Part shown: in pieces, positions 1 through 52,601 of the stretch
Position numbering within the stretch: the stretch's first letter is position 1
How the letters are laid out: each line of letters begins with the position of its first letter
DNA from: a virus
IMG/VR virus record: IMGVR_UViG_3300045131_001121
Span: 1 to 52,601 of that record
Reading direction: 5' to 3' (one strand)
DNA: 52,601 nucleotides
The notes under the pieces: model-generated
What the model saw: the letters and a program-made list of their open reading frames with translations, nothing else
The model's database searches: none
Told to the model about the DNA's origin: nothing
Made by a program: the position numbers and the translations under genes

Positions 1-484
1 CACCAAAGAAATATGCTTTTACAATTACTGAAACTGCATCAGCCCATCCTTCAATACTATCACCGATTAAAAATCTTCTTGTCTTATCAATGGCTGGTTT
101 TCTGATTTCAGGTAGAGCATCAACGTGATGTTGTTGTACTGAATAACCTACTCCAGTTCCACCCAATAGTAAGAACATAATTTCTGAAAATACTCTCCAA
201 TCATCTGCCGGTGCAAATGCACAATTATAAATTCTATTTGGTGATAATTCAATTGGTTTACCTGCGAACTGCATTGAACGCATTGATGGTAATATTTTTT
301 TATTCGATACGAATTTATATACTTCTTTTATTTCTTCTTTTAAATTTGGATATGTCTTTATATGCATATCCATATTTCTTTTTACTAACTCTTTCCAAGT
401 TTCTCTCCTTTTTAATTCCGGTTTGTACTTTGCATACTTCATATAAACCGTAATGTCAGATAAAATTCGTGTTGAAATGTCCAT
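1..484 (-). CDS. nrdJ: Class II (adenosylcobalamin-type) ribonucleotide reductase, N-terminal part
   Basis: The reading frame starts at ATG 484-482 and runs off the window edge, so only the first 161 residues are seen. The segment at about residues 64-115 contains LPSMRSMQFAG, then NRIYNCAF, then LLLGGTGVGYSVQ. This matches the N-terminal catalytic region of the B12-dependent ribonucleoside-triphosphate reductases, where a Cys in an N-C context belongs to the redox-active pair and a GTGVGFS-like segment follows. The enzyme would make deoxynucleotides for phage replication without an oxygen-dependent small subunit. It is the last gene of the replication side of the window. A weak promoter-like site lies upstream. 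The rest of the protein, including the radical Cys, is outside the window, so a class I-like relative cannot be fully excluded. Confidence 0.82.
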   Translation of the reverse strand, partial: MDISTRILSDITVYMKYAKYKPELKRRETWKELVKRNMDMHIKTYPNLKEEIKEVYKFVSNKKILPSMRSMQFAGKPIELSPNRIYNCAFAPADDWRVFSEIMFLLLGGTGVGYSVQQHHVDALPEIRKPAIDKTRRFLIGDSIEGWADAVSVIVKAYFFG

Positions 485-544
485 TTTTTTGTAAATTTTG
501 TTTAGTGTGTTAAAATATTTCAGGAAAACCCCAAAATGTAAGAA

Positions 545-576
545 TAAATATAAGACATGACACTAAACGATACAAG
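545..576 (-). promoter_or_regulatory. Candidate promoter for the reductase gene
   Basis: The -7 element TATATTTA is at 552-545 and CTTG, one base off TTTG, is at 576-573, again 20 bases apart. It lies about 60 nt before the reductase start. The 190-base stretch 485-674 has no gene that I can support. Besides this site it holds a 9-base inverted repeat (500-508 with 560-568) and the hairpin at 649-668. Confidence 0.45.
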
Positions 577-648
577 TCTGTGGATAAAAACTCCACTTTT
601 TTTGAAATTTATTCATGTCAAAATTCATAGTGTATTATAACATATAGA

Positions 649-668
649 AGGGGAGTGTTACCTCCCCT
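649..668 (-). terminator. Hairpin after the Hc1-like gene, possible terminator
   Basis: AGGGGAG and CTCCCCT form a perfect 7-bp GC-rich stem around a 6-nt loop, beginning 6 nt after the stop codon of the small basic protein gene. The sequence after it on the minus strand is only moderately T-rich, so termination may be partial. Confidence 0.55.
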
Positions 669-674
669 ATCATA

Positions 675-845
675 TTATGCTTTTTGCTCTGCGGTAGATG
701 CTTGTCTGTACGCAGTGATTAATTTCTTCAAATCACCGATAGCTTTTCTAGCTCTTGATTTGTTTACTTTTTTAGTTCCGTTGTGCTCTGTTTCAAATTG
801 TGTAAACAAAGTCTTCATTTGTTCGAATAGTTCTTGACTGTTCAT
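675..845 (-). CDS. Histone H1-like (Hc1-type) small basic protein
   Basis: This 56-aa gene runs from ATG 845-843 to TAA 677-675. The protein has a short acidic/hydrophobic N-terminal helix (MNSQELFEQMKTLFTQFE). A Lys/Arg-rich core follows with NGTKKVNKSRARKAIGDLKK, and then LITAYRQAS. The pattern NG-x-K-x2-N-x-(S/T)-RARKA-x2-(D/E)-L-x-K-L resembles the small Hc1-like histone H1 proteins widespread in Bacteroidota. A role in DNA compaction or nucleoid binding is inferred from the family. It follows the helicase gene by 26 nt and is followed by a hairpin, so it is probably the end of that transcript. The leader is A-rich with no Shine-Dalgarno. Its plus-strand shadow frame has no family features. 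Confidence 0.78.
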   Translation of the reverse strand: MNSQELFEQMKTLFTQFETEHNGTKKVNKSRARKAIGDLKKLITAYRQASTAEQKA

Positions 846-871
846 AGTTTTTGTTTTTTATTGTTTTATTA

Positions 872-2266
872 TTAACCTAATCCTGTAACTAATTGTGGTT
901 TGTTACCAACCGGCATTGTTTCAACATATTTCTTATGTAATAGTTGTCTTTCTATTTCATTCCCGTTTGCACTGGCTCTTTGTGTGAGTACACCATCCGC
1001 AGATGTAGCAGTATAAACTTCTATTGTACCATGTGTAGTATCCATCTTCGCTGGAAATGTAATACCATCTTGTCCAAAACGATTCTTCATAATGTGTACT
1101 CTCGCCGTATTACTAAGTTTATCTTTAGCTTTCCTACTTAAACTCATAATAAAATCGGCATTCATTACTTTTGCATATGAATCTGCAATTTTATCTGCTT
1201 CAATAATATCACTATCAATTGCTGAACGATTGGTTTGTGATGCTGTCCAAATTGGTATTCCCAACTCACCACTCATTCCTCTCAAATCAATATACACCCC
1301 ACCTTGCTCAGCGTATGTACTATCGGTTTTGTTTGAGTGAGATAATAACAAGTCAGCGTAATCCACAATAATTAAATCGGGTTTGTTGCCGGCTGCTATC
1401 ATTTTTTCTAAGTGAGCTTGGATTGTTTTGGATGATGCCCCTTTAGGTGGATAGTATTTAACTTTAAGTTTACCTTTTAATCGTTTTACTTTCTCCAAAA
1501 CTTCATCTCTCCTTTGTGATAAATCAGATGATGCAATATGTGTAAACACAGTATCATATCGTAATCCAACATACCCTTGTGAAAGTTCCAATGTATAGTG
1601 AGCCACCGTCTTTCCAGCTTTTACAGCTGCTGCTCCCAATGCTGCTAAAACCCAAGTCTTACCAACACCGGATGGTGCTACTACAACTCCTAATTCACCT
1701 GGCCCTAAGCCACCATTCATCAATTCATTAATACATTCCCAATCAGTTGCTACCGTATCTCTAGATGTTTCATCATAACGTTCTTCAAAATCCTTTAAGT
1801 AATCCATACCTAAATCAGCATCTACACCAACCTTCATTGCTTTATCAACCAACTCTTTGATTTTATCATAGTTGCCTGATTTTAGTAAATCTATTGATTG
1901 TACAATTACATTCTTTAAGTTTTGATTAATACAAAATGCGGTAAATTCATCTTTAATATATTGCAGGTCCAAACCCCCAATACTTTGATAAACTTCTTTT
2001 AATTGTGCTATTATTGTTTTTTGTAAAACCGGATTATCAACTTTAGAAACTTGCACTTTAAATACATCTAATGAAGGTAATCTATGATAATCGTTATAAT
2101 ACGCTACCACCTCATCTACAATCCATTTATTTGTTTCCGCTTCAAAGAATTTTTTATGGATAACATCACCCAATGTATCCAACATCCTGTCATCACTTAA
2201 AAGTGCTGCCACTACTTTGGTTTGGAATGATTGTCCGTATTTTGATAATGTATCTTCGCTCTGCAT
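872..2266 (-). CDS. Replicative DNA helicase, DnaB / T4 gp41 type
   Basis: This 464-aa protein has a helical N-terminal region (about residues 1-150) and a RecA-fold motor. The Walker A motif APSGVGKT is at about residues 197-204 and the Walker B motif PDLIIVDYADLL is at about 297-308. The sensor-like segment IPIWTASQTNRSAI at about 337-350 is typical of DnaB-family helicases. It would unwind DNA 5'-3' at the fork as a hexamer. It lies directly downstream of the exonuclease gene and has its own promoter, with the -33 element abutting the previous stop codon. A separate primase gene is not visible in the window. The length fits phage DnaB/gp41-type helicases. Confidence 0.9.
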   Translation of the reverse strand: MQSEDTLSKYGQSFQTKVVAALLSDDRMLDTLGDVIHKKFFEAETNKWIVDEVVAYYNDYHRLPSLDVFKVQVSKVDNPVLQKTIIAQLKEVYQSIGGLDLQYIKDEFTAFCINQNLKNVIVQSIDLLKSGNYDKIKELVDKAMKVGVDADLGMDYLKDFEERYDETSRDTVATDWECINELMNGGLGPGELGVVVAPSGVGKTWVLAALGAAAVKAGKTVAHYTLELSQGYVGLRYDTVFTHIASSDLSQRRDEVLEKVKRLKGKLKVKYYPPKGASSKTIQAHLEKMIAAGNKPDLIIVDYADLLLSHSNKTDSTYAEQGGVYIDLRGMSGELGIPIWTASQTNRSAIDSDIIEADKIADSYAKVMNADFIMSLSRKAKDKLSNTARVHIMKNRFGQDGITFPAKMDTTHGTIEVYTATSADGVLTQRASANGNEIERQLLHKKYVETMPVGNKPQLVTGLG

Positions 2267-2285
2267 TTTATGTTTTAAAGTTCTA

Positions 2286-2317
2286 CAAATATACGATAAT
2301 TTAGTGAGTCCACCAAA
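2286..2317 (-). promoter_or_regulatory. Bacteroidota-type promoter for the helicase gene
   Basis: TTTG is at 2317-2314 and TATATTTG at 2293-2286, separated by exactly 20 bases. This matches the Bacteroidota -33/-7 pattern (TTTG and TAnnTTTG). The -33 element starts at the base after the upstream stop codon, and the start codon is 19 nt beyond the -7 element. Confidence 0.85.
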
Positions 2318-3361
2318 TTATTTTACTATTATATTTGTATAAGTTGATTTAAGCCAATCGTTTATATCTTTCCAATTTTGAAGAATTTTATACTTCATAG
2401 CGGCTTTAATGAATTCCATTTTATCAAACTTTTTGTTTGATTCGGCAAAACGGTCATTAATTTTCAACTTTGTATTTGTATTGATATGTGGTTCTTGCAA
2501 TTGCATGAGTTGTCTATTTCTTAAAACATCATCTTTTTGTGCAAGTATATCTTCATAGATTTTAGCCTCTTTCCTTTTATCTTCGCAGATTTGAAATAAT
2601 TCATCAAAAGTTATTTCTCTATCTTCCGATAATTCAGGAAATCTTTTAAGAACGGTCTTCAATCCACATCCTTTTACTCCAGGTACATTATCTGAATTAT
2701 CTCCATCCAATGTTCTGAATAGTAAAAGATTTTGCGGATATATTCCCCATTCTTCTTTTACTAACTCTCTATTATAGAGTTTCTTTTTAGTTGGAGAAAA
2801 CACAAATGTCTTTTCATCTACTAATTGTAAAAAATCTTTATCAGTAGAAACGATGTAACATTCTTCATCTTCACCAAGCACATGCCTAGCTATGTGTCCA
2901 ATTACATCATCTGCTTCAATACCATCATATATCATTGTAGTAATTGGTAAACTATCTAACAAGTCTACTAACCACACAAATTGTCTTTTCATTGAAATTT
3001 GTTCATCCTCTTGAGTCATCATTTCAGGATACTGACGATTAACTCTAAAACGATTCTTACCTCTATCCGCTTTATATCCTTCAAACAATTCTTTCCTGCC
3101 CTTAGAACCACCCTTACCATCAAAAGTAAGGATAACTCTAGTAGGATTAAATTGACGGATTTGATATCCGATTGAATTTAATGAACCAATAACTCCACCC
3201 GTATGTTCACCATCCTCATTCATAATGGGGTTAGTAGTCCAACTACGGATGAAGGTATTGAGTCCATCTATGATAAGAACTCTACCATTCCTTACCCTAT
3301 GGGCGTTTGATTCATGTTCTGTCTCAACTTCATTGAGTAATTTTTTGTATAAGTCTTTCAT
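2318..3361 (-). CDS. FEN/T4 RNase H-type 5'-3' exonuclease
   Basis: This 347-aa protein belongs by motif to the flap endonuclease / 5'-3' exonuclease family with a PIN-like core and H3TH region. Visible metal-binding acidic residues are D32 (LIIDGLN), D81 (FDGKGG), E149-D151-D152 (GIEADD), D174 and D176 (STDKDF), and D219-D221-D224 (LDGDNSDNVPG). The last sits at the start of the helix-hairpin-helix (NVPGVKGCGLKTVL). It would remove RNA primers from Okazaki fragments and trim flaps. It is the last gene of an ssb-recA-exonuclease run, 18 nt after the recombinase, matching the way T4-like phages group these functions. The promoter of the helicase begins right after its stop. Confidence 0.88.
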   Translation of the reverse strand: MKDLYKKLLNEVETEHESNAHRVRNGRVLIIDGLNTFIRSWTTNPIMNEDGEHTGGVIGSLNSIGYQIRQFNPTRVILTFDGKGGSKGRKELFEGYKADRGKNRFRVNRQYPEMMTQEDEQISMKRQFVWLVDLLDSLPITTMIYDGIEADDVIGHIARHVLGEDEECYIVSTDKDFLQLVDEKTFVFSPTKKKLYNRELVKEEWGIYPQNLLLFRTLDGDNSDNVPGVKGCGLKTVLKRFPELSEDREITFDELFQICEDKRKEAKIYEDILAQKDDVLRNRQLMQLQEPHINTNTKLKINDRFAESNKKFDKMEFIKAAMKYKILQNWKDINDWLKSTYTNIIVK

Positions 3362-3379
3362 ATTGTTTTGTAACCTTTA

Positions 3380-4501
3380 TTAGTCACCTATCACTTCTGA
3401 GTCTGTCACCAAACTATCAGTATCAAGTGAATCTTTTTTGTATTGTGAAATTGTTGCTTCACAAATCCTTTTGTAGATTTGTTCTTTTACTTCCTGATTA
3501 GTTTCTAATGTAGAAGGAAAATCTTTGGATTGAAACTTAATGATTTCACCGGTATCAATATCAGTATATTCATACCATGCACCACTTTGTTTTACGATAC
3601 CATTATCCTTCATCAGTCCTAACCAAGCGCCATAGTTATCAATTCCCCTGTCAAAGAAGATATCGAAATCAGCGGAACGTAACGGAGGTCCCATCCTATT
3701 CTTTACTACTTGACAACGAACTTTAATACCTACGATTCTATCGTTACCATTTTCTTTCGCCTTAATCGTTCCCATACTCTTTAATCTCAAACGAACCGAT
3801 GCATGGAAAGCAATTGCTTTACCACCAGAAGTTGTCCAAGGGTCAGAGAATGGCATTGCGTTCATCTTCTGTCTTAATTGGTTTGTGAAAACCAAAGTGA
3901 TTTTCTGTCTACCAATAAGATTTGTGATTTTACGCATTGCTTTGGAAATGATAATTGCTTTATCCGTAGCGTAACCATCTTTACCATAATCAGCTTCCAT
4001 CTCCTTTTCAGTTGATGCTGCTGCTACTGAATCCACAACAATTGTTACATACCTATCTTTCGATGAAACTCTTACCTTTTCAATAATAGTTTCGGTATAT
4101 TCAAAACATTGTTCAACAGTCTCAGCTGTTACATAAAGTAATTTGGTTGTATCTACACCAATGGCTTCTAAGAATTCTCTACTTACTGCATTCTCCGTGT
4201 CAATCAATACAGCTATACCACCTAACTTTTGTGTTTCGGCAAGTAAGTGAGCTGATACTAATGATTTACCACTTTGTTCTAATCCAGTAATTTCGGTAAT
4301 TCTACCAACAGGCAAACCTCCATAAGGTCTATTAGAGATTGCCACATCCAACATTGATGCTCCGGTTGATACCCAACCTTCTACGTTTGTAGGGGAGTCA
4401 TTGTTGTCCAAAAAGAATGCTACCTTTTGGTCTTTTGCTTGTTTGTTTAGGGACTCAGCGAGTACTTCCGCTAAGTCTATTTCCTTAGTTGCTTTCGCCA
4501 T
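3380..4501 (-). CDS. uvsX: RecA/UvsX-type recombinase
   Basis: This 373-aa protein has a RecA core. Walker A GLEQSGKS is at residues 73-80, an acidic LIDTENA segment (with the RecA-type Glu) is near 99-105, and Walker B VTIVVDSVAAAS is at about 152-163. The later segment TLVFTNQLRQKM matches the RecA L2-side strand (TNQxR). The C-terminal tail is acidic (DSLDTDSLVTDSEVIGD), as in many RecA/UvsX proteins. It would form filaments on single-stranded DNA for recombination-dependent replication and repair. It lies 16 nt after the SSB gene and 18 nt before the exonuclease gene, and no promoter was seen between them, so the three are probably one operon. Confidence 0.9.
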   Translation of the reverse strand: MAKATKEIDLAEVLAESLNKQAKDQKVAFFLDNNDSPTNVEGWVSTGASMLDVAISNRPYGGLPVGRITEITGLEQSGKSLVSAHLLAETQKLGGIAVLIDTENAVSREFLEAIGVDTTKLLYVTAETVEQCFEYTETIIEKVRVSSKDRYVTIVVDSVAAASTEKEMEADYGKDGYATDKAIIISKAMRKITNLIGRQKITLVFTNQLRQKMNAMPFSDPWTTSGGKAIAFHASVRLRLKSMGTIKAKENGNDRIVGIKVRCQVVKNRMGPPLRSADFDIFFDRGIDNYGAWLGLMKDNGIVKQSGAWYEYTDIDTGEIIKFQSKDFPSTLETNQEVKEQIYKRICEATISQYKKDSLDTDSLVTDSEVIGD

Positions 4502-4517
4502 ATATTAACTTATTTTA

Positions 4518-5333
4518 TTAATTGAAAAGGTCATCAAATGCCGCTGCTACATCATCTAATTTCTTAGAAGGTGCTGCCGCTGGTTTTGATGGAGTTGTAT
4601 CGAATGGTGCTTCTTCATCGTTACTAGCCGTTGATGAAAGGGTTTCAGCTGATGCTGATTTTTCATCCTCAGAAGTTGCCGATGGATTTAACCAACCTTC
4701 TAATACATTTTTCAATTCTGCATAAGTTAATTCAGAATACAATTCAGTAATTTCTTTCTGATTTGCTAAGTACTTATCCGTATCTTCTTTAGATGCTGCT
4801 AAAGGAGTTTCCTTTGGTTTAACACGGATTGTTGTTACAGGGTAAGAAGTACCACTGTCTTCAGCTGATACTACTTCAACAGTAATATCTCTACCTTCAT
4901 TTGGGTCGGTAATATCACCATAATCAGGATCCGCCATATAACCAAGAATCTCTTGATATACAGTTTTACCAAAGCCCCAAAATTTTACACCTTCACCTTC
5001 TTCACCTCTTACCAATACTGGTACGAATGTTCTAAGTTTTGGCTCCATTTTTTTAGCAGCTTTCCAATCTTCCTTATCGCCCATTCTTTTAAGTTTGTCA
5101 GCAAACTCAACAATTGGGTCAGGTCTACCGAATGACATCGGAGATAGATAAGTTTTGTTGTTTACGTTGTAGTGAAAGTACAATTCAATGAAAGGATTCT
5201 CTTTGTTGAATTTGTAAGGGACCAAACGAATAGTGTGTTTGCCCGGTGCTGGTTTCCAAAGTTCTACAGTTGTTCTTTGGGTGTTTTGCAGTTTGTTAAG
5301 TCTGCTCTTAATTGCGTCTAAGTTAATAGCCAT
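4518..5333 (-). CDS. Single-stranded DNA-binding protein, T4 gp32-like
   Basis: This 271-aa protein resembles the gp32 family of T4-like phages. The N-terminus is short and basic, followed by an OB-fold-like region with ELWKPAPGKHTIRLVPYKFN and SPMSFGRPDPI. The C-terminal linker is Ser/Ala/Glu-rich and ends in an acidic, aromatic tail (DDVAAAFDDLFN), like the protein-interaction tail of gp32. No Cys occurs in the protein, so the zinc site of T4 gp32 is missing. It would coat single-stranded DNA and recruit the recombinase encoded next. The leader carries several promoters and repeated TTAAA motifs that look like an autoregulatory operator. The start ATG at 5333-5331 is the only reasonable one. 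Confidence 0.85.
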   Translation of the reverse strand: MAINLDAIKSRLNKLQNTQRTTVELWKPAPGKHTIRLVPYKFNKENPFIELYFHYNVNNKTYLSPMSFGRPDPIVEFADKLKRMGDKEDWKAAKKMEPKLRTFVPVLVRGEEGEGVKFWGFGKTVYQEILGYMADPDYGDITDPNEGRDITVEVVSAEDSGTSYPVTTIRVKPKETPLAASKEDTDKYLANQKEITELYSELTYAELKNVLEGWLNPSATSEDEKSASAETLSSTASNDEEAPFDTTPSKPAAAPSKKLDDVAAAFDDLFN

Positions 5334-5337
5334 GTCT

Positions 5338-5378
5338 TTTAAGTTTTAAGAGTTTAAGGTTTAAAACATACGTTTTAA
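5338..5378 (-). promoter_or_regulatory. Putative SSB translational operator (UUAAA repeats plus hairpin)
   Basis: On the minus strand five TTAAA copies lie just before the SSB start codon. Their plus-strand starts are 5338, 5345, 5353, 5360 and 5374, so the steps are 7, 8, 7 and 14 bases. The distal part (5361-5378) is a perfect hairpin, TTAAAAC / GTTTTAA with a 4-nt loop. In T4, gp32 represses its own mRNA by binding a structured element and then an unstructured stretch with UUAAA-type repeats, and it covers about 7 nt per monomer. The resemblance is direct in the sequence; the function is inference. Confidence 0.6.
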
Positions 5379-5417
5379 GGTTGGATTATAGTGTCTTTCC
5401 TACACTTCCGTTACACA

Positions 5418-5426
5418 TATAAATAT
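5418..5426 (-). promoter_or_regulatory. Late-type motif TATTTATA upstream of SSB
   Basis: ATATTTATA on the minus strand matches the motif found before the tail and fibre operons, but here it lies 84 nt from the start codon. It may give late expression of SSB in addition to the two early-type promoters upstream, or it may be chance in AT-rich DNA. Confidence 0.4.
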
Positions 5427-5436
5427 AATGGAAACA

Positions 5437-5468
5437 CAAATATACGAAGAATACCTGATATTTCCAAA
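5437..5468 (-). promoter_or_regulatory. Bacteroidota-type promoter, proximal SSB promoter
   Basis: TTTG is at 5468-5465 and TATATTTG at 5444-5437, exactly 20 bases apart and preceded by TTCG as in the other members. It would produce a leader of about 100 nt that includes the TTAAA repeats. Confidence 0.82.
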
Positions 5469-5505
5469 TCTTTTTTTTGATATATTTTTATGGTAAATGA
5501 TGTAA

Positions 5506-5537
5506 TAAATATACGATAAATTTGTGACAATACCAAA
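5506..5537 (-). promoter_or_regulatory. Bacteroidota-type promoter, distal SSB promoter
   Basis: TTTG is at 5537-5534 and TATATTTA at 5513-5506 with a 20-base spacer. The spacer matches that of the helicase promoter at 14 of 20 positions, including a shared TCAC core and the TATCG end. It begins 11 nt after the stop of the small membrane protein gene, and no convincing gene lies between it and the SSB. Confidence 0.75.
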
Positions 5538-5548
5538 TAAAAAATACT

Positions 5549-5710
5549 TTATCGTAAACTGATGTATATCTTTTTGTAATCTATACAACATAGGGAGAGT
5601 ATCCCTACTGTCCAACTAATTGTGGGTGTTAATAAGTTAGAACCACCTACACTCAAATAAAAAATTACACCACATATTGCAGAAGTGAGTATTAATTGCC
5701 AGTTTTTCAT
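5549..5710 (-). CDS. Small hydrophobic membrane protein
   Basis: This 53-aa gene starts at ATG 5710-5708, which overlaps the stop TGA (5709-5707) of the gene before it in an ATGA arrangement. That arrangement strongly suggests translational coupling and supports the gene as real. The protein begins MKNWQLILTSAICGVIFYLS and has a second hydrophobic stretch (TISWTVGILSLCCI). It could cross the membrane once or twice before a basic C-terminus. No family is recognised. A holin-like or superinfection role is possible, but nothing in the sequence shows it, and the endolysin gene is 3 kb away. Confidence 0.6.
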   Translation of the reverse strand: MKNWQLILTSAICGVIFYLSVGGSNLLTPTISWTVGILSLCCIDYKKIYISLR

Positions 5711-5931
5711 CTTAGTTTATAGCTATATAAAGTTCCACAATCATCATCATCTAAATCGTCCTCCACCACTTCGATACCTCCGCCTATAAGGTCTTGTAGC
5801 TTTTGTAGATTTACTCGCCTCCAATAACCAAATCGAAGGTACACATCATTAGAGCCTCCACACACTTGTGATAGGTCATACTCACCAAACTCGGAGCGTA
5901 TTAGGACTAAAGTATCTGCGTCTATTCTCAT
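5707..5931 (-). CDS. Hypothetical acidic 74-aa protein
   Basis: The protein has an acidic run (VVEDDLDDDD) near its C-terminus and an aromatic/basic middle (YLRFGYWRRVN). I do not recognise a family. It belongs to a compact run of small genes read in the same direction. Its stop overlaps the start of the small membrane protein, and its start lies 19 nt after the previous stop. The motif ACCCCT lies 5 nt before its start codon, as for two neighbouring genes. Small genes between replication and lysis modules are commonly early host-takeover genes in such phages, which is only an inference here. Confidence 0.7.
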   Translation of the reverse strand: MRIDADTLVLIRSEFGEYDLSQVCGGSNDVYLRFGYWRRVNLQKLQDLIGGGIEVVEDDLDDDDCGTLYSYKLR

Positions 5932-5950
5932 ATATAAGGGGTTTTTATTT

Positions 5951-6229
5951 TTAATCTACTGGATAAAATTTTATACTCAATATCACATTATCGGGCTTTG
6001 TAGCCAATAGGGATTCTACATATTCATTAGCCCTCTTTCGTGCACCAAAGTGTCCAAACTCCATCACATCGTAATACTCTAACGTCACCTTATAGAAGTG
6101 AGTAGGGAACTTACTATTACCATAGTACACTCTATGTTCAATGTTACTACGTTTTACATTAGGTAGCTTCATTAGAGAAGTGATTCGGTTAGAAGAAGCG
6201 TTGACGGTGAAGAAATCAAAATCGTTCAT
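5951..6229 (-). CDS. Hypothetical 92-aa protein
   Basis: The protein (MNDFDFFTVNASSNRITSL at the start) is mixed alpha/beta in composition, with no signal peptide, membrane segment or recognised motif. The C-terminal region (ESLLATKPDNVILSIKFYPVD) looks like a small folded domain. The gene sits 11 nt after the 94-aa gene. The motif ACCCCT stands 5 nt before its ATG in the position where a ribosome-binding site would be expected. I cannot assign a function. Confidence 0.7.
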   Translation of the reverse strand: MNDFDFFTVNASSNRITSLMKLPNVKRSNIEHRVYYGNSKFPTHFYKVTLEYYDVMEFGHFGARKRANEYVESLLATKPDNVILSIKFYPVD

Positions 6230-6240
6230 ATCTTAGGGGT

Positions 6241-6525
6241 TTAGTAGTTATTAACATGTTCGATAGCTTCTCTTAATATCTTATTGAATCTCATATCAGC
6301 TATTCTATTGATTCGATTGTTTACTTTTCTTACTATTGAATTCTGTTTCTTAACGAACCCATTCAGAACATCAACGATGGTATCCCTATCCTCACCTATC
6401 ACAGCTACAGTCCACTTCACATTATTGATACTAACTACCTCACCAAGCTCTCTTTGGAACTTTGATTCGAAGTACTGAACTCCAACCAATTTCTCATTTT
6501 GTATTCTTACTAATCCTAATTTCAT
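6241..6525 (-). CDS. Hypothetical basic 94-aa protein
   Basis: The N-terminal half looks like a small beta-rich domain (KLGLVRIQNEKLVGVQYF), and the C-terminal half is a basic helical region rich in Arg, Lys and Asn (KKQNSIVRKVNNRINRIAD). Nucleic-acid binding is possible from the charge, but no family is recognised. A candidate promoter (TATGTTTA at 6573-6566) within a 31-base element that recurs before the 84-aa gene lies 40 nt upstream. The motif ACCCCT is 7 nt before the start codon. It appears to head the 6525-5549 group of small genes. Confidence 0.7.
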   Translation of the reverse strand: MKLGLVRIQNEKLVGVQYFESKFQRELGEVVSINNVKWTVAVIGEDRDTIVDVLNGFVKKQNSIVRKVNNRINRIADMRFNKILREAIEHVNNY

Positions 6526-6546
6526 ATTTTTAAGGGGTTTTAAATG

Positions 6547-6577
6547 TTATCGTTTTACTACACTATAAACATACGAA
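6547..6577 (-). promoter_or_regulatory. Repeated promoter element, copy 1 (before the 94-aa gene)
   Basis: This 31-base element matches 27 of 31 positions of the element at 7001-7031. It contains CGTATGTTTA, a variant of the CGTATATTT(G/A) -7 region of the other promoters. No TTTG is found 20 bases upstream, so promoter strength or mode may differ. Confidence 0.5.
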
Positions 6578-6608
6578 AAAGATTTTATATATCCTAGTCT
6601 TTTGTGAA

Positions 6609-6737
6609 TTATTTTTTTAAATAGGTATTCACATATTCGGTCTGAGTCATTGTTTTCTCAGTACCATTGGGAAATAATACCCGAACTATCATTTCTCCAT
6701 TTGATAGGTAACGGGCAGTGATTTGGGGAGTCATCAT
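6609..6737 (-). CDS. Hypothetical 42-aa protein
   Basis: This very short frame begins with tandem ATG codons (6737-6732), 4 nt after the stop of the 84-aa gene, and ends at TAA 6611-6609. The protein reads MMTPQITARYLSNGEMIVRV and then LFPNGTEKTMTQTEYVNTYL, ending KK. It could form a small SH3-like beta unit (YLSNGEMIVRVLFPNG). The tight spacing to the gene before it and its ordinary composition argue that it is translated. No family is recognised. It is followed by the promoter element before the 94-aa gene. Confidence 0.55.
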   Translation of the reverse strand: MMTPQITARYLSNGEMIVRVLFPNGTEKTMTQTEYVNTYLKK

Positions 6738-6741
6738 ATTA

Positions 6742-6996
6742 TTATAGTCTAATGTATAATTCAGTAAATTCAATTCGGTCAGTAATGTGAGTAGGTAATC
6801 CCATCTGCTTCGCCATCTCTAACATTTCGCTATAAAAGTATCCATCCCATATACCACACAACATGTTGTATAAAGGGGTGTGCCAACTTTCATTTCTAGC
6901 GATGTGGTAATCTTCCACTATTCGGATGGTAGTAGAGTGGAACTCCATCATTTTTTCGGAGAACAATTCATGGCGGTTAAATCTTACAGTATTCAT
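6742..6996 (-). CDS. Hypothetical 84-aa protein
   Basis: The protein is mostly helical in appearance, with many His and Met residues and aromatic segments (SWHTPLYNMLCGIWDGYFYS). It ends in a hydrophobic/charged helix (RIEFTELYIRL). No family is recognised. It is the first gene of the small-gene cluster, has its own promoter element ending 4 nt before the start codon, and is followed after 4 nt by the 42-aa gene. The plus-strand frame over the same bases is a shadow. Confidence 0.65.
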   Translation of the reverse strand: MNTVRFNRHELFSEKMMEFHSTTIRIVEDYHIARNESWHTPLYNMLCGIWDGYFYSEMLEMAKQMGLPTHITDRIEFTELYIRL

Positions 6997-7000
6997 ATCT

Positions 7001-7051
7001 TTATCGTTTTATTACATAGTAAACATACGAAGAAAGCCCGATATAAACAAG
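7001..7051 (-). promoter_or_regulatory. Repeated promoter element, copy 2 (before the 84-aa gene)
   Basis: TATGTTTA is at 7027-7020 with CTTG at 7051-7048, 20 bases upstream. The core 7001-7031 matches 6547-6577 at 27 of 31 positions. The remainder of this intergenic stretch up to 7092 holds TTGTCACAAATT, which also occurs in the distal SSB promoter spacer. Confidence 0.5.
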
Positions 7052-7092
7052 CGTTTATGAAAATAATTTGTGACAATTTGTGTCAAAATAAA

Positions 7093-7120
7093 AAAGGGAG
7101 AATTTTTAGTTTCTCCCTTT
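7093..7120 (-). terminator. Rho-independent terminator after the 445-aa gene
   Basis: AAAGGGAGAA and TTCTCCCTTT form a 10-bp stem around an 8-nt loop. On the minus strand the stem is followed by a T-rich run (TTTATTTTG). It lies 3 nt after the stop codon of the 445-aa gene. Confidence 0.85.
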
Positions 7121-7123
7121 TAG

Positions 7124-8461
7124 TTATTTTTTAATTTTAAGTAAGTCTGCGAATGTTTGTTCAATGGTATCCATCATACCAAACTCATTTAATTCATCCC
7201 AATCATATGAGGTTTTTAATGAAGACCAATTTACTTTTTCGTTTTTTGGTGCACCAGATACAATTGTCCAAATTAAATCATTACAGGCTTTTACTTTAGC
7301 GTCCTTATCTTTTGAATACTTAGGATTATCTAATGCGGTTATAGTAGTGTCATATACCGCTTTAACATTATTATATGCCATTTCCTGTCTACGTTTTAAG
7401 ATATCAGCTTGTTTTTTAGCCGCTGCTTCTCTTTTTTTCTTAAAGTATGGAATTATATCTAATAGGTCTTCATTCATCATTTTTGATAAAGAAAGTCTAC
7501 CTTCATTTTTCATATATGGTTTACTATCAAAGATTGATTGAATTTTATCTGCTTCTTTATGGAATCCATTCATTCTTAAAGTGAATGCTATACCATCCGC
7601 TGCTTCAACTCCACCCCAACCTGATGCTTGTGAAACTTTTCTACCAAATTCATGTGCTTCACCCTCACTGCCCCAATATTCCGAACTATCTACTCCAGTA
7701 GTTCTTATTACTTTCATCTTTTCATCATATTGAGAGTCATCCATTGATGGGTAGTCTACTTTCTTAGCCCATTCAGGCTTTCCTTCAATCGATGCTACCA
7801 ATTCTCTGGCTTCATCGTGATAGTTTGAATCAGTTAGCGCTTCAACAGCTGCCTGATACATTGCCTTTTTATACCCATCTTTACCCAACTTTTGTGGAGT
7901 AATTCCAAATTCTTCTGCTTTTTTCTTAGCTTCTTTGTTTACAGTAGGATTACCTTTTCTAGCTTCTTTTGGTTTAGAAGTAGGTTCGGTTTGTGGGTCT
8001 GCTTTACTTCCACCACCTTGTGAATACTTTGCGATTATATCTTTAGAGTATTTGTTACCAGGATTACCACTAATTGCGGTCATTAAATCCATTGGTTTCA
8101 ATTTTTTAGAATCAATATCAGCTGATAAGTTTGATAAATTAACACCATTCTCGTCTGCCCATCCCGCTACCGCAGTTGCTCTTAACCCAGTCTTAGCTGC
8201 AATTGATTTAACAGTTGCCATACTATCTACTTTAGGTTCACCACCTCTATCTTTTGAATAATCTCCACCAAACATATCATTTGGTTTTGCAGCTCCTTTA
8301 GATGCACCACCTTTTTGGGCTTTAGGGTCTTCGTGTGTACCAGCCTTTAATGCGGCTTGATATGAATCCTTTGATTTAAAGTGTACTAATTTTCCGGTCT
8401 CTTTACTTTTAGCTTTAAAATCTTCAGCTTCAAATAGTCTTTTTAAACTTATGTTTGCCAT
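7124..8461 (-). CDS. 445-aa protein with a KAGTH-type module
   Basis: The N-terminus (LKRLFEAEDFKAKSKETGK) leads into VHFKSKDSYQAALKAGTHED at about residues 26-45, and then a YSKDRG segment at about 68-73. The same arrangement (FDTPEAQRDAVKAGTHTDPE followed by YAKDRG) occurs at about residue 1000 of the 1683-aa protein, so the two share a module. After a Lys/Ala/Pro-rich linker come several helical regions. A segment near residues 84-108 (VKSIAAKTGLRATAVAGWAD) resembles a helix-turn-helix, weakly. The gene is preceded by a Bacteroidota-type promoter and followed by a strong terminator, so it is a single-gene unit. Function is unknown; a DNA- or virion-associated role is a guess. Confidence 0.7.
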   Translation of the reverse strand: MANISLKRLFEAEDFKAKSKETGKLVHFKSKDSYQAALKAGTHEDPKAQKGGASKGAAKPNDMFGGDYSKDRGGEPKVDSMATVKSIAAKTGLRATAVAGWADENGVNLSNLSADIDSKKLKPMDLMTAISGNPGNKYSKDIIAKYSQGGGSKADPQTEPTSKPKEARKGNPTVNKEAKKKAEEFGITPQKLGKDGYKKAMYQAAVEALTDSNYHDEARELVASIEGKPEWAKKVDYPSMDDSQYDEKMKVIRTTGVDSSEYWGSEGEAHEFGRKVSQASGWGGVEAADGIAFTLRMNGFHKEADKIQSIFDSKPYMKNEGRLSLSKMMNEDLLDIIPYFKKKREAAAKKQADILKRRQEMAYNNVKAVYDTTITALDNPKYSKDKDAKVKACNDLIWTIVSGAPKNEKVNWSSLKTSYDWDELNEFGMMDTIEQTFADLLKIKK

Positions 8462-8480
8462 TATGTGTTATTATATTCTA

Positions 8481-8512
8481 TAAATATACGAATTTTTATT
8501 TACATCCCCAAA
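8481..8512 (-). promoter_or_regulatory. Bacteroidota-type promoter for the 445-aa gene
   Basis: TTTG is at 8512-8509 and TATATTTA at 8488-8481, exactly 20 bases apart. The start codon is 19 nt beyond the -7 element, the same distance as at the helicase promoter. The -33 element lies 2 nt after the endolysin stop codon. Confidence 0.8.
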
Positions 8513-8514
8513 TC

Positions 8515-9351
8515 CTATGCCAATAAATGATAGTATTCTTTGAAATGTTTTATTCTATCCGGTAATCCAATAGTACCACCATTTACTCTTTTAGTGATTG
8601 ATGTTACTACTGCATCAGTTGCTCCACCATCAGCCATCTTATGTAATCCGTTTTTAGAGAAAAACCAAGCCGCTGATAATAATGCGTACTTAGATGCTAC
8701 TACATCAGGATTTGATAAAATATCTTCACCAATTGCTTTACCAAACGCAGTATAGTTTTCTTTACCTGTCAATTGGATGTATCCTCTACCTCTGAATTTG
8801 TATCCTTCGCCACTTGATTCAGGTCCGTTACCCATTCTACCACCATATACTTTAGATGCAATCTTCTCCGGCTTTCTTTCGTAAGGTAGAGCTGATTCTA
8901 AAGTTGGAAAATATTTCTTAAAAATACCATTCAAACCTTTAGCTGAATAGTTTAAGTTCTCTTGCGTTGCTTTGAATCCACCACTTTCGTGTCCACATTG
9001 TGCTAAGAAGTGTGCTAATCTTAATGGAGTATTGATTTGGAACTTAGCTGCCGTATCAGGAATCATTTGAATTACTGCATCAGGAATATGTCCCTTTAAT
9101 TTATCCAATTTCAATCCACCTACTGGTGCTATTGGAGCGGGTGTTGATGTAGGAACAGGTTTACCTTCTCCCACAATCATAGCCCAAGTAGTATCACCTA
9201 CAATGCCATCCGGAGTTAGTCCGTTTTTTGTTTGAAATGCTTTTACAGCTTCTTCAGTTTTCGGTCCAAAATTAGTTACCGCTGGAGAAATACCTAACTT
9301 CTCCTGCATCAATTTAACGTTTTCGTTGTTATCGCCTTTTTTTAATAACAT
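8515..9351 (-). CDS. Endolysin: peptidoglycan-binding domain plus GH19 chitinase-like domain
   Basis: This 278-aa protein has an N-terminal PG_binding_1-type domain (residues about 1-60; VKLMQEKLG, FGPKTEEAVKAFQ, GLTPDGIVGDTTW). A Pro-rich linker (about 62-80) and a GH19/lysozyme-fold catalytic domain follow. The catalytic Glu is probably E122 in FLAQCGHESGGF, with E131 following in TQENLNYS. The segment FRGRGYIQLTGKENY is the conserved GH19 substrate-cleft motif. It would cleave cell-wall glycan at lysis. No signal peptide is present, so it should need a holin, which I could not identify. It follows the 142-aa gene by 8 nt and shares its late-type promoter. Confidence 0.92.
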   Translation of the reverse strand: MLLKKGDNNENVKLMQEKLGISPAVTNFGPKTEEAVKAFQTKNGLTPDGIVGDTTWAMIVGEGKPVPTSTPAPIAPVGGLKLDKLKGHIPDAVIQMIPDTAAKFQINTPLRLAHFLAQCGHESGGFKATQENLNYSAKGLNGIFKKYFPTLESALPYERKPEKIASKVYGGRMGNGPESSGEGYKFRGRGYIQLTGKENYTAFGKAIGEDILSNPDVVASKYALLSAAWFFSKNGLHKMADGGATDAVVTSITKRVNGGTIGLPDRIKHFKEYYHLLA

Positions 9352-9359
9352 AATAAATA

Positions 9360-9788
9360 TTATTTGTGTTCGTCAGTTATAACTTCTTTTCCTTCACCGA
9401 AATCAATTACTTCAAAAACTCTTGTCTGAATTTTCTTAGTTCCTTCGGCGTTTGTTAATATGATTGAGTTTTTAAACTTCTGCCAATTGATGACAAATGA
9501 ATTATCTAATACCCCACCATTCTCCTCTTTAACTAATTCGTTAAGAGCGTTAATAGTGTATAGTGAATTAGATTCTTTTTTTCTATGTATAAGGATTGTA
9601 TTTTCCAACGGAGTATCCGGTTGGAAAGCGGTATCTATATTGTACGTGATAAATAATTCATCTAAATTCCCCTTATTTTGAAGAATATAGATATAATTAT
9701 ACACTATATGGTACGTTTCTCTAATCTGTTGTAATGTATTCTGTAACTCACCTTTCGTTGTAAACGTACATAGTAACTGTGTCTTCAT
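9360..9788 (-). CDS. Hypothetical 142-aa protein upstream of the endolysin
   Basis: The protein begins MKTQLLCTFTTKGELQNTLQ and is mixed alpha/beta with two probable strand-rich halves (NIDTAFQPDTPLENTILIHR; then GTKKIQTRVFEVIDFG). No signal peptide, membrane segment or catalytic motif is visible, so it is not an obvious holin or spanin. It is the first gene after a late-type motif and lies 8 nt before the endolysin gene, which suggests late, virion- or lysis-related expression. Function is not recognised. Confidence 0.7.
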   Translation of the reverse strand: MKTQLLCTFTTKGELQNTLQQIRETYHIVYNYIYILQNKGNLDELFITYNIDTAFQPDTPLENTILIHRKKESNSLYTINALNELVKEENGGVLDNSFVINWQKFKNSIILTNAEGTKKIQTRVFEVIDFGEGKEVITDEHK

Positions 9789-9809
9789 CCTCTTTTTCTT
9801 TTAATTAAC

Positions 9810-9818
9810 TATAAATAT
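9810..9818 (-). promoter_or_regulatory. Late-type promoter motif before the 142-aa/endolysin pair
   Basis: ATATTTATA (followed by G) on the minus strand lies 21 nt before the start codon. No TTTG occurs 20 bases upstream. The rest of the gap to 9885 shows no clear terminator. Confidence 0.6.
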
Positions 9819-9885
9819 TAAAAATCAAAAGGAAGGATAAAAACGGGTTATTGAATACTACTTACGGTTTTTTTTATTTTTAATT

Positions 9886-12800
9886 TTATTCTTTAAAGTT
9901 GTTAATCAAATCAGGTATTTTAGATACGATGTGTGCAGGATTTTGATTTGATGGTGTAAGACTAACACATCCATTTTTATCCACCGATTTTGTATAGCCA
10001 GGATTATGATGTGGATTTGAATAGCACGGTTTTTTAACACCATCCGCAATATCATCTGTTACCTTTACAACTTTACCCTTCTTTTTACTATATTTTTTAT
10101 TTACATTGGAATACCCAGTCCAATCTGTATCACAGTTACTAATAATACACGTCAATTGCATTTGTTGATGTTGAAGTATCATTGCTCTATGTAATCGTTT
10201 TTGATTTTCCTTACCTCCACAGTTTCCAGCATCACCTGCGGTTTTTATTTCACTTTGTCCTTGCTTTTCACCAATTTTTTTAATTTTTTGTATATCCTGT
10301 TTAGTAAAACAACCCATTTCAATACCATGCTTAAATAAGTCTTCTATAATAGCTTCACCTTTTACCAATTCTTCTTCCTTTACATCTTGTTGATTTCCAT
10401 AAGCAGTTTGATATGTATTTAATGCATTTAATAATTTCCCTTTAGTTTTTGGATTTTTATATTCAGTTAGTTCTATTCTATTTTTTAAAGCAGAACCCCC
10501 TCCACCATCCGATTTGATACTAACTCCTCCAGTTAAATCCAATTCTTCTATCGATACGTTCACTAAGTCAGCATCGCTAATAGATTCACCACTTGGTAAT
10601 ATGATAATATCGGCGGTTTGAAAATTTTCAGAAGATGGAAACATTACTCGTTTACCTTCTGCCAATGAACCCAAACCCACAACCATTTCAGCGAAATCGG
10701 CAACGGAATCCTTAAAATCTACAGATTCAGCCATATCTATAAGAAGTTGGTCTAATTCTTTTTTAAAAGCCAATTGTGCCTCTTTATCGGTTTCCAAATT
10801 TGAACTTTTAGATATTTTTTCTAATCTCTTTAATGTATCAAATACTTTTTTATTTTCAGGTTTTTCTAATAAATTTTCAGTATTAAAGGTATTTTGATGG
10901 TTATTTAGTCCATCGGTAAACATTTTAGTTACCCCAGTTATGACATTTGTAATCGTTGCTTTTCGTCCTTCAGGTGTGAATACATCACCAAAATTACAAT
11001 ATGGTATTTCTCCACCACTTTTAGACGCTACCTCCGCAATTGTAGCCAATACTTGATTTTCTTTTTTTCTAGTATTAACTAGTATTCTAATTCTTTCATC
11101 TGCTTCTTTCGAACTAAGTCCTTTTTTTAAAAGTTTTTCCCTTAATTTATTTAATTCGCTTTTAGTTGGAATAGGTTTGTAATTGAATCTTTGACCATTT
11201 ACTTCTATTCCATTTTTATCGGATTTTACTTTGAGATTTTTTATGGGTTCTTTCGGATTTCCTCCTTTTGCCACTTTATTTGGATTTATTTGTTTTTTAC
11301 CAAATGCTCCTTCTCCTGATTTACCTACTTTTAATCCATTTTCTATCGCATATTCTCTAAACGCATCACCCATTGGGATATTTTTTTCCGCCATCAATAC
11401 ACTTTCGTATCCTTGTTGTGGATGTCTTCCTGCTATTTTTTTAGCAAAATATAATTTTACATCACCATTTTCTGGATTTGTAACAATTTTAGTTGTGAGA
11501 TTTAGAATTTTTTTATCGTTTGCAGATAATTTTTCACCATTAAATAATTTATTTATAGCTATTTTAACATCTTCAGTTTTTATTTCTATAAACTTTCCAC
11601 TTCCTTCTTCCGTTTCTAATCTAAAAACGCCAGGTTTATCACTATTATATTCGGCAGCTTTATCAATTTGAGATAAAGCTTTTTGACGTCTTTTTTCAAG
11701 ATCTTCCTGAGCTTTTTCAGGTTTTCCTGCTTTACTATTATTTAAATACGAATCTTTAAAATTAAAAGAACCTCCCTTTTTTTTGTTACCGGTAGATGGG
11801 TTCTCTCCTCTATCTTTTGCGTATTCATCATCATACATACTAGCTCCAGCAACAGGTTCATTTGTTTTTGTTTTAGCTTCTGGATCTGTATGTGTTCCCG
11901 CCTTAACTGCATCCCTTTGAGCTTCTGGCGTATCAAAATAATCTAATTTTTTAGATTGTTTATTTCTAGCTGAATATTTACCAGACTTTGTTTTTGCTTC
12001 ATCAATAAAACCATAAATCATTTCCAACATCAACTCATCTACTAAATGTAAATGCTCAGCCTTTACGCCAGTGGTAGTGGTATCACTATCAACTTCGCCA
12101 TTTTCTTTCTTTTCATTATACGAATCAACCATCTGCTCCATCATTTCAGGAGTGATTTCCATTTCTTCAAGTCCTTTAGCAATCATTTCAGTAAACTTTA
12201 ATACGTTTGCATCAGTTTCAGCTTCACCATCTGCATCAGCAAATACTGCGGCTTTACCAGCTCCCTTTAGAATTGTTTCACCAATAATGTGGGGTATAAA
12301 CTCCATTGCTACGTGCTTTCCAAATGCGGCAACACCATGTGATAATCCACCAAATGCAGCTCCGAATACGGCAGTAGTTACTACTTTAAATGCAACTGCT
12401 TTAAGTGCTTTTTGTTCATGCTTACTTAACGGTTTACCACTAAAAAAGTTTTTAACACCAGAACCAGCTGCTTTAAATTCTTCAACTTCATGCTTAGCTC
12501 CTTTCTTAATTGCTTTTAAAGCTCCAGCTGCTTTATCCTTTAACGCCTGTCCTAAACTTCTACGTTCTTTTGAACCAGGTGCTCCTTCGTTTCTTTCAAA
12601 GAATGCTTTTTCTTTTTCGGTCCAATTTGAAATTTTTTGTTTTACCTTATCAGTAAGTTTTGGCGCCGATGTTGGTGTCGATGGGGTTGAAGTTGTTGGC
12701 GATGATTGAGTTGGAGTTGTTGGTGATTTCGGTGTCGATGGGGTTGAAGTTGGCGTTGATGTTGTTGGTGATGCCGATGATGTTGGAGTTGCACCTGCTT

Positions 12801-14937
12801 TTTTAGTTCTCTGTCTTCTCATATCAACGTGTGAATTACCAACGGGTGCAATTACTGTATATCCATTATCCTCTGCCTCTTTTATTTTTCTATCTAATTC
12901 TTTTTGACGGAATCCATTATAAGATTCTTGTGCTTTCATAATTTCATTATCAGCCATCTTACCTTCATCATTATAATTTAATTCATAAAGGTCTTTTTGT
13001 TGCTCATCAGTTAGGTTATTCCAATCAACATCGCCATCAAATTGTGAACTTCCACCTTTTTTAGCCTGGTCTATTAACCATGCTTTTCCTTCATCATCTA
13101 AATAATCTTCAGGTAACATATTTTCATCAGGACCATCTTGTCCATACATATTTGACCATACTGCAGCTTTAGCTTTGGATTTACTTCCACCTACTACCTT
13201 TGCTATTTCATCATACACAGGTGATTTATCATCCAATACGTCTGCATTTTCATCCCAAGTACTTTCTTCTGCATTATCAAAATGTCCTTTTACTTCATTT
13301 CTAAATTCATCTTGCTCTCCACCAAATTCAATATTACCATCATCATCTTTACTACCACCCTCACCTACAAACATTACTTTTGTATCTTTAGGTAATTTTT
13401 TTATTTGTTCTATTGCTTGTTTATTACTTTCCTTATCAGCACCATGCTCTACACCAATAATTAATGAACCATTATCAGTTGTATCAACATCCAATTCGTC
13501 ACCTTCAGATGTAGTTCTACCTTTTAAATCATTTGCTACTTTTGTAGTTTCTTCTTTGGTTTTTTCTTTTGCCGCATTTGGTTGCTCCGATGGTCCTTCT
13601 TTATTTGCATCCGCTTTCTTTGCTGCTACACCTTGCTCTTCTGCAAATTTGTTACACATTGGAATAGCATCTTTAATATCCTGGTCTATTACCTGAACCT
13701 TCATTGGTATTTGTTTATCGGGATTTTTTGCATTATACGCCGCAATTGCAGCCCATCTATGGTGTCCATCGATAACATATCCATCTCTACTTACATAAAT
13801 CGGTGCAGTAATTGAAGGATGTTCTGGGTTTTCTTCCAAAGCTCCCATCATACCAACCACTTTAGCTCCAACCAAATCTTTTTGTGTTGCTTTTAATTTA
13901 TCTGAAGGTATTTCGGTTTGTACAACTTTAATTCCTTTTTCTTCTAACATTTTTTTAAATAATGGCTCAGTATCTACTTCACCTTTTTCATCAACTTCCA
14001 TATCAGCCGCAGGTGTACCAGGTTGTGGTTTACCTTTGAATTGTGGCATTTGGTCTCTTGGTATTCCTAAATTATCATCACAATATAAGTTAGTACCAGG
14101 TACAGTAATATCACATAAATTAATATCAGGAGCTTTCTCTCCTTTAGCTTTTGCATCCGCAACTATCTGTTGTACCTTACTAATATCAGTATTAAATTTT
14201 TCCAAATCTTCAGGTTCTATACCATCTGGTATATCACTATCTCCATTGAATGTTTCGGGATCAGCTTGTGGCATTTCCTTTGCAACATCTTTTGAATCTA
14301 TTGGATTAAACTCATCTTCTTTCTTAGGTTCTTGCTCTTTCTCTACTTCTTTATCGGCTTCCGCATCTTTTGCTAATTGTGCGTTAGCATCTTTCTCTCT
14401 ATCCATTCTAGCTGCCATTGCAGGGTCTGCTTTTGGGTCAAACATCGCAGCTGCAGCTTTTGCTGGGTCTTCTTTCGGAGCTTCTTCTTCACCACCTTCT
14501 TTACCCTTTTCATCTTCCGGTTTTTTTGGTTGCCCTTCTCCACCTAAATCTTGATTCATCGAATCTCTTTCTGGACTTCCCTCTGGTGGTAATAATTTTT
14601 CCGCAGCAACTCTACCAGGAGAATCTTTCGGTAGTCTTAAAAGATTACCAACAATACCATCTTTTGGATTTCCGTCTTTATCTTTATATGATACTTTTTT
14701 ACTTAATATTGGATTAGAGAATTTTTTATCCGCTTCTACTACATGTTTTTCAGGTGTTTTACCTTTTTCAATCAAAAGATTTTCAACTAAATCATTTTTG
14801 ATATGAGATAGACCCATTTCAGAAAGTACAATACCCAACTCCTTTACGTGAATTGGGTTCTTTGGGTCAGGCATACCATTTTCAACTCTGTATGCCCATT
14901 CATTAAGGATTTCTTCAATTAATTCGGTTATTGTCAT
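9886..14937 (-). CDS. Giant 1683-aa multidomain (polyvalent-like) protein
   Basis: Several regions can be read. Residues 1-60 are a helical head (ENGMPDPKNPIHVKELG). Long acidic Lys/Glu linkers follow. At about 355-430 is a ParB/sulfiredoxin-like unit with YVSRDGYVIDGHHRWAAIAA. At about 480-710 is a region with LIIGVEHGADKES and VIAPVGNSHVD, faintly like ChaN/TraB folds. At about 716-759 is a Thr/Ser/Pro linker, and at about 840-880 a hydrophobic Ala/Gly-rich stretch. At about 985-1050 is the KAGTH-type module shared with the 445-aa protein. The C-terminal part (about 1310-1680) contains TADIIILPSG and then GGVSIKSDGGGGSA, possibly a PD-(D/E)XK-like nuclease. It starts 6 nt after the secreted nuclease gene, under the same late-type motif. 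A virion protein ejected with the DNA fits the size and timing, but this is inference. Confidence 0.75.
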   Translation of the reverse strand: MTITELIEEILNEWAYRVENGMPDPKNPIHVKELGIVLSEMGLSHIKNDLVENLLIEKGKTPEKHVVEADKKFSNPILSKKVSYKDKDGNPKDGIVGNLLRLPKDSPGRVAAEKLLPPEGSPERDSMNQDLGGEGQPKKPEDEKGKEGGEEEAPKEDPAKAAAAMFDPKADPAMAARMDREKDANAQLAKDAEADKEVEKEQEPKKEDEFNPIDSKDVAKEMPQADPETFNGDSDIPDGIEPEDLEKFNTDISKVQQIVADAKAKGEKAPDINLCDITVPGTNLYCDDNLGIPRDQMPQFKGKPQPGTPAADMEVDEKGEVDTEPLFKKMLEEKGIKVVQTEIPSDKLKATQKDLVGAKVVGMMGALEENPEHPSITAPIYVSRDGYVIDGHHRWAAIAAYNAKNPDKQIPMKVQVIDQDIKDAIPMCNKFAEEQGVAAKKADANKEGPSEQPNAAKEKTKEETTKVANDLKGRTTSEGDELDVDTTDNGSLIIGVEHGADKESNKQAIEQIKKLPKDTKVMFVGEGGSKDDDGNIEFGGEQDEFRNEVKGHFDNAEESTWDENADVLDDKSPVYDEIAKVVGGSKSKAKAAVWSNMYGQDGPDENMLPEDYLDDEGKAWLIDQAKKGGSSQFDGDVDWNNLTDEQQKDLYELNYNDEGKMADNEIMKAQESYNGFRQKELDRKIKEAEDNGYTVIAPVGNSHVDMRRQRTKKAGATPTSSASPTTSTPTSTPSTPKSPTTPTQSSPTTSTPSTPTSAPKLTDKVKQKISNWTEKEKAFFERNEGAPGSKERRSLGQALKDKAAGALKAIKKGAKHEVEEFKAAGSGVKNFFSGKPLSKHEQKALKAVAFKVVTTAVFGAAFGGLSHGVAAFGKHVAMEFIPHIIGETILKGAGKAAVFADADGEAETDANVLKFTEMIAKGLEEMEITPEMMEQMVDSYNEKKENGEVDSDTTTTGVKAEHLHLVDELMLEMIYGFIDEAKTKSGKYSARNKQSKKLDYFDTPEAQRDAVKAGTHTDPEAKTKTNEPVAGASMYDDEYAKDRGENPSTGNKKKGGSFNFKDSYLNNSKAGKPEKAQEDLEKRRQKALSQIDKAAEYNSDKPGVFRLETEEGSGKFIEIKTEDVKIAINKLFNGEKLSANDKKILNLTTKIVTNPENGDVKLYFAKKIAGRHPQQGYESVLMAEKNIPMGDAFREYAIENGLKVGKSGEGAFGKKQINPNKVAKGGNPKEPIKNLKVKSDKNGIEVNGQRFNYKPIPTKSELNKLREKLLKKGLSSKEADERIRILVNTRKKENQVLATIAEVASKSGGEIPYCNFGDVFTPEGRKATITNVITGVTKMFTDGLNNHQNTFNTENLLEKPENKKVFDTLKRLEKISKSSNLETDKEAQLAFKKELDQLLIDMAESVDFKDSVADFAEMVVGLGSLAEGKRVMFPSSENFQTADIIILPSGESISDADLVNVSIEELDLTGGVSIKSDGGGGSALKNRIELTEYKNPKTKGKLLNALNTYQTAYGNQQDVKEEELVKGEAIIEDLFKHGIEMGCFTKQDIQKIKKIGEKQGQSEIKTAGDAGNCGGKENQKRLHRAMILQHQQMQLTCIISNCDTDWTGYSNVNKKYSKKKGKVVKVTDDIADGVKKPCYSNPHHNPGYTKSVDKNGCVSLTPSNQNPAHIVSKIPDLINNFKE

Positions 14938-14943
14938 GTTTTA

Positions 14944-15552
14944 TTAAAATTTATGGTCCTCTTTTTCGCAAATCATTTCCAATTCATCCCAATGAAATTT
15001 TGGTTTTTCATTTAGGAATACAAAACATTTCCATTTCTTACTTTTTTCAAAGTAAATATGTTTTTGTAAGTATGAAGGAATTGCTGCACCGGCAGGTACT
15101 CTTTTAACGGGTTTATCAAAGAAAACCTTTATCAAAACAGTGATTGGTTCGGTATCATCCCATTTACGGATTTGTTCCTCTAACATTCTCCACTCACCTC
15201 TATTAAGATATTGATTTTGCATTATTGAATTTAAATATGAGAATGTCTGCTTTAAGTTCACTTCATTATCAGAGAACGTTGCCGCAGGAGCTCCATGTCC
15301 TTTATCGTAAACGTTTCCTTTATAATCTTCACCGTCTGATGTTTTGATAGTTGGTTCTTTATAGAAATCCATATGACCTCTATTAACGTTTGTTGGTCGG
15401 TTTAGGGAACGATACTTAATAATTAGGGGTTGTTCTAATGATTGTGAATAAAGTATATCAAACACTTTATTTTTCACCCTCACATCCGGCAACTGCCCAA
15501 ATGATACTAAGGAAACTAAAAGGAACGATAATAAAACGGAGATTTTTTTCAT
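14944..15552 (-). CDS. Secreted DNA/RNA non-specific endonuclease (NUC1 type)
   Basis: I choose ATG 15552-15550, giving 202 aa. It opens directly into a Sec signal peptide (MKKISVLLSFLLVSLVSFGQ) of the Bacteroidota type; the upstream in-frame extension overlaps the polymerase gene and lacks a reason to be translated. The catalytic signature is YDKGHGAPA with the general-base His at about 86, corresponding to the DRGH-x2-P motif. The metal-binding Asn and following Glu are in YLNRGEWRMLEEQIRKW. It should act in the periplasm or outside the cell on DNA or RNA. It has its own late-type motif and is followed after 6 nt by the giant gene. A role in blocking incoming phage DNA, scavenging nucleotides or clearing extracellular DNA at lysis is possible. 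Confidence 0.85.
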   Translation of the reverse strand: MKKISVLLSFLLVSLVSFGQLPDVRVKNKVFDILYSQSLEQPLIIKYRSLNRPTNVNRGHMDFYKEPTIKTSDGEDYKGNVYDKGHGAPAATFSDNEVNLKQTFSYLNSIMQNQYLNRGEWRMLEEQIRKWDDTEPITVLIKVFFDKPVKRVPAGAAIPSYLQKHIYFEKSKKWKCFVFLNEKPKFHWDELEMICEKEDHKF

Positions 15553-15576
15553 ATTATAGCATATTTTTCTATATAC

Positions 15577-15585
15577 TATAAATAT
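15577..15585 (-). promoter_or_regulatory. Late-type promoter motif before the nuclease gene
   Basis: ATATTTATAG on the minus strand lies 24 nt before the chosen nuclease start codon, which supports that start. No -33 TTTG is present. Confidence 0.6.
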
Positions 15586-15590
15586 GTTGT

Positions 15591-16877
15591 TTAGAGGTTT
15601 CCGTAAGTTTTTCCCCAACTCGCTTTGATAGGATATCCATCTTCCTCAATTATATTCTTCAATCCCTTAATTAAACTTTTATCCACATCAGCAGGTACAT
15701 CAAATAGAAATGAGTCATAAGTGTATAATTCTAAACTAATCCCACTCCCCTTAATATAATCCAATATGGTTTTCATTTTATCCACATTCATTTCAGTTTC
15801 ATATGCTTGAAGTAGATAGTTAAATACCTTTTGTGGATTGGATTGTTCTACCCAACTCAATGGTATATGACGGTTCGGAGTTTGAATGTAACCCCTTTCC
15901 ACACTTTCCTTCCAAAACACATCAATAAAATCAGCAACCTTATCAAAGTATGGTATTTGTCGAAACTCATCATCAATCCCACCATAAAGAAGGCGGAACG
16001 TTACACCTTTACCTTCAGCCACATCACATCCATATTGTTCGGCTAACCATTGGTGAACATTAGTTTGTGGTAAGGGAAAATCAATTAACTTACCAATAAG
16101 ACGTGGGTGATACGAATCATAATCCATTTGTAAGAATATCCCATCCGCTATTAAGGTATCTCTACTCCCATCCGATTTGTTTAGGGCTGCATAGTTTACA
16201 CCACCATGTCTATTGGATGGTCTACCCGTTATCGTAAATGGATTGTATTCGGTGTACACTAAGTTATCGGAGGAAAGTTGTTTATGGGCTTGTGGCCATC
16301 TATCAATAAATTTTTCCCTATCGACCCGAATTCCGAATTGTTCAATATCTGAAAGGATTGGTAAGAATGTATCATTGTACCAATTATAAGTGTTAGTTTT
16401 TTGATTATGATGTTTTAAGAATTCATTATCAACGGCTTCACACAATTTAAGAATAGGAATAGATTGAATGATATCTTCTTTGTAACCTTTGTGCAATAAA
16501 GGAGCTACTAAATGTTGTATTGGTTGTTGGTAATCTATCGTTTCTCCGGTTTTAAGAAAGTGTGCAGTATCGATATCATTCAACCCATTCCTTAAATTAG
16601 AGAACGATTGTAGTAGCTTCTTTTTTTGAAAAACCCACTTATCTCCGGCAGTATTTAGCACCCCTTCTATTTGTGATTTAGAGAGGGATGTGGTATCGGT
16701 ATGTTGATGTGGTAGAATATACCCATCGGTAAGAGTTCGTATCAGGACAAAGGATATATGGGTGTTTCGTGGATGCTTATCATTATCTACCCACATAGGA
16801 TACCAAAGGGATACTTCGGTTTCCAATTTTACCTTTAATTCTTCTAACTCACCAATATTTTCTATTACTCGTATCAT
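15591..16877 (-). CDS. Divergent family-A DNA polymerase
   Basis: This 428-aa protein carries the three palm/finger motifs of Pol I-type enzymes. Motif A is LQMDYDSYHPRLIG with D252. Motif B is K290-GVTF294-RLLY298-G299, with the canonical K/F/Y spacing of +4 and +8, although the usual Arg four residues before the Lys is absent. Motif C is LYTYDSFLFD with D388, where the usual His-Asp-Glu reads Tyr-Asp-Ser. Residues 20-110 look like a worn 3'-5' exonuclease domain (WVDND, then DIDTAHFL) without clear catalytic acids. The protein is much shorter than Pol I or T7 polymerase. It overlaps the upstream 88-aa gene by 29 nt and shares its early-type promoter. It is probably the replicative polymerase, unless a larger one lies outside the window. 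Confidence 0.82.
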   Translation of the reverse strand: MIRVIENIGELEELKVKLETEVSLWYPMWVDNDKHPRNTHISFVLIRTLTDGYILPHQHTDTTSLSKSQIEGVLNTAGDKWVFQKKKLLQSFSNLRNGLNDIDTAHFLKTGETIDYQQPIQHLVAPLLHKGYKEDIIQSIPILKLCEAVDNEFLKHHNQKTNTYNWYNDTFLPILSDIEQFGIRVDREKFIDRWPQAHKQLSSDNLVYTEYNPFTITGRPSNRHGGVNYAALNKSDGSRDTLIADGIFLQMDYDSYHPRLIGKLIDFPLPQTNVHQWLAEQYGCDVAEGKGVTFRLLYGGIDDEFRQIPYFDKVADFIDVFWKESVERGYIQTPNRHIPLSWVEQSNPQKVFNYLLQAYETEMNVDKMKTILDYIKGSGISLELYTYDSFLFDVPADVDKSLIKGLKNIIEEDGYPIKASWGKTYGNL

Positions 16878-17115
16878 TCTTATTTGCAGCTTTTGCTTTT
16901 TCTAATGTTGATTGACTCTTTGCCAATTTGGCTTCTTTTTGTTGAGCTTTTAACTTCTTTTCATAGTGAGGTGGGTATTTATGTTCAACCGAAATTGGTC
17001 CATTTGGAAATTTATCTAAATCATATTTCCAAATTGATTCACACCCATCATCATCTTTATATATGTGTTCAAATTTACGCGGTTTATCTTTAGCGCTTGG
17101 TTCTACTTTTGCCAT
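16849..17115 (-). CDS. Hypothetical basic 88-aa protein, probably leaderless mRNA
   Basis: The start is ATG 17115-17113; a longer frame upstream would run through the tmRNA gene and a terminator, so it is rejected. The protein has an N-terminal domain (KFEHIYKDDDGCESIWKYDL) and a Lys/Ala-rich helical C-terminus (LKAQQKEAKLAKSQSTLEK) that may form a coiled coil or bind nucleic acid. Its end overlaps the polymerase start by 29 nt, so the two are co-expressed and perhaps coupled. The -7 element ends only 7 nt before the ATG, so the transcript must have almost no leader. No family is recognised. Confidence 0.72.
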   Translation of the reverse strand: MAKVEPSAKDKPRKFEHIYKDDDGCESIWKYDLDKFPNGPISVEHKYPPHYEKKLKAQQKEAKLAKSQSTLEKAKAANKNDTSNRKYW

Positions 17116-17122
17116 AATATTA

Positions 17123-17154
17123 CAAATATACGAAAAAATCCCCAAATTACCAAA
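17123..17154 (-). promoter_or_regulatory. Bacteroidota-type promoter for the 88-aa gene and polymerase
   Basis: TTTG is at 17154-17151 and TATATTTG at 17130-17123 with a 20-base spacer. The promoter overlaps the tmRNA terminator: its -33 element lies in the hairpin loop and its spacer covers the terminator T-run. Confidence 0.85.
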
Positions 17155-17170
17155 TGTAAAGTGGGGATTT
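17136..17170 (-). terminator. Rho-independent terminator of the tmRNA gene
   Basis: AAATCCCCA (17170-17162) pairs with TGGGGATTT (17144-17136) on the minus strand. The stem is 9 bp with a 17-nt loop and is followed by further Ts (TTTCG). It begins 6 nt after the mature tmRNA 3' end. Confidence 0.8.
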
Positions 17171-17176
17171 AAAAAG

Positions 17177-17562
17177 TGGTGGAGGTGAAGGGATTCGAAC
17201 CCTTGTCTTACAAAGTAACCATAATACCAGCATGTCACACGTTTAGGATAAAGTTTAATCTTATTTACTTTCCAAAATAATTGGGGCCGTATGGTTAGTA
17301 CAGCTTTTCCACCAATTCGTTGATTCGGGCTCAACGAATAAAGCCTTTGTAAACACTTCTGTTCCTAGGTTGTATGTGCACCGACCCGATTGTTGTGATT
17401 AGGCTGCTACAGCGTAATCAGCACCTACGAAAGCCATAAGGTCTTCGAAGGTCATAGTTGACATTTCGTCAGTTATTGTTTTGTACAGATTTAAAGACAT
17501 CTAGCACTTCTGTCTACGTGTGATACTATGTCTCTCATTGCAATCAATTCCATGACACCCCC
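17177..17562 (-). ncRNA. ssrA: Transfer-messenger RNA (tmRNA)
   Basis: The minus strand holds both halves of a tRNA-like domain about 386 nt apart. The 5' end GGGGGTG pairs with CACCTCC near the 3' end (7 bp, one G-U), followed by A and an encoded CCA. The T arm is AAGGG-TTCGAAT-CCCTT. In the middle an open frame ends GCT GAT TAC GCT GTA GCA GCC TAA. Aligning the preceding TAGGT with the TAGUC before the E. coli resume codon gives a tag ADYAVAA; GADYAVAA is an alternative. The Ala-Ala end is typical of proteolysis tags. It has its own promoter and terminator, so it is an autonomous unit. It would rescue stalled ribosomes and tag their products. SmpB is not encoded here, so host SmpB would be needed. 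Confidence 0.95.
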
Positions 17563-17575
17563 ATATCAATAAATA

Positions 17576-17607
17576 CAAATATATGAAATTTTTATAACAA
17601 TTCCAAA
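17576..17607 (-). promoter_or_regulatory. Bacteroidota-type promoter for the tmRNA
   Basis: TTTG is at 17607-17604 and TATATTTG at 17583-17576, exactly 20 bases apart. The -7 element ends 13 nt before the mature tmRNA 5' end, which leaves at most a short 5' extension for RNase P. The -33 element starts at the base after the upstream stop codon. Confidence 0.85.
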
Positions 17608-17964
17608 TTATTGTTTAGAAAATTGTAAAGTATTTTGTAAATATTTGTGTAAAGATGGAATAGTTTTATTACCAATTTTAATTGATTTACCATTTGCATC
17701 CATTATTTCGGTTGGATTTCCAGAAATTTTCCAAAGAATAGCAACTATTGTAAAATACGGACTTATTTGCAATGATGCAAAATTATATTTACTTACTTCA
17801 AAAATATAAGAATTTATATCATTAGATTTTTGAACAAAATACCTTTGTATATATCCTCTTTTATACTCGATTTCTGTTGGTGCCGGTATGTATGCTAATA
17901 TTTCTGGTAATTCATACTCGGAAAGATTATTGTTTAATTTTTTATATCTATCTGGATTTATCAT
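17608..17964 (-). CDS. Hypothetical 118-aa tail-module protein
   Basis: The protein starts MINPDRYKKLNNNLSEYELP and has strand-rich segments (RGYIQRYFVQKSND, YIFEVSKYNFASLQISPYFT) with no signal peptide or clear membrane helix. The gap to the hub-like gene before it is a single base, so it is in the same operon and probably acts in tail or baseplate assembly or structure. It is the last gene of the tail operon; the tmRNA promoter begins immediately after its stop codon. No family is recognised with confidence. Confidence 0.72.
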   Translation of the reverse strand: MINPDRYKKLNNNLSEYELPEILAYIPAPTEIEYKRGYIQRYFVQKSNDINSYIFEVSKYNFASLQISPYFTIVAILWKISGNPTEIMDANGKSIKIGNKTIPSLHKYLQNTLQFSKQ

Positions 17965-17965
17965 A

Positions 17966-20647
17966 TTATTGCATTTGTCTATATTGTCCGGTTACCGATG
18001 TTGTCCATGTCATACCACTCACATTATGTTCTATTTCTATAATCTGAAATAAACCATGTTTGGCATATTTTGTTGGTATTCCAAGAATATTGAAAGTATC
18101 ACCCCTTCTAAACCCACTTGTACCTAAAACTTTAAAAGTGTATTTTATTGGAAGTGGATGTGATAATCCTTTTGCAGTAGTTCCTTTATTTTTATTTGCA
18201 AATGCATCATTTTTTAATCTATCAAATAATGGCTCATCATCCATACAAAATATCTGAAATTTTTCTTTTAAAATTTTTGTGGAGGTGATATCACCAAGTT
18301 CTTCTGGAATGGTATCCAGTTCAACTTTGGGTACAACATCTATTTTTTCTAAATTAGCGCCGATGGCTTTGGCGGCAATTTCGCCTTTCGGGTCATCTTC
18401 TATGCCTTTTTCCTCCGTTTTTTGCTTTTCTAAAATTTCTCTTGCCGCTTTATTTGCTTTTTTCTCTGCTTCCAATGCTGCTATTTTTGCAGTGACTTCT
18501 TTTATTTTAGCTTCAATTTTTGCTTTTTTGTCAGGATCTAATTTTTCATCACCATCTGGATCAAAATCGTTCCAAGCAACAGTACCATCATATAAATCAA
18601 GTTCTGTTGTTAATTGTCGACTATTTTTAAACAATGCACTTTTTTCTTTATCTATCGCAGAATCTCTTGTATTACTCGCACTAATTTTTTCTTGAGTTTT
18701 TTCAGAAGGTAGTTTTTTATCTTCTGCCGCTGCCGCTGCCGCAGCCGCCGCTGCGGCTTCATCTTCTTTCTTTTTTTCGTCTTCGGTTAGTATCTTTTTT
18801 GGGTTACCATTACTATCGGTGTAACTGGTCAAAAATAAATCCGTTTGGCTTTCAAAAAAGCCACCAACTCCAACAATCGGTTCATCTGGATTATTTGCCA
18901 AAGATAACCTTCTACTAATAATTTGATTGGTCATTTCAGACGGTAATGCAATATCTATACTAGCATCTAAAAATATAGAATAAGGACCCGAATGATAGAA
19001 TTGTACCGAGCCATCCGTTTTTTTTCCAATCCAATTTTCATCAACAACACTTAGTATAATATTACCATCTTTATCTTGTTGCTCAACTACCTGAAAATTC
19101 CAAAAGGAATTTACAGCTGATGACATTTCATTTAACATATCCAATAGAACTTCCCTAATGGTTTTATTTTTTTGTTCTAGTTTTGACCTAAATACTTCAA
19201 AATTTATATAAAGGTTTTTTAAATATCCCCAATAATTTCCTTTTTCCGTGTGAGATGGGCCTAGAGAAGTATCTGCGGTTTCAACAAATGCACCAACTGT
19301 TGGTAATTTATTATTTACAACTTCAAATGGAGATTCTTTGTCGCCCGCCACTTCAAATCGTCCACCAGCTTTTTGACTTATTACGCCTGAATTTAAAAAA
19401 TATGCAGAAAAATCAGGCATATATCCTGGTATTATCAATTTAGAATCTTTTGTGGAAAATATATTTGGAAACGCTCCTATTTTTGCATTACTAATATCAA
19501 TTGTAATAGGAAGTTTTTTTCCGGCTAATATATAATCACTAAATTCTCCATTTCTATTTAAAATATCAATAGCCAATTCAAATCGTATATATTTGTTTGT
19601 TGAAAATAGTTTTTCCTTTTCTATTTTAGCTTTTCCAACTGTTACGGTTTCGGAAGCACTTGTAAAAGTACTTGCCCACCATCCGGGAGATGAATATGTA
19701 GTAATTGCCTTGTTTACGGCTGCATCAAAATTTATAAAATCATACCAGTTCACTTTATTAGTAGTTAACAAATCCCTTACCGCTTCTATTTGTCTTGTAG
19801 TTGGTAATTGGTTATACATATTTTTGAACCGTCTGTTCTTTCTCACATCTTCACCAACAGCAGGAGAAATTGTATCGGCTACATCATATAATATTGGCTC
19901 GCCTTCCTTTTCTTCTATTGTTCCGTCACTGTTTATTTTTAAAGTTTTATTTTGCGATTGTAAAAATGTTGGCATTCCTGGTGCACCTCTTAATTTTACT
20001 GATATTTTCCACTTATCATCATCCGATTGAACATTCCCACCCACTATAAATCCTAAAAACGTATCATAATCTCCCAAACTATCAATCCTTCTTTGGTGTA
20101 AGTTATTACCATTTAAATTACGGTCTGCTGCAGCTTGTAAAATACCCGCAGTACCGATGTTTGGCATTTTTTGCGCTAACCCTACATTGCTATTCCATCC
20201 ATATTCAATACATAAAGAATATCCAGGCTCTAAAAAATACCTTTGCATTAGCTCCATTTGTTCCAATGAAAAGCATTCTAGTGATAGAGTACATTCTCTT
20301 GAAATTTGGTCCTTACCTTCTTTTATTTGTAAACCAGTTATACCAGGAGAAGGTCTTAACGGTCCACCTGATGATATAAGGGCTCCTCCCGCCCAAGTAT
20401 TACCAAAAGTTCCACCACTTACTGAATTTCCATATACAAATCCCGCATTATTAGTTGTAGATGGATTAAATGTACCATAATTCATATTAGATGATATAAC
20501 CAATCCTTCCGCAGCTCCGGTTTTTGCACCAGAAAATACTCTAATCCAACAAATTCGTTGAGAAGCATTTAAGCCGGCTTTTGTTCCAAATTTAAGATTG
20601 TTTGCAATCTTAGAGTCAATGTTAGATAATTGTGGAAATGTACTCAT
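17966..20647 (-). CDS. Baseplate hub-like protein
   Basis: This 893-aa protein has an N-terminal structured part containing PGITGLQIKEGKDQIS and LECFSLEQMELMQRYFLEPG. The C-terminal region (about 800-893) has KYTFKVLGTSGFRRGDTFNI and ends HGLFQIIEIEHNVSGMTWTT. The latter is typical of hub and tail-spike base proteins that wrap the tube end (gp27/gpD-like and relatives). Between them (about 620-770) lies an Ala-run, Glu/Lys-rich coiled-coil region probably forming a flexible stalk. It would sit under the tail tube in the baseplate. It lies 7 nt after the LysM/gp53-like gene and 1 nt before a small gene. The hub role is inferred from motif feel and location, not from a search. Confidence 0.65.
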   Translation of the reverse strand: MSTFPQLSNIDSKIANNLKFGTKAGLNASQRICWIRVFSGAKTGAAEGLVISSNMNYGTFNPSTTNNAGFVYGNSVSGGTFGNTWAGGALISSGGPLRPSPGITGLQIKEGKDQISRECTLSLECFSLEQMELMQRYFLEPGYSLCIEYGWNSNVGLAQKMPNIGTAGILQAAADRNLNGNNLHQRRIDSLGDYDTFLGFIVGGNVQSDDDKWKISVKLRGAPGMPTFLQSQNKTLKINSDGTIEEKEGEPILYDVADTISPAVGEDVRKNRRFKNMYNQLPTTRQIEAVRDLLTTNKVNWYDFINFDAAVNKAITTYSSPGWWASTFTSASETVTVGKAKIEKEKLFSTNKYIRFELAIDILNRNGEFSDYILAGKKLPITIDISNAKIGAFPNIFSTKDSKLIIPGYMPDFSAYFLNSGVISQKAGGRFEVAGDKESPFEVVNNKLPTVGAFVETADTSLGPSHTEKGNYWGYLKNLYINFEVFRSKLEQKNKTIREVLLDMLNEMSSAVNSFWNFQVVEQQDKDGNIILSVVDENWIGKKTDGSVQFYHSGPYSIFLDASIDIALPSEMTNQIISRRLSLANNPDEPIVGVGGFFESQTDLFLTSYTDSNGNPKKILTEDEKKKEDEAAAAAAAAAAAEDKKLPSEKTQEKISASNTRDSAIDKEKSALFKNSRQLTTELDLYDGTVAWNDFDPDGDEKLDPDKKAKIEAKIKEVTAKIAALEAEKKANKAAREILEKQKTEEKGIEDDPKGEIAAKAIGANLEKIDVVPKVELDTIPEELGDITSTKILKEKFQIFCMDDEPLFDRLKNDAFANKNKGTTAKGLSHPLPIKYTFKVLGTSGFRRGDTFNILGIPTKYAKHGLFQIIEIEHNVSGMTWTTSVTGQYRQMQ

Positions 20648-20654
20648 TTATAAA

Positions 20655-20948
20655 TTATGATTGTGTAAATGCTCCTGCTATTTCGATATAATTCGCAGGT
20701 ATTCTTAAAATAGTTCCTTCTTCAAATCCAATGTTTGCGTCATGGATATTATTGGATGTTGCTATAATCCACCAATATCTTGAATCTCCATAAAATTGAT
20801 ATGCCAAAGTATCCAATCTATCACCGGTTTCCGTTGCTACAAAGGTATCTTGGTCAGATGGCGGGATATTCGGATATATTTTTGACCTATATACCTGTCT
20901 ACCATCTATTGTTTTTTTAATTTTATTATTTAAATATCTACTTTCCAT
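20655..20948 (-). CDS. LysM-like baseplate wedge protein, T4 gp53-like
   Basis: This 97-aa protein contains ATETGDRLDTLAYQFYGDSR followed by YWWIIATSNNI and GTILRIP, the LysM-type fold found in T4 gp53 and in tail protein X of other phages. In T4, gp53 joins baseplate wedges around the hub. The gene lies between the hub-like and tube-cap-like genes, which supports a baseplate role. The length is shorter than T4 gp53 and the protein consists of little more than the LysM-like unit plus a basic N-terminus (MESRYLNNKIKKTIDGRQVY). Confidence 0.75.
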   Translation of the reverse strand: MESRYLNNKIKKTIDGRQVYRSKIYPNIPPSDQDTFVATETGDRLDTLAYQFYGDSRYWWIIATSNNIHDANIGFEEGTILRIPANYIEIAGAFTQS

Positions 20949-20969
20949 TTATATTTGCAATTATTATAT

Positions 20970-22949
20970 TTACCTGGATGGCCCATCAACGAAATTGTCA
21001 ATCCATTTTCTCTCATAGCTAAGTAATTCATCTTCTCTCCTACCTTCAGGTCCTGCGTGCAATGGTTGTTCTCCATCTCTTACTATATATACAAAATTTC
21101 CTCCTTTTGGTTTTTTGTATATATTCAAATCTTTGTATTTTTCTACAAATATACCATTTGGACCTATTTTTTGTTTTGGTGCTTCTGCAACTGGATTTTC
21201 TGGTTTTTCTGCAGTCGATGCGTTTGGAGAATCAGAAACTTGTGTTTGTTTGATTGGGTCACCCCCCTTATCTAAATTTTTAATTCTGTCCTCATTTAGT
21301 ATTTGATTTGGATTAGATGCCCCATATCCATATAAACGTTTTGCGGAAGCAGCTATGGCAGGTGCTGCCGGAACTGCAGGCACTACTTTACCATCCGCAG
21401 TTTTGCCTTCAGCCACTGCTTTTCTCTCACCGGTTGCCATTTGATATGTACTACCAACTGTTTCTACTAATTTAAGAGTCATAGTGACATTAATAAGTTT
21501 TGGTAGTATATATTCACCCATCCCTAGTCCTTCCGCATCGATTTCCCACGGCGCATCATCAGGTATTTCATATGATAAATCCGAAATAAACGCTTCTTTA
21601 TTAACATGCATACTCCCCAACGTAAATCTAATAAATGGTGGTACTACCGCAATATTACCTGCATACCCTTGTGGATATGTTAAATTAGTTAAAAAATTAA
21701 TTTTTTGCCAACAAGCTTTTAATTCATCCGCATTAAGTGCATATATTTTAAATGCAAAATTTACACTTCTTTCAATATTACTATATGTGTAAAAATTAAA
21801 TGGATTACCTACAAATTTTTGAGTATCCCAAGTTGGTGATACCGTTTCAGTAATACCGGTTAAGGTTGCTCTGAAATTCACAGCCGCTTGTTTAGCAACA
21901 GACCAAAATTTTAGTTCTACTAAATCAAGTGATTTTAATGATGGTAAATTCTCATCCCTACCGGTTGGCTTTGAGCCATCCGCAGACTCATATTGAACTA
22001 TTCTATTTAATTCATCCGAACCGTTTCTCATTCCTTTTTTTACTTCCAAAAGATTTTCAGTAGCAATGCTTTTTCTTTTCGAATACATCTGTTTGGGTTC
22101 TTTTGAAAAAGCGGGTACTGCAATATAATTTGTTATAGGTAATGGTAGATTGAATTTATCGGGTTCATACGCAACAAATTTTGATGATAAATCATTTCTT
22201 TGTGCAATTGCATCTTCCTTCAAATACAAAGCTGGAGTCATTACCTTTCCATATGGTGTCTCGATATCATAGTTATCTCCACCATCTTTTGCAAAATTAA
22301 CTGCCGCTTGTGATGGTGAACCTAATAATAAAGTATTTAATTTCTTTTTACCTAATTCTAAAGCCGAACCAAGTATTTGATTTGGGTTTGGTCTTCCTTG
22401 CAAATTATCTTTAATAAGTTTACCCAATAAATTACCACCAGAATTTGTTTTTAACTTAGCCAATGTGACCATTGTATCGGATACTTTACTCTTTTTGAAA
22501 TCAGAATTTAATACAATACGGCTTGGTATTAAATCTTCTGGTAATTTAGCACCGATTTTCGATAACAAATTATTACCAAATTTTTCAGCTTTATTTATAA
22601 ATGAAGTTAATTTCCCAACACCCGCCTCTGCACCACTGGTTCCTTGCTTCATATCCTCAACAATACCTCTGGTCTTTTTAGCAAATTTAAGTATATCAGT
22701 TCCATATATAATTGGAGATGTTGTACTTGCCAATATTCTTAATCCAGTTACTTCTGCTTCTAATTTAGTTTCTCCTAATCTACTAGATAAATTTCTCCTT
22801 GCAATTTCTGCAATTTTAAAAGATGGTCGCATTAGGACATTATACGGCGTTCTTTTTATATCGGCAGTATTACGAATATCATATTGTTGCTCAGCGGTTT
22901 GTCCACTTATCAACTTTTTGGTTTTAAATAATTCTTCTATTGTTGGCAT
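20970..22949 (-). CDS. Baseplate tube-cap/initiator-like protein (gp48/gp54-like)
   Basis: This 659-aa protein has in its second half (about 420-500) the run FLTNLTYPQGYAGN, then VVPPFIRFTLGSMHVNKEAF, then SYEIPDDAPWEID, then YILPKLINVTMTLKLVE. Segments of this kind, with a tube-like beta domain, are typical of contractile-tail baseplate proteins that start or cap the tail tube. The C-terminal third has an Ala/Pro-rich linker and a small domain (GPNGIFVEKYKDLNIY). It lies between the tape measure gene (11 nt upstream) and the LysM-like gene (21 nt downstream), matching the place of gp48/gp54 after gp29 in T4. The identity is moderate confidence. Confidence 0.62.
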   Translation of the reverse strand: MPTIEELFKTKKLISGQTAEQQYDIRNTADIKRTPYNVLMRPSFKIAEIARRNLSSRLGETKLEAEVTGLRILASTTSPIIYGTDILKFAKKTRGIVEDMKQGTSGAEAGVGKLTSFINKAEKFGNNLLSKIGAKLPEDLIPSRIVLNSDFKKSKVSDTMVTLAKLKTNSGGNLLGKLIKDNLQGRPNPNQILGSALELGKKKLNTLLLGSPSQAAVNFAKDGGDNYDIETPYGKVMTPALYLKEDAIAQRNDLSSKFVAYEPDKFNLPLPITNYIAVPAFSKEPKQMYSKRKSIATENLLEVKKGMRNGSDELNRIVQYESADGSKPTGRDENLPSLKSLDLVELKFWSVAKQAAVNFRATLTGITETVSPTWDTQKFVGNPFNFYTYSNIERSVNFAFKIYALNADELKACWQKINFLTNLTYPQGYAGNIAVVPPFIRFTLGSMHVNKEAFISDLSYEIPDDAPWEIDAEGLGMGEYILPKLINVTMTLKLVETVGSTYQMATGERKAVAEGKTADGKVVPAVPAAPAIAASAKRLYGYGASNPNQILNEDRIKNLDKGGDPIKQTQVSDSPNASTAEKPENPVAEAPKQKIGPNGIFVEKYKDLNIYKKPKGGNFVYIVRDGEQPLHAGPEGRREDELLSYERKWIDNFVDGPSR

Positions 22950-22960
22950 TAAATTATATT

Positions 22961-25372
22961 TTACGCTTGTCCCATGTTATAGCTATTTCTCGTTGTTTTT
23001 TCAACTTGCGTATTAACATTCGAAGTAACCTTTGCAGAATCCATATACACTGCTATTTTACCAGATGCCATATCCGCTCTTAATGCTTTAATTTCGTTTA
23101 CTACTGCTGCCAATGGTGCTGCTAATGCCGATAAACTTCCTCCACCGCCACCCCCTGCTGCGGCTCCGGCTAATCCTGGTCCGGCCATTAAATCATCATT
23201 TTTACTTAATTCAAATAACCCACCTTCTTTGGTTGATATTCTGGTTTTCCCATCAGCTGGTGACATTACGTCTCCCGCCTTTTGCATATACGATTTACCC
23301 AACATATAGGCACCTGCCGCTGCAGCTGCTCCTAATACAGGTCCTACTACCGGTATCCCACCTAACGCACTAAATGCTTTAGCAGCCATAGCCGCTATAA
23401 GAGGAAGTAATCCTTTTACTTCATATGCCGCTTGTAGCTTTGAGTATCCAGCTTTAGCTGCATCTATCGCTAAACCAGCCTGGTCAATTAAAAATTTAGC
23501 ATTTGTAATTGCAAGAATTGTACCTAATGTTCCAGCAAATACAAGGGCTACATCTGAAATTTCTTTTATATAATCAACCATATGTGCAAATCCTTCTACT
23601 GCTGCGTTTATTGGCATAAGAATTAAATTCAGTATAGTAGCCACACCCTCTAATAGTGGAGATAACGTACCACCAATAGTTGCAACAATACCCATAAATG
23701 CGTTTTGCATTCTAGCCAATTGTCCTTGTTGTTCGTTTTGTGCTGCTATTTTTTTAGTTTCTTCTGCTAATTGTTCTTTGGTCATATTGGTAATATCCAA
23801 TCCTTTATCAATAGCATCCGTTGCAAGTTTCTTTTCTTCTTCAGTTAACCCATTCAACTTTTCTTGCATCATTAACTGCTTATTTATTTCTTCAACACTC
23901 ATACCGGCTGCTTTGGCCAATTGTTGTTGTGTAAAATAATCTTTTTGACGGAAATCACCACTTCTTTGAATTTGTTTTAGGGTTTCTTCATTTGCGTCCT
24001 GAAGTTTACCTTCCATTGCCAATGCTCTTGCTCTACTTAAATTAAACTCACCCCCTACAAACGTTGCCGCTACCATTTCTTGCTCAATACCATTTTCAAA
24101 ATCTAATAATTTTTCTGCCAATGATACCTGTTGTTTTAACGAAGTACCCATTCTTTGAGCTTGTATTGCATTTTTAGTTAACGCATTTATATCACCTTTA
24201 AAAAATGTAGATGCAGCTTCAGCGTTTTCGGCAATATCTTTAAATACTTTATCAGGTGCAACTCCGGCTAATTTAGCCATATTTGCAACTTGATTTCCTA
24301 CATTAGCTGCTGTTTCCGATGATAACCCTCCAACACTTTCAAGGACACTTTGTACTTTTGCAGCATTACCCGCAGAAACTCCGAAGTTTTTACCCATTAC
24401 GGTTAATGATGCCAATACTTCTTCAGAAACATTTACAGTATCACTAAATTCTTCTTTTAATGCTTTCGCAGTATCAAATACATCTTTTAATTCAACACCA
24501 GCATCTCTGAAATTCATTTCAATGTGATGTGCGTTGTTAACTAAATCCTTTGTTTGTGAATTTAATAATCCGGTTTCTTTTCTAAAATCTTGTGCCGCTG
24601 CATCTAACGCTATAAATGAGTGTAATGCTGCTCCTATTAGTGCATACATTATCATAAGAGGTGCACCTATCGCAGCTATTTGTCCCACCATCTTTTTTGC
24701 CATATCCAATGCATCTCCTATAAATCCAGGCATATGATGTAAAAGTTCATGATTAGCTTCATGAATTGCTTCACTTCTTGCTAATTGTTGATTAAGATTT
24801 TTTAATGTTTTTAAATGAGCTTCCGCTTCTTCCTTTGCTTCTCCAGATAAATGCGCAATAGAACGTTCTACGTTTTCTATTTCTTTATCTGCCTCGGATA
24901 TTTCATGTTTAATGGCAGCTAGTTCTTCTGATTTAAGCATTATCGATGAATTCATGCTTTCCAAAACCGCAGTTTCTTTTTGTGAAGCTTTTAAAGCATC
25001 ACCTTCTAATTGCAATTCTGCTTCTTTTCTTGCTAAAATTGTTGCAGTTAAACTTGATAGTGTATTTGCACCAACTGTTTGTTTTTTCAAAACGCTCAAT
25101 GCACCCTTTGACATATTAGCCAATGAAGTTAAACTACTTTCTTCATAGTCTAAATATTCTTGTCTTTTTTTGAGCCCTTTAGCGGAATCAGTTTGTAATC
25201 TTAAACGAATTTTCTCCGTTTGTACCATACCCTCCAATTCGTCTCTTTCAGAGCCGGTGGCAAGCGCTATTTTTTCGTTTATAATACGAATACGCTCTTT
25301 TATTTCTGCGTTTTCTTCTAATAAACGATTTAATTCTGCCTGGTCTGCTGGTGTTAGTGGTGCTACTGCCAT
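22961..25372 (-). CDS. Tail tape measure protein
   Basis: This 803-aa protein has long Glu/Lys/Ala-rich coiled coils (about 1-215) followed by hydrophobic blocks (about 225-255, MVGQIAAIGAPLMIMYALIG). Further helices lead to a hydrophobic Gly/Ala-rich half (IPVVGPVLGAAAAAGAYMLG) and a Gly run near the C-terminus (AAAGGGGGGS). This coiled-coil plus membrane-active pattern and its place just after the tail-assembly chaperones and before the baseplate genes identify the tape measure. It sets tail length and is ejected on infection. If 1.5 angstrom per residue applies, the tail would be about 120 nm. Confidence 0.88.
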   Translation of the reverse strand: MAVAPLTPADQAELNRLLEENAEIKERIRIINEKIALATGSERDELEGMVQTEKIRLRLQTDSAKGLKKRQEYLDYEESSLTSLANMSKGALSVLKKQTVGANTLSSLTATILARKEAELQLEGDALKASQKETAVLESMNSSIMLKSEELAAIKHEISEADKEIENVERSIAHLSGEAKEEAEAHLKTLKNLNQQLARSEAIHEANHELLHHMPGFIGDALDMAKKMVGQIAAIGAPLMIMYALIGAALHSFIALDAAAQDFRKETGLLNSQTKDLVNNAHHIEMNFRDAGVELKDVFDTAKALKEEFSDTVNVSEEVLASLTVMGKNFGVSAGNAAKVQSVLESVGGLSSETAANVGNQVANMAKLAGVAPDKVFKDIAENAEAASTFFKGDINALTKNAIQAQRMGTSLKQQVSLAEKLLDFENGIEQEMVAATFVGGEFNLSRARALAMEGKLQDANEETLKQIQRSGDFRQKDYFTQQQLAKAAGMSVEEINKQLMMQEKLNGLTEEEKKLATDAIDKGLDITNMTKEQLAEETKKIAAQNEQQGQLARMQNAFMGIVATIGGTLSPLLEGVATILNLILMPINAAVEGFAHMVDYIKEISDVALVFAGTLGTILAITNAKFLIDQAGLAIDAAKAGYSKLQAAYEVKGLLPLIAAMAAKAFSALGGIPVVGPVLGAAAAAGAYMLGKSYMQKAGDVMSPADGKTRISTKEGGLFELSKNDDLMAGPGLAGAAAGGGGGGSLSALAAPLAAVVNEIKALRADMASGKIAVYMDSAKVTSNVNTQVEKTTRNSYNMGQA

Positions 25373-25383
25373 TTAAATCAATG

Positions 25384-25623
25384 TTATTTAAAATCCTTAT
25401 CTATAATACCCAAATCTTGCATTTTTTTAAATAATTCAGGTTGTGTATCTTTTATTTTTTTGATTCTAGGAATAAAAGTTTTGGCAATATCTTCCATTTC
25501 ATTATCCAATTTTCTCATTATTGGGTCTGCATCTATGATTGATTGCAATGTTTGCGGTTTCTTTTTACCAAATAATCCAAAAAATTCTTTTAAATTGGAT
25601 TTTGATATTTTATATTTCTTCAT
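25384..25623 (-). CDS. Hypothetical 79-aa basic tail-module protein
   Basis: The protein begins MKKYKISKSNLKEFFGLFGK and continues as a Lys-rich helical protein (IIDADPIMRKLDNEMEDIAK). It lies between the frameshifting chaperone pair and the tape measure gene, 11 nt before the latter, and a late-type motif precedes it. It therefore heads the long tape measure-to-118-aa operon. It may be a tail assembly accessory factor, but no family is recognised. Confidence 0.7.
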   Translation of the reverse strand: MKKYKISKSNLKEFFGLFGKKKPQTLQSIIDADPIMRKLDNEMEDIAKTFIPRIKKIKDTQPELFKKMQDLGIIDKDFK

Positions 25624-25643
25624 ATTAGTTGTAGTTTAACATC

Positions 25644-25652
25644 TATAAATAT
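25644..25652 (-). promoter_or_regulatory. Late-type promoter motif before the tape-measure operon
   Basis: ATATTTATAG lies 20 nt before the 79-aa gene start, directly after the terminator hairpin of the chaperone genes. It would drive about 8 kb of tail genes down to 17608. Confidence 0.6.
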
Positions 25653-25664
25653 CCTATTAATAAA

Positions 25665-25697
25665 AAAAGTTAGGATTATCTATTAACCCTAACTTTT
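25665..25697 (-). terminator. Terminator-like hairpin overlapping the end of the chaperone extension frame
   Basis: AAAAGTTAGG (25697-25688) pairs with CCTAACTTTT (25674-25665) on the minus strand, a 10-bp stem with a 13-nt loop followed by further Ts. The last codons and stop of the frameshifted extension (25676) are inside the hairpin. Confidence 0.72.
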
Positions 25698-25942
25698 GAA
25701 TTATTTGCTTTGTTTGATTTTTTTACTTCATCTGCTTCTTTCTTTTTAGAATCTACTAATTTATTATAGTAAAACATCCTTAAATAAGTTGGCATTTTAT
25801 AAAGTTCCATTACAGTAAAACCATTCCCATATTGAACCATATCAAATATTTGGGTATGAACTTGAATACTATGATTCCGTGCTAGGCCAAAAAAAGCTGA
25901 CACCCATAGTGATAGGCGCCTCCTCCACCTCTCCATCTTCAT
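25676..25942 (-). CDS. Frameshifted C-terminal extension of the tail assembly chaperone
   Basis: This frame overlaps the end of the 252-aa gene in another phase and is best read as an extension made by ribosomal frameshifting. From the T7 run it reads FFGLARNHSIQVHTQIFDM and then GFTVMELYKMPTYLRMFYYN, a helical unit like the second part (T) of tail chaperone pairs, followed by a Lys-rich tail. The fusion would be about 316 aa. An ATG exists at 25942, but the first residues from it (MKMERWRRRLSLW) look like a shadow of the other frame. The pair lies just before the tape measure region, as in other phages. A gp51-like independent protein is the alternative. Confidence 0.72.
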   Translation of the reverse strand: MKMERWRRRLSLWVSAFFGLARNHSIQVHTQIFDMVQYGNGFTVMELYKMPTYLRMFYYNKLVDSKKKEADEVKKSNKANNSKVRVNR

Positions 25943-26627
25943 GGATATGAGTAAATTTCATATCAACATCAGGTGATATTTTTTTTACATAACTTCTTAA
26001 TGCTCTACTATCTATTGCCAACAATCCATTTACAAATTTGTTTATAGTTGTTGATGAATTATCCCCATCAACCGATTGAATCATATAACGTAGACGAGTT
26101 GTAATTTCTGCACCAGCACCACCTAATTTTTCAATAGCCTGAATATCTTTATCTATTGCTATTTCGTCACCATGTGTAAGTAATTTACATATAATTTTTT
26201 TCTTATTAGATGGTAATACGAATTCAAATTCATTTTTATTATCAAACGATGATAAATCTACTTCTTTTGTTTTTACTTTACCCAAATCAACCTTTGCATC
26301 AATTGTTTCATTTAATTTAGATGAATAAAATTTAAAAAGATACTCCGGACCATATCCCAACAATCTAGTTGCAAGAATAATAGCGTTTTTATCTCCTAAA
26401 ATAATTTCACTAGGATTTACGTTGCCAACAATAATAGATTCAAATAATTTATCCAAAACAATACCTTTTTTAATAAGATTTTGATTTGAAAGAATATCTT
26501 CTTCTTTTGCTGTCATATGTTTTATAGTAATTCTACCCGAAGCCAATGGGTGGTCTTTTGGGTAAACCTTACCCTGTGATGGAAGGTCTAATACTTCCGT
26601 TGGAAAATCATATTGTGTTTCTACCAT
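25869..26627 (-). CDS. Tail assembly chaperone / T4 gp26-like baseplate chaperone
   Basis: This 252-aa protein begins with a segment characteristic of the gp26-like family of T4-type phages: LDLPSQGKVYPKDHPLASGR, then IKHMTAKEEDILSNQN, then KKGIVLDKLFESIIVG. The second half is mixed alpha/beta (KIICKLLTHGDEIAI; RLRYMIQSVDGD). The frame ends at TAG 25871-25869, six codons after a T7 run where the overlapping extension frame can be entered. Place and arrangement fit the chaperones that coat the tape measure before tube polymerisation. It has its own late-type motif 27 nt upstream, and a terminator closes the pair. Confidence 0.75.
   Translation of the reverse strand: MVETQYDFPTEVLDLPSQGKVYPKDHPLASGRITIKHMTAKEEDILSNQNLIKKGIVLDKLFESIIVGNVNPSEIILGDKNAIILATRLLGYGPEYLFKFYSSKLNETIDAKVDLGKVKTKEVDLSSFDNKNEFEFVLPSNKKKIICKLLTHGDEIAIDKDIQAIEKLGGAGAEITTRLRYMIQSVDGDNSSTTINKFVNGLLAIDSRALRSYVKKISPDVDMKFTHIHEDGEVEEAPITMGVSFFWPSTES
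25889..25895 (-). other. T7 slippery run, probable programmed frameshift site
   Basis: The minus strand reads AGC TTT TTT TGG in the first frame. The extension frame reads GCT TTT TTT GGC. A Phe-tRNA on the second TTT can move +1 onto TTT with full pairing, or -2, also onto TTT; simple -1 slippage would not enter the extension. Mu-type tail chaperones also use a -2 shift. Confidence 0.68.
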
Positions 26628-26654
26628 AACGTTATTCGTTTTTAAGTTTGTATA

Positions 26655-26662
26655 TATAAATA
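26655..26662 (-). promoter_or_regulatory. Late-type promoter motif before the chaperone pair
   Basis: TATTTATA lies 27 nt before the chaperone start codon, between it and the terminator of the tube gene. Confidence 0.58.
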
Positions 26663-26689
26663 CATAGAAATTAAAAAATTGGAAATAAA

Positions 26690-26716
26690 AAAGGGGATAC
26701 TTTTGATATCCCCTTT
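26690..26716 (-). terminator. Rho-independent terminator after the tail tube gene
   Basis: AAAGGGGATA (26716-26707) pairs with TATCCCCTTT (26699-26690) on the minus strand, giving a 10-bp stem, a 7-nt loop and a following TTTATTT run. It lies 21 nt after the tube stop codon. Confidence 0.85.
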
Positions 26717-26737
26717 GTTTTTATATGTTTTCTTAAA

Positions 26738-27226
26738 TTAGAATTCAAGAATTGCGTAATCGTAAGATAGTGTTAATTCAATGGTTGCAACTTCATTTGA
26801 TGAAAAATCTAATTCACCAAAGTTTGCTTGTTGAATAAATGCACCTTTTAAAGTCCATTGTTCAATCTTATCACCAACAGGTCCTAACAAATAGAAAGTA
26901 ATATCTTTTTTATAGAAATCTGCATATCCACGTCTACCAGTAATCGATTCATGTCCTAAACGAATCCAATCCATTACCTTTTGCGCCGCAGAAGGTACAA
27001 TTGGGTCATACAATGTTATAGTCAAATCTTGCCAATCAGCTTTACCTTGTAATTTTCTTTTAACGTTGATGTGGTCTAAAGAAATTGTTTCAAACTGAAC
27101 TGTAGGTCTGTTCATTGCCTTTACAAGATATGAAGGGATAGTATCTATCTCCATCACATATCTATTTTTCATTTTAGGTTCGAAGTTCGTATAGAACATC
27201 TTGTCAAACTCTAATATTTCTGCCAT
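26738..27226 (-). CDS. Tail tube protein, T4 gp19-like
   Basis: This 162-aa protein matches the contractile-tail tube family in length and layout. The N-terminus carries NRYVMEIDTIPSYLVKAMNR, the middle LTITLYDPIVPSAAQKVMDW, and the end FIQQANFGELDFSSNEVATI followed by LTLSYDYAIL. The tube is built from stacked hexamers of this protein and surrounds the tape measure before ejection. The gene is directly after the sheath gene, as in T4 (18 then 19). It has its own late-type motif upstream and a strong terminator downstream, which would allow the high and separate expression that a major tail protein needs. Confidence 0.92.
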   Translation of the reverse strand: MAEILEFDKMFYTNFEPKMKNRYVMEIDTIPSYLVKAMNRPTVQFETISLDHINVKRKLQGKADWQDLTITLYDPIVPSAAQKVMDWIRLGHESITGRRGYADFYKKDITFYLLGPVGDKIEQWTLKGAFIQQANFGELDFSSNEVATIELTLSYDYAILEF

Positions 27227-27250
27227 TTTATTATCCTTTTATTTTATATT

Positions 27251-27259
27251 AATAAATAT
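27251..27259 (-). promoter_or_regulatory. Late-type promoter motif before the tube gene
   Basis: ATATTTATT lies 24 nt before the tube start codon, a one-base variant of the consensus. It is the only clear signal in the 53-base gap after the sheath gene. Confidence 0.55.
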
Positions 27260-27279
27260 CTACTTCCTTTATTTTCGTA

Positions 27280-29631
27280 TTATGCTGAGAAACTTGCTCC
27301 AGTTGGTAAGATGTTGAAATCTATTACGATAAATTCCGCTGTCTTAGCCGGTTGTAAGAAAATTTGTCCTGCTAATATGTTTCTATCAATTACATCAGGC
27401 GTGTTGTTACTTTCATCCATTACAACTTTAAAGGTATAAAGTCCTTGTCTTTGTTGTACTGATTCTAAGTAAGGGTTCACAGTGTTTAAGAATCTTTGTC
27501 TAGTTGTAGAAGTATTTTGTTCGAATACTAAGAAACGAGATGTTGATGCAACGAATTTTTTCAAGTTGATAAGTAATCTTCTAACATTGATTCTATCTAA
27601 AGCAGATGCCTTATCTTGCAATGTTTTCTGTCCGAATGCTACAATACCTTGTCCAGGGAATGCCGCAATTGGGTTTACTTTGTTCTCATATAGAGTATCT
27701 CTTTCAGAATGTGTTAATCTATTCAATACACTAACTGCTCCGGTAATACCACCTCTATTCAAACCAGCAGGTGCAAACCATTCAGCCGCCAATCTATCGT
27801 TTGCTGCATATACTGCAGGTAACAATGTAGAAGGTGGAACTGTAGTTAATTTGTTTGTGTTACTATCAATTGTTTTCATCCAAGGGTAGTAAGTTGCTAC
27901 ATAGTTTGAATCTACTGAATTTGCTTGCTCAGTTGCTTCAGTAATTGAATCATCATAATCATTGAAATCAGCGATATAGAAACAATCTTGTCTTTCCTCA
28001 ACCATATCAATTGCTTTAGAAGTAACGGATGGGTGAAGGCTTCTTACGATACCAGGTGTTACCACCATATTGATATCATATTCATCAGGATTAGATACTG
28101 CGTTGATTGCTTTAGTATATGCTATTGAACCATTTTGTGATGCGTTTGAACAATCAAATCCTTGTGTGTTTGAATTTCCCCAATCAGTATCACCAGCCTT
28201 AGCTTTTCTTACGGTTGGGTTAGTACCATCAAACCCATATTGAAATCCTAATACAAATTGTCTTTTAACCATATCAGTTGATGCCGAACCAGTCATTACA
28301 TATGATAATTGTGAATCAAATGCGAATACTACGTTAGCACCATTTAATGCTCCGGCAGGAATTGGTTTTAAATATTGTTTGTTATCTATTGCTTTATATG
28401 CATCTTCAAAATCAAATCCAGCAAAATATATAGGAGATGATGATGTGTTGTTTGCTGAGCCTGTTTGATAATTTACTGCAGGCACCCATGCATCTTCAGT
28501 TGTAGAATTTGTTTTAATTGGATTCACATATGCTGCGTGTCCAAATGGTGCTGCTGATATTGGGTAAGAACCTGGTCCTAAGATACTAGAATTAGCATCT
28601 AATACAACCACTCTTACATTGTTTGATTTATTTGAGTAATCACCGGTTTCAGTTAATTTTCCATTAGAATCGATTGTTAACTTTCTATCACCAATTCTTC
28701 TAGCTATATAGTTAGGAGATGCAGGGTCTAAGTTTACGTTATTATATGTTTCAACTACACTCTTTCTCTTATCAGTATCACTAAATGAACGAATGGTTAC
28801 AGTAAATGTTGAATAATCAGTTGAACCATCTTCACCAGCCGCTTTTACATTAGAAATACCAACTTTAAATTTAGTATTATATAATGTACCATGTCCTATT
28901 GTTTCGAATTTAAATAAGTTATATCTTTCACCACTAATTAATTGAGATACTACGATTGGAGTTTCTGCTTCACTAGCATCACCATACACTTGTGTTGGTA
29001 AGTTAACTTCGTATATTTGCACACCTTGTAAAGCACTATCATTTTTAAATCCTAATGATGAACTTTCAAAATACAAATATCCATAAGCTGCTTTAGCACC
29101 GAATGGAGATTCACCAAATACATCAGAAATATCATTTGTAGCTTCTTGAAAAATTGATGCTGATACACTAGCTGCTCCAGAACCAGAACTAATTAGTCCT
29201 GATATTACAAATGAACCAGATATTGATACACTGCTTGTAATATTAGTAGAAGCATTTAAAAATCCAACACCCCCATCGCCAAAATTAGTTGAATATAAAA
29301 CTCCAACTATTTTTTTGCCTTGAGAACCGGATGCTAATATACCCAAAGGTGCTGCCTGTGAGTAACCACCAATACCGGCAACTCTTACGATTGTTGCTTG
29401 TCCAGCTTCTCTTAAATAATTTTGTACTGCGTATTCGGTATAATAAGTTCCATCAGGTGTTCCGAAGATATCTTCAAATTCTGATTGCGTTCTTACGATT
29501 GTTGGAACGAATGCAGGTCCTTGTTTAAAAGGTCCTATAAATGCCGCTCCAATTTCTCCAACTCCTTGAGCTAAGAAGGATAGGTCATTTTCTCTTGTGA
29601 ATACGCCAGGTGATACGATTCTTTCTGCCAT
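27280..29631 (-). CDS. Contractile tail sheath protein, T4 gp18-like
   Basis: This 783-aa protein has the hallmark N-terminus of sheath proteins (RIVSPGVFTREND, then GEIGAAFIGPFKQGPAFVPT). The conserved C-terminal domain reads AFPGQGIVAFGQKTLQDKAS, then DRINVRRLLINLKKFV, then FEQNTSTTRQRFLNTVNPYL. The central part (about 110-480) is a variable, Ser/Gly/Thr-rich insertion region exposed on the sheath surface. It polymerises around the tube and contracts to drive it through the envelope. The tube gene follows. Its late-type motif lies 58 nt upstream, farther than usual. Confidence 0.93.
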   Translation of the reverse strand: MAERIVSPGVFTRENDLSFLAQGVGEIGAAFIGPFKQGPAFVPTIVRTQSEFEDIFGTPDGTYYTEYAVQNYLREAGQATIVRVAGIGGYSQAAPLGILASGSQGKKIVGVLYSTNFGDGGVGFLNASTNITSSVSISGSFVISGLISSGSGAASVSASIFQEATNDISDVFGESPFGAKAAYGYLYFESSSLGFKNDSALQGVQIYEVNLPTQVYGDASEAETPIVVSQLISGERYNLFKFETIGHGTLYNTKFKVGISNVKAAGEDGSTDYSTFTVTIRSFSDTDKRKSVVETYNNVNLDPASPNYIARRIGDRKLTIDSNGKLTETGDYSNKSNNVRVVVLDANSSILGPGSYPISAAPFGHAAYVNPIKTNSTTEDAWVPAVNYQTGSANNTSSSPIYFAGFDFEDAYKAIDNKQYLKPIPAGALNGANVVFAFDSQLSYVMTGSASTDMVKRQFVLGFQYGFDGTNPTVRKAKAGDTDWGNSNTQGFDCSNASQNGSIAYTKAINAVSNPDEYDINMVVTPGIVRSLHPSVTSKAIDMVEERQDCFYIADFNDYDDSITEATEQANSVDSNYVATYYPWMKTIDSNTNKLTTVPPSTLLPAVYAANDRLAAEWFAPAGLNRGGITGAVSVLNRLTHSERDTLYENKVNPIAAFPGQGIVAFGQKTLQDKASALDRINVRRLLINLKKFVASTSRFLVFEQNTSTTRQRFLNTVNPYLESVQQRQGLYTFKVVMDESNNTPDVIDRNILAGQIFLQPAKTAEFIVIDFNILPTGASFSA

Positions 29632-29689
29632 TTTATTTCTTCGATTTGTATTTTAAGTTTGTATTAGTAATAACTTACAGTAATACTCA

Positions 29690-29698
29690 TATAAATAT
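29690..29698 (-). promoter_or_regulatory. Late-type promoter motif before the sheath gene
   Basis: ATATTTATA lies 58 nt before the sheath start codon, giving a leader of about 50 nt. The remaining gap to 29773 is AT-rich with no further recognised element. Confidence 0.55.
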
Positions 29699-29773
29699 AA
29701 ACAAAATATTCAAAACACAAATTAATTATTAAGAATCGATATTACAATCTACAATTATATTTTTGTATTTTGT

Positions 29774-30175
29774 TTAAACAGGAGCTGCTTCAGCCACATA
29801 TGGAGTTGTACTACCAGATGTTGGTGACCACGGTAGGTCTATTTCAGAAACGTCTATATTAACCCATTTTTTACCATTTATTTCTCTTTGAATTACCCCA
29901 TTGATATGTTCCATATAGTTAGTTGATGCATTAGAACCACTTACGTGATTTTTAATCCAACTAAGAACTTGTGTTTCTGTTAATTCATTGTATGCTGTAA
30001 AACTACCTGTGTTTATTGTATCAATACTAAATGGTGTTGCACCGGTAAAAGTTCCTTCGTTACCATCTTCGTCTGTAGCTATTAGTTTCCAATGTGTACC
30101 AATAACGGCATCATTAATGTTTTCACTATTTTGCTTCTTAAGTCCTGTTAATTTCCATTCGTATGTAAATCCCAT
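29774..30175 (-). CDS. DUF7936-like virion-associated protein
   Basis: This 133-aa protein reads WKLTGLKKQNSENINDAVIG, then THWKLIATDEDGNEGTFTGA, then TPFSIDT. A region LTETQVLSWIKNHVSG follows, and then VIQREINGKK. This layout resembles a small domain common in aquatic phage genomes next to tail and fibre genes (the family I know as DUF7936). Its function is not established. It is a single-gene unit with a late-type motif 20 nt upstream. A structural or tail-accessory role is inferred from location. Confidence 0.65.
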   Translation of the reverse strand: MGFTYEWKLTGLKKQNSENINDAVIGTHWKLIATDEDGNEGTFTGATPFSIDTINTGSFTAYNELTETQVLSWIKNHVSGSNASTNYMEHINGVIQREINGKKWVNIDVSEIDLPWSPTSGSTTPYVAEAAPV

Positions 30176-30195
30176 AATATTTGTGTTTTATATTG

Positions 30196-30204
30196 TATAA
30201 ATAT
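30196..30204 (-). promoter_or_regulatory. Late-type promoter motif before the DUF7936-like gene
   Basis: ATATTTATA lies 20 nt before the start codon in the gap after the S74-ended fibre gene. Confidence 0.58.
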
Positions 30205-30223
30205 ATTGTTTTTTTAAAAATAG

Positions 30224-33200
30224 TTATTTGTTGCCAATGAGTATTTTTAGCATTTCTTTAATTTCCGTTATATCATCTCTTTGTTTGTCGATGATTGTTT
30301 GTTGTTCCTTAATAGCCTCTACTAAAAGTGGAACTAATTTATCATAATCAATTGTTAGATAGTTTTCACCACTCTTAGAACCTTTTATTTCTTTGGTATC
30401 CGCATCTATATCCATATCAAATGGTGCTAAATGTACGATTTCAGGTAATACCTTTTGAACTTCTTGGGCTGATAAACCTAATTGTACTTTAGTATCGGTA
30501 TATCCTACCGAATGTGCTAACTCATTATTTACATAGTAGAATCCACTTAATTGGGATACTTTTTCTAATGCATTTTCAATGTTACCAACTTTTGTTTTTA
30601 ATCTTTCATCGGAATAGTATGCTATAATATTTCCTTGTGCAAATATCCAATCATAACAATATATGTTGTTATTGATAATATAGTTAAATCTAGATGTAGA
30701 ATTAAAATCACCATAGTATCCAGTATTGTGGTCATAGAAAATTGGAGAACGAATATCGTTGTTTACATATACACCATAAGGTTGCATTGACATTCTTTCT
30801 GAAGATGCATAATATAAGTAAAGTACTGCTCCACTCATATACCATATCCATCCTCTAGCACTATCATGCACACCACAGTTATCACCCATAGTACTCATAA
30901 AGGTATAACGAGAACCTATACCCCAACCTTGCCATCCGTTTCTACCACCATCATAAGTTGTATAGTTACCATAAGGATTTCCACCACATTCAGCTGCCCA
31001 TATACCTCTACCATATGATTGGTTATACAATCCAGTACAACCATAGTTTCTCCACCATCCATAGTTGTAACCCTGGTCTAATAGTATTTCATTCATACGA
31101 GATGTACCATTACCATCCCAATAGTATCCCGTATTATTATAATCATATATGAATGTGGTTCTTTGCTCATAGGTATATGTTCTATTTCCAGAATAGTGGT
31201 TGATATAAGTTTCATATCCATTTTCACAATCTAAGTGTAAGTTACCATTTGTAGTTACAACAGATGCATTACCATCAATTCTACCATTAGTACCAACTCT
31301 TAAATATTTACCCCAACTCCAGTTAGGTCCATGTAATGTACCACCTCTAATTCTTAATCCCTGATTATCAGTATTATGTGGGTCTAAATAGTATCCAGTA
31401 TCATTTGCATCGTAAAATACACCCGCATATAAACCACCACCACTACCATCATTACGGTCATGCATTGCAACAGTACACCAACCGCTGGCACCTGGCCAAG
31501 AGTTTCTAAACCTTAAGTTACTTATCGGACCACCAACTAACTGCCAACCATACATACTATTGTATGCATTAGTGTAGTGAGAAGTTTGAACACCTACCCA
31601 ATGCGAAGTACCAGATGGTTGGTTCGAAGGGTTTGACCATGTATCAATAAATCCGGAACCCCATGTCATTACTTCATTGAAGTCTCTCGTACCCCAACCC
31701 ATAGTACCTACCCAATAGTTACTATCACCCGTAATATCTGGTCTTTTCCAATTGGTTTTAGCGGTTAATCCAATTTGGGCTTTACCTCTAGTTGTTAATC
31801 CTTGCCAGTTAGTTTCACTATTAAAGTCACCATAATATCCAGTATCGTGGTCATAGTATATTGGTGACATCATTGAACTTCTTGCCCAAATTCTAGAAGA
31901 AATCGCTGCGAATGTAGTACCATAGTTTTGTATTAACATACCGTGGTCATTCAAATATGATGCCTGTCCTCCGGCATTTGGATGTGACCATGCTATTCCG
32001 TAGTGGTTGTTAGTAGCTGCACCATCAATTGATAATTTATATGCATTACCCATTGCGAATACACCCTGATATCTAGTTGATGTATAAACACCTACAACAG
32101 ATTGTCCGTAGTTGTTATCTAAGTAAAGGTTTTCATTTCCATCAATACGAATACCACCATTTGCTACTACATATGATAATCTAGCAGTTCCATTAGGGTC
32201 ACAATAATATCCAGTATTATTTGAATCATAGAATATTGGTGCTCTTAATGAGTTACCACCCGAAGCGTAGTTATTGAAATATACCGTATTATTTGGATAT
32301 AATTCCATATTAGTAACTCTAGTACCGGATGTGTTTGTATTATAAAAATACCAACTACCATCGGTACTAAATCTCATATATGCCTGTCCAAATGATGTGT
32401 TTGGTCTACTAAAGTAGTAAGGACCTGAACCATCGTGATATGTATTATCCACATTGTATCCAAATCCAGCCCAAGACCATGTGTTACCTGGTTCAGAACA
32501 CCAAGATTGTAAATGAACTACACCTTGTCCTGCTCCATTATTGGATGCCAATAATCTAAGTCTCATTGTAGAATCACCATGACCTCCACTCATTCTTAAT
32601 CCACCATATAATTCGGTAAATGATGCTGGGTCAATATAATATCCTGTATTTTGTGCATCATACATTATATTAGCTTGGAAACTTTGAGCCCAAGCAGTAC
32701 TTCCATTATCCCATCTTAAGTTCCACCCTACTTGAGATGTAGTACCACCATAGCCCAATCTCCAGTCATTTGCCGAATAGTTCCACATTAATCCCCAATA
32801 GGTAGATGCATTATTCATTGCAAACCCACCAGCATTATTATATCCTTGTGCTACAAATGAATTTCCATAATTTACATTATGGGTATTTGATGTTATTACG
32901 TTTTGGTTAGATGTTCCAGCTGGGTCAGAGTAATATGCTGTATTATCTCTATCATAGAATCTATAAGAATATAAATTACTACTATTAGTTATATCTCCAG
33001 TAAAATATGCACCTTCACTAGCAAATGAAATTCTATGATAAGTTGAACCATTATTTTTTAATACTAAATGATGTCCATATCCACTTCCATATGAATAACC
33101 AAGACCATACATATTTCCTATTGGCCAAGATTCGCCAATTGTCCAAATTACTTTTTCAGCAGTACCAGTAGAATTATAACTACCCATAATACCACCATCA

Positions 33201-36200
33201 CCACGAGCTACCAAATAGTTTGAAAACCAAAGTCTACCATTTTGCTCCGTTTGATTAAAGTTGTTTGTTCCTGCAAAATCGCCATAGTATCCAGTATTAT
33301 CATTATCTCTAAATAATGGTGCTCTGAAATCAGCTGATGCAAATGCAATACCACTTTCATCTACGGAGAATAATTCGTTTGATGATTTTATTGCGTTATT
33401 ACCAACTATGAATTTTTGTGCGGTTTCGTTATTGTTTGAATCTATACTTACACGAACTGCACCAGCTCCTGCTAAATATAATACGTTACCAGATGAATTA
33501 CTTTGATGAAGAATTACATCATATGTATTATCTCTGTATAAACCAGCGTTTACATCGGATAAATAAAATGCTCCACCATTTCCACCAGAGTTTGCAATTA
33601 CTTGGTTAAATACCACATTATCACTTGTACGAACATACTGATTCATATTGTAAGCGTAAATTTGGTCAACACTATTTAATAGTTGTCTCCAATCACTCCA
33701 TGTTGATGCACCAGTTCCAATTCGTGTCCATAATCTATGATTTGCCGTATATGCAATTTGTATTGGAGCTCCTCCACTTAAATCGGTACTACCACCATAA
33801 CTTCTCCAAAACATTTGTCCGTTGTACGAACCACCATCACTTAATCCGTTTGTACTATTTGTCTTAAAATCAAAATAAACTCCAGCATTTTTACTTGATG
33901 GTGTATCATTTGTATTACGAGTATCGTTTGAATCAACAGCTTCAGCTCTATCAGCAGTACCGGTTAAGTTTGAAGTTACGTTTGCAAAAGTTACTGAATC
34001 GGTTGTTCTAAGATTTTGATTCATTAGGTGAACTTCCGTAGCTCCTTGTCCGGTATCAACCGTAGAGAATGTAACCGCATCCGTAGTTCTTACGTTTTGG
34101 TTCATTAAGTGAACTTCAGTTACTCCTTGTCCCGTATCCACAGTTGCAAATGTAACAGCATCAGTTGTACGAACATTCTGATTCATCGCATATAATTCAT
34201 TTGCACCTTGTCCAGTATCAACCGTAGAGAATGTTACCGCATCAGTTGTACGAACATTCTGATTCATTGAGTACAATTCGTTATTTCCCTGTCCCGTATT
34301 TACAGTTGCAAATGTTGGAGAATCCGTTGTACGAACATTTTGGTCCATTGCGTACAATTCATTTGCACCTTGTCCCGTATTTACAGTTGCGAATGTTGGA
34401 GAATCGACTGTTCTAACGTTTTGGTCCATTAAATAAAGTTCAGTAGCACCTAGTCCGGTATTAAGTGTACCACTAAGAACTACATTACCTGCTACATAAA
34501 GACCATCTTCTGCATACCATCTATCATTTGCTTCTTCCCAATAAAATGCTTTTGTTGCTGCATTACCTCTCTTAACTTCTATACCAGCATTTTCAGTTGG
34601 TGTAGTTGATGCTCCAATATCTGCGTTAAGTGTAATAAGATTATCACCTACGTTAAGAGTTGTTGTATTAATATATGTTGTAGTACCACTTACAGTAAGG
34701 TCACCACTAATTGTAGCGTTACCAGTTACCGTTAATGTAGTACCATCAAATTTTAAATTTGCTTCAACGGTTGCGTTTGGTGCAGTTCCGTTTAATGTGA
34801 TTACACCATTATCAGTTGTACCGGTTAATGATAATAATCCAGAAGTACCTGATGAACCAGATGTTCCTGAAGTTCCTGATGTACCACTACTACCGGAAGT
34901 TCCTGAAGTACCAGATGTTCCTGATGTTCCTCTACTACCAGAAGTACCTGAAGTACCAGAAGTACCTGAAGTACCAGATGTACCAGATGAACCACTTACT
35001 CCGGATGTTCCCGAAGTTCCCGATGTTCCAGAAGTTCCACTACTACCAGAAGTACCTGAAGTACCAGATGTACCAGATGAACCACTTACTCCGGATGTTC
35101 CCGAAGTTCCCGATGTTCCGGAAGAACCACTTGCTCCAGAAGTTCCTGATGTTCCGGATGTTCCTGAAGTACCAGAAGTTCCCGAAGAACCACTCGCACC
35201 TGAAGTACCAGAAGTTCCTGATGTGCCACTAGTTCCTGAACTACCAGCCGAACCACTTATACCAGAAGTTCCTGATGTACCTGAAATTCCGCTTGTTCCT
35301 GAACTTCCATTTATACCAGATGTACCAGAGCTTCCATTTATACCAGATGTACCAGAACTTCCATTTATACCAGATGTACCAGAAGTACCAGAAGTTCCCG
35401 ATGAACCTTGCACTCCACTTATTCCTGAAGTTCCGCTTGTTCCTGAAGTTCCCGATGTACCAGATGTACCAGATGTACCCGAAGTTCCGGATGTACCATT
35501 TGAGCCGGATGAACCTTGTGCACCACTTGTTCCAGATGTTCCTGAAGTACCGGAAGTTGCAGATGTACCAGAAGTTCCTGATGTACCAGAAGTTCCTGAA
35601 GTTCCGGATGAACCACTTCCTCCGCCGGCTCCACTTACACCAGAAGTACCAGATGTACCAGAAGTACCAGATGTACCATTAATACCTGATGTACCAGAAG
35701 TTCCCGATGAACCTCCACTACCCGCAGTACCAGTACCTCCACCAGCTCCTGTTAGACCACTAGTACCGGATGTGCCTGAAGTTCCACTGGTTCCCGAAGT
35801 TCCCGATGAACCTCCACTTCCACCGGTACCACTAATTCCTGAACTTCCTGCAGTTCCGGTTGAACCAGATGTTCCCGATGTACCAGAACTTCCTTGTGAA
35901 CCAGATGTACCCGAAGTACCACTACTTCCATCTGAACCTGAAGTTCCACTTGTTCCGGAAGTTCCCGATGTACCAGAAGTTCCTTCCGAACCAGTACTTC
36001 CGGATGTTCCGGATGTACCAGATGTTCCCGAAGTTCCTCCTGAACCAGATGTCCCATCAGTTCCACTTGTTCCCGAAGTTCCAGAAGTTCCAGAAGTTCC
36101 TCCACTACCAGATGTTCCTGAAGTTCCTGAAGTTCCGGATGTGCCACTAGTTCCTGATGTACCAGATGTACCACTAGTTCCACTACTTCCTCCACTACCA

Positions 36201-36913
36201 GATGTTCCTGAAGTTCCTGAAGTACCCGATGTACCAGAAGTACCTGATGTACCAGAAGTTCCTTCCGAACCAGTTGTACCAGATGTTCCGGATGTTCCTG
36301 ATGTACCAGAAGTTGCTGCTGCTGTTTTTATACCAATTTTACCTGTTGAAGAATTATAAACCAATACCTCATCAGTTGTTATATCCGATTTTAGTGAACC
36401 AATTCCAAATGATAATGAACCTGTGATGCCAACACTTCCAGTAAATTCTTGCTTATCGTTTTGTGCATCACCAAATTTATTACTTCCACTTGCGTAGATT
36501 ATTGATGATGATATATAAATTACTTTTAATTCAGTTGCGTTTATTGTACCTGCTACTGTTAAATCAGTATTAACTACTAACCCTTTATTTGGAGAAATTA
36601 TTGCGGTTGCCGAACCTGATTTTAATCTATCTAAATCACCAATTGCCGCTGCATTAATGTTAAACAAACCGCCGCCATCACCAATAAAAAATGAAGAAGT
36701 AATTGAACCACTAATTTTTACATTAGAATTTATTTGAATCGAATTTGTTGGTGACCCAATTAAAGATGTTTGTATTCCAGAAGCGGAAAAATTTGCACCC
36801 ACATCTATTGAATGAGATGAAAAATTAGCTACACTACTTCCACTTACAAATAAAGAAATTTTATCTTTAGTTTGTTGATTTAAACCGTTTGGGTTACCAC
36901 CTAAATATTCCAT
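30224..36913 (-). CDS. Giant tail fibre with collagen-like repeats and S74 intramolecular chaperone
   Basis: The protein has 2229 aa. Residues 1-200 are a fibre head with SGSxTAxISPNKG-type repeats. Residues about 201-693 are a collagen-like GTS/GSS region. At about 818-977 are six units of QNVRTTDAVTFATVDTGQG type. A knob-like region (YTANHRLWTRIGTGASTWSD) follows. At about 1195-2075 are eight FYD-x2-NTGYY-x-DP-type repeats, probably beta-helical. At about 2098-2229 is a peptidase S74 chaperone (YYSDERLKTKVGNIENALEK, then LGLSAQEVQKVLPEIV). S74 domains help trimerise fibres and then cut themselves off. It should bind a host surface receptor. It follows two small genes by 12 nt, in one operon. 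Its plus-strand shadow frame rich in Pro-Glu-Val is not a gene. Confidence 0.9.
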   Translation of the reverse strand: MEYLGGNPNGLNQQTKDKISLFVSGSSVANFSSHSIDVGANFSASGIQTSLIGSPTNSIQINSNVKISGSITSSFFIGDGGGLFNINAAAIGDLDRLKSGSATAIISPNKGLVVNTDLTVAGTINATELKVIYISSSIIYASGSNKFGDAQNDKQEFTGSVGITGSLSFGIGSLKSDITTDEVLVYNSSTGKIGIKTAAATSGTSGTSGTSGTTGSEGTSGTSGTSGTSGTSGTSGTSGSGGSSGTSGTSGTSGTSGTSGTSGTSGTSGSGGTSGTSGTSGTSGTDGTSGSGGTSGTSGTSGTSGSTGSEGTSGTSGTSGTSGTSGSDGSSGTSGTSGSQGSSGTSGTSGSTGTAGSSGISGTGGSGGSSGTSGTSGTSGTSGTSGLTGAGGGTGTAGSGGSSGTSGTSGINGTSGTSGTSGTSGVSGAGGGSGSSGTSGTSGTSGTSGTSATSGTSGTSGTSGAQGSSGSNGTSGTSGTSGTSGTSGTSGTSGTSGISGVQGSSGTSGTSGTSGINGSSGTSGINGSSGTSGINGSSGTSGISGTSGTSGISGSAGSSGTSGTSGTSGTSGASGSSGTSGTSGTSGTSGTSGASGSSGTSGTSGTSGVSGSSGTSGTSGTSGSSGTSGTSGTSGTSGVSGSSGTSGTSGTSGTSGTSGSRGTSGTSGTSGTSGSSGTSGTSGTSGSSGTSGLLSLTGTTDNGVITLNGTAPNATVEANLKFDGTTLTVTGNATISGDLTVSGTTTYINTTTLNVGDNLITLNADIGASTTPTENAGIEVKRGNAATKAFYWEEANDRWYAEDGLYVAGNVVLSGTLNTGLGATELYLMDQNVRTVDSPTFATVNTGQGANELYAMDQNVRTTDSPTFATVNTGQGNNELYSMNQNVRTTDAVTFSTVDTGQGANELYAMNQNVRTTDAVTFATVDTGQGVTEVHLMNQNVRTTDAVTFSTVDTGQGATEVHLMNQNLRTTDSVTFANVTSNLTGTADRAEAVDSNDTRNTNDTPSSKNAGVYFDFKTNSTNGLSDGGSYNGQMFWRSYGGSTDLSGGAPIQIAYTANHRLWTRIGTGASTWSDWRQLLNSVDQIYAYNMNQYVRTSDNVVFNQVIANSGGNGGAFYLSDVNAGLYRDNTYDVILHQSNSSGNVLYLAGAGAVRVSIDSNNNETAQKFIVGNNAIKSSNELFSVDESGIAFASADFRAPLFRDNDNTGYYGDFAGTNNFNQTEQNGRLWFSNYLVARGDGGIMGSYNSTGTAEKVIWTIGESWPIGNMYGLGYSYGSGYGHHLVLKNNGSTYHRISFASEGAYFTGDITNSSNLYSYRFYDRDNTAYYSDPAGTSNQNVITSNTHNVNYGNSFVAQGYNNAGGFAMNNASTYWGLMWNYSANDWRLGYGGTTSQVGWNLRWDNGSTAWAQSFQANIMYDAQNTGYYIDPASFTELYGGLRMSGGHGDSTMRLRLLASNNGAGQGVVHLQSWCSEPGNTWSWAGFGYNVDNTYHDGSGPYYFSRPNTSFGQAYMRFSTDGSWYFYNTNTSGTRVTNMELYPNNTVYFNNYASGGNSLRAPIFYDSNNTGYYCDPNGTARLSYVVANGGIRIDGNENLYLDNNYGQSVVGVYTSTRYQGVFAMGNAYKLSIDGAATNNHYGIAWSHPNAGGQASYLNDHGMLIQNYGTTFAAISSRIWARSSMMSPIYYDHDTGYYGDFNSETNWQGLTTRGKAQIGLTAKTNWKRPDITGDSNYWVGTMGWGTRDFNEVMTWGSGFIDTWSNPSNQPSGTSHWVGVQTSHYTNAYNSMYGWQLVGGPISNLRFRNSWPGASGWCTVAMHDRNDGSGGGLYAGVFYDANDTGYYLDPHNTDNQGLRIRGGTLHGPNWSWGKYLRVGTNGRIDGNASVVTTNGNLHLDCENGYETYINHYSGNRTYTYEQRTTFIYDYNNTGYYWDGNGTSRMNEILLDQGYNYGWWRNYGCTGLYNQSYGRGIWAAECGGNPYGNYTTYDGGRNGWQGWGIGSRYTFMSTMGDNCGVHDSARGWIWYMSGAVLYLYYASSERMSMQPYGVYVNNDIRSPIFYDHNTGYYGDFNSTSRFNYIINNNIYCYDWIFAQGNIIAYYSDERLKTKVGNIENALEKVSQLSGFYYVNNELAHSVGYTDTKVQLGLSAQEVQKVLPEIVHLAPFDMDIDADTKEIKGSKSGENYLTIDYDKLVPLLVEAIKEQQTIIDKQRDDITEIKEMLKILIGNK
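33985..34460 (-). repeat. Six tandem 25-aa fibre repeats
   Basis: About 75-nt units encode NVRTTDxVTFATVxTGQGxxEL with small changes. They are spaced regularly between the knob-like region and the strand-rich region after the collagen-like part of the fibre gene. Such units are common in phage fibre shafts. Confidence 0.8.
34836..36312 (-). repeat. Collagen-like Gly-Thr-Ser repeat region of the 2229-aa fibre
   Basis: About 490 residues are almost only Gly-X-Y triplets (GTS, GSS, with some GIN, GAG and GSA). Synonymous codons are mixed, so the DNA repeat is less regular than the protein repeat. It probably forms a collagen-like triple helix. Read assembly across it may be unreliable. Confidence 0.9.
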
Positions 36914-36925
36914 TAATTACAACTT

Positions 36926-37258
36926 TTATGTTATTTCCAATACCGAAACAATTACATCTGCTGAATTGGCTAACGATGATGTTACTGATAGAAAATCTCC
37001 ACTTTCCAAAACTAACTTTTGCTCACCTCCAACCAATACATTAGTACTACCGGGTATAATTAAAGAATCTTTTACAACGTAAACACATTTATTAGCCGAT
37101 GTATCTCTAACCATCACACTAACTGATATATTATTTGTGCTTACATTTGCTACACCAACCCCAATTACAGTTGTTGAAGTTGCTGCAGGTGTTTCATATA
37201 TTTTCACACCTACTGTTCCAATTGAACCCGCTATACTATTTTTAAATGCGTTTGCCAT
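36926..37258 (-). CDS. Small virion-like beta-rich protein, 110 aa
   Basis: The protein begins MANAFKNSIAGSIGTVGVKI and is rich in Val, Ser, Thr and short strands (VSVMVRDTSANKCVYVVKDS; QKLVLESGDFLSVTSSL). It has no signal peptide or membrane segment and resembles small beta-sandwich accessory proteins encoded beside fibre genes. It lies 13 nt after the 88-aa gene and 12 nt before the fibre gene, in one operon. A structural or fibre-attachment role is a guess from location. Confidence 0.68.
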   Translation of the reverse strand: MANAFKNSIAGSIGTVGVKIYETPAATSTTVIGVGVANVSTNNISVSVMVRDTSANKCVYVVKDSLIIPGSTNVLVGGEQKLVLESGDFLSVTSSLANSADVIVSVLEIT

Positions 37259-37271
37259 TTCTTTTTATTTT

Positions 37272-37538
37272 TTATCCTAATGCTATTGCAAATGCAATAG
37301 ATGAATCTAATACATCAACTCCGTCTACTAAATATCCACCATCCGTTAAATTCATTGAACCAGTCATTGTTATAGAACCACTTACTGCTAAACTATTACC
37401 TACAATAAGGTTAGTAAATGTTGCTTGTTGAACATCGATAGTTCCTTTAAAAGAACCGGTAAATGAACCACTTAAATTTGCGTAAGCAGATAATGCCTGT
37501 GTAATTGAACCCGAAAATATTGGACTATGTATAATCAT
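37272..37538 (-). CDS. Short fibre-like protein, 88 aa
   Basis: The protein contains SGSFTGSFKGTIDV and VSGSITMTGSMNLTDGG, the same kind of Ser-Gly strand repeats seen in the heads of the two giant fibres, so it looks like a related small fibre piece. It lacks the collagen-like part and any chaperone. It begins an operon under a doubled late-type motif and is followed by the 110-aa gene. It may be an adaptor or a remnant of a fibre gene duplication. Confidence 0.68.
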   Translation of the reverse strand: MIIHSPIFSGSITQALSAYANLSGSFTGSFKGTIDVQQATFTNLIVGNSLAVSGSITMTGSMNLTDGGYLVDGVDVLDSSIAFAIALG

Positions 37539-37565
37539 CTATATCTATATGCTTTTTGTTATAGG

Positions 37566-37580
37566 TATAAATATAAATAT
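37566..37580 (-). promoter_or_regulatory. Doubled late-type promoter motif
   Basis: The minus strand reads ATATTTATATTTATA, two overlapping copies of the late-type motif, 27 nt before the 88-aa gene. It would drive that gene, the 110-aa gene and the S74-ended fibre. Confidence 0.6.
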
Positions 37581-37587
37581 TTTCCTT

Positions 37588-38031
37588 TTAAGGTTTAGTA
37601 GGCCATACTATATTAAATGGACTAGTTTGTGAAGTAATATTTCGCAATGATTGTCTATATTCTGTCCACTCTGTTTTTGTTTCAGTTGGGATATCGGATA
37701 ACTGAGTCCAATCACAATCAGATAATAACTGATTTCTAATTTCTCTTATTTCAAACCATTTATTTTCAATTCTCTCATTTTGTTCGGAAATTGATGCATC
37801 AGTTTGTACCCAATTTTGATAATAAGCACTATCCACTAGTGTTGGTGTCCCTTCGGTAATATTTTTTGTGTAATCATTTGGTTTTGGAGTTTGCACAACT
37901 TCGTATAAATCAAATTGCGTCATAGTTTCTTCTCCAATTTCATTTGGAAATGTAATATTTCTGTGTGCAGCTTTTAAATCCTTAATTGTATAAGGATAAC
38001 TGATTTCATTATTTATAATTCGTAAATACAT
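37588..38031 (-). CDS. Tail fibre assembly / phage tail assembly chaperone-type protein
   Basis: The 147-aa protein ends with a segment typical of Phage_tail_APC-type proteins: EIREIRNQLLSDCDWTQLSD, then WTEYRQSLRNIT, then FNIVWPTKP. The pattern RNxLLxxCDWTQLxD...W..YRQxLRxI...WP is well conserved among proteins encoded next to tail fibres. The N-terminal part (MYLRIINNEISYPYTIKDLK) matches the usual short head. It probably helps fold or attach a neighbouring fibre. It lies 1 nt after the BspA-like gene and is the last gene before the next late-type motif. Confidence 0.78.
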   Translation of the reverse strand: MYLRIINNEISYPYTIKDLKAAHRNITFPNEIGEETMTQFDLYEVVQTPKPNDYTKNITEGTPTLVDSAYYQNWVQTDASISEQNERIENKWFEIREIRNQLLSDCDWTQLSDIPTETKTEWTEYRQSLRNITSQTSPFNIVWPTKP

Positions 38032-38032
38032 A

Positions 38033-38935
38033 TTAAGTAAATGTTGGTGGTATTGATGCGAAGTTTGTTAAACCGGTGCAGTTTCTAAATGCATCAGTTC
38101 CAGCAGGTGTTGGTACTCTATTCCATAATTCAGGAGCAGTACCTACTAAAGCATTTGAAGTCGAACTCATATTATAAACTTGTGAGAATGTTGTTACCGC
38201 TGTATTAAATGTAAATTGTAATACATTTGTTAATGCTCTACAATTTCTAAATGTACCAGAGAAACTTGTTACATTGATATTTAGGTCAAATATAGTTGAT
38301 GGTACGGAAGTTAAACTCGCACAAGCAAAGAAACAAGATGCAAAAGATGATACATTTACTGCAATATCAAATAATCCAGTTGGTACAGTTGTTATCGTAT
38401 TAATTGTTGCAAATGCACTGGCAAATGATGTTACATTAGGTGAAAAATCAAATATATCTGCCGGTATGGATGTTATAGATGTACCATTCATAAAATTTGA
38501 AAAACTTAATATTTCATTTAATCCATCATACCCACCAACTGCACTTAATGATGCACTACTTGGTATAGAGGTTATATTTATACACCCATAAAAATTCAAT
38601 GTCCTCAATCCTACTGTACCAAATTGTATAATACTTGTTATTAAACTTCTTATTCCTACATTATTATTAACTTGAAATCCTGGCATAAATCCACTAATAG
38701 TAACTGTATAAGTTCCAGCTGAAACATATGTATGTATTCTATCTACTGAAGATGATGATGTTATCAAAGGCGATGCACTACTATCTCCCCAATTTATAGT
38801 CAATTGTGGTGTAAGTCCACCATAATCGGTAATTGGACATGTAAATACAGTATTACCCGATGTGGTTGTAATTTGAAACACAAACGGAAATGCTTGTGTT
38901 GAATCTGATTCTGCTAGTCTTCTTGCTATTCCCAT
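38033..38935 (-). CDS. PKD-like plus BspA-type leucine-rich-repeat adhesin
   Basis: This 300-aa protein has an N-terminal PKD-like beta domain (LTINWGDSSASPLI, then HTYVSAGTYTVTISGF). BspA/DUF285-like repeats follow, of the type SIPADIFDFSPNVTSFASAF, with DxxxNVTSF-hydrophobic-F and CxALTxVP patterns repeated about five times. No signal peptide is present. Such proteins are surface adhesins in bacteria and are increasingly seen in phage tails. It lies directly after the 3500-aa fibre gene (4-nt gap) and before a fibre chaperone gene, so it probably sits at a fibre tip or baseplate and binds host surface ligands. Confidence 0.78.
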   Translation of the reverse strand: MGIARRLAESDSTQAFPFVFQITTTSGNTVFTCPITDYGGLTPQLTINWGDSSASPLITSSSSVDRIHTYVSAGTYTVTISGFMPGFQVNNNVGIRSLITSIIQFGTVGLRTLNFYGCINITSIPSSASLSAVGGYDGLNEILSFSNFMNGTSITSIPADIFDFSPNVTSFASAFATINTITTVPTGLFDIAVNVSSFASCFFACASLTSVPSTIFDLNINVTSFSGTFRNCRALTNVLQFTFNTAVTTFSQVYNMSSTSNALVGTAPELWNRVPTPAGTDAFRNCTGLTNFASIPPTFT

Positions 38936-38939
38936 AATA

Positions 38940-41900
38940 TTAACTTAAATTTTTAGCTATTGTAAACCCATACCAACTCGTTCCACCGTCAAATGTATAA
39001 AATACTAATACATCTTCACCAGATGATGTCAATACGGGCTGAATACCACCTGCCCAATTAACCGTTGCCGGCCATGTAATTACAAATGCCCCAGCGTTTA
39101 CAGTTAGTAATGTAAATCCAAATGCTTTACCAACAGGTACGTTGATAAATGTTACTGTAGCTGTTCCATTAAATTGTCTTCTAAAATTATTTGCAGTTGA
39201 ACAATCTATTGGAGTACTAGCACCAGTTCCTAAATTATTATAAATTTCTCTATACGCAGTTGCTTCTAAATATGTACTAGCATCCAATCCACCGGTCAAT
39301 GTAATATCACCTGTTTGGGTTGTATTACCAACTATTGTTAACGTAGAACCATCATATGTTAAATTACTTTCAATATTAGCTTGAACAGGAGAATCCTGAT
39401 ATGTAAGTAATCCATTATTTGTTGAACCATTCAATGCAAATCCATTTGTACCAGATGTTCCGGATGTTACACCAGTTGCCGATGTACCACCACTTCCAGA
39501 AGTTCCGGATGTACCACTTACACCAGATGTACCAGATGAAAAGCCCGGAGCGTTTGTACCGGATGTACCACTTGTTCCAGTTTGTCCAGATGTTCCAGAA
39601 GTTCCTGATGAGAATCCCGGTGCGTTTGTTCCAGAAGTTCCAGCACTTCCATCAGTACCACTTATTCCTGAAGTACCAGATGTGCCAGAACTAAATCCTG
39701 GTGCGTTAGTACCGGATGTACCACTTGTTCCACCAGAGCCACCACTACCTTCTGAACCATTAATTCCACTTGTTCCACTACTTCCAAACATTGTACCATT
39801 TACTCCAGATGTACCAGAAACTCCAGAAGTTCCTGAAGTTCCATTACTTGCAGAAGAACCAGATGTTCCATCACTTCCCGAAGTACCGGATGTACCACTA
39901 CTTCCAAAGAATGTTCCATTTACTCCAGATGAACCAGAAATTCCTGAAGTTCCTGAACTTCCACTAGTTCCTGATATACCAGATGTACCACTTGTACCAT
40001 CACTACCGGATGTACCAGAACTTCCGAAGAATGTACCATTTACTCCAGATGTACCAGAAATTCCTGATGTACCCGATGTACCAGATGTACCCGAAGTTCC
40101 TGAAGTTCCTGATGTACCAGAAGTTCCACTGCTGCCAAATAAAGTTCCATCTAATCCAGATGTACCAGAAATCCCTGAAGTACCCGATGTACCTGATGTA
40201 CCCGAAGTTCCACTAGTACCATCTGAACCAGATATACCTGATGTACCACTACTTCCAAAGAATGTTCCATCTAAACCAGATGTACCAGATATTCCTGAAG
40301 TTCCACTTGTACCAGATGTACCCGAAGTACCATCACTACCAGAAGTTCCCGAAGTTCCACTACTTCCAAATAAAGTTCCATCCAATCCAGATGTTCCGGA
40401 AATTCCTGAAGTTCCAGATGTTCCAGAAGTACCATCACTACCAGAAGTTCCTGATGTACCACTTTCACCACTCGTACCACTACTTCCAAAGAACGTACCA
40501 TTAACACCAGATGTACCACTTGTTCCATCAGTTCCTGATATTCCAGATGTACCAGATACACCACTCGTGCCATCTGAACCAGATGTGCCAGAAGTACCAC
40601 TGCTTCCAAAGAATGTTCCATTCAGTCCTGATGTACCAGATGTTCCATCCGTTCCGGATACACCAGATGTTCCTGAAGTTCCATTTATACCAGAAGTGCC
40701 TGATGTTCCGTCTATACCCGAAGTTCCACTACTTCCAAAGAAAGTTCCATTTACTCCGGATGTACCATCACTACCAGAGGTGCCACTTGTTCCCGAAGTT
40801 CCACTACTACCAGAAGTTCCGGATGAACCATCTATACCAGAAGTTCCACTACTTCCAAAGAAAGTTCCATTTACTCCGGATGTTCCCGAAGTTCCCGAAG
40901 TTCCAGAAGTTCCAGATGTTCCAGAAGTACCATCACTACCGGATGTTCCCGATGTACCCGAAGTTCCATCTATACCAGAAGTGCCTGATGTTCCAGAAGT
41001 TCCGTTAGTACCACTTGAACCAGACGTTCCCGATGTACCATCACTTCCCGAAGTTCCAGAAGTTCCGCTTGTACCATTAATTCCAGATGTTCCACTCGTG
41101 CCACTTGTACCTTCACTACCATTAGTACCACTCGTGCCCGATGTACCAGAAGTTCCATCACTACCGGAAGTTCCTGATGTACCATTTATACCAGAAGTTC
41201 CAGAAGTACCGGATGTACCATCAGTTCCAATTCCGCTTGTACCAGAAGTTCCTGATGTGCCGCTTGTGCCATCACTACCACTCGTACCGCTTGTACCAGA
41301 AGTTCCCGATGTTCCACTTGTACCCTCACTGCCATTGGTGCCAGATGTACCAGATGTTCCGGATGTACCATCAGAACCAGATGTTCCAGAAGTTGCTGAT
41401 GTTCCCGAAGTTCCAGAAGTTCCCGATGTACCGGATGTGCCTGAAGTTCCAGAAGTTCCTGAAGTACCCGAAGTACCATCTATTCCACTCGTTCCAGAAC
41501 TACCAGAAGTTCCGCTTGTTCCTGAAGTACCCGAAGTTCCAGAAGTTCCTGAAGAACCTTCACTTCCCGAAGTACCCGAAGTTCCAGATGTTCCAGAAGT
41601 ACCCGAAGTACCATCAGAACCAGTACTTCCGGATGTTCCTGAAGTTCCAGATGTTCCAGAAGTTCCTGATGTACCTGATGTTCCACTTATACCATCACTA
41701 CCAGAAGTTCCAGAAGTTCCTGATGTACCATCTATGCCAGATGTACCGGACGTTCCTGATGTACCAGATGTACCAGCTGTGCCAGAAGTTCCTGATGAAC
41801 CAGTTCCACCACTCGTACCGGATGTTCCCGAAGTTCCACTAGTTCCTGAAGACCCACCGGTACCCGTACTACCAGAAGTTCCACTACTTCCTGCAGTACC

Positions 41901-44900
41901 ACCACTACCCGCAGTACCAGAAGTTCCACTTGTTCCACTTGTTCCGGAAGTTCCTGAAGAACCACCACTACCAGAAGTTCCTGAAGAACCACCACTACCA
42001 GAAGTTCCAGATGTTCCTGAAGTTCCCCCACTACCAGATGTTCCGGATGTTCCGGATGTTCCAGAAGTTCCAGAAGTTCCAGAAGTTCCAGATGTACCAC
42101 CACTTCCCGATGTTCCGGATGTTCCGGATGTTCCGGATGTTCCGGATGTTCCAGAAGTTCCTCTTGTACCAGATGTTCCCGAAGTTCCCGAAGTTCCCGA
42201 AGTTCCCGAAGTTCCTGAAGTTCCTGATGTACCCGAAGTTCCCGAAGTTCCTTCACTACCGGTTGTACCAGAAGTACCACTTGTACCAGATGTTCCTGAT
42301 GTACCAGATGTTCCCGATGTACCAGATGTTCCGGAAGTTCCCGAAGTACCAGAAGTTCCATCTACACCACTTGTTCCCGAAGTTCCGGAAGTGCCTGAAG
42401 TACCCGATGTACCATCCACGCCACTGGTTCCGGAAGTTCCGGAAGTGCCTGATGTGCCTGATGTGCCCGAAGTTCCTTCAGAGCCATTTGTACCCGATTC
42501 ACCAGATGTACCGGATGAACCTTGTACACCTGCTATATTTCTTCTTTCTAATCTTTTATTTGCAGAATTCCAAACAACTACGTCTTCAGCTGAGCCCGAT
42601 ATTAAATTTCCTAAAAATACACTACCAGTAACACCCAAACTACCACTAATTGTAAGTGATGCATTAATTGTACTATTTGTATTAATTTGTAAGAATGATG
42701 CCGTATCAGTATTACCAGATGCTAATGCAAACATCGCATATGATGCGGTGAATGCTAACGATGCAGTGCCAACTAACATTGAAGAAGTTTGTGAACTAAG
42801 TAAATCACCAGTACCACCACCACTTCCACCGCCACCTAATATCCTTACCAATACACCATCTGAACCCGATGCTATTACATCAACACCAGAACCAGTAAAA
42901 TGAATTTTTCCTACTTGTGCTTTTACTAATGAACTAGTTTGGTATATAAATAATTCAGTACCACCACCTTGTCCTGCATTTAATGCGTATGAAGCTGTTA
43001 ATGCATAAGATGCACTCACTGCACTAAATACACGCATTGAAGAAGTTTGGTCATTTCTCACATAAGCATTTGCATTCGCCAAAGATGCAGATAACGATAC
43101 CAATGATGCTGAATCAAATCCAGTCACCGCATCTGCTAATAAAGCTTTTCTAGCAAATGATGCTGATAAAACCTCACCAAAAACTCTATCTCCACCAATT
43201 GTACCACTTATCAAAGAACCACCACTACCAATTACAACGTGTCCGGAAGTTAATCCAGCAAATTTAACTTGTATTGTATTATTATCAATTGATTTAATAG
43301 TACCAGCCATAATCTGGTCTTCCGAACCAGTAGCGTATACCTGAACTATTGGATAACGAATATCTAAATTATGTACAATTGTTAAATCACTTACATTATT
43401 AAATGATACAGTTTCAGTTAATGATGTTTCCGGTTGAGGTATGAAGTATCCTTGCGTTGGATTGAATCTTAAAATATCATATTCTGCACTAGCAGTAGCT
43501 CCAGCTCCTTGAAAATTATATGTACCTAAGAATGAACCGCTAAATAATTGAGATTTAATAACACCACTTGCCGTAATATTATTTACTAATATTTTATTCG
43601 ATACATCCAAATCACCTTGTATAGATGCTGATGTATTTACAACTAATCCTAAATTTGGAGAAATTTGTGCAGTTACAGAACCAGATTGTAATAGAGAAGT
43701 TTCAAATGCTAAATTAGCAATATTAATATTTCTTAATCCACTACCATCTCCAATAAATGAAGAACCGGATGCTGCTATTACATTTCCACCACTAACAAAT
43801 ATAGAACCACTCACAGTTAATGAACCAGAGAATATTCTTACAGATGTATTTATTTCTAATCCTTTGTTTGGTGATATTACACCTTCAACAGAACCAGATA
43901 TGATTCTATCTAACTTAAGGTCTTGTAATGCGTTTGCAGGAATGTTAAATAAACCACCACCATCGCCTATATAAAGTGCTGCTGTTATTGGTACGTTTAC
44001 ATCTAATTTATTTGGGTCTATAATTGCTCTACCAGAACCAGATTGAATTCTATCTAATTGTAAATCTTCTAATGCCGATGCTGGGATGTTGAATAAACCA
44101 CCACCATCTCCATCAAAACGAGATGCGGACATTGAACCACTAATATTAACCGAACCGGTAAATATAGCACCATAATATGAGCCAGAGTTAGAACCTACAC
44201 TAGAGAAATTTCCCTTTGTTGTTACAATAAATTGTATTCCACTTTGTACAGATGCAGTTGCCGAACCACTTGCTATCAATGGTGCTGCTGATGCCTGTAC
44301 ATTGGTTAATTGAGAACCATCTCCACTAAATGAAAATGCTCTAATACTACCACTCACATCGATTGAACCCGTAAATCTAGAACCAATAGCCGAACCAGTT
44401 GCTCCGGTTGTTACTACAAATGAATCACCACTTTGAACTGATGCAGTTGCAGAACCACTACCAATAAATGGAGCTGCCGCGGCTTGTACATTTGTTATAA
44501 AACTACCATCGCCTAATATAAATTGGGCTTTGATACTACCACTTATATCAACCGAGCCGGTAAATTGAGAACCAAATTGTACATCCTGTCCACTTCCGGT
44601 TGCTCCGGTTGTTACTACGAATCTATCTCCACTGGCTACCGATGCAGTTGCAGAACCACTTGCTATTAAAGGTGATGCTGCAGCTTGCACGTTTGTTATT
44701 TGTGAACCATCTCCTATGAATGCAAATGCTCTTACCGAACCACTCACGTCAATTGAACCAGTAAATTGAGAACCTATTTGAGAACCAGTAGACGTTGTTT
44801 GTACTCTAAATCCGAAATCTGGACTTACAGAAGCAGTTATCGAACCGGATTTAATTTCCGTACTAACAAGTGCATCTTCTGTTAACGCAGAACGAGGAAT

Positions 44901-47900
44901 ATTTCTTAGGAATGTACCCTCACCATAATATACTGAGGATGATGCTAAAAATAATCCACCACTTATTTCATTTATAAATAAACTTCCACTTATATCAACC
45001 GAGCCCGTTAAACGTGACCCGATTTGAGTATCATATATAAAATTTGGGTTACCATTTACTACGTTAATAGTACCAGCCATCGATGAGTGCAATTGGCAGT
45101 TATAATATAATGTATTTGGTGCACTACCAGAAACTAAGAATCTTATTTGGCCATTATCTTCACCATTATTAGTTACCCAAGAATAATATCCACTATTAGT
45201 ACCAATTGCACTTGCCGAATTAATCCAAAATGGATGACCGGTTGCATTTACATTAAAAACATATTCATAATTTCTATGCAATGTAAGTGTAGGATTTGAA
45301 CCACTTAGTAACCCGTTACTTATATTATAATTACCACTTCCATCATTAGTTACAGTGAATACGTTATCAAATGATAAAGAAGATGTAAATGGAGTTGTTA
45401 CTTTAAATCCAAAATCTGGACTAACCGAAGCAGTTACACTACCACTTTTAATTTCAGAAGATACCAATGCATCTTCGGTTAATGCTGCTCTAGGAATTTC
45501 TCTTAAGAAAGTTCCTAATGAATAAATAAATGAAGATGAATCTATTCTAATACTTCCACTAAAATCAGAACCACTTTCAAATGATGCTACTCTAAATCCA
45601 AAAGCGGGTGATACAGATGCAGTTACACTACCACTAGCAATTCTAACAGTATCACCAGATATTGCAGATTGTGGAATATCAAATAATCCTTTACCACTAC
45701 CACTAAACATTGATGCAGTAACATTACCAATTACTTTTGTTTCACCAATTAATTTTATTTCAGCTGGAACGTATAATGCATCTACTACGTTAATAGTACC
45801 CGCCATTGATGAGTGTAATTGGCAATTATAATATAGGGTATCGGGTGCACTACCAGAAACTAAAAACGTTATATCTCCAACATCATCACCATTATTCATT
45901 ACCCAACTACCATAGTTATTTTCTGTACCTGTACTATTTACAGTCTTAATCCAAAATGGATGTCCACTTGCATTTACACTAAATGTATAGTTTACATTTC
46001 TAACTAAAGTTAAAGTTGGATTTGAACCACTTACTAATCTATTACTAATATTATAAAGACCACTACCCTCATTTGTTACAATAAATGTAGTATCTATTTC
46101 ATAATTAGGTATTGGTCTTGCCGATGATGATACAATAAAACTACCACTAATTGTAGAGAATGTATTTACTGTAAGTCCAAAATCAGGAGAAATAGATGCG
46201 GTTACCGAACCACTTGCAATTCTATTAATTTTAAATGATAATGCAGATTCAGGAATATCAGATAATCCAGCACCACTACCACTAAAGAATGAACCAGTTT
46301 CAACTCTTATGTATCCACCACTTACAAATAAACTTCCGCTAAATTGAGAACCACTTGCTATTGATGTTACTTTAAATCCTTCATTGGGTGATACAGATGC
46401 GGTTACCGAACCTGATTTGATTTCAGTAGATATTAAAGCCTCTTCTGTCAATGCATTACGAGGAATGTTTCTTAAAAACGTACCTTCTGAATATATGAAA
46501 GATGATGAATCAATTCTAATACTTCCACTAAAATCAGAACCACTTTCGAATGATTCTACTCTAAAACCAAATACAGGAGATACGGATGCAGTTACACTAC
46601 CGCTTGATATTCTAAATACTTCCGATGATAATGCAGATTGTGGAATATCAAATAAACCTCTACCACTGCCACTAAATACAGATGCAGATATTGAACCAGA
46701 AAAATTAGATACGTCTGCAAATACTTGAAATCCTTTATTTGGGGAAATTGATGCAGTTACACTACCACTAAATATTTTTGAGGTATCTAAATTAGAAAGT
46801 GCTGATATTGGTATATTAAATAATTTATCACCACTTCCACTAAATGAACCAGAATATAATTCTATACTACCACTTACAAATATAGAACCAGTAAATTGTG
46901 AACCACTTTGTGACGATTCTACTCTAAATCCAAATTCAGGAGATACGGATGCAGTTACACTGCCAGATGCAATTTTATTTGGAGAAAATGAAAGGGCGGA
47001 TTCCGGAATATCAAATAAGTTAGCACCACTGCCAGAATAAACTGAACCTGATGTGATTGAGATATTTCCACTTACAAATAAATTTCCAACAAAAGTAGAA
47101 CCAGCCGTAACAGATGTTACTACAAACCCCTCAACAGGAGAAACCGATGCAGTTACGGATCCAGATACTATTTTTGTTGCTACTTGCGGAGATACTATTA
47201 TTCCCGTTAATCTACTACCATCTCCTTGAAACGAACCACTAATATCAGAACCACTTACTTCGTTAGTAAAAACTTGAAATACTCTAAGACTTCCACTTAT
47301 ATCAACACTACCAGTAAATTGAGACCCACTTAAAGGTGATTCTACTTTAAATCCAAATGTAGGTGATACCGATGCTGTTATACTACCACTTGCTATTCTA
47401 GATGGTGAAAATGATAATGCCGATTCTGGAATATCAAATAACCCAGCTCCACTACCAGTAAACATTGATGCAGTTATTGTTGATTTAAATATTGCCGGTT
47501 GGCTTACGTTTAAACTACCACTTACAATTACATCTCCAATAATTAGAACTTCTGGTCTCCTTTGTAAAAAGGCATCTACTACATTAATTACACCAGCCAT
47601 TGCGATGTGATATTGGCAATTGTAATATAGTATTGATGGTGCATCATATGGTACAACAAACTCTATTGTTCCAAGATCTTCACCATTGTTTGTTACTCCG
47701 GTGTCATATGTATTTCCAGTACCATTTGAGCTTATTGTTTTTATGTAAAATGGATGTCCAGATGCGTTTATATTAAATGTATAGGTTACTCCTCTTACTA
47801 ATGTTATTGTTGGGTTTTGGTTTATAGTATTACCATTAAAACGATAAGCCGCAGTATCATCATTTGTTACATTAAATACTTTATCCAAAGATTCCGATGG

Positions 47901-49442
47901 ATAATACGCAGCTGATGCGGATATTATCATACTTCCACTAAATGTAGAAAATGTGTTAACTATAAATCCCCTATCAGGCGAAATTGATGCCGTTGCCGAA
48001 CCACTACTAATTTTAGTAAGGTCCAAATCTCTAAGGGCTGATACTGGTATATCAAATAATCTATCTCCACTACCAGAATAAGATGAACCAGATGCAATTT
48101 CAATACCTCTAGCTCCACTTACAAAAAGTGAACCTGTGAATTGAGAACCACTATCAATTGAAACTACTCTAAATCCAAAATCAGGTGATACAGATGCGGT
48201 TACACTACCACTTGATATTACAGTACTCAGTAAAGCATCGGGAGTTAATGCAGAACGAGGAATATCAGATAATCCTTTACCGCTACCACTAAAAAATGAA
48301 CCGGTTGCAACTCTTATATTACCACCACTCACAAATAATGAGCCTGTAAATTGTGAACCACTTGCTAATGAGATTACTTTAAATCCTTCATTTGGACTAA
48401 CCGATGCAGTTACACTTCCAGTTGCTATCAATGTTGCTACTAAAGCATCAGGAGTTAATGCGGAACGAGGAATATCAAATAAACCTCTACCACTTCCACT
48501 AAACATAGATGCGGATACTCCAAACTGAAATGTTGAAAATGTATTTACAACAAATCCAGTATTTGGTGCGATTGATGCCGTTGCAGAACCACTAGCTATT
48601 CTAGTAGCTACTAGTGAATCAATATTAAGTGCCGATAATGGAATATTAAATAATCCCTCACCACTACCACTAAAGAATCCACTTCCAGATGGTATTACAA
48701 CATTTCCACTTACAAAAAGTGAACCAGTAAATTTAGAACCACTAGCTATTGATGTTACTACAAATCCAGTATTTGGTGCTACTGATGCTGTTACACTACC
48801 ACTTGCTAATCTAGTAGCTTGTGGTAAATTAAATAAATCTCTTGCATCTCCAAAAAATGAACCAGTAAATGAACCAGTAAATGAAGAACCGGTAATATTG
48901 TTACCAATTAATTCACTTTGTATTCTTACAGATCCTGTAAATTGTTGTATGTTTTGGTCTACATTACCAAATATATTTGAACCAGATGAAAATACTATTG
49001 ATGATGAAACTATATTTACAATAATTTGGTCAGCAAAAATAGATTCATCAACTATTAAATTACCTTGAATTCTAGTATTTGTATTAACAAACAAATCACC
49101 TTCTTTAAAAGATGCAGTTGCCGAACCACTAGCTATAAATGTTGCTGCTGGTAAATTAAATAAATCTCTACCGTCTCCAAAGTAAGAGCCGGTAAAAGAA
49201 CCGGTAAAAGAACCAGTAAATGTACCAGTCGCTCTATCTAAATCTAAACTTCTTACAAATCCTCTATTACCCTGGTCATCCGATACTAATATCGCCGGAG
49301 AACCAGAAAGTGAAGCAGAGAAATTTGGAACACCGAAATTCGGTTCAACTTGAGATAAATCAATGAACTGATATCTGTCTGCCGTTACATTTTTGGGTGA
49401 AATTACCCTTACCCTACCCGTTAATAGATTACTAATTGCCAT
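38940..49442 (-). CDS. Giant 3500-aa tail fibre with Ser-Gly repeats, cupredoxin-like domains and collagen-like region
   Basis: The N-terminal two thirds (to about 2300) are repeats of the type IASGSVTASVSPxxGFxV, FTGSLFVSG and LFDIPxSAL, in about twenty rounds. Three cupredoxin-like domains are inserted at about 514-625, 1113-1224 and 1354-1466. Residues about 2306-3335 are a collagen-like GTS region with GTFF interruptions. The C-terminus (about 3335-3500) is a compact beta domain without an S74 chaperone (FVITWPATVNWAGGIQPVLT). The start MAISNLLTGRVRVISPKNVT is supported by two late-type motifs at 20 and 40 nt. It should be a long fibre or whisker binding host surface or particles. It heads the operon that includes the BspA-like adhesin and the assembly chaperone. 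Size and repeats raise the risk of assembly error. Confidence 0.85.
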   Translation of the reverse strand: MAISNLLTGRVRVISPKNVTADRYQFIDLSQVEPNFGVPNFSASLSGSPAILVSDDQGNRGFVRSLDLDRATGTFTGSFTGSFTGSYFGDGRDLFNLPAATFIASGSATASFKEGDLFVNTNTRIQGNLIVDESIFADQIIVNIVSSSIVFSSGSNIFGNVDQNIQQFTGSVRIQSELIGNNITGSSFTGSFTGSFFGDARDLFNLPQATRLASGSVTASVAPNTGFVVTSIASGSKFTGSLFVSGNVVIPSGSGFFSGSGEGLFNIPLSALNIDSLVATRIASGSATASIAPNTGFVVNTFSTFQFGVSASMFSGSGRGLFDIPRSALTPDALVATLIATGSVTASVSPNEGFKVISLASGSQFTGSLFVSGGNIRVATGSFFSGSGKGLSDIPRSALTPDALLSTVISSGSVTASVSPDFGFRVVSIDSGSQFTGSLFVSGARGIEIASGSSYSGSGDRLFDIPVSALRDLDLTKISSGSATASISPDRGFIVNTFSTFSGSMIISASAAYYPSESLDKVFNVTNDDTAAYRFNGNTINQNPTITLVRGVTYTFNINASGHPFYIKTISSNGTGNTYDTGVTNNGEDLGTIEFVVPYDAPSILYYNCQYHIAMAGVINVVDAFLQRRPEVLIIGDVIVSGSLNVSQPAIFKSTITASMFTGSGAGLFDIPESALSFSPSRIASGSITASVSPTFGFKVESPLSGSQFTGSVDISGSLRVFQVFTNEVSGSDISGSFQGDGSRLTGIIVSPQVATKIVSGSVTASVSPVEGFVVTSVTAGSTFVGNLFVSGNISITSGSVYSGSGANLFDIPESALSFSPNKIASGSVTASVSPEFGFRVESSQSGSQFTGSIFVSGSIELYSGSFSGSGDKLFNIPISALSNLDTSKIFSGSVTASISPNKGFQVFADVSNFSGSISASVFSGSGRGLFDIPQSALSSEVFRISSGSVTASVSPVFGFRVESFESGSDFSGSIRIDSSSFIYSEGTFLRNIPRNALTEEALISTEIKSGSVTASVSPNEGFKVTSIASGSQFSGSLFVSGGYIRVETGSFFSGSGAGLSDIPESALSFKINRIASGSVTASISPDFGLTVNTFSTISGSFIVSSSARPIPNYEIDTTFIVTNEGSGLYNISNRLVSGSNPTLTLVRNVNYTFSVNASGHPFWIKTVNSTGTENNYGSWVMNNGDDVGDITFLVSGSAPDTLYYNCQLHSSMAGTINVVDALYVPAEIKLIGETKVIGNVTASMFSGSGKGLFDIPQSAISGDTVRIASGSVTASVSPAFGFRVASFESGSDFSGSIRIDSSSFIYSLGTFLREIPRAALTEDALVSSEIKSGSVTASVSPDFGFKVTTPFTSSLSFDNVFTVTNDGSGNYNISNGLLSGSNPTLTLHRNYEYVFNVNATGHPFWINSASAIGTNSGYYSWVTNNGEDNGQIRFLVSGSAPNTLYYNCQLHSSMAGTINVVNGNPNFIYDTQIGSRLTGSVDISGSLFINEISGGLFLASSSVYYGEGTFLRNIPRSALTEDALVSTEIKSGSITASVSPDFGFRVQTTSTGSQIGSQFTGSIDVSGSVRAFAFIGDGSQITNVQAAASPLIASGSATASVASGDRFVVTTGATGSGQDVQFGSQFTGSVDISGSIKAQFILGDGSFITNVQAAAAPFIGSGSATASVQSGDSFVVTTGATGSAIGSRFTGSIDVSGSIRAFSFSGDGSQLTNVQASAAPLIASGSATASVQSGIQFIVTTKGNFSSVGSNSGSYYGAIFTGSVNISGSMSASRFDGDGGGLFNIPASALEDLQLDRIQSGSGRAIIDPNKLDVNVPITAALYIGDGGGLFNIPANALQDLKLDRIISGSVEGVISPNKGLEINTSVRIFSGSLTVSGSIFVSGGNVIAASGSSFIGDGSGLRNINIANLAFETSLLQSGSVTAQISPNLGLVVNTSASIQGDLDVSNKILVNNITASGVIKSQLFSGSFLGTYNFQGAGATASAEYDILRFNPTQGYFIPQPETSLTETVSFNNVSDLTIVHNLDIRYPIVQVYATGSEDQIMAGTIKSIDNNTIQVKFAGLTSGHVVIGSGGSLISGTIGGDRVFGEVLSASFARKALLADAVTGFDSASLVSLSASLANANAYVRNDQTSSMRVFSAVSASYALTASYALNAGQGGGTELFIYQTSSLVKAQVGKIHFTGSGVDVIASGSDGVLVRILGGGGSGGGTGDLLSSQTSSMLVGTASLAFTASYAMFALASGNTDTASFLQINTNSTINASLTISGSLGVTGSVFLGNLISGSAEDVVVWNSANKRLERRNIAGVQGSSGTSGESGTNGSEGTSGTSGTSGTSGTSGTSGVDGTSGTSGTSGTSGTSGVDGTSGTSGTSGTSGTSGTSGTSGTSGTSGTSGTTGSEGTSGTSGTSGTSGTSGTSGTSGTSGTSGTRGTSGTSGTSGTSGTSGTSGSGGTSGTSGTSGTSGTSGTSGTSGSGGTSGTSGTSGSGGSSGTSGSGGSSGTSGTSGTSGTSGTAGSGGTAGSSGTSGSTGTGGSSGTSGTSGTSGTSGGTGSSGTSGTAGTSGTSGTSGTSGIDGTSGTSGTSGSDGISGTSGTSGTSGTSGTSGTSGSTGSDGTSGTSGTSGTSGTSGSEGSSGTSGTSGTSGTSGTSGSSGTSGIDGTSGTSGTSGTSGTSGTSGTSGTSGTSATSGTSGSDGTSGTSGTSGTNGSEGTSGTSGTSGTSGTSGSDGTSGTSGTSGTSGIGTDGTSGTSGTSGINGTSGTSGSDGTSGTSGTSGTNGSEGTSGTSGTSGINGTSGTSGTSGSDGTSGTSGSSGTNGTSGTSGTSGIDGTSGTSGTSGSDGTSGTSGTSGTSGTSGTSGVNGTFFGSSGTSGIDGSSGTSGSSGTSGTSGTSGSDGTSGVNGTFFGSSGTSGIDGTSGTSGINGTSGTSGVSGTDGTSGTSGLNGTFFGSSGTSGTSGSDGTSGVSGTSGISGTDGTSGTSGVNGTFFGSSGTSGESGTSGTSGSDGTSGTSGTSGISGTSGLDGTLFGSSGTSGTSGSDGTSGTSGTSGTSGISGTSGLDGTFFGSSGTSGISGSDGTSGTSGTSGTSGTSGISGTSGLDGTLFGSSGTSGTSGTSGTSGTSGTSGTSGISGTSGVNGTFFGSSGTSGSDGTSGTSGISGTSGSSGTSGISGSSGVNGTFFGSSGTSGTSGSDGTSGSSASNGTSGTSGVSGTSGVNGTMFGSSGTSGINGSEGSGGSGGTSGTSGTNAPGFSSGTSGTSGISGTDGSAGTSGTNAPGFSSGTSGTSGQTGTSGTSGTNAPGFSSGTSGVSGTSGTSGSGGTSATGVTSGTSGTNGFALNGSTNNGLLTYQDSPVQANIESNLTYDGSTLTIVGNTTQTGDITLTGGLDASTYLEATAYREIYNNLGTGASTPIDCSTANNFRRQFNGTATVTFINVPVGKAFGFTLLTVNAGAFVITWPATVNWAGGIQPVLTSSGEDVLVFYTFDGGTSWYGFTIAKNLS
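39440..42527 (-). repeat. Collagen-like Gly-Thr-Ser region with regular GTFF interruptions
   Basis: About 1030 residues of Gly-X-Y triplets, mostly GTS. Between 39781 and about 40860 ten copies of GTFFGSS-type breaks (GTFF, GTLF, GTMF) recur at steps of 120, 120, 111, 120, 111, 120, 120, 129 and 120 nt. A second break, GTNAPGFSSG, occurs three times near 39550-39715. Codons vary between copies. Confidence 0.88.
45047..45383 (-). other. Cupredoxin-like domain 3 of the 3500-aa fibre
   Basis: This copy has TLHRNYEYVFNVNATGHPFW in the first half and LYYNCQLHSSMAGTINVV at the end. The His in GHPF and the C-x2-H-x2-M string are in cupredoxin-ligand positions. Confidence 0.7.
45773..46105 (-). other. 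Cupredoxin-like domain 2 of the 3500-aa fibre
   Basis: This copy has TLVRNVNYTFSVNASGHPFW and then LYYNCQLHSSMAGTINVVDA. It keeps the same candidate His, Cys, His and Met ligands as the other two copies. Confidence 0.7.
47568..47903 (-). other. Cupredoxin-like domain 1 of the 3500-aa fibre
   Basis: This copy has TLVRGVTYTFNINASGHPFY and then LYYNCQYHIAMAGVINVVDA. It is more diverged from copies 2 and 3 but retains all four candidate ligands. Confidence 0.7.
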
Positions 49443-49462
49443 GCGTTACTTTCCAGCTTTTT

Positions 49463-49491
49463 TATAAATATCAAAAATCAACTATAAATAT
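49463..49491 (-). promoter_or_regulatory. Tandem late-type promoter motifs before the 3500-aa fibre
   Basis: Two ATATTTATA copies at 49463-49471 and 49483-49491 are exactly 20 bases apart, at 20 and 40 nt before the start codon. The 68-base gap shows no other signal. Confidence 0.62.
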
Positions 49492-49510
49492 TAATAGAAG
49501 ATATATATCG

Positions 49511-50428
49511 TTATTCGTTTGCACTTTCTAACAAAGAAAGAACTACAGTTAATTGAGATGAGCCGGATACTATGAAACCATACGTTTCTTCTAATACCAA
49601 TTTACCCGAAACTACCGGTGAAAGTGAATCGGCTGCTGGTATTGTTACGTTAGTTACCAATCTCACAGCTTCTTGTTCTACAAAAACAGGAGCTTCGATT
49701 GTTTTTTTAATTACATCTACTAAAGAATTTACAACATATATAGATGCAGAAAGTCCAGTATTAGTTCCATTATTGAACGATGACAATACAGATTGAGTAA
49801 CTCCACCTTGAAATAATAATGGTGAAAGTGCAGAACCAGTTACAGATTCGTTTTTTATAATTTGATTTGATAATACTTTTAAATAATCCAAAGCAAATAT
49901 AGATGCAGAATATTCAGTAGTATCAATAAGAGATACTCCATTTTTATCAAAATATGCTTTTGCTGCTTTGTTTGTTCGGATTGTTGTATTATTAACAATA
50001 TCATACTTTATTGCGTCCACATCATCTAAAGTATTTTGTTCAAAGTAAGATGATATAAAAGTAAATGGAGTTTCCGATAAACTATTTTGATTGGATGTGT
50101 ATGCTGCTATTTCTTTTCTTAAAAATTGTCTATTTGCATTTAATAATAAAGATGCACTAGCAAAACTACCACTAAAATTTAGTAAACTTACAGAAGCACT
50201 AACAAAAGCACTTCCACTATATATGTCACCAAATTCAGGTATAGGTATTTCTTTGTTAGATGTTACAAATATAGTAACAGGTTGTGTTATCAAACTATTA
50301 TTTGTAATTTGACAAGACAATACAATCGATGATACACCCGCTGGTGTTGTATATATTTCATCAGGTTCACCAGTCAATCCTGTTACTACTGACTGAAACC
50401 GATTTAAGGGTACAAAAACTTCTGCCAT
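49511..50428 (-). CDS. Virion-like protein, 305 aa
   Basis: The N-terminus (MAEVFVPLNRFQSVVTGLTG, then EIYTTPAGVSSIVLSCQITN) looks like a small beta domain of the kind that decorates or connects fibres. The middle is helical (RQFLRKEIAAYTSNQNSL), and the C-terminal half is Ser/Val-rich with a final strand pair (VLEETYGFIVSGSSQLTVVL). The helical RKEIAAYTSN segment recalls the RKNREFIQNETIAYLSSS unit of the neighbouring repeat protein, so the two may be related. It lies 25 nt after that gene, and the tandem late motifs of the giant fibre follow. No enzyme motif is visible; a structural role is inferred. Confidence 0.7.
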   Translation of the reverse strand: MAEVFVPLNRFQSVVTGLTGEPDEIYTTPAGVSSIVLSCQITNNSLITQPVTIFVTSNKEIPIPEFGDIYSGSAFVSASVSLLNFSGSFASASLLLNANRQFLRKEIAAYTSNQNSLSETPFTFISSYFEQNTLDDVDAIKYDIVNNTTIRTNKAAKAYFDKNGVSLIDTTEYSASIFALDYLKVLSNQIIKNESVTGSALSPLLFQGGVTQSVLSSFNNGTNTGLSASIYVVNSLVDVIKKTIEAPVFVEQEAVRLVTNVTIPAADSLSPVVSGKLVLEETYGFIVSGSSQLTVVLSLLESANE

Positions 50429-50453
50429 TTCTTTTTATTTTTATTTTCTTTTT

Positions 50454-52601
50454 TTATATTTGTAGTGCTAATGAGAACGGAGTTACTAATGAGAATAGAG
50501 ATTTACTAAATGTTCTACCCACCAAAGTACCAGTTGCCTGATTAATACTTAAACCCGTACCAATTCTAAAGTCACCATCCTGATTACCAGATGTGAAGAA
50601 GATTCTACCTCCACCCAATTCAGTAATTTCAAATGCCGGGTCTGCTACACCACTACCTCCCTGATTTGGAGGAAGTGCTTTAAATGTCACACCACTACCA
50701 TTATAAGAGTAGTCAATACCAGTTGCCACAATTAGAGAACCAAATACTTCTAATGGTGCTCCAGCTGCTATAAACTCTGCTCTAGTTCTTAGATAACGAT
50801 TTGTTTCCAATGTTTCTAATAACTGGTCTCTAGTCACAACAACCGCACTTCCGTACTGACCATCGTAATATGAAGATGCTGCTTCAATACCCCTTTCATT
50901 TCCACCATATAATAAATCAGTCACGCATGCATCTACAATAAATCCAGTATCACGTGAACAACTTGCTTCATTATATATTAAATATGGAAAAGCTCCATTT
51001 GTGTATCCAATTGCTCTTTGTTTTAATTCGTCTTTACCGCCTTTTAATCTTTCAGCTGCTTGTCTTCTCTTAGTAGAAGGTGCTAAATAAGTTAATAAAG
51101 TATTTGCTACTATTTTTTCAGATATTCCTCTTGCGAAGTTTATACCATCTATCGTTTGTTTCTTTTGTCCATTATTATCACTATAACTATCCACAATTGC
51201 TACTGATGGGAATTTATAGTAGTATGAACCTGCTTCAATACTTCTTTCATTACCACCATAAACCAAATCAGTTCTAATTGCATCTATGATAAATCCTAAA
51301 TCTCTACTACAACTTGCTTCATTATATTTCAAATTACTCCAAGATGAAGATAAGAATGCTATGGTTTCTTTTTGTATTAATTGTTTGTTATCTGTCAATA
51401 ATTTTGCTGTTGTTATTAGAGATGCCGATGGTTCTAAATAAGTTGGATTGATTACTACTTTTTTAGATAACTTTCCAGCATATCTGATACCAGTCAGAGT
51501 TGGGTCTAATTGATTTAGAGTTGATGGTACACCTTTATTGATTGCGTTAGAAGGATATAAGTAATAATACTGTCCAGCTATCACACTTCTTTCTTGTCCA
51601 CCATATAATACATCCGTTGCTGCTGCATCTATTAGGTAACCAACATCTCTCTTACAAGTTGTTTCGTTATAATATACACCACTCCAAGAAGAAGATACAT
51701 AAGCGATAGTTTCAGCTGCCACAAATGCTTTATTCTTTCTTAATAAATCAAACGATGCTGATGCCTCTACTGATGCGGTTACGAATAGTATGTTTTGTGC
51801 AATCTTTTGTGATATTCTACCTGCGTAGTTTATACCATCAATTGTTTGTCCTAATTGCCCAACACCATCACCATCACCTTCAACGATTGCTAAAGATGGA
51901 TATTCGTAATAGAATTTACCATTCAATACAGTTCTCTCATTACCACCATATAATAAATCGGTAGTAACACCATCTAATATATAACCAGTATCTCTCTTAC
52001 ACTTATCTTTATCATACTCAAATGTACTCCAACTAGCAGTTAAGTAAGCCAGGGTTTCATTTTGTATAAACTCTCTATTCTTTCTTAATAAACTAACCGA
52101 TGCCGATACTATTTGAGATGCTGTCACAAATGTTAATGATGCCGCAACATTTTTAGAAAGTTGTCCTGCGTAATTAACACCTGTCAATGTTGGTTGTAAT
52201 TGTGCACCTTGCGCTTGTGATGGATATAAGTAATAGAACACTCCAGCATTTGTACTTCTTTCGTTTCCACCATATAATAAATCCGTAGAAACTGCATCTA
52301 TAATATGACCAACATCTCTTTTACAAGTTGATTCGATATAAGATGCCGTACTCCAAGAAGAAGATAAGTAAGCAATAGTTTCATTTTGTATAAACTCTCT
52401 ATTCTTTCGTATCAATGCGTATGATGCTGATACAATTGCTGATGCAGTTACATAAGTTACATTTTGAATTACTTTTTGTGCTAACTTACTTGCGTAGTTT
52501 ATTCCATCAAGCGTTTGGTTCAATTGTGCTCCTTGCGCCTGTGATGGATATTGATAATAGAATATACCATTAAATAATGATGCTGAATTTGAGTTAAATA
52601 C
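50454..52601 (-). CDS. Repeat-rich virion structural protein, 5' part outside the window
   Basis: The frame is open to the window edge (26 more codons beyond an internal TTG at 52523), so the true start is upstream. Five units of about 110-117 aa repeat the order RKNREFIQNETIAYLSSSWS, then Cys-(K/S)-RD-x-G-x-(I/L)-(I/V/L)-DA, then DLLYGGNERS, then YYxYPS, and then an (I/V)-x-YAGxLSxK-type segment. The Cys-containing stretches start near 50945, 51296, 51640, 51981 and 52309. The last part (about 50454-50870) is a different C-terminal domain (TGIDYSYNGSGVTFKALPPN). Similar CxRD...YGGN repeats occur in structural proteins of aquatic phages. It is probably a fibre or baseplate-associated protein. 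The conserved Cys per unit is notable for an extracellular protein. Confidence 0.78.
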   Translation of the reverse strand, partial: VFNSNSASLFNGIFYYQYPSQAQGAQLNQTLDGINYASKLAQKVIQNVTYVTASAIVSASYALIRKNREFIQNETIAYLSSSWSTASYIESTCKRDVGHIIDAVSTDLLYGGNERSTNAGVFYYLYPSQAQGAQLQPTLTGVNYAGQLSKNVAASLTFVTASQIVSASVSLLRKNREFIQNETLAYLTASWSTFEYDKDKCKRDTGYILDGVTTDLLYGGNERTVLNGKFYYEYPSLAIVEGDGDGVGQLGQTIDGINYAGRISQKIAQNILFVTASVEASASFDLLRKNKAFVAAETIAYVSSSWSGVYYNETTCKRDVGYLIDAAATDVLYGGQERSVIAGQYYYLYPSNAINKGVPSTLNQLDPTLTGIRYAGKLSKKVVINPTYLEPSASLITTAKLLTDNKQLIQKETIAFLSSSWSNLKYNEASCSRDLGFIIDAIRTDLVYGGNERSIEAGSYYYKFPSVAIVDSYSDNNGQKKQTIDGINFARGISEKIVANTLLTYLAPSTKRRQAAERLKGGKDELKQRAIGYTNGAFPYLIYNEASCSRDTGFIVDACVTDLLYGGNERGIEAASSYYDGQYGSAVVVTRDQLLETLETNRYLRTRAEFIAAGAPLEVFGSLIVATGIDYSYNGSGVTFKALPPNQGGSGVADPAFEITELGGGRIFFTSGNQDGDFRIGTGLSINQATGTLVGRTFSKSLFSLVTPFSLALQI

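Follow-up and report, generated by a model that had tools for sequence, protein, structure and literature searches.

Cupredoxin-like domains with a conserved candidate metal site in a viral tail fibre

Why would a viral tail fibre contain three domains that resemble small copper proteins, and could these domains hold a metal? The question is raised by IMG/VR virus record IMGVR_UViG_3300045131_001121, whose 52,601 nucleotides, analysed over their full length, are here called the window. This 52.6-kb virus carries T4-like replication genes, encoding a UvsX-like protein, a DnaB-like helicase and a single-strand binding protein, as well as a tail module with sheath, baseplate hub and fibres. Microcystis phage Mel-JY01 is the nearest isolate both by sheath (46% identity) and by UvsX (55% identity), so that a freshwater cyanobacterium is a plausible host. 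No match to the domain described below was found in Mel-JY01. All three domains belong to one tail-fibre gene of 3,500 aa (38940-49442, minus strand), a single uninterrupted ORF in a virion context with matches to phrog_677 and phrog_9158. On the opposite strand (39682-42903, plus), the fibre's GTSGTSG repeats give rise to a 1,073-aa antisense shadow ORF ('VPEVPDVP') that is not likely a gene. Elsewhere in the window, 50454-52601 (minus strand) encodes about five repeats of the form 'ETxAYLSSSWS...CxRDxGxIIDAxxTDLLYGGNERS', with one conserved Cys each, that match the cyanophage virion proteins phrog_4527 and phrog_5342.

The three copies are in frame within the fibre ORF, measure 106-108 aa and lie inside 45047-47903, as the preliminary description had proposed. 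Copy 1 spans residues 519-624 (47571-47888); copy 2, on which the fold was predicted, residues 1116-1222 (45777-46097); and copy 3, residues 1357-1464 (45051-45374), all on the minus strand. Each contains a GHPF segment and a YYNC-x2-H-x2-M-AG motif, which together provide a quartet of candidate ligands. On the same strand, these are His563 (47754-47756), Cys609 (47616-47618), His612 (47607-47609) and Met615 (47598-47600) in copy 1; His1161 (45960-45962), Cys1207 (45822-45824), His1210 (45813-45815) and Met1213 (45804-45806) in copy 2; and His1403 (45234-45236), Cys1449 (45096-45098), His1452 (45087-45089) and Met1455 (45078-45080) in copy 3. The GHPF His precedes the Cys by 46 residues in every copy, and not by the 60-70 residues first reported. 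The whole fibre has only 4 Cys and 10 His, and the candidate ligands account for three of the former and six of the latter. The C..H..M pattern occurs exactly three times in the fibre, where its composition predicts 5e-5 occurrences by chance, and is absent from the other plausible genes in six frames.

The order of type-1 copper ligands is found in these domains both in sequence and in strand positions, with the first His upstream and Cys, His and Met/Gln on one loop. C-x2-H-x2-M is the spacing of amicyanin, and amicyanin aligned with the domain profile likewise reads C-x2-H-x2-M. The spacing, which the preliminary description had called close to plastocyanin-type copper sites but shorter, is thus no unusual shortening. 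In the fibre domain, a Pro directly follows the first His. Classical sites have Asn (plastocyanin, azurin) or Ser (rusticyanin) at this place, and the backbone NH of that residue bonds the Cys sulphur. Because of this Pro, the candidate site may depart from the standard blue copper type and its properties may differ.

Further information about the domain was obtained by predicting its structure. AlphaFold2, run on copy 2 with 84 relatives, returned a cupredoxin fold of nine strands (pLDDT 97.0, pTM 0.89), in agreement with the Greek-key beta-sandwich of about eight strands that characterises solved cupredoxins. In the numbering of copy 2, H46 lies between strands 36-42 and 48-51, C92 ends strand 87-92, and H95 and M98 sit in the loop preceding strand 99-105, so that in the model the candidate ligands are laid out along the strands as in cupredoxins. 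VIA-align placed the extra type-1 copper domain of Hyphomicrobium nitrite reductase first (2dv6; Z 11.3, rmsd 2.1, 92 aligned) and rusticyanin second (2cal; Z 10.4), while all 50 matches listed by Foldseek for the predicted model against PDB were cupredoxin-fold proteins (best E 7.5e-5). A sequence profile built from 15 phage copies also reached nitrite reductase, plastocyanin, amicyanin, auracyanin, azurin and rusticyanin in PDB; the best E was 5.6e-5, nearly all 59 rows were blue copper proteins, and no phage chain was among the matches. A profile of 85 sequences showed weaker similarity to cupredoxins than the 15-copy profile, and a PDB search with a single domain sequence gave chance matches only. 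In a monomer prediction of a 431-aa stretch containing copies 2 and 3, copy 2 scored about 87-96, copy 3 was moderate and the shaft was mostly below 50. With structure prediction, fold search and sequence profile in agreement, the domain almost certainly adopts the cupredoxin fold that had been suggested for it. Two further resemblances were noted. In BFVD, the predicted domain matched A0A481Z6J5, A0A481YVH3 and A0A481Z7Q7 (E 5e-8 to 2e-6), short giant-virus proteins labelled 'beta-sandwich proteins' that come from Pithovirus and Marseillevirus metagenome genomes. Eight of the 15 phage copies were weakly similar to Pfam PF25489 (best 2.4e-4), a plant At5g54830-like domain that is perhaps an unrecognised cupredoxin-like domain.

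The fibre domain shares with the small blue copper proteins (plastocyanin, amicyanin, pseudoazurin; PF00127) the predicted fold, the quartet and the placing of the last three ligands before the last strand; with amicyanin it also shares the C-x2-H-x2-M loop, and its sequence profile matches blue copper proteins. However, it stays below the Pfam and NCBIfam cut-offs, has the Pro after the first His, and is part of a virion protein, whereas the small blue copper proteins are free electron carriers. The window copies reached no Pfam cut-off and did not match PF00127; their relatives match it weakly, the P-SSM2 fibre scoring 19.8 bits against a cut-off of 21.2. For the amicyanin family TIGR02657 of NCBIfam, the window copy was unmatched and one bacterial relative scored 12.8 bits against a cut-off of 110.2. 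Rusticyanin and the extra domain of nitrite reductase are the best structural matches, and rusticyanin has a GHSF segment resembling GHPF; yet identity to both is about 20% or less, and rusticyanin is a longer protein with a longer ligand loop.

Is the quartet conserved beyond what general similarity would leave? Identity to copy 1 is 56% for copy 2 and 52% for copy 3, and all three share the same residue in 49 of about 107 columns. The ligands are indeed kept in every window copy, as first noted, but the remark that the rest varies was overstated, and copies so similar throughout are weak evidence of conservation. They do not tell whether the ligands are conserved as such or as part of the overall resemblance, and for this reason only diverse homologues make the claim strong. 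The 15 diverse phage copies, which are 31-55% identical to copy 2, agree without exception in just seven columns, H46, P47, Y90, C92, H95, M98 and G100, and the quartet makes up four of them. The first search for relatives used a pattern that included the ligand Cys (LYYNCQ) and so biased the conservation count; it was repeated with ligand-free patterns, and HCHM was present in 65 of 66 distinct copies. The sole exception (L391) reads YNNM, with both His and the Cys replaced and the rest of the domain intact.

A census of ligand states was taken over 193 distinct copies, which formed 77 clusters when kept below 75% identity. The state was HCHM in 67 clusters and HCHQ in two; site-less copies read HDLL, QSQM, HSDM, HSNM and FNQM, two more being poorly aligned. 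Where both the Cys and the second His could be read, the two occur jointly in 185 copies and are jointly absent from six, and no copy keeps just one of them (Fisher p 1.6e-11, shared descent ignored). Such coupled retention and loss suggests that selection acts on a site. When the ligand columns were left out of the tree, most copies that have lost the site were nearest to intact ones and did not group together, which makes several separate losses likely as judged from these sequences. Given this minority, the quartet is dispensable in some copies. As the ligands go together, the pattern fits a metal site under relaxed selection. The claim of ligand conservation among homologues hence stands for most of them, although a minority lose the ligands while the fold stays. 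Among variants, phage S-SKS1 (L091) has a C-x4-H-x2-M loop, and Gln replaces Met in three viral copies (L107, L117, L141) and in bacterial L248. Stellacyanin-type sites likewise have Gln in place of the axial Met.

The domain is widespread in phages. By tblastn with copy 2, it was detected in 205 phage records at E<=1e-5 and in 341 at 1e-2, nearly all of them Synechococcus or Prochlorococcus phages. Many of the matches are C-terminal domains of a gp9-like baseplate wedge/tail fibre connector (phrog_677), whose profile the three window copies match at positions 307-410 of 412 (E 1.6e-26, 9.4e-20 and 2.1e-20). This cyanophage connector is a virion protein with a homologous domain and the quartet kept, but it carries a single C-terminal copy in about 410 aa and not three inside a 3,500-aa fibre. 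Fibre-like genes with the domain occur in P-SSM2, Bellamy and S-SCSM1, and the domain is also present in the podoviruses P-GSP1 and P-SCSP2 and in one actinobacterial phage. Most of the proteins that bear it are annotated as hypothetical, tail fibre or baseplate connector, and the subfamily has the signature [GN]HP[FL] ... YYxCxxHxx[MQ]xG. In Syn19 and syn9, the gene after gp9 (L083 frame 3282, L095 frame 1746) contains a look-alike, GHQMQF/GHPMQF ... IYYYC/IYYFC-x2-H-x2-M, whose score is not significant and which is perhaps a further diverged copy.

Bacteria carry the domain as well: a scan of bacterial and archaeal genomes yielded 33 loci with it. It is found at the C-terminus of CHRD lipoprotein-like proteins in Flavobacteriaceae, in a 132-aa frame with a signal-like N-terminus in Methylotenera, in Acidobacteria, and in PS1/OCS116 alphaproteobacteria, where the proteins have two domains. 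The relatives from Flavobacteriaceae, Methylotenera and PS1/OCS116 share the domain and the quartet at 47-71% identity to the phage query alignment, but they are cellular proteins and not fibres, several with signal or lipoprotein-like N-termini. By inspection, HCHM is present in all but two of 41 bacterial domains, the exceptions being L248, with Gln for Met, and L276, without the Cys. These relatives back a conserved site without proving copper, since they are uncharacterised and the scan patterns included the ligand Cys. Together with the all-or-none loss in phages, they lend indirect support to the earlier suggestion of selection for metal binding, and we regard a conserved metal site as highly probable.

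Some domain-bearing cyanophages also carry petE, the plastocyanin gene. It is unlikely to be the direct source of the fibre domain, as its loop differs (such as CGPHKGAGM), the His-Cys distance is shorter in cyanophage plastocyanins (37 in L438) and close relatives of the domain occur in bacteria. A MAFFT alignment with plastocyanin misplaced the first His and carries no weight here.

The position of the copies bears on what they might do. They occupy residues 519-1464 of 3,500, in the N-terminal half of the fibre, between shaft repeats, and the long collagen-like GTSGTSG region comes after them. Nothing therefore places them at the host-contact tip, and in cyanophage gp9 the domain is at the C-terminus of a baseplate connector; the host-contact surface proposed in the preliminary description is thus not supported. 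The insertion points are comparable within the shaft repeat, after ..TASxSPDxG[FL]xV. Among 32 aligned orthologous fibres, the quartet of copy 2 is kept in all 32 (loci partly fetched with the Cys-containing pattern), and copy 3 is found only in the window and in L001, L002 and L054, most of the others having a shaft segment at the equivalent place. From these comparisons, the domain looks like a module that is gained and lost.

What the quartet is for can be explained in several ways. A structural or adhesive module of copper-protein ancestry might keep it without any metal, for packing or by recent descent. Ephrins are cupredoxin-fold proteins that have lost copper. Copies without the quartet retain everything else in the domain, the fold thus being independent of it, and the window copies are similar throughout. 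However, a quartet found among only seven invariant columns at 31-55% identity is not what such a module predicts, and packing residues would drift one by one, whereas the presence or absence of the Cys goes with that of the second His. We consider a metal-free module unlikely, if worth bearing in mind. Alternatively, the Cys could serve another chemistry, by forming an interchain disulphide or a metal cluster in the fibre trimer, or the site could bind zinc or iron. Fibres are usually trimers, and each window domain has one Cys. Yet a disulphide needs neither the H-x2-M nor a distant His kept or lost with the Cys, the spacing and the fold are those of copper sites, and the fibre has no HxH pair; this option seems to us quite improbable.

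Other explanations give copper an active part in infection. According to the preliminary description, the sites could act as a redox or copper-sensing trigger, copper reduction or binding reshaping the fibre and so starting adsorption. Cupredoxin sites are redox-active in general, but oxidation or reduction leaves the shape of a cupredoxin almost unaltered. Orthologous fibres differ in copy number and some copies have lost the site, which argues mildly against a precise trigger; it is the least supported of the explanations, and we give it hardly any credence. The copper of the fibre could instead be a bait that docks the phage on a copper-uptake or copper-handling protein of the host, as in the iron 'Trojan horse'. 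For marine phages, fibres that bind iron through HxH have been discussed along with the Trojan Horse hypothesis (PMC11705849), and the domain is found in fibre and baseplate proteins. The HxH fibres (T4 gp37, R22Y gp12) likewise have a metal site in a tail fibre, although theirs are built from His pairs of three chains and here there is one candidate site per domain; none of the ten His of the 3,500-aa fibre are spaced two apart, so it has no HxH pair. Copies in the N-terminal half are not likely at the tip, the same domain is present in gp9 connectors and its distribution spans different hosts, all of which makes such a bait very doubtful.

We thus lean towards three self-contained cupredoxin domains in the fibre shaft, each with one type-1-like copper site, that serve as structural or adhesive decoration. 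The His, Cys, His and Met of each domain would form one mononuclear metal site, and copper is probably the metal. The fibre, synthesised in the cytoplasm of the host, would take up metal there or after release. Loaded domains would be rigid, metal-stabilised decorations of the shaft, and might aid fibre stability or contacts with the baseplate, neighbouring fibres or the host envelope. Such a structural or adhesive role is our leading guess, and only a guess because it is drawn from position; the inserted module itself we infer to be metal-binding, most likely of the type-1-like copper kind. In the literature searched, whose coverage is incomplete for subscription papers, no paper linking cupredoxins to phage virions was found.

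It is tempting to extend this proposal to many T4-like aquatic phages and some others, whose fibres and baseplate connectors would then carry type-1-like copper, making the virions copper-loaded, redox-capable particles that use copper in host recognition or particle survival, but we think this unlikely. If the sites do hold copper, phages would join the copper-ligand pool of natural waters, and ideas of metal-based adsorption, so far built on iron, would gain a second metal. Cyanophages are abundant aquatic viruses, and the domain is present in more than two hundred of the phage records searched. The conserved quartet in so widespread a virion domain suggests that their particles may carry copper.
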